Source: Leifsonia shinshuensis (lineage in GTDB: Bacteria; Actinomycetota; Actinomycetes; Actinomycetales; Microbacteriaceae). Taken from it: a stretch of DNA of 64,000 nt. The notes under the pieces are model-generated. The model had not been told where the DNA came from. It made no database searches and worked only from the letters and a program-made list of their open reading frames with translations. The stretch's first letter is position 1. Each line of letters opens with the position of its first letter. The stretch spans positions 1,364,001 through 1,428,000 of the forward strand of contig NZ_JACCFL010000001.1 of the NCBI RefSeq assembly GCF_013410375.1. Direction: 5' to 3'. Made by a program: the position numbers and the translations under genes. Positions 1-64,000 of this stretch are shown here, one piece after another.

Positions 1-1
1 C

Positions 2-541
2 GACGTGGTGGTGCTGCGCGCCGTCGAGGCGCCGACGGGATTCGACGCCCGGTTCTCCGCGGTCTGGCGCCGGTACGAGTACCGCGTCGCGGACCGGCTC
101 GCGCTGCGCGACCCCCTGCAGCGCCACCGCACGGCCTGGGTCTCCGCGGACCTCGACGCCGACGCGATGGACCTGGCGTCGCACGGCCTGCTCGGCCTCC
201 ACGACTTCGCCAGCTACTGCAAGGCGCGCGAGGGAGCGACGACGATCCGCACCCTGCTCGACTACTCCTGGCGGCGCGACGACGACGGTGTGCTGGTCGG
301 GGAGGTCGTGGCCGACGCGTTCTGCCACAGCATGGTCCGCGCGCTGGTCGGCGCGTGCGTGGAGGTCGGCGAGGGCTCGCTGACCCCCGGCGACCTGGTC
401 GAACTGCGCGATGAGCGCGTCCGCACCAGCGCCTTCAAGGTGATGCCGGCGCGCGGGCTGACGCTGATGGAAGTGGGCTATCCGGACGACGCGGAGCTCG
501 CGCTGCGGGCCGAGCAGACCCGCGGGATGCGCTCGCTCTGA
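2..541 (+). CDS. truA: tRNA pseudouridine synthase A, 5'-truncated by window edge
   Basis: TruA converts U38-U40 of the tRNA anticodon arm to pseudouridine. About 179 C-terminal codons are present. The visible part has the family segment FSAVWRRYEYRV near the left edge, then FASYCKAREGATTIRTL and the C-terminal block FCHSMVRALVGACVEVGEG. The N-terminal lobe with the catalytic Asp lies upstream of the window. The usual family length is about 260-280 residues, so roughly a third is missing. It sits just upstream of rplM-rpsI, a common actinobacterial order, but rplM has its own strong promoter. Confidence 0.93.
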   Translation, partial: DVVVLRAVEAPTGFDARFSAVWRRYEYRVADRLALRDPLQRHRTAWVSADLDADAMDLASHGLLGLHDFASYCKAREGATTIRTLLDYSWRRDDDGVLVGEVVADAFCHSMVRALVGACVEVGEGSLTPGDLVELRDERVRTSAFKVMPARGLTLMEVGYPDDAELALRAEQTRGMRSL

Positions 542-560
542 GCGTCGGCGGGCGCTCGGT

Positions 561-590
561 TTGACCCCCTCCGGGCGTGTCGCGTAGTAT
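561..590 (+). promoter_or_regulatory. Sigma-70-type promoter of rplM-rpsI
   Basis: TTGACC (561-566), an 18-nt spacer and TAGTAT (585-590) form a near-consensus promoter. Transcription from about 597 would give a leader of about 140 nt before rplM. L13 leaders regulate this operon in some bacteria; I see no recognised L13-leader structure here, so regulation by the leader is conjecture. Confidence 0.7.
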
Positions 591-736
591 TGATCCTTGG
601 TGTCCGCGCCTCACTGCGGCGCGACCCACGAACGTGAGCCCTCCACCGGCTTCGGTTCCCGTCTCATCGAGGCGGCAACCCCCATCGGAGTGGGATTCAC
701 GAACTCCTCCGTTCGATACAGAAAGCAGCCACTACT

Positions 737-1183
737 GTGACGCGCACTTACACCCCGAAGGCAGACGAGATCCAGCGCGACTGGGTCGTCATCGACGCGA
801 CCGATGTCGTGCTCGGCCGTCTCGCCAGCCACACCGCCGCCCTCCTGCGCGGCAAGCACAAGGCGACCTTCGCCCCCCACATGGACATGGGCGACTTCGT
901 CATCATCGTGAACGCCGACAAGGTGGCCCTCACCGGCCAGAAGGCGGCGCAGAAGAAGGCCTACCGCCACTCGGGCTACCCGGGCGGCCTCAAGGCCACC
1001 ACGTACTCGGAGCTCCTCGAGAAGAACCCGGTGCGCGCCGTCGAGAAGGCCGTCCGCGGCATGCTGCCGAAGACCTCCCTCGGTCGCGCCCAGCTCCGCA
1101 AGCTGAAGGTCTACACCGGAAGCGAGCACCCGCACGCCGCCCAGCAGCCGAAGCAGTACACGCTCGGCCAGGTCGCCCAGTAA
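737..1183 (+). CDS. rplM: 50S ribosomal protein L13
   Basis: Large-subunit protein needed early in 50S assembly. The 148-residue length is normal. Family blocks are [15 protein letters not shown] near residues 17-31, [19 protein letters not shown] and the signature [21 protein letters not shown]. The GTG start at 737 follows a weak GAAAG ribosome-binding site and gives the typical N-terminus MTRTYTPK. It is co-transcribed with rpsI, which follows after 49 nt. Confidence 0.97.
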
Positions 1184-1232
1184 GCGATCCAGACCTTCAC
1201 GACTGACTTAAAGACAAAGGATTATCACCACC

Positions 1233-1730
1233 GTGGCGAAGATCGCAGACAGCATCGACTCGGCCCAGGTCGAGAACGTCGAGTCCTACTCGACCGAGAC
1301 CCCCGAGAGCGCGGCCCCGGCCGCCCCGCGTCCCGTCCTCTCCGTGCCCGGCGCGGCCGTCGGCCGCCGCAAGGAGGCCATCGCGCGTGCGCGCCTGGTC
1401 CCGGGCTCCGGCACCATCACGGTCAACGGCCGTGAGTTCGCGGACTACTTCCCGAACAAGCTGCACCAGCAGCTCATCACCGACCCGTTCAAGGTCCTCG
1501 ACCTCATCGGCTCCTACGACGTCGTCGCCCGCATCACCGGCGGCGGCCCGTCGGGTCAGGCCGGCGCCCTGCGCCTCGCCATCGCCCGCGCGCTGAACGA
1601 GATCGACCGCGAGAACAACCGCCCGACCCTCAAGAAGGCCGGCTTCCTCACCCGCGACGCCCGCGTCACCGAGCGCAAGAAGGCCGGTCTCAAGAAGGCC
1701 CGCAAGGCTTCGCAGTTCTCCAAGCGTTGA
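1233..1730 (+). CDS. rpsI: 30S ribosomal protein S9
   Basis: Small-subunit protein whose C-terminal tail reaches the P-site tRNA. The protein is 165 residues, longer than the 130 of E. coli because of an acidic/Ala-rich N-terminal extension of about 35 residues seen in actinobacterial S9. The signature [19 protein letters not shown] is present, and the basic tail ends in KASQFSKR. The GTG start is preceded by AAAGGA about 11 nt upstream. Second gene of the rplM-rpsI operon. Confidence 0.97.
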
Positions 1731-1757
1731 CGCATCCCAGCGTCTAGGCTTCGGTCC

Positions 1758-3119
1758 ATGCCCCGCCTTTTCGGAACCGACGGAGTCCGCGGACTCGCGA
1801 ACGGTACGCTCACCGCCGACCTGGCGCTCGGCCTCGCTCAGTCAGCTGCTGCTGTGCTGACGCGAGGCCGCAGCGCCGAGGCGCGGCGCGCCGCGGGCAA
1901 GCGCCCGCTGGCGATCGTCGCCAGGGACCCCCGGGTCTCCGGCGAGTTCCTCTCGGCCGCCGTCGCGGCCGGGCTGGCCAGCTCCGGCATCGACGTCTAC
2001 GACGCCGGTGTCATCCCGACGCCGGCCACGGCCTTCCTGATCGCCGACATCGACGCCGACTTCGGCGTGATGGTGTCGGCCTCGCACAACCCGGCCCCCG
2101 ACAACGGGATCAAGATCTTCGCGCGGGGCGGCACCAAGCTCCCCGACATCGTCGAGGACCGCATCGAGCAGCACCTCGACATGGAGAAGCTGACGCCGAC
2201 GGGAGCCGATGTCGGCCGCATCCGCCGCTTCGCCGACGCGGAGGACCGCTACGTGGTCCACCTGCTGGCGAGCCTCCCGCACCGGCTCGACGGCATCCAC
2301 GTCGTGCTCGACTGCGCCCACGGCGCGGCCGCCGGCATCTCGCCCGAGGTGTTCACCGACGCGGGCGCCCGGGTGACCGTCATCGGCGACTCGCCGGACG
2401 GCATGAACATCAACGACGGTGTCGGCTCGACCCACCTCGACAACCTGGCGAAGGCCGTCCTCGCGGCCGGCGCCGACGTCGGGATCGCCCACGACGGCGA
2501 CGCCGACCGCTGCCTCGCGATCGACGCGGACGGCAACGTCGTCGACGGTGACCAGATCATGGCGATCCTCGCGGTCGGCATGAAGGAGCGCGGGAAGCTC
2601 ACCGACGACACCCTCGTCGCGACCGTGATGAGCAACCTCGGCCTCAAGATCGCCATGCGCGAGCACGGCATCCGGATCGTGGAGACCGCCGTCGGCGACC
2701 GCTACGTGCTCGAGGAGATGAACCAGAACGACTACGCCCTCGGTGGCGAGCAGTCGGGTCACGTCATCATGCGCGAGTTCGCGACCACCGGCGACGGCAT
2801 CCTCACCGGGCTGCACCTCCTCAGCGAGATGGCGCGCCAGCGCAAGTCGCTGGCCGAGCTGGCCAAGGTGATGACCGTGTACCCGCAGGTCATGGTGAAC
2901 GTGAAGGGCGTGGACCACCACGCCGTCCACACCGACGAGCCGCTGCAGCTGGCCGTCCAGACCGCCGAGGCGGCGCTGGGCGACACCGGCCGGGTGCTGC
3001 TGCGCCCGTCCGGCACCGAGCCGCTGGTGCGGGTCATGGTGGAGGCGGCGGACCAGACGACCGCGGAGCGCCTCGCCAACGAGCTGGCGGACGTGGTGCG
3101 GGAGCGGCTCGGCGTCTGA
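1758..3119 (+). CDS. glmM: Phosphoglucosamine mutase
   Basis: Interconverts glucosamine-6-P and glucosamine-1-P on the way to UDP-GlcNAc for peptidoglycan. Length is 453 residues, normal for GlmM. The phosphoserine loop [14 protein letters not shown] puts the active Ser near residue 109. The metal loop DGDADR, the sugar loop GGEQSGH and the phosphate loop [14 protein letters not shown] are all present. TAGGCT (1745-1750) lies 7 nt before the ATG with no Shine-Dalgarno, indicating a leaderless mRNA separate from rpsI. It works in the same pathway as glmS 2 kb downstream. Confidence 0.97.
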
Positions 3120-3217
3120 CCGCGCCGCCGCGGCCCGCGGTGGTCCCTGGCGATGCGTCGCCGGTTGCGGCCGCGCACGTGGGGTCGTCGTCCCGGCGCC
3201 GCCGCAGCGCTGTGCGG

Positions 3218-3541
3218 TCAGTCCGTGGCGGCCGCCCGGTCGAGCCGGGCGTTCTGCTCGCGCACGAAGTCGGAGACCGAGAACGGTCGCGTGCGCTCCG
3301 GCAGGAGGGCGGTGTCGGCCAGGCCCTCCAGGAGCGCGCCGGGCTCCGTCTCGAGCGTGACCGCGAGTTGCAGCAGCGTCAGCAACGTCGGATTGCCCGC
3401 GCCGCGCTCCACCTTGCCGTAGTTGGCGACATCGACCTGGCTGAGGTTGGCCACCTCGTACTGTGAGAGGCCGAGGTCGATGCGCCGCGCCCGCAAGCGG
3501 TCGCCCAGGATGCGGGCTGCCTCGAAGCGCGGGGACGACAT
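3218..3541 (-). CDS. XRE-family helix-turn-helix regulator, copy 2 of a tandem pair
   Basis: Small 107-residue DNA-binding protein with an N-terminal Cro/C1-type HTH (LGLSQYEVANLSQVDVANYGKVERG, first residues LGLSQYEVANLS near 23-34) and a short C-terminal helix. The closing motif RTRPFSVSDFV is echoed in the adjacent upstream paralogue (RERAFSVADFI), so the two arose by tandem duplication. No toxin partner lies next to it, which argues against a toxin-antitoxin role. Possible auto-regulation is suggested by an inverted repeat overlapping the likely promoter at about 3590-3614. Target genes unknown. Confidence 0.8.
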   Translation of the reverse strand: MSSPRFEAARILGDRLRARRIDLGLSQYEVANLSQVDVANYGKVERGAGNPTLLTLLQLAVTLETEPGALLEGLADTALLPERTRPFSVSDFVREQNARLDRAAATD

Positions 3542-3586
3542 ACGTCTACTCTGCTGTCCCGCGGGATTCTTTCCCAGAGTGCGGAG

Positions 3587-3618
3587 ACAATATGCGCGGA
3601 CGCGTGGTGCATATATAC
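3587..3618 (-). promoter_or_regulatory. AT-rich promoter/operator between the two XRE genes
   Basis: ATATGC (3590-3595) and GCATAT (3609-3614) are perfect 6-bp inverted arms 13 nt apart. On the minus strand TATTGT (3592-3587) could be a -10 box for the downstream XRE gene, with a leader of about 40 nt. This is one of the few AT-rich spots in the region. Role as XRE operator is inferred. Confidence 0.4.
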
Positions 3619-3619
3619 C

Positions 3620-3928
3620 CTAGGTGTTCTCCTTCGACCGCTTCGCCGCGATGAAGTCGGCGACCGAGAAAGCGCGCTCCCGATCGGGGAGCATGCCGTC
3701 GCCGTACAACCCGGCGACGAGTTGCGCGGGGTCGATGTCGAGGGCGGTCGCGAGGCGGACGATGGTGTGCAGCTCCGAGTTGGCCTCGCCCCGCTCGACG
3801 CGCCCGTAGTTGGTCACGTGCATGTCGGCGAGCTGGGCGATCTCCTCCTGGCTGACGCCGAGCGCCATCCGCGCCGCGCGCACCCGTTCGCCGAAGAGTT
3901 CTGCAGCGCGGGATCGTGGTGTAGCCAT
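3620..3928 (-). CDS. XRE-family helix-turn-helix regulator, copy 1 of a tandem pair
   Basis: 102-residue protein with HTH core LGVSQEEIAQLADMHVTNYG around residues 23-42, then a helical region and the tail RERAFSVADFIAAKRSKENT. It is clearly paralogous to the 107-residue neighbour at 3218-3541 on the same strand. Both carry an xVxNYGxVERG block and the FSVxDF tail. The gene lies upstream of its copy, with 78 nt between. No cognate target or toxin gene can be named from context. Confidence 0.8.
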   Translation of the reverse strand: MATPRSRAAELFGERVRAARMALGVSQEEIAQLADMHVTNYGRVERGEANSELHTIVRLATALDIDPAQLVAGLYGDGMLPDRERAFSVADFIAAKRSKENT

Positions 3929-4009
3929 GCCTCATGCCTACGGGAACCAGGACGGCCGGACCAGAGTCTTCGAGCACGCGTTCTGTGGGCGCGAGGCGCG
4001 AGCGCCCCG

Positions 4010-4978
4010 CTACAGCTTGCGGAGCAGCACCGAGCTGACGGTGTGGTCGGCCTCCTTGCGCAGCACGAGCTTCGCGCGCGACCGCGTGGGTCGGATGTTC
4101 TGGATGAGGTTGGGCTCGTTGATCGCCGTCCAGATCGACGCGGCCCGCGACCTGGCCTGCTCCTCGGTGAGCTGCGAGTAGCGGTGGAAGTACGACTTGG
4201 GGTTGGCGAACGCGCCGCGCTGGAGCTTGAGGAAGCGCTCCTCGTACCAGTGCGCGATATCGCGCGTGCGGGCGTCCACGTAGACGCTGAAGTCGAAGAG
4301 GTCGCTCACCGCGAGCCGGTTGCCGCCGCCCGCCGGCTGGAGCACGTTCAGCCCCTCCACGATCAGCACGTCCGGCCGGCGGACCACGATCTCGGCGTCG
4401 GGGACGATGTCGTAGCTCAGGTGCGAGTAGAAGGGCGCCCGGACCTCCGGGGCGCCGCTCTTGACCTCCGTGACGAAGCGCAGCAGGGCGCGGCGGTCGT
4501 ACGACTCCGGGAAGCCCTTGCGCTCCATCAGGCCGCGGCGCTCGAGCTCCGCGTTCGGGAGCAGGAAGCCGTCGGTCGTGACGAGCTCGACCCGCGGGGT
4601 GTCGTCCCACCGGGAGAGCAGTTCGCGCAGCAGGCGCGCGATGCTCGACTTGCCCACGGCCACCGAGCCGGCGACGCCGATCACGAACGGCGTCGGCTGG
4701 GCGCGCTCGCCGAGGAAGTCGCTGGTCACCCTGTGGAGCTGCTTGGTGCCGCCGACGTACAGGTTGAGCAGCCGGCTGAGCGGCAGGTAGACCTCCTCGA
4801 CCTCCCGCAGGTCCAGCGGGTCGCCGAGCCCGCGCAACTGCACGACCTCGGTCTCCTTCAGCGGCAGCGGGGTGTTCTGCGCCAGCTCGGCCCAGTCGGA
4901 ACGGCTCAGCTCCACGAAGGGGGTGCTGGTCTCGCCGTTCGCCGTGGATCCGCCGCGAGCGGCGCCGTTCTCAGCCAT
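4010..4978 (-). CDS. coaA: Type I pantothenate kinase
   Basis: Phosphorylates pantothenate in the first committed step of CoA synthesis. With the ATG at 4978 the protein is 322 residues, the usual bacterial CoaA length. Walker A is [12 protein letters not shown] around residues 105-116. The substrate region [18 protein letters not shown] and the block [17 protein letters not shown] are typical of type I enzymes. A GTG at 5005 would add nine residues, but TAGACT (4992-4987, minus) lies 8 nt before the ATG, which favours a leaderless start at 4978. Divergent from glmS. Confidence 0.95.
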
Positions 4979-4986
4979 AGGCGACA

Positions 4987-5012
4987 AGTCTAAGGTGCGC
5001 GTCACGTAGACT
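4987..5012. promoter_or_regulatory. Back-to-back leaderless -10 boxes for coaA and glmS
   Basis: TAGACT occurs on the minus strand at 4992-4987, 8 nt before the coaA ATG, and on the plus strand at 5007-5012, 7 nt before the glmS ATG. The two start codons are separated by only 41 nt. Neither gene has a Shine-Dalgarno. Each promoter's -35 region must overlap the other gene's core promoter. Confidence 0.6.
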
Positions 5013-5019
5013 CGGGTGC

Positions 5020-6870
5020 ATGTGTGGAATCGTGGGGTACGTCGGTACCGACAAGAGCCTGGAGGTGCTGCTCGGCGGCCTGAAGCGCCTCGAGTATCGC
5101 GGCTACGACTCGGCCGGCGTCGCCGTCATCGACCCGGAGGGGCGCCTCGGCACCGCCAAGAAGGCCGGCAAGCTCTCCGTCCTCGCCGGTGACCTCGAGG
5201 CCAACCCGATCCCCAACGGGGGCACCGGCATCGGCCACACCCGCTGGGCGACCCACGGCGGCCCGACCGACCGCAACGCGCACCCGCACCTGGGTGACGA
5301 GGGCCGCCTGGCCGTCATCCACAACGGCATCATCGAGAACTTCGCGACGCTCAAGGACGAGCTGCTCGCCGACGGCTTCTCGTTCGAGTCCGAGACCGAC
5401 ACCGAGGTCGCGGCCGTGCTGCTGGGCCGCGAGTACCGGGCCACCGGCGACCTGAGCGAGGCGTTCCAGCGCGTCGTCTCCCGGCTGGAGGGGGCCTTCA
5501 CGCTCCTCGCGCTGCACCAGGACCAGCCGCACGTCGTCGTCGGCGCCCGCCGCAACTCCCCGCTCGTGATCGGGCTGGGCGAGGGCGAGAACTTCCTCGG
5601 CTCCGACGTCGCCGCGTTCGTCGAGCACACCCGTCGCGCGCTGGCCATCGGCCAGGACCAGATCGTCACCATCACGCCCGAGTCGGTCACCGTGACCGAC
5701 TTCGCCGGCGCGCCTGTCGAGGTGGAGCCGTTCGAGGTCGCCTGGGACGCCTCCGCCGCCGAGAAGGGCGGCTGGTCGTCCTTCATGGCCAAGGAGATCG
5801 CCGAGGAGCCGGACGCGGTGGCGAACACGCTGCGCGGCCGCGTCGTCGACGGCACCGTGCACATCCCCGAGCTGGACGCGCTGGGCGACGCCTTCCTCGC
5901 CGGCGTCGACCGCATCACCATCGTCGCCTGCGGCACCGCAGCCTACGCCGGCCTGGTCGGCAGCTACGCGATCGAGAAGTGGGCGCGCGTTCCCGTCACG
6001 GTCGAGCTCAGCCACGAGTTCCGCTACCGGGAGCCGGTCCTCACCGACGGGACGCTGGTCATCTCGATCAGCCAGTCCGGCGAGACGATGGACACGCTGA
6101 TGGCCGTCAAGTACGCCCGCGAGGCCGGCGCCAAGGCGATCTCGGTCTGCAACACCCAGGGCGCGACCATCCCGCGCGAGTCCGACGCCGCGCTGTACAC
6201 GCACGCGGGTCCGGAGGTCGCGGTCGCCTCGACCAAGGCGTTCGTCGCGCAGATCACCGCGCTCTACCTCTTCGGCCTGCACCTCGCCCGGGTGCGCGGC
6301 ACGCTCTCCGCCGCCCAGCAGCGCGACGCCGTCGCCGAGCTCCAGGCCGTCCCGGAGAAGATCGCCACCGTCCTCGAGGCGCACGAGGCGATCGCCCAGC
6401 TCGCGCACTGGATGTCGGACACCCGCTCCGTGCTGTTCCTCGGCCGTCACGTCGGCTACCCGATCGCGCTCGAGGGCGCGCTCAAGCTCAAGGAGCTCGC
6501 CTACATCCACGCGGAGGGCTTCGCCGCCGGCGAGCTCAAGCACGGCCCGATCGCACTGATCGAGCCGGGCCAGCCCGTGTTCGTCGTGGTGCCGAGCCCG
6601 CGCTGGTCGGACGAGCTGCACAAGAAGGTCGTCTCCAACATCCAGGAGATCCGCGCCCGCGGCGCCCGCGTCATCGCGATCGCCGAGGCCGGGGACGCCG
6701 CCGTGCTGCCGTTCGCCGACGAGGTCATCCGCATTCCGCTCGCCGCGCCGCTGTTCGAGCCGCTGCTCAGCGTCGTCCCGCTGCAGATCTTCGCGATGGA
6801 GCTGTCGGCGGCCAAGGGCCTGGACGTGGACCAGCCGCGCAACCTGGCCAAGTCCGTCACCGTGGAGTAG
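5020..6870 (+). CDS. glmS: Glutamine--fructose-6-phosphate aminotransferase
   Basis: Makes glucosamine-6-P from fructose-6-P and glutamine, the entry to UDP-GlcNAc synthesis. The 616-residue protein begins MCGIVGYVG, so Cys2 becomes the N-terminal nucleophile of the class II amidotransferase domain (about 1-220). Two SIS sugar-isomerase domains follow (about 285-430 and 455-600), with [12 protein letters not shown], and the protein ends in the conserved [11 protein letters not shown]. No glmS ribozyme is possible because the transcript appears leaderless. Followed after 8 nt by acpS. Confidence 0.98.
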
Positions 6871-6878
6871 GGGCGGCC

Positions 6879-7235
6879 GTGATCGCCGGCATCGGGGTCG
6901 ACGTCGTCGATCTGGCGCGCTTCGCCCGATCGCTGGACCGCTCGCCGAAGCTGCGCGAGCGCCTCTTCACGGAGGCGGAGCGCGGCCTGCCCGTGCACTC
7001 CCTCGCCGCGCGCTTCGCCGCCAAGGAGGCGCTCATCAAGGCGCTCGGCGGCTCGGAGGGCGTGCGCTGGCACGACATGGAGATCGTGCCCGACGAAGAG
7101 AGGAACCCGGGTTTCGTGCTGCACAACGTGGTCGGACGCCAAGTCGCCGAGCGAGGAATCGCGCACATCCACGTGTCGATGTCGCACGATGCCGGGATCG
7201 CCACGGCGTTCGTGGTGCTGGAGCGCGACGCGTGA
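6879..7235 (+). CDS. acpS: Holo-[acyl-carrier-protein] synthase
   Basis: Transfers 4'-phosphopantetheine from CoA to the ACP serine. It is 118 residues, normal for AcpS. The N-terminal metal-binding motif GIGVDVVDLARF and the central RFAAKEALIKALG helix are both intact. The GTG start at 6879 is the only one that preserves the N-terminal motif. It lies between glmS and alr and its TGA overlaps the alr GTG by 4 bp (GTGA). CoA made by the coaA product 2 kb upstream is its substrate. Confidence 0.95.
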   Translation: MIAGIGVDVVDLARFARSLDRSPKLRERLFTEAERGLPVHSLAARFAAKEALIKALGGSEGVRWHDMEIVPDEERNPGFVLHNVVGRQVAERGIAHIHVSMSHDAGIATAFVVLERDA

Positions 7236-8353
7236 GCGCGGCTTTCCGTGAGGCCGTCGTCGACCTGGACGCGGTGACCGCGAACGTGGCGCGCCTGCGC
7301 GAGCTCGTGGGCACCGAGCACGTGATGGCCGTCGTGAAGGCGAACGCGTACGGGCACGGCGCCGTCGAGTGCGCCCGGGCGGCCCTCGCGGGCGGGGCCG
7401 ACTGGCTCGGCGTCGCGGACGTCGCCGAGGGTCTGCAGCTGCGCGCGGCCGGCATCGAGGCTCCCGTGCTGGCCTGGCTGCACGACCCGGACGAGGACTT
7501 CGCGGCCGCGGTCGCGGCGGGAATCGACGTGGGGATCTCCTCGCGCGCCCAGCTGGAGGCCGCAGCGGCCGCGGGCGCCGTGGACGCGCCGGCGTTCGTC
7601 CAGCTCAAGCTCGAGACCGGGCTGAGCCGCAACGGCGTCCCGGCGTCCGAGTGGGAGGCCGTCGTCGCGCGGGCGCACGAGCTGGAGCAGTCCGGCACCC
7701 TGGTGGTGCGCGGCCTGTTCAGCCACGTCTCGAACGCGTCGCCCGCGGACGACCGCGCCGCGATCGCCGCGTTCTCGCGCGGCATCGAGCAGGCGGAGGC
7801 CGCGGGCCTGCGCCCGGAACTGCGGCACATCGCCGCGAGCGCGGCCGCGCTGAGCCTCCCGGAGTCGCGGTTCAACCTCGTCCGGCTCGGGCTGGCGGTC
7901 TATGGGCTGAGCCCGTTCGGCGCGGACTCCGCGGCCGAGCTGGGCCTGCGACCCGCCATGACGCTGCGCGGCCGGGTCGCCGCGGTGCGCCGGGTGGCCG
8001 CGGACACCGGAGTCTCCTACGACTACACGTATCGCACGACGGCGGAGACGACGCTCGCGCTCGTCCCGCTCGGCTACGCCGAGGGCATCCCGCGGCACGC
8101 CTCCAGCCGAGGCCCGGTCTCCATCGGCGGCCGGCGCTACCGTGTCTCCGGCCGGGTCGCGATGGACCAGTTCGTGGTCGACGTCGGCGACGCCGAGGTC
8201 GCGGTCGGCGACGAGGTCGTGCTGTTCGGCGATCCCGCCACGGGAGTGCCGGGGGCCGACGACTGGGCCGAGGCGGCGGACACCATCAACTACGAGATCG
8301 TCACGCGGCTGGGCGGCCGGCTGCGCCGCAGCTACCGCGGGGGACCGGCGTGA
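7232..8353 (+). CDS. alr: Alanine racemase
   Basis: PLP enzyme that makes D-alanine for peptidoglycan. It has 373 residues. The PLP lysine lies in VVKANAYGHG (Lys36), and the catalytic tyrosine region SYDYTYRTT falls near residue 260. The C-terminal sheet domain has VAMDQFVVDVGDAEVAVGDEV. The GTG start overlaps the acpS stop and the gene's TGA overlaps the tsaE GTG, so acpS-alr-tsaE form a translationally coupled operon. Confidence 0.96.
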   Translation: MSAAFREAVVDLDAVTANVARLRELVGTEHVMAVVKANAYGHGAVECARAALAGGADWLGVADVAEGLQLRAAGIEAPVLAWLHDPDEDFAAAVAAGIDVGISSRAQLEAAAAAGAVDAPAFVQLKLETGLSRNGVPASEWEAVVARAHELEQSGTLVVRGLFSHVSNASPADDRAAIAAFSRGIEQAEAAGLRPELRHIAASAAALSLPESRFNLVRLGLAVYGLSPFGADSAAELGLRPAMTLRGRVAAVRRVAADTGVSYDYTYRTTAETTLALVPLGYAEGIPRHASSRGPVSIGGRRYRVSGRVAMDQFVVDVGDAEVAVGDEVVLFGDPATGVPGADDWAEAADTINYEIVTRLGGRLRRSYRGGPA

Positions 8354-8865
8354 GCGGGCGCGTCCTGATCGACCGCTCCATCGCGACGAGCGCCGACATG
8401 CACGCGCTCGGCGTCGAACTGGCCGGGATGCTGGCAGCGGGCGACCTCCTGGTCCTGACGGGTCCGCTGGGCGCGGGCAAGACGACGCTGACCCGGGGGA
8501 TCGGCGAGGGGCTCGGCGTCCGCGGGCCGGTCACCAGCCCGACCTTCGTGCTGGCGCGCAGCCATCCGAGCCTCGTCGGCGGGTCGCCGCTCGTGCACGT
8601 GGACGCCTACCGGCTGGGCAGCGCGGTGGAGCTGGACGACCTCGACATCGACTTCGCCGGTTCGGTCGTGGTGGTCGAGTGGGGCGGCGGGATGCTCGAC
8701 GGCGTTGCGGAGTCCTGGCTGGAGGTCGACATCGTCCGGCCGACCGGCGCCGCCGACACGGCGGCCGACGAACTCGCCGAGGCCGACCTCGAGGAGGCGG
8801 ACCTGGACGCGGACGAGCCGCGCGCGGTCACGGTGACCGGCTTCGGTCCCCGCTGGGCCGCCTGA
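8350..8865 (+). CDS. tsaE: tRNA t6A-synthesis ATPase TsaE
   Basis: ATPase subunit of the threonylcarbamoyl-adenosine (t6A37) machinery with TsaB and TsaD, both encoded 5 kb downstream. It has 171 residues. Walker A is GPLGAGKTTLTRGIG near residues 36-50, followed by SPTFVLARSH, VHVDAYRLG and VVVEWGGG. After the family core comes an acidic stretch with repeated EADLEEADLD, a lineage-specific extension. The GTG start is fixed by the 4-bp overlap with alr. Confidence 0.94.
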   Translation: MSGRVLIDRSIATSADMHALGVELAGMLAAGDLLVLTGPLGAGKTTLTRGIGEGLGVRGPVTSPTFVLARSHPSLVGGSPLVHVDAYRLGSAVELDDLDIDFAGSVVVVEWGGGMLDGVAESWLEVDIVRPTGAADTAADELAEADLEEADLDADEPRAVTVTGFGPRWAA

Positions 8866-8898
8866 CCCTCACCGCACGCAGCGCACGACGCGAAAGTC

Positions 8899-8934
8899 GC
8901 CCGGGACGGCGGCGTCGCCTCCGCCGTCCCGGGC
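8899..8934. terminator. Hairpin terminator between convergent tsaE and esterase
   Basis: A perfect 14-bp stem (8899-8912 with 8921-8934; left arm GCCCGGGACGGCGG) has an 8-nt loop. It lies between two converging genes, so it can serve both. No long T-run follows, as is usual in high-GC actinobacteria. Confidence 0.7.
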
Positions 8935-8942
8935 CATGGACG

Positions 8943-10436
8943 TCAGCGCGCGCTCTGAAGCACGCCGACGTCGGCCAGGCCGTCCCCCACCGCGATGGTC
9001 GGCACGTCGAACACCTGCACCTCGCGCTCCGGCAGCGCGTAGGCGGGCCAGCCCGGGTCGCCGGTGGCGATGAACCGCACCGCGGCGCCGTGCACCTCGT
9101 CGGCGAGGGAGGCCGGCGGCTCGTCGCCCGCGATGTACGACACCCGCTCGCTGTCCAGGCAGTCGAAGAAGAACGGCACGTCGAGGCAGTGCACGGCCGC
9201 GCCGAAGGTGGGCGACGCCCACGCGAACCGGTAGACCCAGGCGGGCGTGCCGGCCGCGGCGCGGGATTCGGCGATCTCCCGCGCGGGCGCCCGGAACATC
9301 GCGTCGGTGACGAACTGCCCGAGCATCCCGGCCGTGTCGAGGCCGGGGTGGGCGGCGACATAGGCGCCCGCCGCCTCCTGCGGGACGCCGACCGCGGTCA
9401 GCAGGCCGGCCGGGTCGGCGTCCGCCAGCGTCTCGCGCAGATCGGACACGGCCATGTTGAACTCGTTGTCGGTGGCGCCGAGCACCAGTCCCTTGTCGGC
9501 GCCGACACCGTCCGCGATAGCCGCGGCGATGGGCGCGGGCACGAGGTCGCCGTCCACGACCGGAGCCCAGCGCAGCGCGGACCCGGAGGCGAGCGCGCGC
9601 AGCGGGGCGAGCGGGTCCGCCGGCGCCTCCGGGGAGGTGACCGCGTCGTCCTCGCCCTGCAGCGCGAGGATCCGCTCCTCGGTCAGCGTGGACAGCCCGG
9701 CGCGGGTCGGCTCGACCCCGGCCGCGGCGGCGAGGGCGCGGCCGTAGCGCTCGGCGTCCGCCGGCGTCACGCTCGCGGTCGTGCCCGAGATCGAGTAGAC
9801 GCGCTGGAACAGGCTCGCCGCCCGCGGCACGGTCAGCAGGGTGAGCACGGCGCCGCCGCCGGCGGACTGGCCGGCGATCGTGACCTGCGCCGGGTCGCCG
9901 CCGAAGGCCGCGATGTTGTCGCGCACCCACTCCAGCGCCAGGATCCAGTCCAGGATGCCGCGGTTGGCCGGGGCGTCCTCGATCCAGCCGAAGCCGTCGA
10001 AGCCGAGCCGGTAGGACACGCTCACGGTCACCACGCCGTCGCGGTTGAACGCCGCGCCGTCGTACCAGGGGCTGGCCGGCGAGCCGGCGACGTAGCCGCC
10101 GCCGTGGATGTAGACGAGCACCGGCAGCTTCGCGTCGGTGTCTCCGGGGCGCGGGGTGAAGACGTCCACATTGAGCGTCGACTCGCCGGGGTAGGACGGC
10201 TCGGGGATGAGCGTGATCTCCGCGAGCGCCTTGCGCTGCGGAGTGGCGCCGTGCTCGCCGGCGTCGCGGACGCCCTCCCACGGCCGGTGCGGCACCGGGG
10301 CGGCGAAGCGGAGGTCGCCGACCGGCGGCTCCGCGAACGGGATGCCGAGGAACGCGGCGGAGCCGTCGCGCCACCGGCCGCGCACACGGCCTGCCGTCGT
10401 GGCGACCTCGGGTCGGTCGAGAGTGCTGTCTGTCAC
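8943..10436 (-). CDS. Type B carboxylesterase
   Basis: Serine hydrolase of the cholinesterase/p-nitrobenzyl-esterase family, 497 residues as usual. It has the N-terminal block FLGIPFAEPPVGDLRF, the oxyanion segment VYIHGGGYVAGSP and the nucleophile elbow IAGQSAGGGA. A Glu in TDNEFN and the His in AVHCLDVPFFF complete the triad. No signal peptide is visible, so it acts in the cytoplasm. Its GTG start follows GGAGAA and lies 13 nt after the MFS transporter stop, so transporter and esterase form an operon. An esterified carbohydrate or aromatic ester taken up by that transporter is a plausible substrate (inference). Confidence 0.9.
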   Translation of the reverse strand: MTDSTLDRPEVATTAGRVRGRWRDGSAAFLGIPFAEPPVGDLRFAAPVPHRPWEGVRDAGEHGATPQRKALAEITLIPEPSYPGESTLNVDVFTPRPGDTDAKLPVLVYIHGGGYVAGSPASPWYDGAAFNRDGVVTVSVSYRLGFDGFGWIEDAPANRGILDWILALEWVRDNIAAFGGDPAQVTIAGQSAGGGAVLTLLTVPRAASLFQRVYSISGTTASVTPADAERYGRALAAAAGVEPTRAGLSTLTEERILALQGEDDAVTSPEAPADPLAPLRALASGSALRWAPVVDGDLVPAPIAAAIADGVGADKGLVLGATDNEFNMAVSDLRETLADADPAGLLTAVGVPQEAAGAYVAAHPGLDTAGMLGQFVTDAMFRAPAREIAESRAAAGTPAWVYRFAWASPTFGAAVHCLDVPFFFDCLDSERVSYIAGDEPPASLADEVHGAAVRFIATGDPGWPAYALPEREVQVFDVPTIAVGDGLADVGVLQSAR

Positions 10437-10449
10437 GGGGTTCTCCTTC

Positions 10450-11763
10450 TCAGCGGACGGACTTGATGGGGATGAGGACGAGGGCGGCCACGGCGACGCA
10501 CACCATCGCGAAGACGAACAGGGCCGGGTAGCCGCCGAGCACGCCGATCAGGAGCGCCGCGATCGCCGGGCTGAGCGCCTGCGGGATGTTGGTCGCCACG
10601 TTCAGGATGCCGAGGTCCTTGGCGGCCGAGACGCCGCCGCCGGGCAGCACCTCGGTCATCAGCGCGGTGTCGCACGCCATGTAGAGACCGAAGCCGAAGC
10701 CGTTGATCGCCGACATCAGCAGCATCCCGGTGATGGTCGGCATCAGCAGCGGCATCGCGAGGCCGACGACCATGAGCACCGAGGCCAGGTAGATGAAGAC
10801 CTTGCGGCGGCCGAGCTTGTCGCTCAGCCAGCCGGCGAGCGAGACCGACACGACGGTGGTGACCAGCGACGCGACGCTGATCACGCCGATCTGGGCGTTG
10901 GCCTGCTTCAGCGACATCCCGATGTAGTCGGTGAGGATGAAGAGCTGGTAGCTGAACGCCACGAAGTAGCCGAGGATGAACAGGAACCGCGCGGCGAACG
11001 CCCACGCGAAGTCGGGGTGCTTGCGCGGGTTGATCCAGAAGCCGGCGAAGAAGGCCTTCCAGCGGAACGGCGGCAGTTCGATGCCCGTGCTGGAGTAGTC
11101 CCGGTTGAACAGGACGAAGCCGAGCGTGACCAGGAGCACGACGATCCCGAACGCGGAGTAGGCGAGGCCGACGTTCGCGGCGAGGACGCCGGCCACGATG
11201 ACGCCGATGGTGCTGCCGGCCATGGTTCCGATGCCGACCATCGCGGACGCCGCGCCGCGGCGGCTGCGCGGGAAGCGGTCGGGCGTGATGGCGCTGAGCG
11301 GGCCCTGCATCGCGTTGAGGGCGACCTGGATGACGACCCAGAACACGGTGATCCAGAGGATGGACTGCAGCGAACCCAGGCCGATCAGGAAGACGGCGGC
11401 GACTGCGGTGCCGATCACCATCCACGGCGCCCGGCGGCCCATCCGGGAGCGGGTGCGGTCGCTGAACGCGCCGACGATCGGCTGGGCGAACAGGGTGAAC
11501 ACGAAGGAGGTCGTGGTCACGATCGCCAGGTTGGCCACCTTGTGCGCCGGGTCGATGTTCGTGACCTGGTTGGGCAGCAGCACGCTGATCAGGCCCGCGT
11601 AGGTCGCGAAGAGCACAAGGGAGGTGATCGCGAGCGAGGGCAGGAGTCCGCGGCGGGCGAGCGGGCTGAGGGTGCCCGCGGTGTCGGCCGAGTCGGGGAG
11701 GGCGTCGGCGCCGGTTGCGGAGACGGGCGCGGGGTCTGGTGAGCTCGATGACATCGTCGTCAC
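10450..11763 (-). CDS. MFS transporter, sugar-cation symporter-like
   Basis: Twelve-helix membrane transporter of 437 residues from the GTG at 11763, which has an AAAGGACC ribosome-binding site just upstream. An ATG at 11817 would add an unlikely leader. The loop after helix 2 reads FSDRTRSRMGRRAPWMV, the pattern of GPH/sucrose-type sugar symporters. The first 35 residues are a Ser/Asp/Ala-rich cytoplasmic tail. It is followed by a carboxylesterase and preceded by a ROK repressor on the same strand, so an inducible uptake role is likely; the substrate is not readable. Confidence 0.88.
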   Translation of the reverse strand: MTTMSSSSPDPAPVSATGADALPDSADTAGTLSPLARRGLLPSLAITSLVLFATYAGLISVLLPNQVTNIDPAHKVANLAIVTTTSFVFTLFAQPIVGAFSDRTRSRMGRRAPWMVIGTAVAAVFLIGLGSLQSILWITVFWVVIQVALNAMQGPLSAITPDRFPRSRRGAASAMVGIGTMAGSTIGVIVAGVLAANVGLAYSAFGIVVLLVTLGFVLFNRDYSSTGIELPPFRWKAFFAGFWINPRKHPDFAWAFAARFLFILGYFVAFSYQLFILTDYIGMSLKQANAQIGVISVASLVTTVVSVSLAGWLSDKLGRRKVFIYLASVLMVVGLAMPLLMPTITGMLLMSAINGFGFGLYMACDTALMTEVLPGGGVSAAKDLGILNVATNIPQALSPAIAALLIGVLGGYPALFVFAMVCVAVAALVLIPIKSVR

Positions 11764-11797
11764 GGTCGGTCCTTTCGGGGAATGGTTACCCGCGTAA

Positions 11798-11814
11798 GCA
11801 TGACGCATCCATGC
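11798..11814. promoter_or_regulatory. Inverted repeat upstream of the MFS-esterase operon
   Basis: GCATG (11798-11802) and CATGC (11810-11814) are 5-bp inverted arms around a 7-nt centre, in the 70-bp gap between the ROK gene and the transporter. It could be the ROK operator, but no ROK consensus was matched. Confidence 0.3.
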
Positions 11815-11833
11815 CATTAATTCAAGCGTCGAA

Positions 11834-13087
11834 TCAAATCGTGACCGACGCGGAGTCGAGGGACGACAGAGCTAGCGGATCGTCGAGCAGGGCGTCGCGG
11901 GCGGCGCGCGCCGCCCCGAGCAGCGCGGCGTCCTCGCCCAGCCGGCCGGGCACCACCGCGATCGGCGTCGCGGTCGCGGCGATCGTCCAGCCGTCCTCCG
12001 CGAACGCCGTGGCGATGGGAGCGCACAGCTCCGCCCAGTAGCCGCCCAGGACGATGAGGTCGGGGTCGACGGTCATCGCGACGATGCGGAGGGTGTGCGC
12101 GATCCACGGCACGGCGGCCTCCCACGCCGCGCTCGCCCGGGGCTCGCCGGCCCGCACGCGGGCGACGAGCTCGCGCAGCGCCTCGGTCAGGCCGCGCTCG
12201 GCGACCTCAGCGGCCAGGCCCGCCTCGGCGAGCACCAGGTCGGGTCCGGCGACCGTCACCAGACAGCCGCGCTGGCCGCACAGGCAGCGCGGGCCGCCCG
12301 GGACCACAGCGATGTGGCCGAAGGCGCCGGCGAATCCGTGCGCGCCGGCGACGAGTGCGCCGTCCGCGACCACGGCGCCGCCGATGCCGGAGTTGCTCTT
12401 GGCATAGACCAGGTCGCGGACACCCTCGCCCGCGGCCTCCAGCTCCGCGAGCTCGGCCAGCGCCGCCACGGTGCCGTCGCTCGCGAGGGAGGCGGGCGGC
12501 AGCCCGGGGACGCGGCGGCGCAGCCCGCCCAGCACGTCCACCGCCCCCCACTCGAAGTCGGTGTCGGCCACCACCACGGGAGGCGTGCCGCCGATCGGCG
12601 CGAACACCACCACCGTGAGCGCGGCCACCCTCCGGCCGAGCCCGGCCGCGCCGTCGAGCGCCCGGGCCAGCACCCGGGCGAGCACGTCGAGGACGCGCTC
12701 CGGGTCGCCCATCGGCCGGCCGTGGTGCTCGGCGGCCCGGAACAGCGCGTGGCCGTCCACCGCCGTGAGCAGCGCCGTCGCCTGGTCCGCGTCGAGCTGG
12801 AGGACGAGCAGCGCCACGTCGTCGGCCGCCAGCCGCAGCAGGGTGAGCGGGCGTCCGCGCGCCGCCGACCCGCGTGAGGCGGCTTCCGGCTCCTCCGTCT
12901 CCCGCACGACCCCGGCCTCCACGAGGGCGGCCACGAGCGCCGTCACCGATCCGCGGGCGAGCCCGGTGGCGTCCGCGAGCTGGCTGCGCGACTGCGGACC
13001 GCGGTCGGCGAGGCGGTGCGCCACGAGCGCCAGGTTGTGCCGGCGCACGTCGGCCGAGACCAGAGAACCGGACGGGGAGGACGCCAT
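11834..13087 (-). CDS. ROK-family transcriptional regulator
   Basis: 417-residue NagC/XylR-type repressor. An N-terminal winged HTH (RSQLADATGLARGSVTALV, residues about 38-56) is fused to an actin-like ROK sugar-sensing domain. The ROK zinc motif CLCGQRGC is present, and the glycine-rich GGYWAELCAPIATAF region is near the C-terminus. The ATG at 13087 gives MASSPSGS. Upstream in-frame codons belong to an unlikely extension over the tsaB promoter. It probably controls the MFS-esterase genes directly downstream in response to a sugar or derivative. Confidence 0.9.
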   Translation of the reverse strand: MASSPSGSLVSADVRRHNLALVAHRLADRGPQSRSQLADATGLARGSVTALVAALVEAGVVRETEEPEAASRGSAARGRPLTLLRLAADDVALLVLQLDADQATALLTAVDGHALFRAAEHHGRPMGDPERVLDVLARVLARALDGAAGLGRRVAALTVVVFAPIGGTPPVVVADTDFEWGAVDVLGGLRRRVPGLPPASLASDGTVAALAELAELEAAGEGVRDLVYAKSNSGIGGAVVADGALVAGAHGFAGAFGHIAVVPGGPRCLCGQRGCLVTVAGPDLVLAEAGLAAEVAERGLTEALRELVARVRAGEPRASAAWEAAVPWIAHTLRIVAMTVDPDLIVLGGYWAELCAPIATAFAEDGWTIAATATPIAVVPGRLGEDAALLGAARAARDALLDDPLALSSLDSASVTI

Positions 13088-13156
13088 GCCGACAGCTTCG
13101 CACACCGGACCACTCGCCAGGTCCGCGGCGGTGCGCATCCCGCTTAGGCTGGAGGC

Positions 13157-13777
13157 ATGCTCCTCGCCATCGACACCTCCGCGGGCACGAGTGTCGCCGT
13201 GGTCGACCGGGACGGCGGCGTCCTCGCCGAGGTCACCGAGCCCGACACCATGCGGCACGCCGAGGTGATCGGCGACCTCATCGCCGCGGCGCTCGACGCG
13301 TCGGGGACGCTCGTCGGCGAGCTCTCCGGCGTGGTCGCCGGGATGGGACCGGGACCGTTCACCGGGCTCCGGGTCGGCATCGCCGCCGCGACGGCCTTCG
13401 CGTTCGGAGCCGGGCGCCCGCTCGTGCCCGTCGTCAGCCACGACGCGGTCGCGTACGAGCGCTACCTCGCGGGCCACGACGGGCCCCTTCTCGTCGTCAC
13501 CGACGCGCGCCGCCGGGAGCGGTACTGGACGGCGTACTCCGGCGTCGACGAGCACGGCCTCCCGGTGCGACTCGACGGCCCGGGGCTGGACAAGCCGGAC
13601 GCCCTGCCGCACCCCGACCTGCCGCGCGAGGAGGCCGCGACGGTCTCGGCCGGCCTGCTCGGGATGATCGCGGAGCTGCGCTTCGCCGCCGGCCTCCCGT
13701 TCGACCGCGACGAGCCGCTGTACCTGCGCTCGCCGGATGTCACACTCTCCGCCGGGCCGAAGCGGGTGAGCGCGTGA
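13157..13777 (+). CDS. tsaB: t6A-synthesis scaffold protein TsaB
   Basis: Actin-fold partner of TsaD in t6A37 tRNA modification, 206 residues. It starts [20 protein letters not shown] and has the family hallmark [17 protein letters not shown] near residues 66-83. TAGGCT (13145-13150) lies 6 nt before the ATG, so the message is probably leaderless, although GGAGG directly before the ATG could also act as a close Shine-Dalgarno. Divergent from the ROK gene and coupled to rimI by a GTGA overlap. Confidence 0.95.
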
Positions 13778-14280
13778 GCGAGGCGGCCGCCGGCGCTCCG
13801 TCCTGGCAGCTCCGCCGCGCCACCGAGGCCGACGTCGGCGCCATCATGCAACTGGAGCGGGCGACGTTCGTCACGGACGCCTGGTCGGAGCATTCGATGC
13901 GCACGGAGGTGACCGGCCCGCACGGCTACTACCTGGTGGCCGTCGGCGTCGACGACCCGCAGCGCATCGACGGCTACGCCGGGCTGCTCGCCCCGCGCGG
14001 CGCAGGCGAGGGCGACATCCAGACCATCGCCGTCGCGCCGCGGGCGCGCCGTCACGGCCTCGGCCGCGCGCTCATGCTCGCGCTCATCGGGGAGGCCCGC
14101 AACCGCGGGGCCCGCGAGGTCTTCCTGGAGGTGCGCGCGGACAACCCCGGCGCGCAGACCCTGTACCGCGCGCTCGGCTTCGAGGAGATCGGCGTGCGCC
14201 CGCGCTACTACCAGCCAGACGGGGTGGATGCGATCGTCATGCGCCTCGCCGTCCCGACCCCGGAGACTACGATCGCATGA
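13774..14280 (+). CDS. rimI: Ribosomal-protein-alanine N-acetyltransferase RimI
   Basis: GNAT-fold enzyme that in enterobacteria acetylates the N-terminal Ala of S18. It has 168 residues. The acetyl-CoA loop is [20 protein letters not shown], and the C-terminal block [23 protein letters not shown] is typical. The GTG start is set by overlap with the tsaB stop, and its own stop overlaps the tsaD ATG. The tsaB-rimI-tsaD order is common in actinobacteria; in some lineages the two are fused. Confidence 0.93.
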
Positions 14281-15368
14281 ACGCCCAGAACTCCTCGCAC
14301 GGCGACGGCCCGCTCGTGCTCGGCATCGAGACGTCCTGCGACGAGACCGGCGTCGGCATCGTCCGCGGCACCACGCTGCTCTCCAACACCATCGCCTCCT
14401 CGATGGAGGAGCATGCGCGCTACGGCGGCGTCGTCCCCGAGGTCGCGGCCCGCGCGCACCTGGAGGCGCTCACGCCCACGCTGCGCACCGCCGTCGCCGA
14501 CGCCGGGATCGACCTGGCGGACGTCGACGCGATCGCGGTGACCAGCGGGCCCGGGCTGTCCGGAGCGCTGATGGTCGGCGTCGGCGCCGCGAAGGCGCTG
14601 GCGCTGTCGCTGAGGAAGCCGCTGTACGCCGTGAACCACCTCGTCGGGCACGTCGGGGCGGACGTCCTCGACGCCGCGGGCGGTCCGGGCCACCCGGTCG
14701 AGGTGCCGACGGTGGCACTGCTTGTGTCCGGCGGCCACACCTCGCTGCTGCTCGTGCGCGACCTGGTGTCCGACGTCGAGCTGCTCGGCGAGACCATCGA
14801 CGACGCAGCGGGGGAGGCCTTCGACAAGGTCGCGCGCGTGCTCGGCCTCCCGTACCCGGGCGGCCCGCAGATCGACCGGGTCGCCGCCGACGGCGACCCG
14901 CGCGCCATCCGCTTCCCGCGCGGGCTCACCAAGCCGAAGGACCTGGAGCGGCACCGCTACGACTTCTCCTTCTCCGGCCTGAAGACTGCGGTCGCCCGCT
15001 GGGTCGAGCAGCGGCAGGACGCGGGCGAGGAGGTCCCCGTGGCCGACGTCGCCGCGTCGTTCCGCGAGGCGGTGGCCGACGTGCTCATCACCAAGGCGCT
15101 CGCCGCGTGCCTGGACCACGGCGTGCCGCGCCTCCTGCTCGGCGGCGGCGTCGTCGCGAACGCGCGCGTGCGCCAGCTCGCCGTCCAGCGCGCGGCGGAG
15201 GCCGGCGTGACCCTGCGGATCCCCGCGCTCTCGCTCTGCACCGACAACGGTGCGATGATCGCGGCGCTCGGGGCGCAGCTCATCATGGCCGGCCGCGCGC
15301 CGAGCCGGCTCGACTTCGGCGCCGACTCGACGCTCCCGGTCACGGACATCCAGGTCGCCGCGCTCTGA
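14277..15368 (+). CDS. tsaD: tRNA N6-adenosine threonylcarbamoyltransferase
   Basis: Catalytic subunit transferring the threonylcarbamoyl group to A37 of ANN-decoding tRNAs. It has 363 residues. The start [14 protein letters not shown], the iron-binding [10 protein letters not shown] with its H-x3-H pair, the [11 protein letters not shown] strand and the C-terminal [13 protein letters not shown] with the third metal ligand Asp are all intact. The ATG overlaps the rimI stop (ATGA). With tsaB here and tsaE at 8350, the window contains all TsaBDE subunits; TsaC is elsewhere. Confidence 0.97.
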
Positions 15369-15545
15369 GCCGTCGCCGGTCGCCCGCGCCGGGGCCGGTG
15401 GGCGCGCCGTCACACGGCGATTCCATGCGTTGACACGCCGTCCCGCCGCTGAGACGATGGAATCGGTACAGGATTTTCTCAGGAACTCACCAGAGAGCCG
15501 GGGATCCGAAGAGCCGAACACCCACCAGAGAGGGAGATGGGCAGC

Positions 15546-16187
15546 ATGTCCGATCCGAACACCCCGTCAGGCGCAGCAGAGCCCGAAGGAACGGACGGCA
15601 GCACGCCGGCCCAGCCGGTTCCGCCGTCCTCCGACATCCCACCCGCAGCCACGCCGGACGGCGTCCCGCCGACGCCGCCGGTCGCGCCTCCCGTGCAGCC
15701 GGCGCAACCCACCGCGCCCGGTTACGGCGCGCCGCAGCAGCCCTATGGCCAGCAGCCGCAGCAGCCTTACGGTCAGCAGCCGCAGCAGCCCTATGGCCAG
15801 CAGCCGCAGCAGCCGTACGGCCAGCAGCCCTACGGCCAGCAGCCGCAGCAGCCCTACGGCCAGCCGGCGTACGGTCAGCCCGCGCCGGGCTACGCCCAGC
15901 CGTACGCGGCGGCGCCGGCGACCAAGTCGCCGATCCTCAGCATCCTGTCGCTCGTCGGCGGCATCCTCGGCGTGATCCTGAACTTCGTCTACGGGATCGG
16001 GTTCCTGTTCGCCGTGGCCGCGATCGTCCTCGGCTTCATCGGGCGCAACAAGGAGCCGCAGGCCAGGGGGTTCTGGCTCACCGGCATCATCCTCGGCTTC
16101 GTCGGCGTCGCGATCGCGATCGTCGTCTGGATCGCGGTCGCGATCTTCCTGGCCAACTTCAGCTCGACCTACCGGTACGGCGGCTAG
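15546..16187 (+). CDS. DUF4190-like membrane protein with PYGQQPQQ repeats
   Basis: A 213-residue protein from the ATG at 15546, which has GAGGGAG 9 nt upstream; the ATG at 15537 abuts that site and is less likely. Residues about 1-60 are Pro/Ala-rich, followed by five to six PYGQQPQQ units and then two hydrophobic helices (ILSILSLVGGILGVILNFVY and FWLTGIILGFVGVAIAIVVW). The layout matches actinobacterial DUF4190/DUF4352-type envelope proteins. TTGACA (15430-15435) spaced 17 nt from GACGAT may be its promoter. Function unknown. Confidence 0.8.
   Translation: MSDPNTPSGAAEPEGTDGSTPAQPVPPSSDIPPAATPDGVPPTPPVAPPVQPAQPTAPGYGAPQQPYGQQPQQPYGQQPQQPYGQQPQQPYGQQPYGQQPQQPYGQPAYGQPAPGYAQPYAAAPATKSPILSILSLVGGILGVILNFVYGIGFLFAVAAIVLGFIGRNKEPQARGFWLTGIILGFVGVAIAIVVWIAVAIFLANFSSTYRYGG
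15735..15869 (+). repeat. 24-bp tandem repeat encoding PYGQQPQQ
   Basis: Four full 24-bp units start at 15735, 15759, 15783 and 15807, followed by a 15-bp partial unit (15831-15845) and a last diverged unit (15846-15869). Unit core is CAGCAGCCCTATGGCCAG with synonymous variation. Copy number is expected to vary between strains. Confidence 0.85.
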
Positions 16188-17371
16188 AGCCGTTCGGCGA
16201 GCAGTGCGGTGTGACGTCCGGCGACCCGGGTGAGGATCAGGGTCGCCGGGCGGTCGCCCGCGAGCTTGAGGCGCGTCCGGAGCGCGGCGGGGTCGACGTC
16301 CACGCCGCGCTTCTTGATCTCCAGCGCGCCGATCCCGCGGGCGCGCAGCGCCTTCCTGAGGTCCTTCTCCGCGAACGGCAGCGTCTCCACGATGCGGAAG
16401 CCGGCCGCGAACGGTGTCGCGACGGGCGCGTCCGCCGTGATGTAGGCGATGCCGTCGCCCAGCATCCGTCCGTCGAGCCGCCGGGCCAGGTCGCCGATCA
16501 GCCGGGCGCGGATGACCGCGCCGTCCGGCTCGTAGAGGTACTCGCCGAGGTCGCCGGCCTCGGCGTCCTCGCTGTCGGCCTCCGCCGTCAGCTCGTTCGC
16601 CTCGTCGCCGCGCAGCACGAGAGCGGCGCGCCGGATGCCGGACCGGGCGAGCGCGCCGAACCACAGCCCGAGCTCCACCACCTGGCCGTCGGCGGACACC
16701 CACTGCGCCTCCGCGGTGGACGGGATGAGGTCCCGGTCGAAGCCCGGGCCGAGCTTGAGCCCGACCGAGCGGCCTGTCGCCAGCTCGTACGCGAAGCCGA
16801 GCGACGGCGTGTAGTCGTCGGGGTCGGTGAGCCGGTCCGTGTCGGTGTGCCCCGCCGTGCGCCGGGCCGGATCGAGGAAGACGCCGTCGATGGCGCGCAG
16901 GCTGACGTCCTCGGCGCGGCGGTGCTCCACCGTCGCCGACGGGAAGGGGGCGAGGTTGAAGGCGGCGATCGCGGCCGTGACCTCGTCCGCGTCCACCGCC
17001 GTGACCTCCAGCTCGAGGGCGGCGAGGGCGAGAGCGTCGCCGCCGATCCCGCAGCCCAGGTCGGCGACGCGGGTCAGGCCGGCGGCGCGGAAGCGGCCCG
17101 CGTGGCGCGCCGCGACCGACAGGCGCGTCGCCTGCTCGAGCCCCGCCTCGGTGAACAGCATCCGGGAGGCGAACTCGCCGAACTTGCCGACCGCCTTCTT
17201 GCGGAGCTTCGCCTGGGTGAGGACCGCCGCGACGAGCCTGGGGGAGTGGCCCTGCTTGCGGAGGTCCGTGACCATCGCGAGCACGTCCTTCTGCGACCGG
17301 TACGGGGGCAGCGAGTCGAGCAGCCGCAGCCCTTCGGGGCTCAGCAGCTCGACGAGTTCGGACCGGTCCAT
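16184..17371 (-). CDS. Class I SAM-dependent methyltransferase with THUMP-like C-terminus
   Basis: About 395 residues. Motif I is VADLGCGIGGDALALAAL (near residue 95) and the post-I acidic motif is VTAVDADEVTAAIA. Motif IV is VFLDPARRTAG rather than NPPY. The C-terminal domain with LRARGIGALEIKKRGVD resembles the THUMP-like fold of this uncharacterised actinobacterial family. Substrate is probably RNA but unproven. I choose the ATG at 17371 because TACCGT (17384-17379, minus) lies 7 nt before it; a GTG at 17395 is the alternative. Its stop and the preceding gene's stop share one CTAG. Confidence 0.82.
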   Translation of the reverse strand: MDRSELVELLSPEGLRLLDSLPPYRSQKDVLAMVTDLRKQGHSPRLVAAVLTQAKLRKKAVGKFGEFASRMLFTEAGLEQATRLSVAARHAGRFRAAGLTRVADLGCGIGGDALALAALELEVTAVDADEVTAAIAAFNLAPFPSATVEHRRAEDVSLRAIDGVFLDPARRTAGHTDTDRLTDPDDYTPSLGFAYELATGRSVGLKLGPGFDRDLIPSTAEAQWVSADGQVVELGLWFGALARSGIRRAALVLRGDEANELTAEADSEDAEAGDLGEYLYEPDGAVIRARLIGDLARRLDGRMLGDGIAYITADAPVATPFAAGFRIVETLPFAEKDLRKALRARGIGALEIKKRGVDVDPAALRTRLKLAGDRPATLILTRVAGRHTALLAERL

Positions 17372-17400
17372 GTGCACCACGGTACCTTCTGGCACTCACG

Positions 17401-17430
17401 TTGCGTGACTGCTAACGCACCCCCTAGACT
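17401..17430 (+). promoter_or_regulatory. groES promoter
   Basis: TTGCGT (17401-17406), an 18-nt spacer and TAGACT (17425-17430). The predicted transcription start near 17437 falls inside the CIRCE-like element, as expected for HrcA repression. Confidence 0.65.
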
Positions 17431-17434
17431 CGTG

Positions 17435-17461
17435 TTAGCACTCTCCGTGCGAGTTTGCTAA
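17435..17461 (+). promoter_or_regulatory. CIRCE-like HrcA operator of groES
   Basis: The left arm TTAGCACTC (17435-17443) matches the CIRCE consensus perfectly. After the standard 9-nt spacer the right arm GTTTGCTAA (17453-17461) matches 7 of 9 positions. A further GCTAAC half-site lies upstream at 17411-17416. Confidence 0.8.
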
Positions 17462-17523
17462 CGCAAGCCGCGCAGACGCATTGAGTTCGCAAAGACTGAG
17501 TTCACCAAAGAAAGAGGTCAACC

Positions 17524-17820
17524 GTGTCGGTCTCCATCAAGCCGCTCGAAGATCGCATCGTCATCAAGCAGGTCGAGGCTGAGCAGACCACTGCTTCCGG
17601 TCTGGTCATCCCCGACACCGCCAAGGAGAAGCCCCAGGAGGGCGAGGTCGTCGCCGTCGGACCCGGCCGCATCGACGACAACGGCAACCGCGTCCCGCTC
17701 GACGTCGCCGTCGGCGACAAGGTGATCTACTCCAAGTACGGCGGCACCGAGGTCAAGTTCGGCGGCGAGGACTTCCTGGTCCTCTCGGCTCGCGACGTCC
17801 TCGCGGTCGTCGTCCGCTGA
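17524..17820 (+). CDS. groES: Co-chaperonin GroES
   Basis: 98-residue heptameric lid of the GroEL chaperonin. It has the start [19 protein letters not shown], the mobile loop [19 protein letters not shown] and the ending [15 protein letters not shown]. The GTG start has AAAGAGGT 5-8 nt upstream. It is monocistronic here: a strong terminator follows at once and no groEL is adjacent. The CIRCE-like operator indicates heat-shock control by HrcA, encoded elsewhere. Confidence 0.97.
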
Positions 17821-17836
17821 CGCACCTTCTTTCGAC

Positions 17837-17866
17837 AAGGCCCGGGCGCTTTCGCGCCCGGGCCTT
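17837..17866 (+). terminator. groES terminator
   Basis: A perfect 13-bp stem (17837-17849 with 17854-17866, left arm AAGGCCCGGGCGC) closes a TTTC tetraloop 16 nt after the groES stop. Confidence 0.85.
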
Positions 17867-17918
17867 CGTCGTCTCCCGGTGACCGTGGGCGTCACCGGTT
17901 CGGAGTAGTGTCGTGGGA

Positions 17919-18854
17919 GTGCCGCAGCCCCTCTCCGAACACCGCAGGTCCGGTCTGACCTACGCGATCTCCGCCTACGTCCTCTGGGGCATCCTGCCCA
18001 TCTACTTCCTCGCGCTCGCGCCGGCCAGCGCCTGGGAGATCGTGGCCTGGCGCGTGCTCTTCTCGCTGGTGTTCTGCGCGATCGCGCTCACCGTCACGCG
18101 CGCCTGGCGCACCTTCGGCGCCCTGCTGAAGGACCCCAGGGTCCTCTTCACGATGGGCCTCGCCGGCGCCCTCATCTACGTCAACTGGCAGACCTACGTG
18201 CTCGCGACCGTCAGCGGTCACGTGGTGGAGGCCGCCCTCGGCTACTTCATCAACCCGATCGTGACCGTGTTCCTCGGCGTCGTCGTCCAGCGCGAGCGGC
18301 TGCGCGTCGCCCAGTGGGTGGCCGTCGGCGTCAGCGTGATCGCGGTCGTGGTGCTCGCGATCGGGTACGGACAGGTCCCGTGGATCGCCCTCATCCTCGC
18401 GTTCTCGTTCGGTTTCTACGGCCTCATCAAGAAGCGCGTCGGCGGCCGGGTCGACGCCGTCTCGGGGCTGACGCTGGAGACGCTGTGGCTGACCCCGGTC
18501 GCGATCGTCCAGCTCGTCGTCGTGAGCCTCACGGTCGGCCTGACCATCGGGACCGTCAGCGCCTGGCACACCGTCGCCCTGGTCGGCGCGGGCGTCATCA
18601 CGGCGGTGCCGCTGCTGTTCTTCGCCGCGGCCTCGCGCCGGCTGCCGCTGGTGTACATGGGCTTCATCCAGTACTTCGCGCCGTTCATCCAGTTCCTGGT
18701 CGGGGTCGCGGTGCTCCACGAGGCGATGCCCCCGGAGCGCTGGATCGGCTTCGCGATCGTCTGGCTCGCCCTCGCCATCCTGAGCGTCGACATGATCGTG
18801 GCGGCCCGGCAGGGGAAGAAGCAAGCGGAGCTGGATCTGGCGACGGTGGAGTGA
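17919..18854 (+). CDS. rarD: EamA-family permease, RarD-like
   Basis: 311-residue protein with about ten membrane helices. It begins after a short tail with TYAISAYVLWGILPIYFLAL and has the RarD-type pattern ASAWEIVAWRVLFSLVF, then NWQTYVLAT and EAALGYFINPIVTVFLGVVV. RarD is named for chloramphenicol sensitivity in Pseudomonas; the true substrate is unknown. The GTG at 17919 lies 7 nt after TAGTGT (17906-17911), so it is preferred over the GTG at 17913. Confidence 0.88.
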   Translation: MPQPLSEHRRSGLTYAISAYVLWGILPIYFLALAPASAWEIVAWRVLFSLVFCAIALTVTRAWRTFGALLKDPRVLFTMGLAGALIYVNWQTYVLATVSGHVVEAALGYFINPIVTVFLGVVVQRERLRVAQWVAVGVSVIAVVVLAIGYGQVPWIALILAFSFGFYGLIKKRVGGRVDAVSGLTLETLWLTPVAIVQLVVVSLTVGLTIGTVSAWHTVALVGAGVITAVPLLFFAAASRRLPLVYMGFIQYFAPFIQFLVGVAVLHEAMPPERWIGFAIVWLALAILSVDMIVAARQGKKQAELDLATVE

Positions 18855-18886
18855 GGCGGCGAGCGCATAACGATGTGCGCCTGAAT

Positions 18887-18910
18887 TATGAGCTAGCGAC
18901 CTTGCTCATA
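18887..18910. promoter_or_regulatory. Inverted repeat upstream of guaB
   Basis: TATGAGC (18887-18893) and GCTCATA (18904-18910) are perfect 7-bp arms around 10 nt. A second, weaker repeat (GCGCA...TGCGC) lies just upstream near 18873-18890. It may be a guaB operator or the terminator of the preceding permease gene. A TACCAT -10 box for guaB lies at 18940-18945. Confidence 0.4.
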
Positions 18911-18911
18911 G

Positions 18912-20486
<1,575 letters not shown>

Positions 20487-20504
20487 GCGCGGCGTCCCGA
20501 CGCG

Positions 20505-20542
20505 CGGAGGGGACCCGGTCCGATCGGACCGGGTCCCCTCCG
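20505..20542 (+). terminator. guaB terminator
   Basis: A perfect 38-bp palindrome centred on GATC (20522-20525) forms a stem of about 17 bp (left arm CGGAGGGGACCCGGTCC) 18 nt after the guaB stop. Confidence 0.85.
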
Positions 20543-20576
20543 CATTTCTGCGTCTGCGGACGGTGACCGAGCGCGC

Positions 20577-20605
20577 TTGACAGTCGCGGCGCAGTCCACA
20601 ACAAT
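20577..20605 (+). promoter_or_regulatory. Promoter of the MBL-MarR-SRPBCC operon
   Basis: TTGACA (20577-20582) matches -35 consensus exactly; after 17 nt comes AACAAT (20600-20605). The predicted start near 20612 lies inside the adjacent palindrome. Confidence 0.75.
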
Positions 20606-20608
20606 AAG

Positions 20609-20632
20609 TGTCACGACATACATGTCGTGACA
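20609..20632 (+). promoter_or_regulatory. Perfect 24-bp palindrome, probable MarR operator
   Basis: TGTCACGACAT (20609-20619) and ATGTCGTGACA (20622-20632) are perfect 11-bp arms around 2 nt. Position over the transcription start of an operon that encodes a MarR-family protein strongly suggests autorepression. It is AT-richer than its surroundings. Confidence 0.8.
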
Positions 20633-20648
20633 TTTATTGGAGGAGCGC

Positions 20649-21521
20649 ATGCGACACATCAGACGGGTCTCCGTCATCAGCACAGGAACCGTGCGGATCC
20701 GCCCCGAGCACGTCGAGACGAACGGGACCCCGCGGCTGTGGTGGCTCACCACCTCGCGCCGGTGGACGGCGCCGCGGCCGATCAACGTGTACGTCATCGA
20801 GCACGAGGACGGCCTGGTCCTCTTCGACACCGGACAGGACCGCCGCTCGGTCACCGACCCGTCGTACTTCCCCGGCGGCGCCGTCGGCCACCTCTACCGT
20901 CGCCTCGCCGCGTTCGACATCCCCGAGACCGCCACCCTCAGCGACCAGCTGCACGCCCTCGGCTACGACATCGCGGACGTGCGGGTCGCGATCCTCTCCC
21001 ACCTGCACCAGGACCACATCGGAGGGTTGCGCGAGCTCCCGCGATCGGCCCGGGTGCTCGTCGGCAGTGCCGACCTGGCGTCGGTCGACAAGCGATTCGC
21101 CGTCCTGGACGGTCTGCTGCGCGAGCACATCCGGGTCCCGGGAGTCGACTGGGTCGCGATCGACCCCGCGCCGATCCAGGACGACGCGATCGCTCCGTTC
21201 GAGCGCGCACACGACGTGATCGGCGACGGGTCGCTGCTGCTGCTGCCGACGCCCGGCCACACCTCAGGGTCGCTGTCGCTGCTGCTGCGCAGCGACGGCC
21301 TTCCCACGATGCTGTTCGTCGGCGACCTCACGTACGACGCCGAGCTGCTGGCCGCCGACCGCGTCCCGGGCGTCGGGACCCGTAAGCTCCTCCATGAGAC
21401 GACGCGGCGGGTGAATCAGCTCGTGTCCCGGCACCCGGGCACCGTCGTCCTCGCCGCGCATGATCCGGCCGCCGCCGGGCTGCTCGAGGCGGCGCTCACG
21501 GCAGAAGGGACGGATCGTTGA
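20649..21521 (+). CDS. Metallo-beta-lactamase-fold hydrolase, AHL-lactonase-like
   Basis: 290 residues from the ATG at 20649, which has GGAGGAG 3-9 nt upstream; an in-frame TTG at 20637 is less likely. The zinc motif HLHQDH spans residues 118-123. Downstream ligands are in TPGHTSGS and FVGDLTYDAE, and the last His is in LAAHDPAAAG. The N-terminal block NVYVIEHEDGLVLFDTGQD and overall length fit the N-acyl-homoserine-lactonase/AiiA-like branch. A lactone or ester substrate is likely, but the actual one is unknown. First gene of a three-gene coupled operon with a MarR regulator. Confidence 0.85.
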   Translation: MRHIRRVSVISTGTVRIRPEHVETNGTPRLWWLTTSRRWTAPRPINVYVIEHEDGLVLFDTGQDRRSVTDPSYFPGGAVGHLYRRLAAFDIPETATLSDQLHALGYDIADVRVAILSHLHQDHIGGLRELPRSARVLVGSADLASVDKRFAVLDGLLREHIRVPGVDWVAIDPAPIQDDAIAPFERAHDVIGDGSLLLLPTPGHTSGSLSLLLRSDGLPTMLFVGDLTYDAELLAADRVPGVGTRKLLHETTRRVNQLVSRHPGTVVLAAHDPAAAGLLEAALTAEGTDR

Positions 21522-21985
21522 GGACTGCGGAACAGATCAGGTACCTCGTGCTCGCGGCCCAGCGCGAGGGGAACCGGCAGCTCATGGCGGCGCTGTCGCC
21601 GCTCGGGCTGACGCCGGCCCAGTCGGAGGCGCTGCGCATCCTCGCCGACCACGGTCCCCTCGCCCTGAAGGCGCTCGGGGAGATGCTCGTCTGCGACAGC
21701 GGCAGCAGCCCGAGCCGGATCATCGATCGCCTGGTCGCCGCCGGCCTCGTCCGGAAGGACGCCGACGTGTCCGACCGCCGGGCGGTCTCCCTGAGCCTCA
21801 CCCCGGAGGGCGCCGAATCGGCCGACGCCGTCCGGGCGATCGAAGACGCGATGTACGAGCAGATCGACGCGGCGGTGGACGCCGGTGACGGCGAGACCCT
21901 CGTCCGCACTCTCCGGGCGTTGACGCACGGCACTCCGGCCGGAACCGCGTTCGACGCGCGGCTCGCAGCGCCACCCGCGCGATGA
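21518..21985 (+). CDS. MarR-family transcriptional regulator
   Basis: 155-residue winged-HTH dimer protein. The recognition region is LKALGEMLVCDSGSSPSRIIDRLVAAGLV and the wing is RKDADVSDRRAVSLSLTPEG, both classic MarR (only short parts quoted: DRLVAAGLVRKD and DVSDRRAVSLSLT). It starts at TTG 21518, overlapping the hydrolase stop (TTGA), and its stop overlaps the next ATG. The perfect palindrome at 20609-20632 is its probable operator, so a ligand related to the hydrolase substrate may relieve repression. Confidence 0.88.
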   Translation: MRTAEQIRYLVLAAQREGNRQLMAALSPLGLTPAQSEALRILADHGPLALKALGEMLVCDSGSSPSRIIDRLVAAGLVRKDADVSDRRAVSLSLTPEGAESADAVRAIEDAMYEQIDAAVDAGDGETLVRTLRALTHGTPAGTAFDARLAAPPAR

Positions 21986-22488
21986 GCCGGGACGGCGACG
22001 CGCCGGCGAGCACCTTCACTCTCGAACTCGACATCCAGGCCGACCCGCAGACGGTCTTCGCCTTCGTCGCGGACTTCGCCACCACGCCGCTGTGGTACTC
22101 GGCCGTGCAGCGCGTCGAGCGGATCGACGGAGGGCGAATCGACGGAGGGCGGATCGGCGAGGAGCGGATCGGCGCGGAGCGGGCCGGGGCGCGATACTCC
22201 GTCCACCGCCGGCTTCCGGTCGGCCCCGTCGTCAACACGGTGGAGGTGGTCGGGTTCGAGGACGGCCGCGAGGTGACCTTCGCCTCGGTCGACGGCCCCA
22301 CTCCGTTCCGCTACCGGTATCTCGTCAGTCCCGAGGGCCGGGGGACGCGCCTTCGGCTCGACGCCGGCATCTCCGCGGCCGGGCTCCCCGGTCCGGCGCG
22401 ACTGCTCGGGCCGCTGGCGGGGCGGCTCTTCGCGCACGGGATGCGGGAGAACCTCGGCACCCTCAAGCGGCTCATCGAGGCGGGCTGA
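21982..22488 (+). CDS. SRPBCC/polyketide-cyclase-like ligand-binding protein
   Basis: 168 residues with the START/Bet-v-1-like pattern. An N-terminal strand FTLELDIQADPQTVFAFVAD is followed by TTPLWYSAVQRVER, central strands including NTVEVVGFEDGREVTFA, and a C-terminal helix (FAHGMRENLGTLKRLIE). Such proteins bind hydrophobic ligands or act as cyclases/aromatases. A 15-bp in-frame tandem repeat inserts RIDGG/RIGEE-type units after about residue 46. It overlaps the MarR stop (ATGA) and ends the operon. Confidence 0.8.
   Translation: MSRDGDAPASTFTLELDIQADPQTVFAFVADFATTPLWYSAVQRVERIDGGRIDGGRIGEERIGAERAGARYSVHRRLPVGPVVNTVEVVGFEDGREVTFASVDGPTPFRYRYLVSPEGRGTRLRLDAGISAAGLPGPARLLGPLAGRLFAHGMRENLGTLKRLIEAG
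22120..22179 (+). repeat. 15-bp coding minisatellite in the SRPBCC gene
   Basis: Four 15-bp units start at 22120, 22135, 22150 and 22165. The first two differ by one base (CGGATCGACGGAGGG versus CGAATCGACGGAGGG). They encode RIDGG, RIDGG, RIGEE and RIGAE, extending a loop. Confidence 0.85.
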
Positions 22489-22568
22489 GCGAGGGCGGAT
22501 CAGGCGTCGCGCGCGGATCCGGTTTCCCCTAAGCTGGAAGGCTTTGTCCACGGGGAAGAGGAACGATC

Positions 22569-24257
22569 ATGGGTCACATCGACGTCTCGGGCGTCTCGTA
22601 CGCGCTCGCCGACGGGCGGCCGCTCCTGGACGATGTGTCGTTCCGGGTCGGCGACGGCAGCGTGTCGGCGCTGATCGGCGCCAACGGCGCGGGCAAGTCG
22701 ACGCTGCTGCGGATCATCCGCGGGGAGCTGCGGCCCGACAGCGGCGGCGTGGTGATCGACGGCGGCCTCGGCGTGATGGACCAGTTCGTCGGGCACGTCC
22801 GCGACGACCGGACCGTCCGCGACCTGCTCGTCCTCGTCGCTCCGCCCGCGGTCCGCCGGGCGGCGGAGGCGCTCGCCGCGGCCGAGGAGGCCATCCTCGA
22901 GCGTGACGAGACGGACACCCAGCTCCGCTACGCGACCGCCCTGACCGACTACGCCGACGCCGGCGGCTACGACCAGGAGGTCGTCTGGGACCACTGCACG
23001 GTCGCCGCCCTCGGCATCCCGTACGAGCGCGCCCAGTATCGCAGCGTCCGGTCGCTGTCCGGCGGCGAGCAGAAGCGGCTCGTCCTGGAGGCGCTGCTGC
23101 GCGGCCCCGAGCAGGTGCTGCTGCTGGACGAGCCGGACAACTACCTGGACGTCCCGGCCAAGCGCTGGCTGGAGGAGCAGCTGCGGTCGACGCCGAAGAC
23201 CGTGCTGCTGGTCTCCCATGACCGGGAGCTGCTGGCGCGGGCCGCCGACCGCATCGTCACGCTCGAGCTCGGCGCCGCCGGGAACACCACGTGGACGCAC
23301 GGCGGCGGCTTCGGCGGCTACCACGCGGCGCGCGAGGAGCGCATGGCGCGCCTGGAGGAGCTCCGCCGGCGCTGGGACGAGGAGCACGCCAAGCTGAAGG
23401 CGCTGGTGCTGCGCTTCAAGGAGAAGGCGAAGTACAACAGCGACCTCGCCTCCGCCTACCAGGCCGCGCAGACCCGGCTGGCCAAGTTCGAGCAGGCCGG
23501 GCCCCCGCAGGAGCGGCCGCGCGAGCAGAACGTGCGCATGCGCCTGACCGGCTCCCGCACCGGCCGCCGCGTGATCGAGTGCGACGGCCTGGAGCTGACC
23601 GGCCTGATGCGCCCGTTCGACCTGGAGGTCTGGTTCGGCGAACGCATCGCCGTGCTCGGCTCGAACGGCTCGGGCAAGTCGCACTTCCTCCGCCTGCTCG
23701 CCGCCGGCGGCACCGACCCGGACCCGTCCGCGGGGCACCTGGCCTCCGCCGAGGTCGCGGGCGCGCCGGTGCCGCACTCCGGCGTCGCCAAGCTCGGCGC
23801 GCGTGTCGCGCCGGGCCTGTTCGCGCAGGCCCACGAGCACCCCGAGCTGGTCGGACGGACGCTCCTCGACATCCTGCACCGCGGCGACGACCGCCGCACG
23901 GGCATGCCCCGGGAGGCGGCCAGCCGCGTCCTCGACCGCTACGGCCTCGCGGCGTCGGCGGAGCAGACGTTCGAGTCGCTGTCCGGAGGCCAGCAGGCCC
24001 GGCTCCAGATCCTCCTGCTGGAGCTGTCCGGCGCGACGCTGCTCCTGCTGGACGAGCCCACCGACAACCTCGACCTGGTCTCGGCGGAGGCGCTGGAGGA
24101 CGGGCTCGCGGGATACGAGGGGACCGTCGTGGCGGTGACGCACGACCGCTGGTTCGCGCGGGGGTTCGACCGGTACTTGGTGTTCGGGGCCGACGGGAAC
24201 GTGTACGAGGCGGACGAGCCGGTGTGGGACGAGAAGCGGGTGGCGCGGGTGCGGTGA
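22569..24257 (+). CDS. ABC-F family ATPase
   Basis: 562-residue soluble protein with two ABC cassettes and no membrane segments. Cassette 1 has GANGAGKSTLLR, signature LSGGEQKRLVLEA and LLLDEPDNYLD. The linker (about 255-300) is a charged coiled coil (MARLEELRRRWDEEHAKLKA). Cassette 2 has GSNGSGKSHFLRLL, LSGGQQARLQILL and LLLDEPTDNLD. ABC-F proteins act on ribosomes as translation factors or give antibiotic protection; which applies here cannot be told. A TAAGCT -10 (22530-22535) precedes a short leader with GGAAGAGGA. Confidence 0.93.
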   Translation: MGHIDVSGVSYALADGRPLLDDVSFRVGDGSVSALIGANGAGKSTLLRIIRGELRPDSGGVVIDGGLGVMDQFVGHVRDDRTVRDLLVLVAPPAVRRAAEALAAAEEAILERDETDTQLRYATALTDYADAGGYDQEVVWDHCTVAALGIPYERAQYRSVRSLSGGEQKRLVLEALLRGPEQVLLLDEPDNYLDVPAKRWLEEQLRSTPKTVLLVSHDRELLARAADRIVTLELGAAGNTTWTHGGGFGGYHAAREERMARLEELRRRWDEEHAKLKALVLRFKEKAKYNSDLASAYQAAQTRLAKFEQAGPPQERPREQNVRMRLTGSRTGRRVIECDGLELTGLMRPFDLEVWFGERIAVLGSNGSGKSHFLRLLAAGGTDPDPSAGHLASAEVAGAPVPHSGVAKLGARVAPGLFAQAHEHPELVGRTLLDILHRGDDRRTGMPREAASRVLDRYGLAASAEQTFESLSGGQQARLQILLLELSGATLLLLDEPTDNLDLVSAEALEDGLAGYEGTVVAVTHDRWFARGFDRYLVFGADGNVYEADEPVWDEKRVARVR

Positions 24258-24691
24258 TGGGGGAGCTGCGCGAGGTGTGGATGTGGAACGAGTGGGGGCA
24301 CTTCTGGCCGCTGTGGGGTGTCGAGGGGCCGTTGGACGGCGAGGAACTCGGGCTGAGTGCCGGGCTGGACCGCGACCTTCGCGACTGGCACGCGCGGTGG
24401 GAGTACCTCAACTCGCGACAGCCCTCGTGGCGGTGGGAGCATCCTGATGCGCAGGTGCAGTGGGAAGCGCAGGGCGACCGTCTGCTCAGTCGGCTCGTGA
24501 CGGAATTGGACGGGCGGGCGAGCGTGGTCAGGTCGTACCGGTTCCCCGAGGACGAGAAGAGGCTGCGTCTGCGAGGGCGCCGGGTGAAGGAACGGAGCGG
24601 AAGTCGCGCTGGCGGGACGGGCGTGGGAGGCGGTGAGGACCTCCCGCGCCCCCTCGTCAGCAGGACGATTTCGCAGTCGGAAACGCCGTGA
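24257..24691 (+). CDS. Unknown small Trp-rich protein coupled to the ABC-F gene
   Basis: 144 residues, not recognised. The N-terminal half is compact and aromatic-rich (MWNEWGHFWPLWGVEGPLDG, then LDRDLRDWHARWEYLNSRQP). The C-terminal 40 residues are basic and low in order. The ATG overlaps the ABC-F stop (TGATG), so the two are co-translated. Its last 35 bp overlap the end of a decayed gene on the opposite strand. Trp-rich single-domain proteins of this look occur beside various actinobacterial genes, but I cannot assign a role. Confidence 0.7.
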   Translation: MGELREVWMWNEWGHFWPLWGVEGPLDGEELGLSAGLDRDLRDWHARWEYLNSRQPSWRWEHPDAQVQWEAQGDRLLSRLVTELDGRASVVRSYRFPEDEKRLRLRGRRVKERSGSRAGGTGVGGGEDLPRPLVSRTISQSETP

Positions 24692-25282
24692 TGAGCCGAT
24701 CGCTATTGGTCGCCCACGATGCGAAGACTCTGATGGTCATGAGGACCACCTGAGGCCGGTCGACATCGACGAGGTAGAGATCGGTGATCCCGCACTTCGT
24801 GGAGTTGCCCGGGTTGACGCCGATGATGTCGGGCCAGGTGATCGCTGAGCCCACGGCCCCGGACATGAGGTCATCCCGGGAATGGACGCCCTGTACCTGG
24901 GCCTTCCAACCCTTCGATCGTGCTTGGTCGAGCTTGTCCTGCCACTCCTTCTGGTGCCTGTACTCGATATGGCGGTATCCCCAGCCTCCGTCGCCCGGCT
25001 ATCCGCACTGGTTCAGGTCGACAAAGCGCGATCGCGGGTCGCTGCTTGTGGCGGCGCGTTCCAGATTCAGCTCATTCTCACGGAAGTGGTTTTCCACATC
25101 GACGAGGTGGCCATCGACCTTGACGTACATGCGGACGCCGGACTCGACGGAGTGCTCGCATCGGTGGGCGTCGCGGTGAACCCCGTCAGGCACAACGTCG
25201 CGACCGCCGTCGCTGAGATGACCCTGAGCAGAGCTCTCGATGTCTCGGCGGGTGGCGCGGGTGCGGTGATGGACCATGCCAT
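24657..25282 (-). pseudogene. Decayed secreted-protein gene (frameshift plus nonsense codon)
   Basis: From the ATG at 25282 the first frame encodes a signal peptide (core RALLRVISATAVATLCLTGF, then TATPTDA). The sensible protein then continues in another frame from about 25145 (SGVRMYVKVDGHLVDVENHF), implying a frameshift. That frame meets a TAG at 25001-24999 after VDLNQCG. Beyond it the same frame runs open to 24657 through GWGYRHIEYRHQKEWQDKL, SGAVGSAITWPDIIGVNPG and CGITDLYLVDVDRPQVVLMT. The intact protein would be about 205 residues and exported; family not recognised. It is divergent from the peptide operon at 25405. Confidence 0.6.
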
Positions 25283-25343
25283 TCGGAGCACCGCATCCTC
25301 CTCAGGGGACGTCGTGGTCCCCCAAATGCGGACAGCGCTGTCT

Positions 25344-25380
25344 GAAATGTAAGCTGTAGCGTTGAGATGTAACACTGCAG
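25344..25380 (+). promoter_or_regulatory. Direct repeats in the promoter region of the secreted-peptide operon
   Basis: GAAATGTAAGCTG (from 25344) and GAGATGTAACACTG (from 25364) are direct repeats exactly 20 bp apart, two helical turns. TGTAAC (25369-25374) also pairs imperfectly with GTTGCA (25380-25385). The operon start codon is at 25405, so the repeats cover the likely promoter. Confidence 0.45.
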
Positions 25381-25404
25381 TTGCATCACCAGAAAGGACT
25401 GCTC

Positions 25405-25719
25405 ATGGTCACGAACATCCTGAATCGCACAACGAGGCACTCGCGTCGGGCCCGGCTGCTTCTGTCGTGCGCCGCCGGCGCTGCGGTCGCCGGCGGAGTG
25501 CTCGCTGCCGCGGCGCCGGCGGCGGCCATCATCACCCCTCACATCAGTGTCCACACCTACCAGGCGTACAACTACGCGGACTCCTACGGACAGGTCCAGC
25601 ACTGGGACAAGGTCGGCGGCAAGTACCTCTACGGCAACTGGGCACCGCGCGGCACCTGGTCGAATCAATCGAGCTGCTGGACCGGCGTCCAGGACTACTG
25701 GTACAACTTCAAGGCCTGA
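25405..25719 (+). CDS. Secreted aromatic-rich peptide, bacteriocin-like precursor
   Basis: 104 residues. A basic N-region (RRARLLL) and hydrophobic core end in APAAA at residue 41, a good Sec signal-peptidase site. The mature part is 63 residues with 8 Tyr, 5 Trp and 1 Phe (22% aromatic) and a single Cys, including YGQVQHWDKVGGKYLYGNW and the C-terminus VQDYWYNFKA. The size, Sec signal, aromatic C-terminus and following ABC export genes recall lactococcin 972-type bacteriocins, but I cannot show homology. The ATG has AAAGGA 7 nt upstream. First gene of a five-gene operon. Confidence 0.75.
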   Translation: MVTNILNRTTRHSRRARLLLSCAAGAAVAGGVLAAAAPAAAIITPHISVHTYQAYNYADSYGQVQHWDKVGGKYLYGNWAPRGTWSNQSSCWTGVQDYWYNFKA

Positions 25720-25731
25720 GGCGGCCGGCGA

Positions 25732-26337
25732 GTGAATCGAAACGGTTTCACGGGCGCGGCGGTGGCTCTTCTCGCCACCGCCGCGCTCGCGGGCTGCGCC
25801 GTGTCGGGAGTCGGGGCCGGCCAGGATGGATGGGCGCCGTCGCCGTCGTACAGCGGCCCCGTGCCGGAGTTCTCCGGCCCGTGGGCGTCCGAATTCGCCG
25901 AGGCGTACCGCTCGACCACGAGTGAGGTCGTTCATACGATCCTCGCGAAGGGGAGCATCACGGACCGGGACTACGCGAGCGTGAGCAGCGCCTACGTCCA
26001 ATGCATGTCGAACAAAGGGTTGAAGGCCGTCGTCACCGGTCAGTTCGGCGAGAGCACGGTCGAGGGAGACGGAGACGTCAACGCCGCGAACGAGGCGTGC
26101 AGCGCCGACTTCTCCGTCATCTCGGCGCTCCGCTACTCGACCTCCCGGAATCCACAGCATCTCGATGAGAACGAGATCGTCGTGGCCTGTCTGATCAAGG
26201 CGAAGGTCGCGCCGCCGAGCTACACGGCCAAGAATTACGCGGCCGACCTCGAGACCCAGGATTTCCCCTTCAGCACGAGCGTGGCCGGCTTCCTCAGCTG
26301 CACCAGCGACCCGCTCGGACTCTCCACGTCGCAGTGA
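25732..26337 (+). CDS. Putative lipoprotein of the secreted-peptide operon
   Basis: 201 residues. The N-terminus MNRNGFTGAAVALLATAALAGC carries a lipobox (LAGC, Cys22), so the protein should be anchored on the outer face of the membrane. The mature domain has three further Cys and no family I recognise (segments EVVHTILAKGSITDRDYASV, YVQCMSNKGLKAVV, NAANEACSADFSVI, VACLIKAKVAPPSY). Fixed position between the peptide and the adaptor suggests immunity or an accessory role in export. The GTG start is 12 nt after the peptide gene; its stop overlaps the next start. Confidence 0.75.
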   Translation: MNRNGFTGAAVALLATAALAGCAVSGVGAGQDGWAPSPSYSGPVPEFSGPWASEFAEAYRSTTSEVVHTILAKGSITDRDYASVSSAYVQCMSNKGLKAVVTGQFGESTVEGDGDVNAANEACSADFSVISALRYSTSRNPQHLDENEIVVACLIKAKVAPPSYTAKNYAADLETQDFPFSTSVAGFLSCTSDPLGLSTSQ

Positions 26338-27407
26338 GGGCGTCATCCACCTCGTTGGTGTCGCTCGCCGGGGTCGTCGTCCTGGCGACCGGTGTGGCGG
26401 TCGGCGCCCTCCTGGTGCCCTCGAGAGTCCCGGAAGGGATTGCGAAGACCGCTCCTCCCGCGTCGGCTCCAGCGACGCGAATGAACTCGATCGATGCGCA
26501 GGCGGCCACGCTCGTCATCACGTTGTCGGACGCGCAGAAGATCGTGAGCCCCGTGGCCGGCACAGTGACGAGCACGAACTGCTCCGCAGACGGTGTCATC
26601 GTGTCGGGGACATCTGCCGTTTCCGTCGACGACGCTCCTCTGGTCTTTCTCGCCACTCCGCGGCCGCTCTGGCGCGACCTCGAGGTCGGAGAGAGCGGAG
26701 CCGATGTGTCGGCCCTCCAGCAGGAGCTCGCTCGTCTCGGGCGCGATGTCGGGATCGACGGACGGTTCGGCAGGCGGACCCTCGCGGCTGTGATCGATGT
26801 GGCGAAGGACGCGGGGGTGACCGGTGCGACGGCATGGACATCGTTGCCGGCGTCGTCCTTCCTCTGGTTGCCCGCACCGACCGTGAGGATCGCGAGCTGC
26901 GACGCGCTCCTCGGGAGCAGGATCGATCCGGGTTCGCCCTTGATGAGCCTTCCGCAGGGACTCTCCGCGGCTCGGGTGAGCCCCGTTCCCGCGAACCTCT
27001 TCCCGGGCGATCGGGTGATCAACGTGGGGGACCGTACCGTTCCCGTCGACGGGGACGGGGTCGTCGCCTCCGCCGAAGGCCTCGAGTCCCTGGCGCAGTC
27101 CGACGCCTTCGCCGCGTTCCAGGCGAACGGCACCGGCGGCTCGCCCGGCGAGGGCCGGCCGGGCGCCTCGGCACCGTCCGGCATGCCGGTTCAGTACGAA
27201 TTGGCGAAGCCGATCTCGGTGGTGTCCATTCCCGCCGCGGCGCTGTACGACACGCGAGACGAGACAGGCTGCGTCCTCGGCGACGGCAAGCCGACCCCGG
27301 TCACGATCGTCGGCTCGCAGCTCGGACAGGCATTCGTCATACCGGCGAACGGCGCCGACTTCTCGAATGTGAGGCTCACGACGGGCGAAGCGCGATCGTG
27401 CGGATAG
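26334..27407 (+). CDS. Membrane-anchored adaptor with peptidoglycan-binding domain
   Basis: 357 residues. One N-terminal helix (LVSLAGVVVLATGVAVGALL) anchors a periplasm-side protein. A half-lipoyl-like segment IVSPVAGTVTSTNC (about 70-83) precedes a PG_binding_1 domain (about 113-160: LEVGESGADVSALQQELARL, IDGRFGRRTLAAVI). The rest resembles the beta-rich body of HlyD/MacA-like adaptors, with IPAAALYDTRDETGCVL near the end. Such PG-binding adaptors accompany ABC efflux genes in Gram-positive actinobacteria. The GTG overlaps the lipoprotein stop (GTGA). Confidence 0.78.
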   Translation: MRASSTSLVSLAGVVVLATGVAVGALLVPSRVPEGIAKTAPPASAPATRMNSIDAQAATLVITLSDAQKIVSPVAGTVTSTNCSADGVIVSGTSAVSVDDAPLVFLATPRPLWRDLEVGESGADVSALQQELARLGRDVGIDGRFGRRTLAAVIDVAKDAGVTGATAWTSLPASSFLWLPAPTVRIASCDALLGSRIDPGSPLMSLPQGLSAARVSPVPANLFPGDRVINVGDRTVPVDGDGVVASAEGLESLAQSDAFAAFQANGTGGSPGEGRPGASAPSGMPVQYELAKPISVVSIPAAALYDTRDETGCVLGDGKPTPVTIVGSQLGQAFVIPANGADFSNVRLTTGEARSCG

Positions 27408-28042
27408 CCGCACAGTCCGCGGGTGCGGAGAAAGGAGACCCGGAACTCGTCGCCGAAGCCCTTTCGCATCGCTTCGGCTCCGGCCCGTGGCTCTTCGAAG
27501 CACTCGATTTCGTGTTGCGAACGAATGAGGTCTACGCGCTGACGGGCCCTTCCGGATCGGGCAAGAGCACCCTTCTCGGCATCCTCGCCGGCTGGGGGCG
27601 GCCGGCTGCGGGTGCTGTCCGGAGGAGGAACATCGAGTCGGTCTCCTGGGTGTTCCAGAACCCGCACGGGGTCGCGGGCCGGACCGCCGTGGACCATGTG
27701 GCGCTGCCCCTTCTCGCCCGGGGCGCCTTGCATCCCGAAGCCCGTCGCCGCGCGAGGGCCGGCCTGGAGCGTGTCGGGTTGGCGCACGTCGCGGACGCGC
27801 CATTCCGTGACCTCTCCGGTGGCGAGGCGCAGCGGCTGATGCTCGCGCGAGGACTGGCATCGAAGCCGGACCTCCTCCTCGTGGACGAGCCGACGGCCCA
27901 GCTCGATGCGAGGACGTCCGTGTCGGTCAACGAGGCCATCGCGTCGGTCGCGACCGAAGGAACCATCGTGGTCGTGGCGACCCACGATGCGCAGACCCGG
28001 GACGCGTGCACCGCTGTCATCGACCTGGGCCGCACCCGATGA
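27398..28042 (+). CDS. ABC transporter ATP-binding protein (MacB/LolD type)
   Basis: 214-residue single cassette. Walker A is GPSGSGKSTLLGILAGW, the Q-loop is WVFQNPHGVAGRT, the signature LSGGEAQRLMLARGL, Walker B LLLVDEPTAQLD and the switch His VVATHD. Size and signature place it with the ATPases of MacB/FtsX-type exporters. The GTG at 27398 overlaps the adaptor gene by 10 bp and the stop overlaps the permease ATG, so all are co-translated. Confidence 0.88.
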   Translation: MRIAAQSAGAEKGDPELVAEALSHRFGSGPWLFEALDFVLRTNEVYALTGPSGSGKSTLLGILAGWGRPAAGAVRRRNIESVSWVFQNPHGVAGRTAVDHVALPLLARGALHPEARRRARAGLERVGLAHVADAPFRDLSGGEAQRLMLARGLASKPDLLLVDEPTAQLDARTSVSVNEAIASVATEGTIVVVATHDAQTRDACTAVIDLGRTR

Positions 28043-29127
28043 AGCTCAGGACGATAGTGCGGGAGGCGATCCTCGACATCGCGGCGGGAACGACGCGAGC
28101 GGCCCTGTTCGCGCTGGTGCTCGCCTTCGGGATCGCGGTGCCGGCAGGGGCGGACATCGCGACGATCGCCTCGCTCGAGCGTCAGGCGTCGCAGTACCGG
28201 CTCAGCGGCGGGACGACCCTCGTCTATCAAGCGAAGGCGGGGATCGATGGCGTCGCGTGCGACAGCCTTCGGCGCGCCCCGGGTGTCGTCGCGGCAGGCG
28301 CCATCCGCCAGCGGGGCAGCGCCGAGATCGCAGCGACTCTCCCCGCGCAAGAGATCCCGACCTTCGAGATCTCGATCGGCTTCGGCGGCTTCGCCGCGCT
28401 CGGCGGCCCGCACGCGGACGAGGGTGTGCTGGTCTCGCAGGACCTCGCCGAGACGCTCGGTGCGTCACCCGGACAGAAGCTCCCCCTGACCGACGGAACT
28501 CCGGTCGTGGGCGCGGTGTACTCGTATCCGGCGGACGGGCGGCTACCCGGCTACGGCTACGCGCTCCTCATCCCCGCGGACCCGAGGTCGGCGTTCGACG
28601 AGTGCTGGGTCGAAGCGTGGCCGGTCACGGGGACGCTGAACTCGCTCCTTCCGACGACCCTTCGCCCGGGAGCTGTGCCGTCGGGCAACGCCGGCGCACA
28701 GGGGCCGCGGCTGCAGCAGCTCAACTCGTCGCTCGGTGCGCACTTCGACGGCCAGAGCCTCTACGGTGGACGAGTGACGCGCTTCGCCCCCGAGCTGGTC
28801 CTCGTGGTCGGCCTCGGGCTCGGTTTCACGGCGGTGCTGCGCCGCAAGCTGGAACTGGCGTCCGCCCGGCACAGTGGCGTGTCGCCCGTCGCTCAGGCGC
28901 TCCAGATGTGCGTCGAGTCGCTCGTCTGGGCACTGGCCGGTGTCTGCCTCGCGGTGCCGGCTCTCGTGCTCCTTGCCTCCGTGATCGGTGACGGGTCTTC
29001 CGCCGCGCTTCCGCTCGCCGCCGTCCGGGTCGTCGCGGGGGCGGTTCCGGCGGTCGTGCTCGGAGCGCTCGGAGCGACTTTGTGCGTTCGTGAGCGTCAG
29101 CTCTTCCGCTATTTCAAGGCCAGATAG
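28039..29127 (+). CDS. FtsX/MacB-like ABC permease
   Basis: 362 residues with FtsX-like topology: one N-terminal helix (TRAALFALVLAFGIAVPAGA, about 17-36), an extracytoplasmic domain of about 210 residues, then three C-terminal helices (ELVLVVGLGLGFTAV, ESLVWALAGVCLAVPALVLL, VVAGAVPAVVLGALGATL). MacB-type exporters move peptides or lipoproteins from the outer face of the membrane, fitting a Sec-exported peptide as client. The ATG overlaps the ATPase stop (ATGA). Last gene of the operon. Confidence 0.82.
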   Translation: MKLRTIVREAILDIAAGTTRAALFALVLAFGIAVPAGADIATIASLERQASQYRLSGGTTLVYQAKAGIDGVACDSLRRAPGVVAAGAIRQRGSAEIAATLPAQEIPTFEISIGFGGFAALGGPHADEGVLVSQDLAETLGASPGQKLPLTDGTPVVGAVYSYPADGRLPGYGYALLIPADPRSAFDECWVEAWPVTGTLNSLLPTTLRPGAVPSGNAGAQGPRLQQLNSSLGAHFDGQSLYGGRVTRFAPELVLVVGLGLGFTAVLRRKLELASARHSGVSPVAQALQMCVESLVWALAGVCLAVPALVLLASVIGDGSSAALPLAAVRVVAGAVPAVVLGALGATLCVRERQLFRYFKAR

Positions 29128-29141
29128 AAAATGAGTACCCC

Positions 29142-29531
29142 ATGGCCCAAGTAACCGTCTTCGCCCGCCGCGCCACGATCGACCGGCACCGCCAGGCGCT
29201 CTCCGACGCGATCCACGGCGCCGTCATGGCTGCCCTCGCGTACCCGCCGGAGAAGCGGTTCCACCGCTTCGTCGGCATGGACCCGGCCGATTTCATCTAT
29301 CCGCCCGACCGCGGCGACGACTACACGATCATCGAGGTGTCCCTGTTCGAAGGGCGGACCGTCGAGGCCAAGCGTGCGCTCATCGCGGAGCTGTTCGCCC
29401 TGATCGAAGCGGCCACCGGCATCCCGCCGCACAGCGTCGAGATCACCCTCTTCGAGACGCCGAGGGTCAACTGGGGCATCCGCGGCGTCAACGGCGCCGA
29501 TCTCGCGCTGGGCTACACCGTCGAGATCTGA
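29142..29531 (+). CDS. Tautomerase-superfamily protein lacking Pro1
   Basis: 129 residues of the Tautomerase_2-like group, with RHRQALSDAIHGAVMAALAY, the acidic/aromatic FVGMDPADFIYPPDRGDDYT and RALIAELFALIEAATGIPPH. Tautomerases use an N-terminal Pro as catalytic base; here residue 2 is Ala (MAQVTVFARR). There is no in-frame start nearby that would expose a Pro, so activity may be altered or lost. It lies downstream of the export operon and is probably core genome. Its stop faces the MalY-type gene 3 nt away. Confidence 0.8.
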   Translation: MAQVTVFARRATIDRHRQALSDAIHGAVMAALAYPPEKRFHRFVGMDPADFIYPPDRGDDYTIIEVSLFEGRTVEAKRALIAELFALIEAATGIPPHSVEITLFETPRVNWGIRGVNGADLALGYTVEI

Positions 29532-29534
29532 TCG

Positions 29535-30677
29535 TCAGCGGAGCCGCGCGATCCGCTCCACCGCCTCCGTCAGCACCTCCGGTGAGCAGGCCAGGTTCAC
29601 CCGCGCGAAGCCCGCCCCCTCGCGCCCGAAGTCGAGCCCCCGCACGAGCGCGACCCGCGCCTCCGCGAGGATCCGCTCCGCCGGCTCATCGCCCCAGCCG
29701 AGGCCGCGGAAGTCGACCCAGGCCAGGTAGCTCGCGTGCGGCTCGCGGTAGCCGGCCTCCGGCAGGTGCCGGGCGAGCAGCTGCCCGAACAGCGCCCGGT
29801 TCGCCTCGATCGACTCCAGCGTCCCCGCCAGCCACTCCCTGCAGTCGTCGAACGCCGCCTCGGTGGCGATGCGGCCGAGCAGGCTGGTGCGGACCTCCAC
29901 CTCGACCGGGAGCGCGTGGAGCTGCGCCGCACGCGCCTCCGACGCCGCAACCATCAGCGCGCACTTGACCCCGGCGAGGTTCCAGGCCTTGCTCGCCGAG
30001 TGGGCGGCCACGCCGACGGCGCGCGCCGCATCCGACACCGACAGGAACGGCGCGAACGCAGCGTCGGAGTGGGTCAGCGGCGCGTGGATCTCGTCGCTCA
30101 CCACGGCTACGCCGTAGCGCGCCGCCAGCTCCGCCACGGCCTCCAGCGCGGCGCGCGGGTGCACGAGGCCGAGCGGGTTGTGCGGGTGGCAGAGCAGGAA
30201 CGCGCGCGCGCCGCCGGCGAAGGCGCGCTCGAGACCGTCGAGGTCGAGGGACCAGGTGACGCCGTCGTCCCGCAGCGGGACCTCCTCGACCACCCCGCCG
30301 GCTTCGGGGATGAACTCGTAGAACGGAGGGTACACCGGCGGCGTGATGACGACCCGGTCGCCGGGCGCGATCAGCATGCGCAGCGCCTCCACGATGACCA
30401 CGCTCACGTCCGTCGTCGTCAGCGTCCACGCCGGGTCGACGTCCCAGTCCCAGGTGTCGTGCGCGTACCGGGCGAAGGCCTGCTGGGCGCGGTCGTCCGC
30501 GCCGATGTAGCCGGTGTCGCCGCGGTCGATCGCGGCGTGCAGGGCGGCGGCGATCGGTGGAGCGAGCGGATAGTCCGTCTCCGCCACGAACAGCGGGAGC
30601 ACGTCGGCGGGGTACAGCGACCACTTCTCGCTCGTGCGCTGACGGAGGCGGGCGAGGGGCTCTGCGTCGACGGTCAC
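29535..30677 (-). CDS. MalY/PatB-type PLP C-S lyase/aminotransferase
   Basis: 380-residue fold-type I PLP enzyme. The lysine is in HSASKAWNLAGVKCALM, the hallmark SxxKxWNxxG of MalY/PatB cystathionine beta-lyases. The N-terminal block PLFVAETDYPLAPPIAAAL and the segment LLCHPHNPLGLVH agree. Likely reaction: beta-elimination of cystathionine or related thioethers to pyruvate, ammonia and thiol. The GTG at 30677 directly follows GGGGAG; a much longer open frame upstream is antisense to guaB3 and rejected. Divergent from guaB3. Confidence 0.9.
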   Translation of the reverse strand: MTVDAEPLARLRQRTSEKWSLYPADVLPLFVAETDYPLAPPIAAALHAAIDRGDTGYIGADDRAQQAFARYAHDTWDWDVDPAWTLTTTDVSVVIVEALRMLIAPGDRVVITPPVYPPFYEFIPEAGGVVEEVPLRDDGVTWSLDLDGLERAFAGGARAFLLCHPHNPLGLVHPRAALEAVAELAARYGVAVVSDEIHAPLTHSDAAFAPFLSVSDAARAVGVAAHSASKAWNLAGVKCALMVAASEARAAQLHALPVEVEVRTSLLGRIATEAAFDDCREWLAGTLESIEANRALFGQLLARHLPEAGYREPHASYLAWVDFRGLGWGDEPAERILAEARVALVRGLDFGREGAGFARVNLACSPEVLTEAVERIARLR

Positions 30678-30716
30678 CTCCCCTACTCTGCCAGTGCCGC
30701 GCCATAGACTGAACCC

Positions 30717-31841
30717 GTGAGTATGGAGATTGAGATCGGGCGGGCCAAGCGTGCCCGCCGCGTGTACGCCTTCGACGACGTCGCGGTGGTGCCCAGCCGG
30801 CGCACCCGCGACCCCGAGGACGTCTCGGTCGCCTGGACGATCGACGCGTACCAGTTCTCCATCCCGTTCCTGGCCGCGCCGATGGACTCGGTGGTCTCGC
30901 CGACCACCGCCATCATGATGGGCCAGCTCGGCGGCCTCGGCGTGCTCGACCTGGAGGGCGTCTGGACCCGCTACGAGGACCCGGAGCCCCTGCTCGCCGA
31001 GATCCGCGAGCTCCCCGCCGACAAGGCGACCCGGCGCATGCAGGAGATCTACTCCGAGCCGATCAAGCCGGAGCTGGTCACGCGGCGCCTCGCCGAGATC
31101 CGCGAGGGCGGCGTCACCGTGGCAGGCGCGCTCTCCCCGCAGCGCACCCAGGAGCTCTACGAGACCGTCGTGGAGGCCGGCGTCGACCTGTTCGTCATCC
31201 GCGGTACCACCGTCTCGGCCGAGCACGTCTCCAAGAGCGTCGAGCCGCTCAACCTCAAGAAGTTCATCTACGAGCTCGACGTCCCCGTGATCGTCGGCGG
31301 CGCCGCGACCTACACCGCGGCCCTGCACCTCATGCGCACCGGCGCTGCCGGCGTGCTCGTCGGCTTCGGCGGCGGGGCGGCCTCCACCACCCGCTCCACC
31401 CTCGGCATCCACGCCCCGATGGCCACAGCCGTCGCGGACGTCGCGGGCGCCCGCCGCGACTACATGGACGAGTCCGGCGGCCGGTACGTGCACGTCATCG
31501 CCGACGGCGGTCTCGGCAGCTCGGGCGACATCGTCAAGGCCATCGCCTGCGGCGCGGACGCGGTCATGCTCGGCTCGACCCTGGCCCGCGCGACCGACGC
31601 CCCGGGAGGCGGCTGGCACTGGGGCGCGGAGGCGCATCACCCGCAGCTTCCCCGCGGCAACCGGGTCGAGGTCGGGCAGGTCGCCCCGCTCGAGGAGATC
31701 CTGTACGGCCCGGCGCCGGTCGCCGAGGGAACTGCGAATCTGGTGGGGGCCTTGCGCAGGAGCATGGCAACGACGGGATACTCGGATTTGAAGGAGTTCC
31801 AGCGCGTCGAGGTGGTCGTCGCGCCCTACCAATCGCACTAG
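30717..31841 (+). CDS. guaB3: GuaB3-family IMP dehydrogenase-related protein
   Basis: 374 residues, close to mycobacterial GuaB3 in length and without CBS domains. The N-terminus IEIGRAKRARRVYAFDDVAV and FLAAPMDSVVSPTTAIMM are typical. The loop that carries the catalytic Cys in true IMPDH (GSICTTR) reads GGGAASTTR, so the nucleophile is absent. The family was long of unknown function; GMP-reductase-like activity has been proposed for some members. TAGACT (30705-30710) lies 6 nt before the GTG, so the mRNA is probably leaderless. Confidence 0.92.
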   Translation: MSMEIEIGRAKRARRVYAFDDVAVVPSRRTRDPEDVSVAWTIDAYQFSIPFLAAPMDSVVSPTTAIMMGQLGGLGVLDLEGVWTRYEDPEPLLAEIRELPADKATRRMQEIYSEPIKPELVTRRLAEIREGGVTVAGALSPQRTQELYETVVEAGVDLFVIRGTTVSAEHVSKSVEPLNLKKFIYELDVPVIVGGAATYTAALHLMRTGAAGVLVGFGGGAASTTRSTLGIHAPMATAVADVAGARRDYMDESGGRYVHVIADGGLGSSGDIVKAIACGADAVMLGSTLARATDAPGGGWHWGAEAHHPQLPRGNRVEVGQVAPLEEILYGPAPVAEGTANLVGALRRSMATTGYSDLKEFQRVEVVVAPYQSH

Positions 31842-31875
31842 GTCCTGGCCGAAGGCGGCCGGGGAGGAGGAAACG

Positions 31876-33780
31876 ATGGCGACGACATCCCCGTCCGGCT
31901 CCACAGCCCTGTCTTCGGAAGGCCGCGGCCCGGCGCCCGTCGAGTACCCTTCGCGCCTCGGGCCGGCCGAGCGGGCCGCCGCGATCGAGACCCTCAAGAG
32001 CACCGAGCTCGACATCCTCGTGGTCGGCGGCGGCATCGTCGGCGTCGGCAGCGCCGTCGACGCGGTCACCCGCGGCCTGAACGTCGGCCTGGTGGAGGCC
32101 CGCGACTTCGCGTCCGGCACCTCCAGCCGCTCGTCCAAGCTCGTCCACGGCGGCATCCGCTACCTGGAGCAGCTCGACTTCGGGCTCGTCCGGGAGGCGC
32201 TCATCGAGCGCGGCCTCCTGCTGCAGCGCATCGCCCCGCACCTGGTCAAGCCGGTGCGGTTCCTCTACCCGCTGCACAAGCACGTGTGGGAGCGCTTCTA
32301 CATCGGCGCCGGCATGATGCTGTACGACATCTTCTCCTACAGCGGCCTCCGCCCGCCGGGAGTGCCGCACCACCGCCACCTCAGCAAGCGGCAGGTCCTG
32401 AAGGCGATCCCGAGCATGTCCCCGAGCGCGCTGGTCGGCGGGATCACGTACTACGACGCGCAGGTGGACGACGCCAGGTACACCGCGACGCTCGCGCGCA
32501 CCGCGGCCCACTACGGCGCGCACGTCGCGTCCCGGGTCCGGGTGGAGGGCTTCCTGAAGGTCGGCGAGCGCGTCGTGGGCGTGCAGGCCGTCGACCAGGA
32601 GACCGGTGAGCGCTTCGAGATCCGCGCCAAGCAGGTCGTCAACGCGACCGGCGTGTGGACGGACGACACCCAGTCGATGGTGGGGGAGCGCGGCCAGTTC
32701 AAGGTGCGCGCCTCCAAGGGCATCCACCTGGTCGTCCCGCGCGACCGCTTCCAGTCGAAGATGGGGCTGATCCTGCGCACCGAGAAGAGCGTGCTCTTCG
32801 TGATCCCGTGGGGCCGGCACTGGCTGATCGGCACCACCGACACCGATTGGCACCTCGACAAGGCGCACCCGGCAGCCACGGCGGCGGACATCGACTACCT
32901 GCTCGCGCACGTCAACCAGGTGCTGAACGTCCCGCTCACCCGGGAGGACGTGGAGGGCGTGTACGCCGGCCTGCGCCCGCTGCTGGCCGGCGAGTCGGAG
33001 GAGACCTCCAAGCTGTCGCGTGAGCACCTCGTCGCGCACTCCGTGCCCGGCCTGGTCGTCATCGCGGGCGGCAAGTGGACGACGTACCGGGTGATGGCGA
33101 AGGACGCGATCGACGCGGCCGTGGACGCGCTGGACGGCAAGATCCCGCCGAGCACGACGATGGAGATCCCGCTCGTCGGCGCCGAGGGGTACCAGGCCGC
33201 GTGGAACCGGCGCAGCCGGATCGCGAGCGAGTCCGGCCTCCACCCCGCGCGCGTCGAGCACCTGCTCAACCGCTACGGGACGATGACGGAGGACATCCTC
33301 GTCCTCATCCGCAACGACCCGTCGCTCGCACAGCCGCTGCCGGGCGCCGACGACTACATCGGCGCGGAGGTCGTCTACGCGGCCAGCCACGAGGGCGCCC
33401 TCCACCTGGAGGACGTGCTCGCCCGCCGCACGCGCATCTCGATCGAGGCGTGGGACCGCGGCGTCTCGGCTGCTCCGGTCGCGGCGTCGCTGATGGCCGG
33501 GGTGCTCGGCTGGGAGGCGGCGCGCGAGGAGCGCGAGGTGCAGACCTACCTGAAGCGGGTCGCGGCCGAGCGCGCCAGCCAGCAGCAGCCTGACGACGAG
33601 TCGGCCGACCGCGTGCGCCTGGAGGCGCCGGACATCGTGGACGTGGACGCCGCCGCGGCGAAGGCGGGCGCGGTTACGCGCACGGCGAAGGCGGCGTCGG
33701 CGAAGACCCCGGCGTCGAAGGCGGCCGACTCCGCAGCGGTGGCGAAGGCCGCGGAGGACGCGCCTCCGAAGGAGGAGTGA
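31876..33780 (+). CDS. glpD: Aerobic glycerol-3-phosphate dehydrogenase
   Basis: FAD enzyme oxidising glycerol-3-P to DHAP and feeding electrons to quinone at the membrane. It has 634 residues, about 50-60 more than usual. The FAD fingerprint LDILVVGGGIVGVGSAVDA is at about residues 37-55, followed by SGTSSRSSKLVHGGIRYLEQ and a C-terminal DAO_C domain. The last 75 residues are an Ala/Lys-rich tail (AKAASAKTPASKAADSAAVA). AGGAGGAAACG precedes the ATG. It is 34 nt after guaB3, possibly by read-through. Confidence 0.95.
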   Translation: MATTSPSGSTALSSEGRGPAPVEYPSRLGPAERAAAIETLKSTELDILVVGGGIVGVGSAVDAVTRGLNVGLVEARDFASGTSSRSSKLVHGGIRYLEQLDFGLVREALIERGLLLQRIAPHLVKPVRFLYPLHKHVWERFYIGAGMMLYDIFSYSGLRPPGVPHHRHLSKRQVLKAIPSMSPSALVGGITYYDAQVDDARYTATLARTAAHYGAHVASRVRVEGFLKVGERVVGVQAVDQETGERFEIRAKQVVNATGVWTDDTQSMVGERGQFKVRASKGIHLVVPRDRFQSKMGLILRTEKSVLFVIPWGRHWLIGTTDTDWHLDKAHPAATAADIDYLLAHVNQVLNVPLTREDVEGVYAGLRPLLAGESEETSKLSREHLVAHSVPGLVVIAGGKWTTYRVMAKDAIDAAVDALDGKIPPSTTMEIPLVGAEGYQAAWNRRSRIASESGLHPARVEHLLNRYGTMTEDILVLIRNDPSLAQPLPGADDYIGAEVVYAASHEGALHLEDVLARRTRISIEAWDRGVSAAPVAASLMAGVLGWEAAREEREVQTYLKRVAAERASQQQPDDESADRVRLEAPDIVDVDAAAAKAGAVTRTAKAASAKTPASKAADSAAVAKAAEDAPPKEE

Positions 33781-33859
33781 GCCGCCTCAGCGGAAAAGAG
33801 CCCGAAATCTCCCTCCGGTAAACTGGTACCGAGTGCCCGCGACGGATGGAGACGGATAG

Positions 33860-34387
33860 ATGGTTGACGTTCGACGGGTCAAACTGCCCGGGGTCGGGGT
33901 GTTGCACACGTTCGTCACGGACGACGGGGGCAAGGTCGGCGTCATCGCGCACCGCTCCGGGCACAGCGACCTGATCACGTTCTCCGATCACGAGGACGGC
34001 GCCGACGTGACCAAGGTCTCGCTGCGCCTCAACGAGGACGAGGCGCACACGCTCGCCGAGCTCCTCGGCGGTACGCAGATCACCGAGTCGCTCACCGCAC
34101 TCGACCAGATCCCCGGGCTCAGCATCGACTGGTTCTCCGTCGACTACGAGGACTACATCGCCGGCCAGCAGCTCGGCGCGCCCGGCGACCGCGGCTTCGT
34201 CGGCCTCACCGTCGTCGCCGTGGTGCGCGGGGACTCCGCCAATCCGGCCCCCGCGCCCGACTTCAAGGTCTTCCCCGGCGACACCCTCGTCGTCGCGGGC
34301 ACCCCCGAGAAGGTCGCCAAGGCCTTCGCGTTCTTCCGCACCGGTCAGACCGCGCGGGCCACGTCCGACGCTCCGCCGGGAGGCTGA
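33860..34387 (+). CDS. khtT: TrkA_C-domain regulatory subunit of a cation/proton antiporter
   Basis: 175 residues; KhtT-like. The N-terminal half (VDVRRVKLPGVGVLHTFVTD, KVGVIAHRSGHSDLITFS) matches KhtT, and a RCK_C domain occupies about residues 95-165 (VVAVVRGDSANPAPAPDFKV, DTLVVAGTPEKVAKAFAFF). KhtT gates KhtU in response to nucleotide and pH in Bacillus. Stop and next ATG are 3 nt apart, so the pair is an operon. TAAACT (33819-33824) is the likely -10 and GGAG lies 8 nt before the ATG. Confidence 0.88.
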   Translation: MVDVRRVKLPGVGVLHTFVTDDGGKVGVIAHRSGHSDLITFSDHEDGADVTKVSLRLNEDEAHTLAELLGGTQITESLTALDQIPGLSIDWFSVDYEDYIAGQQLGAPGDRGFVGLTVVAVVRGDSANPAPAPDFKVFPGDTLVVAGTPEKVAKAFAFFRTGQTARATSDAPPGG

Positions 34388-34390
34388 TCC

Positions 34391-35758
34391 ATGCATCTCG
34401 GAGACGACCTCATCATCCTCGGCATCCTGCTGCTCGTCGCGTACGTGCTCGGACGCCTCGGCAAGCTGGTGGGGCTCCCCGCGATCCCCATCTACATGCT
34501 GGTCGGCCTGCTGGCGAGCCCGCACACCGGCTGGTTCCCGCTCGACTTCGAGAGCAACTACATCGAGCTCATCGCGGTCTTCGGGCTCATTCTGCTGCTG
34601 TTCAACCTGGGCCTGGAGTTCGACCAGGACGAGTTCTTCGGCAACTTCGGCAAGCTGGTCATCTCCGGCGGCTCCTACATCCTCATCAACATGGGGGTCG
34701 GCCTCGCCTTCGGCTTCTGGGTCGGCTGGGGCACCAGGGAGGCGCTCATCATCGCCGGCATGACGGCCACGTCGTCGTCCGCGATCGTGACCAAGCTGCT
34801 CATCGAGCTGCGCCGCCTCCCCAACACCGAGACGCCGATGATCCTCGGCGTGACGGTGGTGGAGGACATCTTCATCGCGATCTACCTCGCGATCGTGTCC
34901 GTCGTGCTGAGCGGGGAGACCGACTTCTGGCCGGTCGTCGGCAAGCTGACCGTGGCGTTCCTGTTCCTGGTCGTGATGTTCACCCTGGCGAGGTTCGGCG
35001 GCAGGTACGTCTCGCGGCTGTTCCGGACGAAGGACGACGAGCTCTTCACGATCCTGTTCTTCGGGCTGGCCGTGCTGTTCGCCGGCGTCGGCGAGATCCT
35101 CGGCGTGACCGACGCGATCGGCGCGTTCCTGATCGGCCTCGTGCTGGGCGCGACGAAGTACCGCAACAAGATCGAGCACATCGCCCTGCCGCTCCGCGAC
35201 GTCTTCGCGGCGTTCTTCTTCCTCAACTTCGGCCTGGAGCTCGACCCGGCCAAGTTCCCCGCGGTCCTCGGTCCCGTCCTCATCGCGGTGGCCATGACGA
35301 TCGTGCTGAACATCCTCGCCGGGCAGTTCGTCGCCTGGCTGAACGGGTTCGGCGTGCAGGCCGGGATCAACACGGCCGTCATCCTGCAGAACCGGGGGGA
35401 GTTCGCGCTCATCCTCGCGACCCTGTCCCTCGGGGCCGGGCTGGACGCGCGCATCGTGCCGTTCGCCGGCCTCTACGTGCTCATCATGGCCGTGATCGGG
35501 CCGGTCCTCGCAGCGAACTCCGAGAAGATCGGTGCAATGATTCTCCGGACCGGATCGTCCAAGCGGCGCGACCGGCGGAAGAAGCACGATCCGATGCTCG
35601 ACGAGGAGATCGCGCTCGTCGAGGCGGCCACCGCCGACCTCGACTCCGACACGCGCCGCGACGACACGCGCGCGCACGACACGCGCCAGGCTGTTGACCG
35701 GATCGTCGAGCAGGCCATGCAGCAGCAGGACACGACCGTCGAACGAAAGCGGGACTGA
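34391..35758 (+). CDS. khtU: K+/H+ antiporter, CPA2 family (KhtU-like)
   Basis: 455 residues with about 12 helices of the Na_H_exchanger fold. Segments include LGRLGKLVGLPAIPIYMLVG, FGLILLLFNLGLEFDQDEFF, GMTATSSSAIVTKLLIELRR, the ion-pathway helix GVTDAIGAFLIGLVLGATKY and AVILQNRGEFALILATLSLG. The C-terminal 75 residues are charged and cytoplasmic. No TrkA_N domain is fused; regulation comes from the upstream KhtT-like subunit. Likely role: K+ efflux and pH homeostasis in the cytoplasmic membrane. Confidence 0.9.
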   Translation: MHLGDDLIILGILLLVAYVLGRLGKLVGLPAIPIYMLVGLLASPHTGWFPLDFESNYIELIAVFGLILLLFNLGLEFDQDEFFGNFGKLVISGGSYILINMGVGLAFGFWVGWGTREALIIAGMTATSSSAIVTKLLIELRRLPNTETPMILGVTVVEDIFIAIYLAIVSVVLSGETDFWPVVGKLTVAFLFLVVMFTLARFGGRYVSRLFRTKDDELFTILFFGLAVLFAGVGEILGVTDAIGAFLIGLVLGATKYRNKIEHIALPLRDVFAAFFFLNFGLELDPAKFPAVLGPVLIAVAMTIVLNILAGQFVAWLNGFGVQAGINTAVILQNRGEFALILATLSLGAGLDARIVPFAGLYVLIMAVIGPVLAANSEKIGAMILRTGSSKRRDRRKKHDPMLDEEIALVEAATADLDSDTRRDDTRAHDTRQAVDRIVEQAMQQQDTTVERKRD

Positions 35759-35818
35759 CCCATCGACACCACCCCCGGCGCCCCGGCCGGCGCGCAGGCG
35801 CAGCCGGGCGGCGCCACC

Positions 35819-36643
35819 ATGCTGCAGATGATGCTCCGCCCACGCTGGATCGGCGCGCTGCTGTTCGCGCTCGCGCTCGCCGCCGGGTTCGCCGGGCTGG
35901 GGCAGTGGCAGCTGGAGCGCGCGATCGAGTCCGGCAAGGCCGTCGAGGCGCCGACCGAGACGGTGCTCCCGCTCTCCCAGGTCGCCCAGCCCAACGGGCC
36001 GATGACCGACAAGTCGGTCGGCCAGCTCGTACGGTTCACCGGCACGTTCGTCGCCGGGGACGACCAGCTGCTCTACGACCGGATCAACGACGGCAGGACC
36101 GGCTGGTGGGTCGTCTCGCACGTGGACGTCGACGCGGGGGACGGCCACCGGATCGCGCTCGCCGTCGCGCGCGGCTGGGCGCCGGACGAGGCCACCGCGA
36201 AGTCCGTCATGGCGCGGCTCGCCGAGCAGCCGGGCACTCCGCAGACGATCGTCGGGCGCATCCTCCCCGACGAGCAGCCGCAGGTGCCGGACGACAAGAA
36301 GAACCCGACGGCGATGAAGACGCTCGGGGTCGGCCAGCTCTACAACCTCTGGACCGGCGTCGACGGCATGGACGTCTACAACGCCTACGTCGTCGACCGC
36401 AGCGCGCCCGCGGGGCTGGTGAAGATCGACTCACCGCCGCCCATCCAGCAGACCGAGCTGAACTGGCTGAACCTGTTCTACGCGGCCGAGTGGATCATCT
36501 TCGCCGGCTTCGCGATCTTCCTCTGGTACCGGCTGGTGCGCGACGCGAAGCAGCGCGAGGACGAGGAGCGCGAGCTGGCGGCCGAGGAGGCCGCAGCGGC
36601 GGCAGGAGGCGGCGCGAGGGCGCACGCCGGGAACGTAGAATAG
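35819..36643 (+). CDS. SURF1-family cytochrome oxidase assembly protein
   Basis: 274 residues from the ATG at 35819. Two membrane helices (IGALLFALALAAGFAGLGQW near the start and LNLFYAAEWIIFAGFAIFLW near the end) flank the SURF1 loop with LVRFTGTFVAGDDQLLYDR and WWVVSHVDVDAGDGHRIALA. It assists haem A insertion into cytochrome c oxidase. The frame is open back to 35759 and an ATC at 35762 begins a natural-looking IDTTPGAP N-terminus; the annotated ATG has no good ribosome-binding site. Start therefore uncertain. Confidence 0.85.
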   Translation: MLQMMLRPRWIGALLFALALAAGFAGLGQWQLERAIESGKAVEAPTETVLPLSQVAQPNGPMTDKSVGQLVRFTGTFVAGDDQLLYDRINDGRTGWWVVSHVDVDAGDGHRIALAVARGWAPDEATAKSVMARLAEQPGTPQTIVGRILPDEQPQVPDDKKNPTAMKTLGVGQLYNLWTGVDGMDVYNAYVVDRSAPAGLVKIDSPPPIQQTELNWLNLFYAAEWIIFAGFAIFLWYRLVRDAKQREDEERELAAEEAAAAAGGGARAHAGNVE

Positions 36644-36647
36644 CCCC

Positions 36648-37097
36648 ATGCCCCTCGCTCCCAAGCTCGAAGACTTCCCGAAGATCCGCGGGGCGCTGAA
36701 GTTCTACCAGGTGTTCGCCTACGTCACCGGAATCATGCTCCTGCTGCTCTGCGTGGAGATGATCGTGAAGTACGGCCTCGGCTACCAGCTCTTCGCCTTC
36801 AGCAACTACGGCGCCCTCACCCTCGTGCCGGTCAAGACCGCGGTCGCCCCGACCGGCGTCGACTTGAGCACGGGCATCCTCATCGCCCACGGCTGGCTGT
36901 ACGTCGTGTACCTGTTCTCCGACTTCCGGCTGTGGAGCCTGATGCGCTGGCCGTTCTCGAAGTTCGTCACCATCGCCCTCGGCGGCGTCATCCCCTTCCT
37001 GTCCTTCTTCGTGGAGGCCAGGATCACCAAGCAGGTCAAGAGCTATCTGGCCGGCCGCGAGGCCGAGGCAGCGACGTACGTGGAGGCAGCAAATTAG
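36648..37097 (+). CDS. DUF3817 integral membrane protein
   Basis: 149 residues with three helices ([60 protein letters not shown]). This is a DUF3817 pattern often found beside guaA or SURF1 genes in actinobacteria. TAGAAT (36636-36641) lies 6 nt before the ATG, so it may be made from a leaderless message although it follows SURF1 by 4 nt. Function unknown. Its stop overlaps a possible ATT start of guaA. Confidence 0.85.
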
Positions 37098-37107
37098 CAC
37101 CGACGCA

Positions 37108-38721
<1,614 letters not shown>

Positions 38722-38737
38722 GTCTCCCGTAGACGTG

Positions 38738-38776
38738 AGAAGGGCCGGGATGCTGCGACAGCATCCCGGCCCTTCT
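38738..38776. terminator. Bidirectional terminator between guaA and the BI-1 gene
   Basis: Perfect 18-bp stem (38738-38755 with 38759-38776, left arm AGAAGGGCCGGGATGCTG) with a CGA triloop between two converging genes. Confidence 0.88.
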
Positions 38777-38789
38777 GCGTGCGCGGCGG

Positions 38790-39587
38790 CTAGTTGCGGG
38801 AGATCGCGAGGAGTCGCAGGATCTCCAGGTACAGCCAGATGACCGTGACCATGATCCCGAACGCGCCGGACCAGCCGTAGATGCGCGGGGCACGGTTCTG
38901 CACGCCGCGCTGGATGAAGTCGAAGTCGAGCACGAGCGAGTAGGCGCCCATGATGACGACGAGGACGCCGATGAGCACACCGAGCGGGATGCCGAACAGC
39001 TTGACGTCGCTGCTGAGGCCGAACGCGCTGTGGGTCACGCCGGTCCACACCAGGATGACGTTGACGATCGAGTAGACGACGTAGCCGCCGAGGGCGATCA
39101 TGAACACCTTGGTGGCCTTGGCCGAGGCGCGGATCTTGCCGGAGGCGAAGAGGGCGAGCGTCACGCCGACGACGGCGAGCGTGCCGATGACCGCCTGGAT
39201 GACGATGCCCGGGTAGATCGACTCGAACACCGCCGAGATGCCGCCGACGAAGATGCCCTGCACGCCGGCGTAGCTCAGGATGAGCGCGGGGGACGGCTTC
39301 TTCTTGAAGATGTTGACGAGCGCCAACACGAAACCGACGATCGCGGCCGGGAAATACAGCGCAGGGACCATCCAGCCCACGACCGCTCCCGCGACCAGGA
39401 GGGCGAACGAGATCGCGCTCTTGTTGATGGTGTCTTCGACCGTCATCCGGTCGGTGTCCGCGGAGGTGGCGGACGGCGCCTGGTACAGCTGCTCCAGGTT
39501 GTCGGCGCTGACCGTGGTGGCCGTCGCCGCCTTCCCGTTGTTCTGGAAGGCCGGATTCGTGGAGAATGCCGGGTTGGTGAGTGCCAT
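38790..39587 (-). CDS. Bax inhibitor-1/YccA-family membrane protein
   Basis: 265 residues. About 85 N-terminal residues are soluble (starts MALTNPAFSTNPAFQNNGKA, an imperfect NPAF repeat), followed by seven helices including SFALLVAGAVVGWMVPALYF, YAGVQGIFVGGISAVFESIY and GVLIGVLVVIMGAYSLVLDF. The conserved C-terminal DFDFIQRGVQNRAPRIYGWS matches the family. Bacterial members include a Ca2+-leak channel (YetJ); the role here is unknown. GAGGAA precedes the ATG. Confidence 0.9.
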   Translation of the reverse strand: MALTNPAFSTNPAFQNNGKAATATTVSADNLEQLYQAPSATSADTDRMTVEDTINKSAISFALLVAGAVVGWMVPALYFPAAIVGFVLALVNIFKKKPSPALILSYAGVQGIFVGGISAVFESIYPGIVIQAVIGTLAVVGVTLALFASGKIRASAKATKVFMIALGGYVVYSIVNVILVWTGVTHSAFGLSSDVKLFGIPLGVLIGVLVVIMGAYSLVLDFDFIQRGVQNRAPRIYGWSGAFGIMVTVIWLYLEILRLLAISRN

Positions 39588-39613
39588 GGGTTCCTCGCTC
39601 TGTCGGGGACCGC

Positions 39614-40225
39614 TTACGGTCGGGGTGCGTCCAACCTATCGGGTCGGTTTCTGAGAGTTCTGACAGCTTGCCATGAATCGACTGCGATCGCGCCGGCTCG
39701 CGCCAGCCAGGCCGAGCCGACCACGACGACGGTGCTCGTCAGGATCGTGATCCAGCCCTGCTGGTACGTCGACACGAAAATCGGGAGCACCAGGCTGGAG
39801 GCGATCGGCAGCAGGAGCACGGCGAAGGTCGGCAGCGGGCGCAGCCGCACGAGCAGCCAGGCGGCCAGCAGGATCGCGTAGCACCACGCGAAGCCCGCGC
39901 CGCCCAGCATGAGCCAGGTGAAGCCGAGGACCGGCACGACGACGGCCACGCGGCGGCCGATGGTCGAGGGCAGCACCGCCCAGCCGGCGGGCTGCATGAT
40001 CGACCCGGCCAGGAGGAACGGCAGGCTGTACGCGGTGGTGGCCAGGACGCAGGCGGTGCCCACCACGATCAGTGCGACCCCGGCGACCCAGCGGGCGCGG
40101 TACGTTCCCCAGCGCAGCGGGAGGGAGCGCGTCGGCTCGCGCCAGGCGGGCGCAGCCGAGCGCGCCTCCGGCGTGGGCTCGGAGCGCGCGGGCGGTGGGG
40201 CCTGCAGACCGTCGGGGTCGGGCAC
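39614..40225 (-). CDS. Unknown four-to-five-helix membrane protein
   Basis: 203 residues, not recognised. A Pro-rich cytoplasmic tail of about 40 residues is followed by hydrophobic helices (VAGVALIVVGTACVLATTAY, VAVVVPVLGFTWLMLGGAGF, CYAILLAAWLLVRLR, TFAVLLLPIASSLVLPIFV, WITILTSTVVVVGSAWLA). The GTG start at 40225 lies 6 nt after AAGAAT on the minus strand, a weak leaderless-type -10. It sits 26 nt upstream of the BI-1 gene on the same strand and may be co-transcribed. Confidence 0.72.
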   Translation of the reverse strand: MPDPDGLQAPPPARSEPTPEARSAAPAWREPTRSLPLRWGTYRARWVAGVALIVVGTACVLATTAYSLPFLLAGSIMQPAGWAVLPSTIGRRVAVVVPVLGFTWLMLGGAGFAWCYAILLAAWLLVRLRPLPTFAVLLLPIASSLVLPIFVSTYQQGWITILTSTVVVVGSAWLARAGAIAVDSWQAVRTLRNRPDRLDAPRP

Positions 40226-40289
40226 ACTCCGATTCTTTCACCCGGGAGTGCGCACCGGAACGGGCCACGCGCCCGGCTAGTATCGCCAC

Positions 40290-41357
40290 ATGCGCGCCCG
40301 CTCGAGACCGTCCGTCATCGGTCACCGGGGCGCGCCCGGGTACCGGCCGGAGCACACCAGGGCGGCGTACGAGCTGGCGTTCGCCCTCGGCGCGGACTCG
40401 GTCGAGCCCGATCTGGTCGCCACGAAGGACGGCGTGCTGGTGGTGCGGCACGAGAACGAGATCTCCGGCACGACGAACGTCGCGGACCATCCCGAGTTCG
40501 CCGGACGGCGCACGACCAAGGAGGTCGACGGCATGCCGTTGACCGGCTGGTTCACCGAGGACTTCACGTGGGCCGAGCTCGCCACGCTGCGCGCCCGGGA
40601 GCGGGTGCCGCACCTGCGCCAGGCCAGCGCGACCTTCGACGACCGCTATCCGATCCTCCGGCTCGCGGACGTGCTCGACGTCGTGGACACGGCCTCCGAC
40701 TCCGCGGGAAGGGCGCTCGGCCTCGTCGCGGAGCTCAAGCACGCCACGTACTTCGACGCGGCGGGGCTCCCGCTGGACGAGCTGTTCCTGGCCGAGCTGG
40801 CTGCGGCGGGCTGGTCCGACCATCCCGGGCTGGTCGTGGAGAGCTTCGAGAAGACGGTGCTGGGCCGCCTCCACGACGGCGGTTTCCGCGGGCGGCGGGT
40901 CTACCTCCTGGAGGCGGAGGGCGCTCCGGCCGACCGGGTGGCGGCGCTGGGGGCGGCGGCGCCCGGCTACGCCGCCGATCTGACGCTGCGCGGGCTGTAC
41001 GCCCTGGGCTCCGCGGCCGCGCCGGCCGACCGGGTGGACGGGATCAGCGTGGACATCTCCCAGATCCTGCACTCCGGCTCGGTCGCGGTGGGCCTGTTCG
41101 GCGAGGACGAGGGCGGCGTGGACATCGGCGCCGTGACCTCCGACCTGGTGGACCTCGCGCACTCGGCCGGGCTGTTCGTGTACTGCTGGACGCTCCGGCC
41201 CGAGAACGGGATGCTGCCGGCGGAGTTCCGGCGCTCCGGCCGCGACGACGAGTGGGGCGACTGGCGGCGGCTGTACGCGATCCTGCTGCACTCCGGCGTG
41301 GACGGGGTCTTCGCCGACCATCCGGATCTCGCGGTCGCTGTGCGCGACGGGCGCTGA
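40290..41357 (+). CDS. Glycerophosphodiester phosphodiesterase
   Basis: 355 residues, GDPD TIM barrel, no signal peptide. Catalytic HRGAPGYRPEHTRAAY comes at residues 11-26, metal ligands EPD in GADSVEPDLVATKDGVLVV, and the second His in VRHENEISGTTNV. Hydrolyses glycerophosphodiesters to glycerol-3-P plus alcohol, a substrate for the glpD product 8 kb away. TAGTAT (40278-40283) lies 6 nt before the ATG, so the mRNA is probably leaderless. Confidence 0.92.
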   Translation: MRARSRPSVIGHRGAPGYRPEHTRAAYELAFALGADSVEPDLVATKDGVLVVRHENEISGTTNVADHPEFAGRRTTKEVDGMPLTGWFTEDFTWAELATLRARERVPHLRQASATFDDRYPILRLADVLDVVDTASDSAGRALGLVAELKHATYFDAAGLPLDELFLAELAAAGWSDHPGLVVESFEKTVLGRLHDGGFRGRRVYLLEAEGAPADRVAALGAAAPGYAADLTLRGLYALGSAAAPADRVDGISVDISQILHSGSVAVGLFGEDEGGVDIGAVTSDLVDLAHSAGLFVYCWTLRPENGMLPAEFRRSGRDDEWGDWRRLYAILLHSGVDGVFADHPDLAVAVRDGR

Positions 41358-41442
41358 GCCGTCCGGCGGGCGTCCGGCTTCGTCTGGCCGTGCTCCGCTC
41401 CCGGCCGCGATGACGGTGGCGGCGGCTAAAATGGCTGGAGAC

Positions 41443-43968
41443 ATGACGAGCCTCCCCGACGCCCCCTCCTCCTCTCCCACGGTGCCCTCCTCCGTGCCGA
41501 TCATCCTCGACGGCTGGGAGGGCGACGTGCCCTCCGCCGAGGGCGCGGCGCGCGCCGGCTCGGGCGACGGTGGCGGCGGTCGGCGCGGACCGAACGAGCG
41601 CCTGTTCGCCGGCCTCAACCCGCAGCAGCGCGAGGCCGCCGAGTACCGCGGGGCCGCCCTCCTCATCGTCGCGGGCGCCGGCTCGGGCAAGACCAGCGTG
41701 CTCACCCGCCGCATCGCCGGGCTCATCGAGAGCCGGGAGGCCTGGCCGAGCGAGATCCTGGCGATCACGTTCACCAACAAGGCGGCGAACGAGATGCGCG
41801 AGCGCGTCGAGCAGCTGCTCGGCGGCCGGGCGCAGGGCATGTGGATCTCGACCTTCCACTCGGCGTGCGTGCGCATCCTGCGCCGCGAGGCCGAGACGAT
41901 CGGCAAGACGCAGAGCTTCACGATCTACGACTCCGGCGACACCTGCGCCCTGCTCAAGCGGATCATCAAAGAGCTGGACGCCGACACGCTCGGCTTCACC
42001 GTCGCGGGGACCGCCGGCCGCATCTCCAAGCTCAAGAACGAGCTGACCGACATCGAGACCTTCGCGCGCTCGGCCAACCTGAGCGACCCGCAGGAGGTGA
42101 TGTTCCTCGAGATCTTCCGGCAGTACACCCGGGCGCTCCGCCGGGCCAACGCCTTCGACTTCGACGACCTCATCGCCGAGACGGTGTTCCTGTTCCGCGC
42201 GTTCCCGAAGGTCGCCGCGCTGTACCAGACCCGGTTCCGGCACATCCTGGTCGACGAGTACCAGGACACCAACCACGCGCAGTACGCCCTCATCCGCGAG
42301 CTGACCATGCCGGTGTCGCCGGACATCGCGGAGGAGATGGAGCAGCACGGCCGCAACGTCGCCAAGCTGCGCGACGTGGTCGGCGCCGTCCCGGGCGCCT
42401 CGCTGACCGTGGTCGGCGACTCGGACCAGTCGATCTACGCGTTCCGCGGCGCGGACATCCGCAACATCGTGGAGTTCGAGCGCGACTTCCCCGGCGCGAA
42501 GGTGGTGCTGCTGGAGCAGAACTACCGGTCGACGCAGAACATCCTGAGCGCGGCCAACGCCGTGATCGCCAACAACTTCGACCGCAAGGACAAGAAGCTC
42601 TGGACGGCGGTCGGCGACGGCGACAAGATCGTCGGCTACACCGGCTACTCCGGCCACGACGAGGCGCAGTTCGTCGCCGACGAGATCGAGAAGCTGCACG
42701 CCGCGGGCATGGACTACAAAGACATGGCCGTCTTCTACCGCACCAACGCCCAGACGCGTGCGCTGGAGGAGATCTTCATCCGCTCCGCGCTGCCCTACAA
42801 GGTCATGGGCGGCACGAAGTTCTACGAGCGTGCCGAGATCAAGGACGCGATGGCGTACCTCATCACGGTGGCCAACCCGGACGACACCCTCGCGCTCCGC
42901 CGCATCCTGAACACGCCCAAGCGCGGCATCGGCCCCGCGACGGAGACGCAGCTCGCCAGCTACGCCGAGGACAACGGCTTCACGTTCCGCGACGCCATGC
43001 GCGACGCCGGCTCGCTGGGCCTCGGTCCCAAGGTGACCGGCGCGATACTGCAGCTCTCCGGGCTGCTGGACGAGGCCGCCGCCAAGATCGACCCGGCCAA
43101 TCCTGCCGGGGTGGCGCCGGTGGCGGACGTGCTCACCTTCCTGCTCGACGGCAGCGGCTACCTCGAGGTGCTGCGCAACAGCCGCGACCCGCAGGACGAG
43201 GCGCGCGCCGAGAACGTGGACGAGCTCGTCGCGGTGACGAAGGAGTTCGCGCGCAACAACCCGGACGGCACGCTGGTCGACTTCCTCACCGAGGTGTCGC
43301 TGGTCGCCGCGGCGGACGAGATCGACGACTCCAGCGGCTCCGTGTCGCTGATGACGCTCCACACGGCCAAGGGGCTGGAGTACGACGCGGTGTTCCTCAC
43401 CGGCATCGAGGAGGACCTCCTCCCGCACCGGATGTCGGCCAATGAGCCGGGCGGCCCGGCCGAGGAGCGGCGGCTGTTCTACGTGGGGATCACGCGCGCC
43501 AAGAAGCGCCTGTTCCTGTCGCTGGCCATGACTCGTGCGCAGTTCGGCGAGACCGCGGTCGCGATGCCGAGCCGGTACCTGCAGGAGATCCCGGCCGACC
43601 TGATCGACTGGCGCCAGTCGCCCGGCGCGGCCAACGGTCGCGGCGGCTCGCAGTCGCGCGCGCTGAACGCCCGCAGACCCGGGCTCGGCGGCGGCACGGC
43701 TGGCCGCTGGAACGAGAGCTACCCGGTCGGCGGCAGCGCGCCCGCCGAGCGGCCCAAGGCGGAGTGGCCGAACCGGGTGACCGGCAAGGTCCGCGACAAC
43801 GGCGACCTGGAGCTGGCTCCGGGCGACCGCATCCGGCACGCGGACTTCGGCGACGGCCGGGTGACCAACGTCACCGGCGAGGGCGCCAAGCGCGTCGCGC
43901 ATGTCCAGTTCGAGAAGGTGGGCGCGAAGAAGCTCCTCATCAAGATCGCACCGATCGACAAGCTGTGA
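41443..43968 (+). CDS. pcrA: ATP-dependent DNA helicase PcrA/UvrD
   Basis: 841 residues from the ATG at 41443, 10 nt after TAAAAT. An in-frame ATG at 41410 is upstream of that promoter and rejected. SF1A motifs: Q-motif LNPQQREAAEY, Walker A VAGAGSGKTSVLTRRIA, motif II VDEYQDTNHAQYAL, motif III GDSDQSIYAFRGAD, motif IV NYRSTQNIL and motif V TLHTAKGLEYDAVF. The C-terminal tudor-like domain (LAPGDRIRHADFGDGRVTNV) is the RNA-polymerase contact known for PcrA. It unwinds DNA in nucleotide excision repair and clears replication conflicts. Confidence 0.96.
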   Translation: MTSLPDAPSSSPTVPSSVPIILDGWEGDVPSAEGAARAGSGDGGGGRRGPNERLFAGLNPQQREAAEYRGAALLIVAGAGSGKTSVLTRRIAGLIESREAWPSEILAITFTNKAANEMRERVEQLLGGRAQGMWISTFHSACVRILRREAETIGKTQSFTIYDSGDTCALLKRIIKELDADTLGFTVAGTAGRISKLKNELTDIETFARSANLSDPQEVMFLEIFRQYTRALRRANAFDFDDLIAETVFLFRAFPKVAALYQTRFRHILVDEYQDTNHAQYALIRELTMPVSPDIAEEMEQHGRNVAKLRDVVGAVPGASLTVVGDSDQSIYAFRGADIRNIVEFERDFPGAKVVLLEQNYRSTQNILSAANAVIANNFDRKDKKLWTAVGDGDKIVGYTGYSGHDEAQFVADEIEKLHAAGMDYKDMAVFYRTNAQTRALEEIFIRSALPYKVMGGTKFYERAEIKDAMAYLITVANPDDTLALRRILNTPKRGIGPATETQLASYAEDNGFTFRDAMRDAGSLGLGPKVTGAILQLSGLLDEAAAKIDPANPAGVAPVADVLTFLLDGSGYLEVLRNSRDPQDEARAENVDELVAVTKEFARNNPDGTLVDFLTEVSLVAAADEIDDSSGSVSLMTLHTAKGLEYDAVFLTGIEEDLLPHRMSANEPGGPAEERRLFYVGITRAKKRLFLSLAMTRAQFGETAVAMPSRYLQEIPADLIDWRQSPGAANGRGGSQSRALNARRPGLGGGTAGRWNESYPVGGSAPAERPKAEWPNRVTGKVRDNGDLELAPGDRIRHADFGDGRVTNVTGEGAKRVAHVQFEKVGAKKLLIKIAPIDKL

Positions 43969-45005
43969 GGCGGCAGCTCGCCTCGCTGAGCGTCGAGGTC
44001 GGCTTCCGCGCCGCGGCCGCGGTCGCGGTGCCGCTGCTGGTGCTGTTCGCCGTCGGCCGTCTCGACCTCGCCGCGTACGCGACGTTCGGCGCGTTCACCG
44101 CGCTGTACGGCCGCAACGAGCCGTACCGGCTGCGCCTGCGCAGCGTCTCCGTGGCCGGCGTCGCACTGCTGGTGAGCATCTCGCTCGGCGTGATCGTCGC
44201 CGTCCTGGGGGAGCCGTTGTGGCTGCTGACCGTCCTCCTGCTGGTCGTGGTCGTGGCGGGGACCTTTTTCGCGACGGCCTTCCAGCTGCTGCCCGCGGTG
44301 CCGCTGTTCTTCGTGTTCGCGCTGCTGGTCTGCGCGGCGATCCCCACGCCGGCCGCGGACGCCTGGCCCCGGATCGCCCTCGCGGCCGGAGTCGCCGTGT
44401 TCTCGTGGCTGCTGACCATGTCGGGATGGCTGGTGCGGCGCTACGCAGGCGACCGGGCCGCGCGCACCGGCGCGGTGCTGCTCAAGAAGCTGCACCGCCG
44501 CCCCGGCGTGGACACGACAGTGCTGAGCGACGGACGGGTCTGGCTGACGGCGGCCCAGAACGCGATCGGCGTCCTCGTAGCCGGTGGCATCGCCCTCGCC
44601 TTCGGGCTGGGCCACGCGTACTGGGCGGTCGTGAGCGTGGTCGCGGTCATCCCGCCCGCGCGGGCGGCGCACTCGATCTCCCGCTCGCTGCACCGGATCT
44701 TCGGCACCATCGGAGGCGTCGTCGTCACGGCGCTCGTGCTGGTATGGTCACCGCCCGCCCTCGTCGTGATCGCGGTGGTCGTGGTCTGCCAGTTCTTCGC
44801 CGAGATGCTGGTCGGCCGCCACTACGGCTCGGCGCTGCTGTTCATCACCCCAATGGCGCTCGCGGTCTCGCACCTGGCGTCGCCGGCCCCGCTCGGCGCG
44901 CTGGTGGTCGACCGCGTGCTGGAGACGATCCTCGGGGCCGCCGTCGGCATCGCCCTGGTGCTGCTCGCCCGGGCGGTGGAGCGCTCGCGCGGGCTGGCCG
45001 ACTAG
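43965..45005 (+). CDS. FUSC-family membrane transporter
   Basis: 346 residues with two blocks of hydrophobic helices (about 10-150 and 200-335) joined by a cytoplasmic stretch. It has the FUSC-type motif GHAYWAVVSVVAVIPP and LHRIFGTIGGVVVTALVLVW, as in fusaric-acid/aromatic-acid efflux proteins. The GTG overlaps the pcrA stop (GTGA). The substrate cannot be told. Its TAG stop shares a CTAG palindrome with the stop of the converging oxygenase gene. Confidence 0.82.
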   Translation: MRRQLASLSVEVGFRAAAAVAVPLLVLFAVGRLDLAAYATFGAFTALYGRNEPYRLRLRSVSVAGVALLVSISLGVIVAVLGEPLWLLTVLLLVVVVAGTFFATAFQLLPAVPLFFVFALLVCAAIPTPAADAWPRIALAAGVAVFSWLLTMSGWLVRRYAGDRAARTGAVLLKKLHRRPGVDTTVLSDGRVWLTAAQNAIGVLVAGGIALAFGLGHAYWAVVSVVAVIPPARAAHSISRSLHRIFGTIGGVVVTALVLVWSPPALVVIAVVVVCQFFAEMLVGRHYGSALLFITPMALAVSHLASPAPLGALVVDRVLETILGAAVGIALVLLARAVERSRGLAD

Positions 45006-46108
45006 GCCCGACCCGGCGTCCTTCCTCCCGGCTGCCGGGTGCGGATGCCGGGATGCGCGGCGCCGCCGCGCTCGCCCGCCGTCCGCGGAGCGTCCGCTGG
45101 GCGAGGATCGTCCGCTGGGCGAGGATCGTCCGCAGCCCGGGGATCGTCCGCAGCCAGGGGATCGTCCGCTGCCCGGAGACCGTCCGCCGTTCGCGGAGCG
45201 TCGGCCGCCCACGGAGCGTCGGCTGCCCGGGGAGCGTCCGCCGCCCGTCGATCGTCCGCCGCCACCCGTTCGTCCACCGGCCGCCGATCGTCCGCCAGCG
45301 ACCGGCGCAGACCGCGCAGGTACGCGTCGCGCGGGCCGTGCCGGAGCCGCTCCGGGAGCCGCGGGTACACCGCGCCCGCCCAGCGCATCCGACGCTCGAA
45401 GCGACGCTCGATCGCCGGGCTCCACGGCAGCCGGAACTGCTCGCGCACGCCGGGCGGCAGCAGGCCGGCGGTGACGAGCCGCGCGTCGGGGAGCACGGCC
45501 CGCAGCCAGACGGGCGCGCCGCCCGGGTTCAGGATCTGCCCGGCGACCGCGCGCGTGGCGTCCGTCACCGAGAGTCGTGCGACCATGTCGTCCCAGTAGT
45601 CCCGGAACGCCGCCTCGGTGGCCGGCCAGTCCTCCGGGCGGAGCTGGAGGCCGCCGCCCCAGCGGGTCGCCTCGCGGTACAGCTCCTCCCGCGACGCGGC
45701 GCTGGGCGGCCCGAAGACGCGCGCGTCCAGATCGACCATCGTGGCGTAGAGCGTGGCCGCGACCCACAGCTGCAGCTCGGGGTCGAAGGCGCTGTACGCC
45801 GGGCCGGCCGCCGTCGCCGCGCCGCGGACCGGCGCGTGCGCGCGGTTGACGCGCCTGCGCACCACGTCGAACTCCTCGGGGGTCGCGAAGGTCGCGGCGT
45901 AGACGAAGGTCATGGTCGCATGGAACCGCGCCATCATCCGGTCCGCGAAGTCGCTGTGCTCGACGACGCCGCGCCCGACAGCGGGGTGCGCGATCTGCAA
46001 TAGCAGGGCGCGACCCCCTCCGGCGAGGCACAGCGCCTCGCCGGAGAGCTGCCGGAACGTGAGCTCCCGGGGCGTCCCGGCGCCACGGTCGGCGCGCACA
46101 GCGGTCAT
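45002..46108 (-). CDS. MpaB-like oxygenase (DUF2236) with repetitive Asp/Pro/Arg/Ala tail
   Basis: 368 residues. The DUF2236/MpaB core (about 1-270) has GRALLLQIAHPAVGRGVVEH with the expected haem-ligand His, FVYAATFATPEEFDVVRRRV and DPELQLWVAATLYATMVDLD. MpaB-type proteins are haem oxygenases in fungi and latex-clearing bacteria; the bacterial role is mostly unknown. After PRDAYLRGLRRSLADDRRP the C-terminus is about 90 residues of DDPRPA-like hexapeptides encoded by an 18-bp minisatellite. The ATG overlaps the stop of the thioester-protein gene (ATGA), so they are co-translated. Confidence 0.82.
   Translation of the reverse strand: MTAVRADRGAGTPRELTFRQLSGEALCLAGGGRALLLQIAHPAVGRGVVEHSDFADRMMARFHATMTFVYAATFATPEEFDVVRRRVNRAHAPVRGAATAAGPAYSAFDPELQLWVAATLYATMVDLDARVFGPPSAASREELYREATRWGGGLQLRPEDWPATEAAFRDYWDDMVARLSVTDATRAVAGQILNPGGAPVWLRAVLPDARLVTAGLLPPGVREQFRLPWSPAIERRFERRMRWAGAVYPRLPERLRHGPRDAYLRGLRRSLADDRRPVDERVAADDRRAADAPRAADAPWAADAPRTADGLRAADDPLAADDPRAADDPRPADDPRPADAPRTAGERGGAAHPGIRTRQPGGRTPGRA
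45091..45306 (-). repeat. 18-bp coding minisatellite, about 12 units
   Basis: Units of 18 bp begin every 18 nt from 45091 (first two CGTCCGCTGGGCGAGGAT), all keeping CGTCSGC at the start and diverging after the fourth. The period preserves frame and encodes A-D-D/A-P/D-R-x hexapeptides on the minus strand. Confidence 0.85.
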
Positions 46109-47583
46109 GCATCCATCCTGCAACGGGATACCGTATTCCGTCGACGCAGACGCCGTCCGATGAGCACGGCCGCGAGCCCGGACCCCGCGAGCCCGGCGCC
46201 CAGCGCCGCCGGCCAGGCGTCCCCGGTCGCGCCGGTGGCCGCGAGGACGGCTGGGGCCGCCGAGGCCGGGGCCGGAACCACCGGGACGGAGGCGAAGGTG
46301 ATCTCCGCCGCGACGCCGAATGCCGACCGCCACGGGCGGATCCGCTCGCCGCCCTCGCCCGCCGGGAGGCGGGAGGGGTCGATCCGCTCGCCCCAGACGT
46401 AGTGGCCGGCCTCCGGGATCGCGCACGCCGGGGTGTCGTACTCCCCGGTGCCGCTCACGACGGTCTCCACCGTGCAGACCTCCGGAGCGCCGTCCGGCAC
46501 CTCCGGCGACTCGGCGATCGGCGCATCGAACGGGCCGTAGAGCGTGCTCTCGACCACGGCCTCCACCGGCGCCAGCCCGTCGTCGCCCTGGCGCACGCCC
46601 CAGGACGGCAGCAGCCCGTCCGCCGTGTCGACCGTCACGGTGAGCCGGTCGTGCACCAGTGCACCCGGGACGGCCTCCGGGGCGCTCGTCACCGTGCTGA
46701 CCCGCGGCTGGAAGGGCAGCGGGGACGGCCCCGTCGTGGAGGCCGCGGCGCGCGCCTCCGCGGCCGCGGGCACGGCGACGAGCACGGCCTGCGCGTCCCC
46801 GTGCGGTGCGGCCACCAGCAGGCGGTCGCCGTACGGCAGCGCGTCGAGCGCCGCCGTCGCGCTCACCGTCACGCTCGGCTCCTCGCCGGACGGCACGATC
46901 TCCAGGTCGGTTCCGGTGGGCAGCTCGGCCGCGCTCGCCCCGTCCCGGAACATCGCGCCGTCGAGCGTCACCCGCGCCAGGTGCGCTCCGGGGGCCAGGA
47001 GCTCGGTCCCGGCCGGGCGCACGACCGACAGCTCGACCCTGACCCGACCCGGGCCGGTCTCGGCGAGCTCCAGCACCGCGTCGGCGCGGACGGCCGTCGA
47101 GCCGAGGCGCGCGGCCTCGTCGACCATCTCGTAGGCCCGGGCCAGCACTGCGCCGGCATCCGCCCCGGCCCTCCGCGCCACCTCCTCGGGGGTGTGGCCG
47201 CCCATCCCCGCCACCAGCCAGGTCGCGATCTGCCCAGCGGCGGCCGTGAGCCGGTCGTCGGTCCCCGCCCACATCCGGGAGATGTACGCGAGGGACGCCG
47301 CCTGCTCGGGGGAGTACCAGCCGAGCTCGCCGGCGTCGGCGTAGTCGTACCCGTTGCCCGTCGGGCTCGGCTTGCCGGCGTTGAGGCAGAAGCCCTGGGC
47401 GCCGTCGTCGAGCCGGTAGGTGCCGAGCCACCAGCCGTCGGAGGAGAGATAACCGGGGCCGTGCCCCGCGCCGGAGAGCGCCCGGGCCTCGGGCGCCGCC
47501 ACCACGGCGTGCAGCACGCCGAGGAACACGGCCAGGCCGGCCAGGACGAAGGCGGTCAGGAAGTTCGAGATGCGATGTGTCAT
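46105..47583 (-). CDS. Thioester-domain (TQXA-like) surface protein with LAXTG sorting signal
   Basis: 492 residues. Signal peptide at about 1-36 (AFVLAGLAVFLGVLHAVVAA). A thioester-type domain follows, with Cys66 in GFCLNAGKPSP and Gln118 in AAAGQIATW, the C...QxAxW pairing of TQXA/TED domains that form an internal Cys-Gln bond used to bind host or surface amines. A beta-rich middle ends in LAATG at residue 447, then a hydrophobic helix and RRLRRR, a class E sortase-type wall-anchor signal. Its stop overlaps the MpaB-like start. Likely a cell-wall adhesin (inference). Confidence 0.8.
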   Translation of the reverse strand: MTHRISNFLTAFVLAGLAVFLGVLHAVVAAPEARALSGAGHGPGYLSSDGWWLGTYRLDDGAQGFCLNAGKPSPTGNGYDYADAGELGWYSPEQAASLAYISRMWAGTDDRLTAAAGQIATWLVAGMGGHTPEEVARRAGADAGAVLARAYEMVDEAARLGSTAVRADAVLELAETGPGRVRVELSVVRPAGTELLAPGAHLARVTLDGAMFRDGASAAELPTGTDLEIVPSGEEPSVTVSATAALDALPYGDRLLVAAPHGDAQAVLVAVPAAAEARAAASTTGPSPLPFQPRVSTVTSAPEAVPGALVHDRLTVTVDTADGLLPSWGVRQGDDGLAPVEAVVESTLYGPFDAPIAESPEVPDGAPEVCTVETVVSGTGEYDTPACAIPEAGHYVWGERIDPSRLPAGEGGERIRPWRSAFGVAAEITFASVPVVPAPASAAPAVLAATGATGDAWPAALGAGLAGSGLAAVLIGRRLRRRNTVSRCRMDA

Positions 47584-47816
47584 GCCTCCACGGTCGCCGG
47601 ACCGGAGCGCCGGCGGACGGCCGCGGCGGAATCGGTGGAGAGATTGGCCTGCGCGTCGCCCGGTGGAGGAGAAACGGATTCGGGCTGTTCAGTCGGACGC
47701 GCTAAAGTTCTCACTGGCGAATTTATCTCGGCGTCGAGCTATTCTCCCGCCGGACCGCCCAGGAGATAACAGCCGGACCGCCACGAGCGCCCCGGACATC
47801 AGCGGATTGGATAACC

Positions 47817-48980
47817 GTGGATCTATTCGAGTACCAGGCCAGAGACCTGTTTGAGAAGTACGGCGTCCCGGTCCTTCCGGGCATCGTCGCGGACACTCCG
47901 GAGGAGGTCCGGGCGGCCGCGGAGAAGCTGGGCGGCGTCACCGTCGTCAAGGCGCAGGTCAAGGTCGGCGGCCGTGGCAAGGCGGGCGGCGTGAAGGTCG
48001 CCAAGACGCCGGACGACGCCGAAGAGGCCGCCAAGGCCATCCTGGGCCTGGACATCAAGGGCCACGTGGTCCGCCGGGTCATGGTCGCCGGCGGCGCCCG
48101 CATCGCCCGCGAGTTCTACTTCTCGGTGCTCCTCGACCGCGCCAACCGCTCCTACCTGTCGCTGACCAGCGTCGAGGGCGGCATGGAGATCGAGCAGCTC
48201 GCGGTCGAGAAGCCCGAGGCGCTCGCCCGCATCGAGGTCGACCCGCGCGGCGGCGTCGACACCGCGAAGGCCATCGAGATCGCCCGCGCGGCCGGCTTCC
48301 CGGACGAGCTGGTCGAGAAGGTCGCCGACGTCTTCGTCAAGCTCTACGAGGTCTACACCGGCGAGGATGCGACCCTGGTCGAGGTCAACCCGCTGGTGCT
48401 CACCGAGGAGGGCGACATCATCGCCCTCGACGGCAAGGTCACGCTCGACGAGAACGCCGACTTCCGCCACCCCGACCACGAGGCGCTCGAGGACGCGGAG
48501 GCGGCCGACCCGCTGGAGGCCAAGGCCAAGAAGGCCGGCCTCAACTACGTCAAGCTCGACGGCCAGGTGGGCATCATCGGCAACGGAGCGGGCCTGGTCA
48601 TGTCCACGCTCGACGTCGTCGCCTACGCGGGCGAGAAGCACAAGGGCGTCAAGCCGGCGAACTTCCTCGACATCGGCGGCGGCGCGTCGGCCGAGGTCAT
48701 GGCGGCGGGCCTGGACGTCATCCTCAACGACCCGCAGGTCGAGAGCGTGTTCGTCAACGTCTTCGGCGGCATCACCGCCTGCGACGCGGTCGCGAACGGC
48801 ATCGTCACGGCGCTGCAGATCCTCGGCGACGAGGCCAACAAGCCGCTGGTCGTGCGTCTCGACGGCAACAAGGTCGACGAGGGCCGCCGCATCCTCACCG
48901 AGGCGAACCACCCGCTGGTCACCCTCGCACTCACCATGGACGAAGGCGCCGACAAGGCCGCCGAGCTGGCCGCGAAGTAA
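47817..48980 (+). CDS. sucC: Succinyl-CoA ligase beta subunit
   Basis: TCA-cycle enzyme interconverting succinyl-CoA and succinate with ADP/GDP phosphorylation. It has 387 residues with an N-terminal ATP-grasp domain ([40 protein letters not shown]) and the CoA-ligase domain ([33 protein letters not shown]). The GTG start is conventional for the family. The 230-bp gap upstream is shared with the divergent surface-protein gene; TATTCT (47740-47745) is a possible -10. Confidence 0.97.
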
Positions 48981-49886
<906 letters not shown>

Positions 49887-49904
49887 ACCGCCGCTCGAAC
49901 CGCC

Positions 49905-49943
49905 GATCGGGGCCGGACTCCTCCACGGAGTCCGGCCCCGATC
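49905..49943 (+). terminator. sucCD terminator
   Basis: Perfect 17-bp stem (49905-49921 with 49927-49943, left arm GATCGGGGCCGGACTCC) with a 5-nt loop, 19 nt after the sucD stop. Confidence 0.88.
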
Positions 49944-50030
49944 CGTCTCTCCACAGCGCGGTTCCGGGGCCTGCCCGCACGCGGTACGGCGGCGCTACAG
50001 TGAGCACCACCGTCCGGAAGGGGGCTGCCG

Positions 50031-51416
50031 ATGCCACGTCCGACCAACGACGAGCTCGCACGCCGGGTCGCGGCGCTCGAGGCCGAGAACGCCGCGCTGC
50101 GCTCCCGCCTCGACGAGAACGCGACGGAGCCGCTGCCGGAGCTCGCGCCGGCGTCTGAGCCGAAGCACAAGCGCGGCTGGGGCTGGACGCTGCTCGCCGT
50201 CGTGCTCATCGTGATCGGCGCGATCCTCGCGCCCGTCGCCGTGGTGGCCTCCTGGGCGAAGGTGCAGCTCACCGACACGGACGCGTTCGTCGCCACCTAC
50301 GCACCCCTCGCGAACGATCCGGGTGTCCAGGCGTATGTCACCGACGAGACGGTCAAGGTCATCCAGCAGCACGTCGACATCCCGCAGCTCACCTCGCAGG
50401 TGATCGACGGCATCACCGGCCTCGGCACGGGACCCGTCGCGACGAAGGCGCTCGACGCGCTCAAGGCGCCGCTTGCCCAGGGCATCGTGTCGCTGATCCA
50501 GACCACGGTCGGCCGGTTCGTGGCCTCCGACGCGTTCGCGCAGGTCTGGCAGGACGCCTTGCGGGTCAGTCACAACCAGCTCGTCGCCACGATGCAGGGC
50601 AATCCGCAGGCGGCGATCGCGATCGGCAAGGACGGGTCGGTCGGCATCCAGCTCGGCCCGATCATCGACAAGGTCAAGCAGCAGCTCGTGGACCAGGGGA
50701 TCACGTTCGCGTCGCGCATCCCGACGATCGACAAGACCATCACGGTCGCCCAGAACTCGTCCATCCCGACCCTGCAGGTCTTCTACAACCTCGCGGTGGT
50801 CGCCGGGGCCTGGCTGCCCTGGGTCTCGATCGGCCTGCTCGCGCTCGGGGTGATCGTCGCGCGCCGCCGCGCGCTCGCCCTGATCGGGGCGGCGTCCGCG
50901 CTGGCGATCGCGATGATCGTCGTCGTGTCGGCCATCGCCATCGGCCAGATCGTGTTCATCGCCTCGGCCTCCCCGAAGCTGGTGCCGGCCGGCGTCGCGA
51001 CGACGCTCTACACGACGGTGTCGACGGCGATGAAGGACACCGGGGTCGCCGTGCTCGTGCTGGCGATCGTGGTCGCGCTGGTCGCCTGGTACTCGGGGCC
51101 GTTCGCGGTGCCGCGCAAGCTGCGCGGGTTCTTCGGCTCCGGCGTGACCTGGGTGCGGGAGGCCGCGGAGCGGCACGGCATCAGCACGGGCCGGGTCGGC
51201 GAGTGGCTCTACGCCCAGCGGGTGCTGCTGCGCGCCGCGGTCGCGGTCATCGCCGCGGCGATCGTGCTGTTCGTCCGACCGCTGACGCCGGCGCTCATCA
51301 TCTGGACGCTGGTGATCGCGGCGGTCGTCATCGCCATCCTCGAGCTCGTCCAGCGACCGGTGATCACCGTCCCGGAGAACGCGGACGAGGACACCCCGGT
51401 GACGACCGTCTCCTGA
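50031..51416 (+). CDS. Unknown polytopic membrane protein with N-terminal coiled coil
   Basis: 461 residues. Residues about 7-28 form a heptad coiled coil (LARRVAALEAENAALRSRLD). One helix follows (TLLAVVLIVIGAILAPVAVV), then an extracytoplasmic domain of about 180 residues starting KVQLTDTDAFVATYAPLAND, and a C-terminal bundle of helices. This layout is widespread in actinobacteria without known function. TACAGT (49996-50001) and GGAAGGGGG 9-17 nt before the ATG give a classical promoter and ribosome-binding site. Confidence 0.8.
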   Translation: MPRPTNDELARRVAALEAENAALRSRLDENATEPLPELAPASEPKHKRGWGWTLLAVVLIVIGAILAPVAVVASWAKVQLTDTDAFVATYAPLANDPGVQAYVTDETVKVIQQHVDIPQLTSQVIDGITGLGTGPVATKALDALKAPLAQGIVSLIQTTVGRFVASDAFAQVWQDALRVSHNQLVATMQGNPQAAIAIGKDGSVGIQLGPIIDKVKQQLVDQGITFASRIPTIDKTITVAQNSSIPTLQVFYNLAVVAGAWLPWVSIGLLALGVIVARRRALALIGAASALAIAMIVVVSAIAIGQIVFIASASPKLVPAGVATTLYTTVSTAMKDTGVAVLVLAIVVALVAWYSGPFAVPRKLRGFFGSGVTWVREAAERHGISTGRVGEWLYAQRVLLRAAVAVIAAAIVLFVRPLTPALIIWTLVIAAVVIAILELVQRPVITVPENADEDTPVTTVS

Positions 51417-51471
51417 GCGCCGAAGTGTCTTCCGGGCGGGCGACCGCGGGGCCGGTAGGCTCCATCCGGAC

Positions 51472-52749
51472 ATGAATCGCACAACCGTCGCCCTGCTCGC
51501 CGCGCTCGAGGCGGTCATCGTCGCGGCGATCGGCCTCGCGGTCTGCCTGGTGCCGCTGACCGTGCTGTGGGCGGCCCAGTACCATCTCGCGGGCGACTTC
51601 ATGGTCCTCTGGCGCGCGACGGCCGACATCTGGCTGGTCGGGCACGGCGTCAACCTCACGGTGACCCTCGATCCGCAGCTCGTCGGCTCGCTCGGCCTGC
51701 CCGGCGCCGCGACGCCGTTCCAGGTCACGATCGCCCTGCTCGGCTTCGCGGCGCTGACCGCCGGGCTCGGCGTGCGGACCGGGACGCGCGCCGCCGAGAC
51801 GCCGTACCGCTCGACCGGCGCGGTCTCCGCGCTGGCGGTGTTCTTTCTGATCTCCATTGTGGTGACCGCGACAGCGGGGAGCGACATCGTCCGGCCGTCG
51901 ATCTGGCAGGGCTTCCTGTTCCCGATGTTCGTCTACGGGCTCGGGATCGGGATCGGCTTCGTCTTCGCCTCCCTCCGCGGCGTGGGGGAGCCGTCGGCCG
52001 ACCGTCCGGGCGACCGTGCGGGCGACGACGGAGCGGGAGCGTCGCCGCTCCGCACCGCGGCGGCCCCGGCCGTCACCGCGGTCCGGTCGCGCGTGGCCGC
52101 GGTCCCCGCGCCCGTCCGCACCGCGCTCCTCGGCGCCCTGCGCGCCGGCAGCGCGGCCACCGCGATGGTCATCGGGGTGGCCGCACTCCTCCTCGCGCTC
52201 CTCATCTTCGGCAACTACGGCACGATCATCGGCCTGTACGAGCAGCTCCAGACCGGCGTCGCGGGCGGCGTCGCCCTCACCGTCGCGCAGCTCGCGTTCC
52301 TCCCCAACCTCGTCATCTGGCTGATGTCATGGCTGGTCGGGCCGGGCTTCGCCATCGGCACCGGGTCGACGGTCAGCCCGCTCGGGACGGCCCTCGGCCC
52401 GCTCCCCGGCGTCCCGCTCTTCGGCGTCATCCCTGCGCACGGCTACGCGTTCGGCCTGGCCGGCGTGATCGTGCCGCTGCTCGCCGGCTTCTTCGCCGCC
52501 GCGCTGCTGCGCGCGACCCGGCGGGCCCAGACCGACGGGGCCCTGGCGCTCGTGCTCACCGCGCTCGGCATCGGCGTCGTCGCCGGCATCGAGCTCGGCC
52601 TCCTGGCCTGGTGGTCGGCCGGGGCGCTCGGCCCGGGCCGGCTGCACGACGTCGGTCCGAATCCGTGGCTCGTCGGCGCGCTCGCCGCGGCGGAGGTCGC
52701 GGTCGCGGCCGTCATCGGACTGCTGGCCGGCGCCCGCGCCCGGCGCTGA
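51472..52749 (+). CDS. DUF6350 polytopic membrane protein, PerM-like position
   Basis: 425 residues with about nine to ten helices. It sits between sucCD and purN, the same place as mycobacterial perM, a membrane protein linked to cell division under stress, so I assign DUF6350/PerM-like mainly on synteny. Segments include [40 protein letters not shown] and [26 protein letters not shown] (51456-51461) lies 10 nt before the ATG, giving at most a few leader bases. Confidence 0.78.
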
Positions 52750-52796
52750 CCGCCACCTGGTCGGAGGCCGCCTCCCCGGATGGGTAGGCTTGTCGC

Positions 52797-53390
52797 GTGC
52801 TCTCGATCGTCGTGCTGATCTCCGGTGGTGGCTCCAATCTGCGCGCCCTGCTGGAGGCGGCCTCCGACGCCGAGTTCCCGGCCAGGGTCGTCGCCGTCGG
52901 CGCCGACCGCGAGGCCGACGGGCTGGACCACGCCGAGGAGTTCGGCGTCCCGTCGTTCACGGTCCCCTTCACCTCCTACGACAGCCGGGAGGAGTGGGGC
53001 GACGCGCTGCTGGAGCAGATCCTGCTCTGGGAACCCGACCTCGTCATCCTCTCCGGGTTCATGCGCCTGGTGCCGCCGCGCGTGGTCGAGGCGCTCTCCC
53101 CGCACCTCATCAACACCCACCCGGCCTACCTGCCCGAGTTCCCCGGCGCGCACGGCGTGCGCGACGCCCTCGCCGCCGGCGCGACGCAGACCGGCGCCAG
53201 CCTGATCGTGGTCGACAACGGCGTGGACGCCGGGCCCGTGATCAGCCAGGAACGGGTGCCCATCGAGCCCGGCGACACCGAAGCCAGCCTGCACGAACGC
53301 ATCAAACCCGTGGAGCGGCGTCTCCTGATCGACGCCGTCCTCGACATCGCCAACGGACACATCGACCTCAAGGAGCTCTCCCGAGTATGA
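52797..53390 (+). CDS. purN: Phosphoribosylglycinamide formyltransferase
   Basis: Adds a formyl group from 10-formyl-THF to GAR in de novo purine synthesis. It has 197 residues. The nucleotide loop [14 protein letters not shown] and catalytic [16 protein letters not shown] (Asn, His) are present, with Asp in [21 protein letters not shown] (52785-52790) lies 6 nt before the GTG, indicating a leaderless start. Its stop overlaps the purH ATG. Confidence 0.95.
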
Positions 53391-54967
53391 GCGGACCCCG
53401 TCACGACGCCAGCCTCTACCGCGAACGGGACGTCGTCCCGATCCGCCGCGCGCTGATCTCGGTCAGCGACAAGACGGGCCTGCTCGACCTCGCCGCGACG
53501 CTGGCGGAGGCCGGGGTCGAGATCGTGTCGACCGGCTCCACCGCCCAGACGATCCGCGACGCGGGGCACGCCGTGACCGACGTCGCGAGCGTCACCGGCT
53601 TCCCCGAGTCGCTGGACGGCCGGGTCAAGACGCTGCACCCCGCGATCCACTCCGGCCTGCTCGCCGACCTGCGGCTCGCCTCGCACGAGGAGCAGCTGAA
53701 GGACCTCGGCATCGAGCCGTTCGAGCTCGTCGTCGTCAACCTCTATCCGTTCGTGGAGACCGTCGCCTCGGGCGCGGTCGGCAACGACGTCGTGGAGCAG
53801 ATCGACATCGGCGGCCCGGCGATGGTGCGCGCGTCCGCCAAGAACCACGCGAACGTCGCGATCGTCGTCTCGCCGGAGGACTACGCGGAGGTCGCGAAGG
53901 CGGTCGCCGCGGGTGGGACGAGCTTCGACCAGCGCCGTGCGCTGGCGGCGAAGGCGTTCGCGCACACGGCCTCCTACGACGGCGCCGTGGCGGCCTGGTT
54001 CGCGGGCGAGGCGCCCTCCACCGCCGATTTCGCCGAGCGGTTCGAGGTGCGCGCCGAACTGAAGCAGACCCTCCGCTACGGCGAGAACTCCCATCAGGCC
54101 GCGGCGCTCTACGCCGACCCGGCCGGCCGCGGCATCGCCCAGGCGACGCAGCTCGGCGGCAAGGAGATGTCGTACAACAACTACGTGGACGCCGACGCGG
54201 CGCTGCGCAGCGCGTACGACTTCACCGAGCCCGCCGTCGCGATCATCAAGCACGCCAACCCGTGCGGCATCGCGGTCTCCGACGACATCGCGGACGCGCA
54301 CCGCAAGGCGCACGAGTGCGACCCGGTCTCCGCGTACGGCGGCGTGATCGCGGCGAACCGCACGGTGACGCTCGCGATGGCCGAGACGGTCAAGGGCGTC
54401 TTCACCGAGGTCCTCATCGCTCCGGACTACGAGCCGGAGGCCCTGGAGCTGCTGCAGACCAAGAAGAACCTGCGCATCCTGCGCCTGCCCGAGGGCTACG
54501 CGCGGTCGGTGACCGAGTTCCGGCAGCTCTCCGGCGGCGTGCTGGTGCAGGATGCCGACCGGTTCGACGGCTTCGACTCCAGCGGCTGGACGCTGGTCTC
54601 CGGCGAGGAGGCCGACGCCGCCACGCGCGCCGACCTCGAGTTCGCCTGGAAGGCGTGCCGCGCGGTCAAGTCGAACGCCATCCTGCTCGCCAAGGACGGC
54701 GCCTCCGTCGGCGTCGGCATGGGCCAGGTGAACCGGGTGGACTCCTGCAACCTTGCCGTCAGTCGCGCGGGCGACCGCGCCGCGGGCTCCGTGGCTGCCT
54801 CCGACGCGTTCTTCCCGTTCGCCGACGGCCCCGAGATCCTGATCGCCGCCGGCGTGGCCGCGATCGTGCAGCCGGGCGGGTCGATCCGCGACGAGGACGT
54901 CATCGCCGCGGCGAAGGCGGCCGGAGTGACGATGTACTTCACCGGGGAGCGGCACTTCTTCCACTGA
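53387..54967 (+). CDS. purH: Bifunctional AICAR transformylase/IMP cyclohydrolase
   Basis: Last two steps to IMP; 526 residues. The N-terminal MGS-like cyclohydrolase domain has [39 protein letters not shown] and [14 protein letters not shown]. The transformylase has [19 protein letters not shown] [20 protein letters not shown], the catalytic Lys-His pair in [12 protein letters not shown], and ends with [12 protein letters not shown]. The ATG overlaps the purN stop (ATGA). Product IMP feeds guaB and guaA in the same window. Confidence 0.97.
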
Positions 54968-55078
54968 GGCGCGCCACTGAGCGCCGCCCCTGGATTGCAT
55001 CCCTTCGCGGGGTCGCGGAGAATAGACGACGGTCCACAAGACCCTCAGCATTCACCGCGATCCCACGAGGAGACACCG

Positions 55079-56134
55079 ATGTCCGTCCTGCCCACCGACC
55101 TTCCGCACGAAACACTGCATGTGGTGAAGGGGAGGCGGAGCGGCCTCACCATCAGCATCGCGGTGCACTCCACCGTCCTCGGCCCCGCCCTCGGCGGCTG
55201 CCGGGTGTGGAACTACGACTCCTGGCAGGAGGCCGTGGCCGATTCGCTCCGCCTGGCCGAGGGGATGTCGTTCAAGAACGCGGCCGCCGGCCTCAACCGC
55301 GGCGGCGGCAAGGCCGTCGTCTACCTGCCGCGCGGCAAGCAGCTCACCGCGACCGAGCGCTACGAGGTCATGCTCGACCTCGGCGACGCCGTCGAGAGCC
55401 TGGGCGGCAGCTACATGACCGCGGAGGACGTCGGCACGAGCGCCGAGGACATGTCCGTCGTCGCGACCCGCACCGCGCACGTGTGCGGCCTCCCGCCCGC
55501 GGAGGGCGGCGTCGGCGAGCCGAGCGACGCGACCGCCGCCGGTGTCTACGCCGGCCTCCTCGCCACCCTGGAGCGCGCCACCGGCAGCCGCGACGTCGCG
55601 GGCCGCCGGGTCACCGTGCTCGGCCTCGGCCACGTCGGCTCCATCATCGCCATGCGCCTGGCCAGCGAGGGCGCCGTCCTCACCGTCACCGACGTCAACC
55701 CGGCCAAGCGCGCCCTCGCCGAGGCGCTCGGCGCCGCGTGGGTGGAGCCGGATGAGGCGCACCGGGTGGAGGGCGACCTGTTCGTCCCCGCGGGCGTCGG
55801 CGGGGTCCTGACCGACTCCGTCATCGACGAGCTGCGCGTGAAGGCCGTCGTCGGCCCGGCGAACAACCAGCTCGCGGAGCGTTCCGGCGCCGAGCGCCTC
55901 GCTGCCCGCGGCATCCTGTGGGCGCCCGACTTCGTCGTCAACGCCGGCGGCGTGATCTTCCTCGCCATGATGAACGAGGAGCACCCCTCGGCCGAGGCGA
56001 CGCAGGAGCGCGTCGAGGCGATCGGCGACATCGTCTCGCACGTCTTCGACGTGGCCGCCGAGCGCGGGATCACCACCCTGGAGGCCGCCGACGAGATCGC
56101 GCTCGCCCGCCTGCGGGAGCCCGCGCACGCCTGA
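55079..56134 (+). CDS. Glu/Leu/Phe/Val dehydrogenase
   Basis: 351 residues, NAD-dependent oxidative deamination of a branched-chain or aromatic amino acid (leucine/valine dehydrogenase type). The catalytic lysines lie in GMSFKNAAAGLNRGGGKAVV. The Rossmann loop is VTVLGLGHVGSIIAMRLASE, and APDFVVNAGGVIFLAMMNEE is typical. The ATG at 55079 has GAGGAGA 6-12 nt upstream. A promoter TTGCAT (54995-55000), 17 nt, GAGAAT (55018-55023) lies just before. Exact substrate not readable. Confidence 0.9.
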   Translation: MSVLPTDLPHETLHVVKGRRSGLTISIAVHSTVLGPALGGCRVWNYDSWQEAVADSLRLAEGMSFKNAAAGLNRGGGKAVVYLPRGKQLTATERYEVMLDLGDAVESLGGSYMTAEDVGTSAEDMSVVATRTAHVCGLPPAEGGVGEPSDATAAGVYAGLLATLERATGSRDVAGRRVTVLGLGHVGSIIAMRLASEGAVLTVTDVNPAKRALAEALGAAWVEPDEAHRVEGDLFVPAGVGGVLTDSVIDELRVKAVVGPANNQLAERSGAERLAARGILWAPDFVVNAGGVIFLAMMNEEHPSAEATQERVEAIGDIVSHVFDVAAERGITTLEAADEIALARLREPAHA

Positions 56135-56147
56135 TCCGTTCGCTCAT

Positions 56148-56178
56148 CCCGCTGCCGGCCGCCCCGGCCGGCAGCGGG
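56148..56178 (+). terminator. Terminator after the amino-acid dehydrogenase
   Basis: Perfect 13-bp stem (56148-56160 with 56166-56178, left arm CCCGCTGCCGGCC) around GCCCC, 13 nt after the stop. Confidence 0.85.
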
Positions 56179-56232
56179 ACGGTCTGCGCCTACCGGCGTT
56201 CGCATAGCAACCGGTCGGATAGGCTTTTTCGC

Positions 56233-57435
56233 ATGACTTCCCCGTGGGCCCGCCGGCTCGTCGCCTCCCTCGTCTCCGCTGTCGCCGTCGCAGCCATCGG
56301 CTTCGTCGCCGCCACCTTCGTCCTGATGGTGGCCAATCAGCTGAACGCACAGGCGCTCGGCAACATCACCACGTATCTGGGGTGGCCCGCGCTCTCGGCC
56401 TTCGTCCTCTCGGCGATCGCCGCGCTGCTCGGCGGCTACGACCGGCGCTGGATCGCGGTCGTGGCCGGCGTCCTCGTCGGGCTCGTGAGCACGTTCATCG
56501 GCGAGATCGTCCTGTTCTCGACGCTGAACGTCACGCTGTCCGGCGCGGCCTGGGGCCAGCTCTTCACGCTGCTGATCTCGATCGAACTGCCGTTCTGGCT
56601 CGCCGTCGCTGTCGCGTTCCCGACCGCCGGCTACGCGGTGTTCGGCGCCGTCGAGGCGCAGGGCGGCCCGACCTCCCGCAAGATCGCGCTGGTCCGCATC
56701 CCCGCCGCCAACCTCAGCGAGGGCCTGATCACCCACATCGAGCGCGAGGCCGTCGACAGCGAGCTCGCGGACAAGCAGTGGGACGACTACGTCGCCGCGC
56801 TGTCCGCCGCCGGCTGGCAGACCGTGGAGGTCGCCAGCGCCGACCGGCTCGCGGACTCGGTGTTCGTGGAGGACACCGCCGTCGTCTTCGGCGACACCGC
56901 CGTGATCTCCCGGCCCGGCGCGGACGAGCGCAAGCCGGAGGTCGCCGGAACCGAGGCCGCGCTGCGCGCGCAGGGCCTCCGCCTCCTCCGCATCGAGGAG
57001 CCGGGCACGCTGGACGGCGGCGACGTCCTCAAGGTCGGCGACACCGTCTACGTCGGCCGCGGCGGCCGCACCAACGCGGAGGGCATCCGCCAGCTCCGCG
57101 CGCTGGTCGCGCCGCTCGGCTACACCGTCGTCGCGGTCCCGGTCACGAAGGCGCTGCACCTCAAGACGGCCGTCACCGCCCTCCCGGACGGCACTGTGAT
57201 CGGCTACGAGCCGCTCGTGGACGACCCGCGGATCTTCGAGCGCTTCCTGCCCGTCCCGGAGGCGCACGGCACCGCCGTCGTCGTCCTCGACGACGAGACC
57301 GTGCTGATGTCGTCGTCGGCGCCGGCCTCCGTCGCGCTGGTGGAGGACCTCGGCTACACGGTGATCCAGGTCGACATCTCCGAGTTCGAGAAGCTCGAGG
57401 GCTGCGTCACCTGCCTCTCGATCCGCATCCGCTGA
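56233..57435 (+). CDS. Dimethylarginine dimethylaminohydrolase fused to a four-helix membrane domain
   Basis: 400 residues. Residues about 8-138 form four helices (VASLVSAVAVAAIGFVAATF, FVLSAIAALLGGYD, AVVAGVLVGLVSTFIGEIVL, LPFWLAVAVAFPTAGYAVFG). From about 149 comes a complete DDAH domain with FVEDTAVVFGDTAVISRPGA, LDGGDVLKVGDTVYVGRGGR, the catalytic His in KALHLKTAVTALP and Cys in EGCVTCLSIR. DDAH hydrolyses methylated arginine to citrulline; the family is usually about 250-280 soluble residues, so this is a membrane-tethered form. TAGGCT (56220-56225) lies 7 nt before the ATG (leaderless). Confidence 0.85.
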   Translation: MTSPWARRLVASLVSAVAVAAIGFVAATFVLMVANQLNAQALGNITTYLGWPALSAFVLSAIAALLGGYDRRWIAVVAGVLVGLVSTFIGEIVLFSTLNVTLSGAAWGQLFTLLISIELPFWLAVAVAFPTAGYAVFGAVEAQGGPTSRKIALVRIPAANLSEGLITHIEREAVDSELADKQWDDYVAALSAAGWQTVEVASADRLADSVFVEDTAVVFGDTAVISRPGADERKPEVAGTEAALRAQGLRLLRIEEPGTLDGGDVLKVGDTVYVGRGGRTNAEGIRQLRALVAPLGYTVVAVPVTKALHLKTAVTALPDGTVIGYEPLVDDPRIFERFLPVPEAHGTAVVVLDDETVLMSSSAPASVALVEDLGYTVIQVDISEFEKLEGCVTCLSIRIR

Positions 57436-57455
57436 CGTCCGCCGACGCCCTCCAC

Positions 57456-57535
57456 ATTCGGCACGAATCGCGGCAATAGCCGCGCTATTCGCGACATTCG
57501 GCACGAATCGCCTCGACGCGATTCGGCACGAATCG
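57456..57535. promoter_or_regulatory. Three ATTCG-N3-CGAAT inverted repeats upstream of the ABC exporter
   Basis: ATTCGGCACGAATCG occurs at 57456-57470, 57496-57510 and 57521-57535. Each holds a perfect 5-bp inverted repeat around GCA. They lie just before the promoter of the exporter leader and just after the ddaH stop, an arrangement fitting cooperative operator sites. Interspersed-repeat origin is the alternative. Confidence 0.55.
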
Positions 57536-57554
57536 GGCAATCCGAAACTCGCTC

Positions 57555-57584
57555 TTGCGCTCTGAGAGATGCTGGGAATATTCT
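57555..57584 (+). promoter_or_regulatory. Promoter of the ABC-exporter leader
   Basis: TTGCGC (57555-57560), 18 nt, TATTCT (57579-57584). Transcription from about 57591 gives a leader of about 320 nt before the first ABC gene. Confidence 0.6.
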
Positions 57585-57639
57585 GTAGGGCTGCCTTGTC
57601 GCAGCATTCGGAAGACGCATCGGGCTAGGGGAGGACGCC

Positions 57640-57729
57640 ATGACAACGACTGAGAACACACGAACCGTGACCGTGTTCGGGCTCGTCGCCGCCGCGTACG
57701 CGTCCCCGGAGCCGGCCCCCGCCTGGTAG
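57640..57729 (+). CDS. 29-residue leader peptide (upstream ORF) of the ABC exporter
   Basis: ATG to TAG, 30 codons, with a strong GGGGAGGA ribosome-binding site 5 nt upstream. The peptide starts [20 protein letters not shown] and ends SPEPAPAW. It is encoded in the leader of a heterodimeric ABC exporter, as bmrB is before bmrCD in Bacillus, where drug-stalled ribosomes control transcription. The Pro-rich C-terminal PEPAPAW could be a stalling site. A RiPP precursor exported by the ABC pair is an alternative, but there is no modification enzyme nearby. Confidence 0.6.
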
Positions 57730-57756
57730 GTCCCAGGCAGGTACGCGCTTCCGGCT
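57693..57756 (+). promoter_or_regulatory. Competing RNA stems around the leader-peptide stop codon
   Basis: Stem A: CGCGTAC (57693-57699) with GTACGCG (57741-57747), enclosing stem C: GCCTGG (57721-57726) with CCAGGC (57733-57738). Stem B: AGCCGG (57710-57715) with CCGGCT (57751-57756) crosses stem A, so A and B are mutually exclusive. Such switching, read by a ribosome on the leader ORF, would suit attenuation. The remaining leader to 57913 holds no other feature I can name. Confidence 0.4.
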
Positions 57757-57913
57757 GACTGTCGCCGGCACCCGCACGGGGCATCCCGGTCCCGGCACGT
57801 CACGATCTCGTGGACGGATCCCTTCGGCGACCTCTCAGCACGCCGCACCGGGTCGAAGCCGACCCTGCGCACGAAGAAGAAGTCAAGAAACGCATTCAGA
57901 GAAAACGGAACTC

Positions 57914-59758
57914 ATGTCTATCGCTGAAACCCATCAGCACCCACCGCAAAGAGAAGAGAAGAAGCGCTCGGGGACGGTCCGCACCCTGCTGCGCGTCCTG
58001 CCGTTCGCGAAGTCGGCGGCGCCCCGCATCCTGCTCGGCATGGTCGCCGCGCTCCTGGCGAGCCTGGTCGCGCTGAGCATCCCGCAGGTGCTGCGCTGGC
58101 TGGTCGACGGCCCGCTCTCCACCGGCGACCCGGCGGCCGTGTGGCCGGCGGCGCTGCTCGTCGTCGGGCTGGGCGCGGCCGAGGCCGTGTTCATCTCGCT
58201 CCGGCGCTGGTTCGTGCTCACCCCGGGCACCCACGTCGAGGCGCGGATGCGCAACGCCCTGTACGAGAAGCTGCAGGACCTGCCGGTGTCGTTCCACGAC
58301 AGGTGGCCGAGCGGCCAGCTGCTGTCGCGCGCCGTCAGCGACCTGAGCCTGATCCGGCGCTGGCTGTCGTTCGGCATCGTGCTGCTCGTCGTCAACGTCG
58401 TCACCATCATCGTCGGCTTCGCCATCCTGATCGGCTGGAACTGGATCCTCGGCCTGATCTTCCTGGTGCTGTCCGTGCCGCTGTGGATCTACGGCTTCGT
58501 GTTCGAGAAGAAGTACTCGATCATCGCCCGGCGCAGCCAGGACCAGGCCGGCGACCTGGCGACCGCCGTCGAGGAGTCGGTGCACGGCATCCGCGTCCTC
58601 AAGGCGTTCGGCCGCGGCAAGCACGCGCTGAAGAGGTTCGAGTCGCAAGCCGAGGCGCTGCGCGGCACGGAGATCGAGAAGGCGAAGGCCATCGCCGGCA
58701 TCTGGCTGTGGCTGCTGCTCATCCCCGACGTCGCGTTCGGCATCTGCCTGGTCGTCGGCGTGTGGCTGGCCGCGCAGGGCCAGCTGACCGTCGGCGAGCT
58801 GGTCGCGTTCTTCGCGACGGCCACCGTCCTGCGGTTCCCGATCGAGTCGATCGGCTTCCTGCTCTCGATGACGTTCGACACGCGTACCGCGGCCGACCGC
58901 TTCTTCGAGGTCATGGACGAGGTCAACACGATCACCGACCCGGCCGAGCCGAAGCGCATCGCGGAGCCCCGCGGCGAGCTCGTCTTCGACGACGTGCACT
59001 TCCGCTACCAGGACTCGCCGGAGCGCTACCCTGACCTCCTGAACGGCATCGACCTCACGGTCCGTCCGGGGGAGACGATGGCGCTGGTCGGGCTCACCGG
59101 CAGCGGCAAGTCGACGCTGACCGCGCTCACCACGCGCCTGTACGACGTGACCGGCGGCGCGGTGAAGGTGGACGGCGTGGACGTGCGCGACCTCACCCGC
59201 TACGACCTGCGCAAGGCAATCGCGATGGCGTTCGAGGACGCGACCCTGTTCTCGGCGTCCGTGCGCGACAACGTGCTGCTCGGCCGCGACGGCCTTGACC
59301 CCGCCTCCGCCGAGGCGGAGCGCATCCTGACCGAGGCGCTCGAGATCGCGCAGGCCGGCTTCGTCTACGAGCTCCCGGAGGGCGTGGAGACGAAGGTCGG
59401 CGAGGAGGGCCTCAGCCTGTCCGGCGGCCAGCGTCAGCGGCTCGCGCTCGCGCGTGCCGTGGCGGCGGCGCCCAGCATCCTGGTGCTGGACGACCCGCTC
59501 TCCGCGCTCGACGTCGACACCGAGGCGCTGGTGGAGGCCGCCCTCCGCCGGGTTCTCGCCTCCACGACCGCCCTGGTCGTCGCGCACCGTCCGTCGACGG
59601 TGATGCTGGCCGACCGGGTGGCGCTGCTGGAGGACGGCCGGATCACGGCCGTCGGCACGCACCATGACCTGCTCGTGAGCAATGAGCACTACCGTTTCGT
59701 CCTGTCCTCCCTCGAAGAGGACCGCGACGAGGAGATCCTTCAGGAGGTGAACCTGTGA
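57914..59758 (+). CDS. Heterodimeric ABC exporter, subunit 1
   Basis: 614 residues, fused type IV exporter: six membrane helices (about 35-320; [40 protein letters not shown]) and one nucleotide-binding domain with [13 protein letters not shown], signature [14 protein letters not shown] and Walker [13 protein letters not shown]. After Walker B comes Asp instead of the catalytic Glu (DDPLS), which marks the degenerate-site partner of heterodimers such as BmrC or TM287. It is preceded by a long leader with an upstream ORF. Coupled to subunit 2 by GTGA. Confidence 0.9.
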
Positions 59759-61569
59759 GCACCGCGACCGTCCTGGGCGTCGAAGGCGAAGAGCGCCACG
59801 ACCTCAGCAAGGAGGAGAGCCGGCAGATCCGCCGGCGCTCGCTGCGTCTGCTCGGCTCGCTGCTGCACCCGCTGCGCATGCGGCTGGTGCTGACCGCGAT
59901 CGTCGTCGTGGTGAGCACGGCCGGCCAGGTCGCGGGACCCGCGATCATCGCGTTCGGCATCGACAACGGCATCACCGCCCTCAAGAGCCAGAACTGGCTC
60001 CCGGTGGCCGCGGCCGGAGTCGCGTACCTGATCACCGGCGTCATCGGCGCCGTCCTGATCGCGTGGTACACGGTGCTGAGCGCCCGCATCAGCCAGGCGA
60101 TCCTGATCGACCTGCGCAAGCGGGTGTTCCTGCACACCCAGAAGCTCTCGCTGGAGTTCCACGAGTCGTACACGTCCGGCCGCATCATCTCGCGGCAGAC
60201 CAGCGACCTGGACTCCATCCGCGAGCTGCTGGACTCGGGCATCAACCAGCTCGTGCAGGGCTTCCTGTACATGCTGTTCATCGCGATCGCGCTGTTCTGG
60301 CTCGACTGGGTGAGCGGCGTCGTGCTGCTCTGCTCGCTGCTGCCGCTGTACCTGCTGACCCGCTGGTTCCAGAAGCGCTCGCAGGTGCTGTTCCGCATCT
60401 CGCGGGTGGCGTCGGCGAAGCTGATCGTGCACTTCGTGGAGACGATGACCGGCATCCGCGCGGTCAAGGCGTTCCGCAAGGAGAAGCGCAACGAGAAGGA
60501 GTTCGGCGGCCTTGTCGAGGACTACCGGGACGTCAACGCGCGCGTCATCCAACTGTTCGGGATCTTCGACCCCGGGCTCGTGATGATCGGAAACGTGACG
60601 GTCGGCGCCGTGCTGCTCGTCGGCGGCTTCCGGGTCGCGGACGGCCAGCTCGCGATCGGCGTGCTGCTCGCGACGCTGCTCTACACACGCCGGTTCTTCG
60701 ACCCGATGGAGGAGATGGCGATGTTCTACAACTCCTACCAGTCGGCCGCCGCGGCGCTCGAGAAGATCTCGGGCGTCCTGGAGGAGGAGCCGAGTGTTCC
60801 CGACCCCGTGAAGCCCACCGACCTGTGGACGGCCGAGGGCCACGTGCGCTTCGACGACGTGACCTTCGCCTACAAGCGCGACCGCGTCATCCTCCCGGAG
60901 TTCAGCCTGGACATCCCGGCCGGGCAGACCGTGGCGCTCGTCGGCTCGACCGGAGCGGGCAAGTCCACGCTGGCCAAGCTGATCTCGCGGTTCTACGACC
61001 CGAGCGAGGGCGCCGTCACGCTCGACGGCGTGGACCTGCGGGACATGCACCCGAAGGACCTGCGCCGCGCGATCGTCATGGTCACCCAGGAGGCCTACCT
61101 GTTCAGCGGCTCGGTCGCCGAGAACATCGCGCTCGGCAAGCCGGACGCGACGCGCGAGGAGATCGAGGAGGCCGCGAGGGCGGTCGGCGCCCACGAGTTC
61201 ATCGCGGGGCTGCCGAACGGCTACGACACCGACGTGAACAAGCGCGGCGGCCGAGTGTCCGCCGGTCAGCGCCAGCTGATCTCGTTCGCCCGGGCGTTCC
61301 TGGCGAACCCCGCGGTGCTCATCCTGGACGAGGCGACCAGCTCGCTCGACATCCCGAGCGAGCGCCTGGTGCAGGAGGCGCTGCAGACGCTGCTCGCCGA
61401 CCGCACCGCCGTGATCATCGCGCACCGTCTGTCGACGGTCGCGATCGCGGACCGGGTGCTGGTCATGGAGCACGGCCGCGTGGTCGAGGACGGCTCGCCG
61501 GACGAGCTCATCGCGGGCACCGGGCGGTTCGCGCAGCTCCACGCCGCGTGGCGGGACTCGCTGGTCTGA
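59755..61569 (+). CDS. Heterodimeric ABC exporter, subunit 2
   Basis: 604 residues, six helices plus one nucleotide-binding domain with [17 protein letters not shown], a signature altered to [14 protein letters not shown], and Walker [11 protein letters not shown] with the catalytic Glu. One consensus and one altered half is the usual complementarity in heterodimeric multidrug exporters (BmrCD, LmrCD). Membrane helices include [20 protein letters not shown] and [20 protein letters not shown]. Substrate unknown; drugs or lipids are likely. The gene is followed by a terminator. Confidence 0.9.
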
Positions 61570-61587
61570 GCCTGTAGCGGCGACGGC

Positions 61588-61623
61588 GAAGGCCCCGGAA
61601 AGCTCGTGCTTTCCGGGGCCTTC
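61588..61623. terminator. Terminator between ABC exporter and surface-repeat protein genes
   Basis: Perfect 16-bp stem (61588-61603 with 61608-61623, left arm GAAGGCCCCGGAAAGC) with a TCGT loop between two converging genes. Confidence 0.88.
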
Positions 61624-61639
61624 TGGCTGGTGCGCCGGG

Positions 61640-63346
61640 TCAGCGGACGACGGAGAGGGTCACCGTGCCGCCGTCGTAGACGCCGGCGGACCAGTCGATC
61701 GTCACCGTGTTCTCGCCGGGGACGAGACCGGTGAGGGTGACGGTGCGCGTCCCGGCCGAGCCGATGAGGGGTTTCGCGGGAACGGTCGACGCGGTGCTCG
61801 CGCCGCCGTTGACACGGTAACCGACGCTCACGACCGCGGACATCGTGTTCGTCAGCGTGAGCGTCGCCGTTCCCGACGCCGAGACGGCGCCCGCCGTCGC
61901 GGTCGGCGCGGTCAGCGCCGCGAGGCCGATGTCCTGCGTCACCGAGTCGGCGGTGTCCGTGCCGGAGAGGCGGTACGAGCCGACCAGGGTCACGTCCGCG
62001 AGCGCTGGAGGCACCTCGCCCGTGAAGCGAACCGACGGTGTCTTCGCCGTGCCGCTCAAACCGAGGTAGATGTCGGTGTCGTAGGGGAGGCCGCCCAGCT
62101 TGTAGGAGCCGATCAGTGACGGCGTCCTGGTCGACCCGAGCACCGTGCCGTCCGCGCGGTACGCGGTCAGTGTGACGGACTCGGCGGTCTCCAGGCCGTC
62201 CTTCTTGCCGTTGGCGTTGGCGTCGTTGAACACGGTCCCTGCGATGCTGACGTGCTGGCGGACGCCGAACAGGAAGTCCGTGGTCTTCCGCGCCGTCAGG
62301 TCGGTGAGCTGGTAGCTCGTGCCCCAGTGGTCGACCACCGCGAAGTGCGTCGCGGGGATGCCCGCCAGCAGACCGGCCGCCTGCGCGACCGTGCCCGTGA
62401 CCGCGCCGAGCTGTGCCGAGGCGTCCGCGCCGAGGAGCCTCTCGGTGTCGGCCGCGTCGACGGCGGCGACCGCGCGGGAGAGGCCGGAGGCGAGCTTCGT
62501 CAGGTAGTCGTTGCGGGGCGTCGTGCTGAGGTCGCCGGTGTCGAGCAGGGCCGGGTCCATCGCGAGAAGGGCGTCGGCGCTGCCCGAGCCGATCAGGTCG
62601 ATGAGCGCCGTGACGCGCGAGGTGTTCGCGAGGAGTTCGCCGATCGTCAGGTTGAACGGCGAGCGCATCACGACGTACGCGCCCTCCGGGACATCGGTGA
62701 AGGTGATCGGCTGCCCGTTCGCGGTCGTGCGGAACCGGATGGCGTCGCCCAGGTCGAGCGAGCCGCCCAGCGCCCCGGCGACCGCCGACCCGACGTCGAT
62801 CGCGGCGAGCGAGCCGTCAGCGATCGCCTTCTGGGTGGCGAGCACGTCGATGAGGATCACGGTCTTGCCGTTGAGGGCGCTCTCGCCGGCGTCCCGGACG
62901 CCGTTGCCGTTGCTGTCGGCGAACACCGTCACCGTCAGGTCGGTCTGACGGATGGCCGGGAGGTCGGCGACGCCCACGAGGGAGAGGCCGTGGACGGTGG
63001 TCTGCGCCGCGGCGCCGGAGCGGTAGCCGTCCGCGCTCGCCGTGGCGAAGTAGGTGCCGGCAGGGAGCCCGGTGGCCGAGTAGACGCCGAGAGCGTTGGT
63101 GGTGACGCTGCGCAGCGCACCGGTGTGCGCCGCCGCGTCCTCCGCGCTGCCGTAGAGCTCGACGGTGGCTTTCGGGAGCGGGAGGTCGCCGAGCGACAGG
63201 ACGCCGTCGCGGTCGGCGTCGTGGAAGACGGTGCCGGTGACGGTGTACACGGACGGGGTCGCGGCCGCGGGCGCGGCGGCGCCGACTGCGGCGACGGCCG
63301 AGATGGTCAGTGCCGCGGCCATCTGGAGAAGTGGTGCAGATTTCAC
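61640..63346 (-). CDS. Secreted SdrD B-like repeat protein without wall anchor
   Basis: 568 residues from the GTG at 63346. A signal peptide (MKSAPLLQMAAALTISAVAA, ending APAAAT) is followed by three SdrD/Cna-B-like modules marked by Ca2+-type loops: VFHDADRDGVLSLGDLPLP, VFADSNGNGVRDAGESALN and VFNDANANGKKDGLETAES. The protein ends GGTVTLSVVR with no LPXTG-type signal, so it is probably released. TATCGT (63359-63354, minus) lies 7 nt before the GTG, a leaderless start that fixes the N-terminus; the longer open frame to 63433 is rejected. Role likely structural or adhesive. Confidence 0.82.
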   Translation of the reverse strand: MKSAPLLQMAAALTISAVAAVGAAAPAAATPSVYTVTGTVFHDADRDGVLSLGDLPLPKATVELYGSAEDAAAHTGALRSVTTNALGVYSATGLPAGTYFATASADGYRSGAAAQTTVHGLSLVGVADLPAIRQTDLTVTVFADSNGNGVRDAGESALNGKTVILIDVLATQKAIADGSLAAIDVGSAVAGALGGSLDLGDAIRFRTTANGQPITFTDVPEGAYVVMRSPFNLTIGELLANTSRVTALIDLIGSGSADALLAMDPALLDTGDLSTTPRNDYLTKLASGLSRAVAAVDAADTERLLGADASAQLGAVTGTVAQAAGLLAGIPATHFAVVDHWGTSYQLTDLTARKTTDFLFGVRQHVSIAGTVFNDANANGKKDGLETAESVTLTAYRADGTVLGSTRTPSLIGSYKLGGLPYDTDIYLGLSGTAKTPSVRFTGEVPPALADVTLVGSYRLSGTDTADSVTQDIGLAALTAPTATAGAVSASGTATLTLTNTMSAVVSVGYRVNGGASTASTVPAKPLIGSAGTRTVTLTGLVPGENTVTIDWSAGVYDGGTVTLSVVR

Positions 63347-63370
63347 ATCCCACACGATACACGCCACACG

Positions 63371-63412
63371 GGCAAGCCCCGGATCGTCGGAGGGGGCGAT
63401 CCGGGGCTTGCC
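63371..63412 (-). terminator. Terminator of the gene at the right edge
   Basis: Perfect 16-bp stem (63371-63386 with 63397-63412, left arm GGCAAGCCCCGGATCG) with a 10-nt loop. It is 75 nt past the end of the minus-strand gene at 63488 and just before the promoter of the next one. Confidence 0.8.
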
Positions 63413-63487
63413 GCCGTGGTCGGGACGGGCCAAGGGGTTGGTTACGGGTTGGGTTGACGGCCCGTCGTCCGACCAGGTCTGAATGGT

Positions 63488-64000
63488 TCAGGTGCGTGTC
63501 GTGCGGCGCACCGTCCGATGGTCGAGCCGGCCGCGGCCGCGGAACAGCGGGAGGCGCTGCACGAGCGAGGCGCCGCCGTCGAGGACCGCGACCTCCGCGC
63601 CCGCGTCGATCAGCTCGGCGGCCGCGGCGGTGTCGACCTCGCGCTCCGATCCGCCGTCGACGACGGTCAGGCAGCCCGCGGTCACCGCGCGCCCCGCGGC
63701 GGCGGTCACGATCACCCCGGAGGTCGCCGGTGCGACGATCCCGCGGATGGCGCGGGCCAGCTCGGCGCGTTCGCCCTGACGTGCGTCGCAGCGCCCGGGG
63801 AAGCCGTCGCCCAGGTCGAGGATCCGCAGCCGGGATCCGGTCGCGGCCTCGATGTCGGCCGCGACGCCGATCGCCCGGACGATCTCGGCCACGTACTCGG
63901 CGGGGCTGCCGTTCTGCGGGAGGGTGAGGGACAGGCCGGAGAGCCGGATCCCGAGGCCGTGGGCGGCACGCGCGGCGGCGACCGCTTCCGCCGGCGTCAT
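63488..64000 (-). CDS. PLP-dependent decarboxylase-like protein, cut by window edge
   Basis: 170 residues are visible, from an ATG exactly at the edge that may be internal. GLGIRLSGLSLTLPQNGSPA followed by LRILDLGDGFPGRC resembles the barrel segment of fold-type III ornithine/diaminopimelate decarboxylases (normally a GGGFP loop). Only about 110 residues follow, fewer than the usual C-terminal sheet domain, and the conserved CDxxD motif is not seen. It may be a short or degenerate family member. Low certainty about function. Confidence 0.5.
   Translation of the reverse strand: MTPAEAVAAARAAHGLGIRLSGLSLTLPQNGSPAEYVAEIVRAIGVAADIEAATGSRLRILDLGDGFPGRCDARQGERAELARAIRGIVAPATSGVIVTAAAGRAVTAGCLTVVDGGSEREVDTAAAAELIDAGAEVAVLDGGASLVQRLPLFRGRGRLDHRTVRRTTRT

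Follow-up and report, generated by a model that had tools for sequence, protein, structure and literature searches.

Organization of the locus

The window, a stretch of 64,000 nucleotides from Leifsonia shinshuensis, carries a forward-strand set of five genes (25405 to 29127) coding in order for a secreted peptide, a lipoprotein, an adaptor with a PG_binding_1 domain, an ABC ATPase, and a permease, with intergenic gaps of +12, -4, -10, and -4 bp; the gene starts, stops, overlaps, and order given in the original prediction all hold on the sequence. The peptide gene has a ribosome-binding site (AGAAAGGA, 25391 to 25398), starts with the ATG at 25405, and codes for a Sec-signalled precursor of 104 residues whose stop codon ends at 25719. 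As judged by eye, residues 1 to 41 (25405 to 25527) form a Sec-type signal sequence in which a hydrophobic core and the motif APAAA, the probable cleavage point, precede a mature part of 63 residues (25528 to 25719 including the stop codon). Fourteen of the 63 residues are F, W, or Y, in agreement with the predicted aromatic content of 22%. An antisense open reading frame at 25186 to 26346, called in the first round of gene calling, was absent after retraining and was treated as a shadow.

The lipoprotein gene (25732 to 26337, GTG start) encodes a lipobox with Cys22 and four invariant cysteines (residues 91, 123, 153, and 190). The adaptor (26334 to 27407, GTG start) has a single N-terminal hydrophobic segment and a PG_binding_1 domain at residues 121 to 156 (about 26694 to 26801; 26.2 bits against a Pfam cut-off of 23); PG_binding domains are its sole Pfam matches, and its best PDB matches are confined to the same part. 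The ATPase (27398 to 28042, GTG start) has Walker A, LSGGE, and Walker B motifs and matches TIGR03608 as its fifth-best family, below the cut-off (109.2 bits, E=1.9e-31, cut-off 254.85). This family (L_ocin_972_ABC) is the best one, again below the cut-off, for both ATPases tested from other loci with peptides of PF09683, the Pfam model for lactococcin 972.

The 362-residue permease (28039 to 29127, ATG start) had been described as FtsX/MacB-like. Its topology bears this out, with one N-terminal transmembrane segment, an extracytoplasmic domain, and three to four C-terminal transmembrane segments (hydropathy segments at residues 10-28, 249-267, 287-305, 306-324, and 325-343), a layout of the MacB/YknYZ type, but the Pfam FtsX match (PF02687; 12.2 bits, E=0.19) is below the threshold of 25.5. 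A permease profile gave no sequence match to MacB or YknZ structures, and its match to a benzoate-CoA ligase (E=0.0034) was taken as chance. The window permease matches no NCBIfam family, TIGR01654 (bact_immun_7tm) included, and TIGR01654 is not among the families matched at E<=1 by 10 permeases of alignment A5; it is matched at E<=0.01 by four of six long membrane proteins encoded next to other PF09683 genes, none above the curated cut-off. In a tree, L175 (branch length 7.0, probably in a wrong reading frame) and L080 (a broken permease) both fall outside the clade of the window.

Base composition and gene order agree with the earlier suggestion that the locus was acquired. GC3 is 0.82 to 0.87 in the five genes, versus 0.91 to 0.99 in 24 of the 25 other window genes picked, the exception (0.84) being a small open reading frame (24254 to 24691) nearly wholly within the same insertion. 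This probable insertion, delimited by blastn and gene order, spans 24258 to 29131 and carries the cassette; the stretch is missing at the matching site of the genus relative G313 (L248), where about 18 bp separate the ABC-F gene from the tautomerase gene. The site, between guaB and guaB3, holds a cassette in 3 of the 21 genus genomes read (it was read in 20 of 27 genus relatives; L247 is cut by a contig end), and different peptide types occupy one chromosomal site.

The partner genes recur with different peptides

In the 80 highest-ranking of 151 confirmed stretches, the four partner genes are again found together as a cassette across Actinomycetota. Because the gene set recurs, the locus is more than a chance arrangement; the prediction would have been in difficulty had the five genes not been found together elsewhere. 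Permease hits with a strong adjoining adaptor hit were taken in (those lacking one being fragments), giving 35 cassettes besides the window, and near-identical loci (L102; L172, L179, L192, and L196; L204, L225, and L237) were counted once, giving 35 loci from the host's family and 73 others. The 35 distinct family cassettes, at which peptide hits are partly by construction since cassette peptides were among the sequences used to make the profiles (hA, hB, hC, and A3), comprise 19 of class A (lactococcin-972-type), seven of class B (window-like), five of class C (one of them weak), and four with a peptide of none of these classes, the unmatched loci having been examined with the profiles and a crude signal filter. 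As a control, none of 1,484 opposite-strand open reading frames matches the peptide profiles at E<0.01. PF09683 provides an independent check on these profiles: all 15 class A peptides scanned match it at E<=1 (best, 1.2e-15), and none of nine class B and C peptides does.

A lipoprotein gene is present at 13 of 13 class B loci, and at least 102 of 111 loci overall have one (L081, listed without, does have it). The original prediction regarded the PG-binding adaptor and the lipoprotein as extras; both prove to be regular parts of this cassette type, and it is instead the classical 7-TM immunity protein (TIGR01654) that is missing. At L075, L077, L092, and L093, the peptide gene lies 3' of the permease gene.

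Across 299 genomes of the host's family, PF09683 matches above its cut-off at 40 or more places, 19 of the 40 being at such a cassette; the count is a lower bound, with the host genome's own class A peptide (L086) among those missed. Twenty of the 21 places away from the cassette were examined: 12 have a long membrane protein and an ATPase, with a broken form at L280; three (L272, L274, and L277) have a lactococcin-972 peptide, a cassette-type lipoprotein, and a short transmembrane protein, with no transporter within the fetched 6 kb; and L270, L275, L278, and L281 were assigned to neither arrangement. The class B profile finds at least four places in the same genomes, all four adjoining a cassette; it missed the class B peptides at L099, L100, and L103, which are more distant. 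A simple sequence search using the window peptide as query gave matches at E<=0.001 in nine of the 299 genomes; those in the window genome, G125, G105, and G150 are at cassettes, and those in G034, G217, G250, G259, and G288 lie inside open reading frames of 422 to 538 residues, cover mainly the signal part, and were regarded as chance.

Family and predicted fold of the peptide

As the original prediction had found no nameable match for the peptide, scans of Pfam (no family at E<=1) and NCBIfam likewise gave none, and a match to Rodlin (E=0.22) was dismissed as noise. The 104-residue peptide was also run against PF09683, the check originally proposed; it gave no match at E<=1, and membership of the lactococcin 972 family by sequence was therefore rejected. 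The mature start GG-x-W-x-YG typical of the class A set is absent from it. Nor was the peptide placed in a known non-antimicrobial family, one way in which the prediction could have failed.

AlphaFold predicts an all-beta domain of six strands, with block-mean pLDDT of 80 to 92 from residue 51 on and under 50 for residues 1 to 44. In a structure comparison with 1000 chains, 9hkj (lactococcin 972 family) ranked first and 2lgn (lactococcin 972) sixth, with modest Z scores; these are the only two entries of that family found in the PDB by profile. Neither the window peptide nor the class B profile retrieved anything relevant in PDB sequence searches, and in profile-profile comparisons class B aligned weakly with class A, over 9 columns, and class C did so no better than shuffles. 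Most likely, the window peptide is a branch outside the reach of PF09683. The likeness to lactococcin 972 loci nonetheless gains strength, in that the same partner set carries PF09683 peptides in relatives and the predicted fold leans in that direction, and we regard the peptide as a putative bacteriocin of a new family on the lactococcin-972 chassis.

Peptide and lipoprotein genes travel in pairs

Class B matches occur in 26 of 66 genomes of the genus of G105. At 25 loci of this genus, the lipoprotein gene is the next cassette gene after all 33 window-type peptide genes, and all four partners are present at 24 of the 25. At L334, four peptide-lipoprotein pairs lie upstream of a single transporter. 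Divergence of the peptides and of the lipoproteins co-varies (Mantel r=0.74 for 30 non-redundant pairs, a set that leaves out L324 and L325, whose lipoproteins are split or fused in the open reading frame calls, and includes one pair with a broken peptide, the second of L339), and none of 5000 permutations gave a value as high. When lipoproteins were shuffled within arrays, no shuffle exceeded the observed r and 11 of 5000 reached it, the unshuffled order itself being expected about 6 times.

Proposed function and alternatives

We propose that the locus probably encodes a bacteriocin and its immunity functions: a lactococcin-972-like peptide, a cognate immunity lipoprotein, and an immunity pump of adaptor, ATPase, and permease (PMC12345188, PMC11796350, and PMC4055356, in their available parts). 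The mature 63 residues of the secreted gene 1 product, all-beta in the model, would fold as a small beta-sandwich resembling lactococcin 972, and by analogy the peptide would be antibacterial, its probable target being the cell wall or the wall precursor lipid II, as for lactococcin 972, which binds lipid II and inhibits septum formation. The membrane-anchored gene 2 product may bind and neutralise the matching peptide, as NisI does for nisin; it is a candidate cognate immunity protein because its gene adjoins window-type peptide genes, the pairs multiply as units, and their divergence co-varies. From the arrangement of the genes, the peptidoglycan-tied adaptor, ATPase, and permease would expel or dislodge the peptide from the producer's envelope, much as the MacB-like YknWXYZ acts against the Bacillus toxin SDP.

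The original prediction assigned export to the ABC genes. A bacteriocin locus in which adaptor and permease export or release the peptide, with the lipoprotein as an export accessory, would account for the tight operon joining the peptide to all the transporter genes and for TIGR03608, described as a 'putative bacteriocin export ABC transporter', among the ATPase matches. We nevertheless consider it unlikely and the export assignment probably wrong: the peptide carries an N-terminal signal of its own, which makes export by the transporter less likely, the lipoprotein multiplies alongside the peptide and the transporter does not, and three places in the family have peptide and lipoprotein with no transporter within the fetched 6 kb. 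The signal, the tandem pairs before one transporter, and the transporterless places together make immunity the better fit for the ABC part.

Two readings give the peptide another role. It could be a secreted signal or envelope-stress ligand sensed by the lipoprotein and ABC complex, with class C loci preceded by regulator-like and kinase-like genes as the sensing form; genes that, judged from sequence, resemble those for a response regulator and a histidine kinase do lie directly 5' of the adaptor gene at L075 and L077, and the 3' peptide position at L075, L077, L092, and L093 suits this. No such pair was seen beside the window cassette, however, and none was noticed on reading the other family cassettes; tandem pairs and differing peptide types at one chromosomal site are seen in toxin-immunity systems, and we hold a signalling role to be quite improbable. 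About as improbable is a non-antimicrobial peptide, such as an adhesive of the cell surface or a structural protein of the wall that has been co-opted onto the gene set: no bacteriocin model in Pfam or NCBIfam matches the window peptide, but the chassis is common to PF09683 peptides, and the predicted fold and paired lipoproteins also speak for a bacteriocin.

Beyond the bacteriocin and immunity assignment, it is an evenly balanced question whether a single actinobacterial immunity chassis (four-Cys lipoprotein, peptidoglycan-tethered adaptor, ATPase, and permease) serves interchangeable secreted beta-fold bacteriocins, comprising lactococcin-972 peptides, at least two groups unrecognised by Pfam and NCBIfam, and further unclassified secreted proteins, with peptide and private immunity lipoprotein multiplying as units before one shared pump in a Curtobacterium-like genus. 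If so, the window would be a founding member of a bacteriocin family that is new and has a distinct kind of immunity protein, and a small family of cell-wall-active bacteriocins would be widened to peptides that Pfam and NCBIfam miss. Because each window-type peptide examined has its own lipoprotein next to it, genomic data suffice to name a candidate immunity protein, and the arrays are natural tests of pairing specificity.

Comparison with known systems

We found no published description of the lipoprotein and PG-binding-adaptor cassette in a search that most subscription journals lay outside. The available text of PMC11796350 notes that partner-gene function is not experimentally verified in any lactococcin 972 locus. 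Lactococcin 972 (lcn972-orf2-orf3), streptococcin B, and mediterrocin (PF09683, 2lgn, 9hkj) likewise have a secreted all-beta peptide of about 60 to 90 residues, and in lactococcin 972 operons, as in the window, the peptide gene comes first and is followed by ABC genes thought to confer immunity. The window differs in having no PF09683 match, no GG-x-W...YG start, and no TIGR01654/DUF1430 7-TM protein, and in having a lipoprotein, a PG-binding adaptor, and a 362-residue permease. Clusters of Curtobacterium sp. APC 4022 were predicted to be lactococcin 972-like by BAGEL4/antiSMASH (PMC10456417); the available part of that report describes no lipoprotein, PG-binding adaptor, or paired arrays, and the Pfam model does not cover the window peptide. 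TMcin, of a different peptide class according to the accessible portion of PMC12328743, was set aside as a related system.

In the available text of PMC4887032, YknWXYZ of Bacillus is a MacB-like pump giving protection from SDP, a peptide toxin that the producer itself secretes; as in the window, a membrane adaptor is combined with an ATPase and with a permease that has an extracytoplasmic domain. The window adaptor differs in carrying PG_binding_1 and matching no membrane-fusion-protein family in Pfam, and a paired lipoprotein is present. For nisin, immunity is provided by a lipoprotein, NisI, and an ABC pump, NisFEG. The window differs from the nisin system in that no modification enzyme is seen beside its peptide. 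Likened by protein type alone, the two share a division of labour between lipoprotein and ABC pump in immunity to a cell-wall-active peptide, NisI/NisFEG being the nisin immunity genes in the available part of PMC4055356.

Organization of the window cassette

The cassette is a single operon-like run of five genes on the forward strand (25405-29127). Read from the sequence, it comprises genes for a peptide (25405-25719), a lipoprotein (25732-26337), an adaptor (26334-27407), an ATPase (27398-28042) and a permease (28039-29127), with successive spacings of +12, -4, -10 and -4 bp. The mature part of the peptide has 63 residues, of which 14 are F, W or Y and one is Cys. The peptide, lipoprotein and permease have no above-threshold match in Pfam or NCBIfam; the adaptor has a PG_binding_1 domain above the Pfam cut-off, and the fourth gene encodes an ordinary ABC ATPase (Pfam/NCBIfam). 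GC3 is 0.82-0.87 in the five genes, versus 0.91-0.99 in 24 of the 25 other window genes picked.

Peptide classes

We modelled three peptide groups. Class A shows the lactococcin 972 pattern: PF09683 matches all 15 members scanned at E≤1 (best, 1.2e-15), and a PDB search with the class A profile retrieves the lactococcin-972-family entries 2lgn and 9hkj. At the same threshold PF09683 matches none of nine members of class B (window-like) and class C (mostly Cys-bearing peptides), two groups whose profile likeness exceeds that in 100 of 100 shuffles. Searching with the window peptide alone returned two proteins (86% and 65% identity), and a profile built from nine class B/C peptides returned 30 at E≤0.01 among 8000 candidates scored; none of the 30 has a precomputed Pfam domain, and two bear the UniRef name 'Lactococcin 972 family'.

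Recurrence of the cassette

The window-type permease is present in 33 of 299 Microbacteriaceae genomes, and the window-type adaptor in 78 (E≤0.001). Besides the window, we fetched 35 places where a permease hit adjoins a strong adaptor hit. With a home-made gene caller, the full order of peptide, lipoprotein(s), adaptor, ATPase and permease was recovered at 10 of them (L070, L071, L072, L080 with a partial permease, L081, L084, L085, L086, L091 and L097) and partially at others. Peptides were then located by profile searches; across the loci so searched, those of the named-genome scan below included, the 34 class A hits (with two duplicates among them) and the 13 class B hits stop 2.2-3.1 kb ahead of the permease start. 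The permease is broken or partial in cassettes L078, L080, L100 and L340.

Scanning named genomes added 80 loci (the best 80 of 151), in Leifsonia, Agromyces, Microbacterium, Mycetocola, Bifidobacterium, Actinomyces, Schaalia, Cellulosimicrobium, Nocardiopsis, Actinoplanes, Propionibacteriaceae and others. The 35 distinct family cassettes, window included, divide into 19 with class A, seven with class B, five with class C (one weak, E=0.0034) and four with none; the corresponding numbers for 73 other named distinct loci are 14, 6, 4 and 49. No opposite-strand control ORF (0/1484) matched the peptide profiles at E<0.01. Several cassettes lacking a class A, B or C match hold other, unclassified small secreted proteins at the peptide position (L195, L198, L199, L217, L221, L231, L236 and L244, in Nocardiopsis, Bifidobacteriaceae, Schaalia, Propionibacteriaceae and Frigoribacterium).

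Pairing of peptide and lipoprotein

The window lipoprotein fits no Pfam family, and across 42 aligned lipoproteins five Cys never vary, the one in the lipobox and four others. A lipoprotein ORF is present in all 13 class B loci, and a cassette adjoins each class B match in the four family genomes (of 299) that have one. Class B matches also occur in 26 of 66 genomes of the genus of genome G105, which appears to be Curtobacterium, and 25 loci from these were fetched anew. The next cassette gene is a lipoprotein after all 33 peptide genes (one broken), and all four partners are present in 24 of the 25 loci. Locus L334 (G337:C2:582162-594544) has four successive peptide-lipoprotein pairs followed by a single adaptor-ATPase-permease set, and L321, L335, L336, L337 and L339 have two pairs each.

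Distances of peptides and of their neighbouring lipoproteins correlate (r 0.74, 30 non-redundant pairs), with none of 5000 permutations as high. When lipoproteins were shuffled within arrays, the observed correlation was never exceeded and was equalled in 11 of 5000 trials; with 768 arrangements possible, the true order is itself expected about six times per 5000. The pairs therefore travel as units. Such a trace would be expected of a toxin coupled to a dedicated immunity protein, though joint duplication could produce it by itself as well.

Gene order, a signal-like N-terminus, recurrence and peptide-lipoprotein pairing are observed. We infer, with reasonable confidence, that the locus encodes a bacteriocin plus immunity. 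In this model the window peptide would act as a bacteriocin on the cell wall and would be countered at the membrane surface by the lipoprotein, its cognate antidote, and the ABC complex, tethered to peptidoglycan, would serve as a pump that clears peptide from the envelope; we are less sure of this division of labour between lipoprotein and pump than of the overall assignment.

Probable acquisition at a variable site

In the host genus, a variable site bounded by guaB and guaB3 was read in 20 of 27 relatives. Cassettes occupy it in the window and in genomes G125 and G314 (3/21), at differing positions or orientations and with differing peptides (window-like, Cys-richer class B and class A). 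In the window ~4.9 kb separate the genes for ABC-F and tautomerase that flank the cassette, versus ~18 bp in relative G313. The same inserted stretch also holds, immediately upstream of the cassette, a probable gene remnant at 24657-25277 (reverse strand); its apparently intact counterpart, a 195-aa ORF call in genus relative G305 (L245), shares 69.6% DNA identity over 355 bp.

In a 53-row permease tree Leifsonia sp. TF02-11 and Candidatus Lumbricidophila form a group with the window (SH-aLRT 99); each of the two carries a class B peptide. Some exchange or reinvention of peptide classes is likely, to an uncertain extent, because parsimony gives 10 changes among the three classes, of which well-supported branches force only one or two per class. 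The host carries two more cassettes, L075 (class C) and L086 (class A). In L075 and L077, genes resembling a response regulator and a histidine kinase lie right before the adaptor, with peptide and lipoprotein after the permease, an alternative and perhaps regulated form.

Relation to lactococcin 972 and other known systems

PF09683 scores above cut-off at 40 places in 32 of the 299 family genomes, and coordinate comparison puts a window-kind cassette at 19 of them. Of the other 21 places, 20 were examined: 12 combine a multi-TM protein of 640-740 aa with an ATPase in the classical manner; in three (L272, L274 and L277) the peptide is accompanied by a lipoprotein of the cassette type and by a TM protein of 54-71 aa, with no transporter within the fetched 6 kb; and five are broken or of no clear arrangement. 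TIGR01654, the classical 7-TM immunity protein, matches four of six long membrane proteins scanned at E≤0.01, none above cut-off.

Our literature search found no description of class B peptides, the lipoprotein as a paired immunity protein, or tandem arrays. In its class A form the chassis was probably glimpsed earlier, because a 2023 survey reports that Curtobacterium sp. APC 4022 has lactococcin 972-like clusters, among them one that holds two ABC genes plus two hypothetical ones (PMC10456417), and a 2026 paper lists such a cluster in Frigoribacterium (PMC12823222). Lactococcin 972 is reported to bind lipid II and to prevent septum formation (PMC4055356, PMC12345188), and the MacB-like system YknWXYZ to guard Bacillus against its own SDP toxin (PMC4887032).
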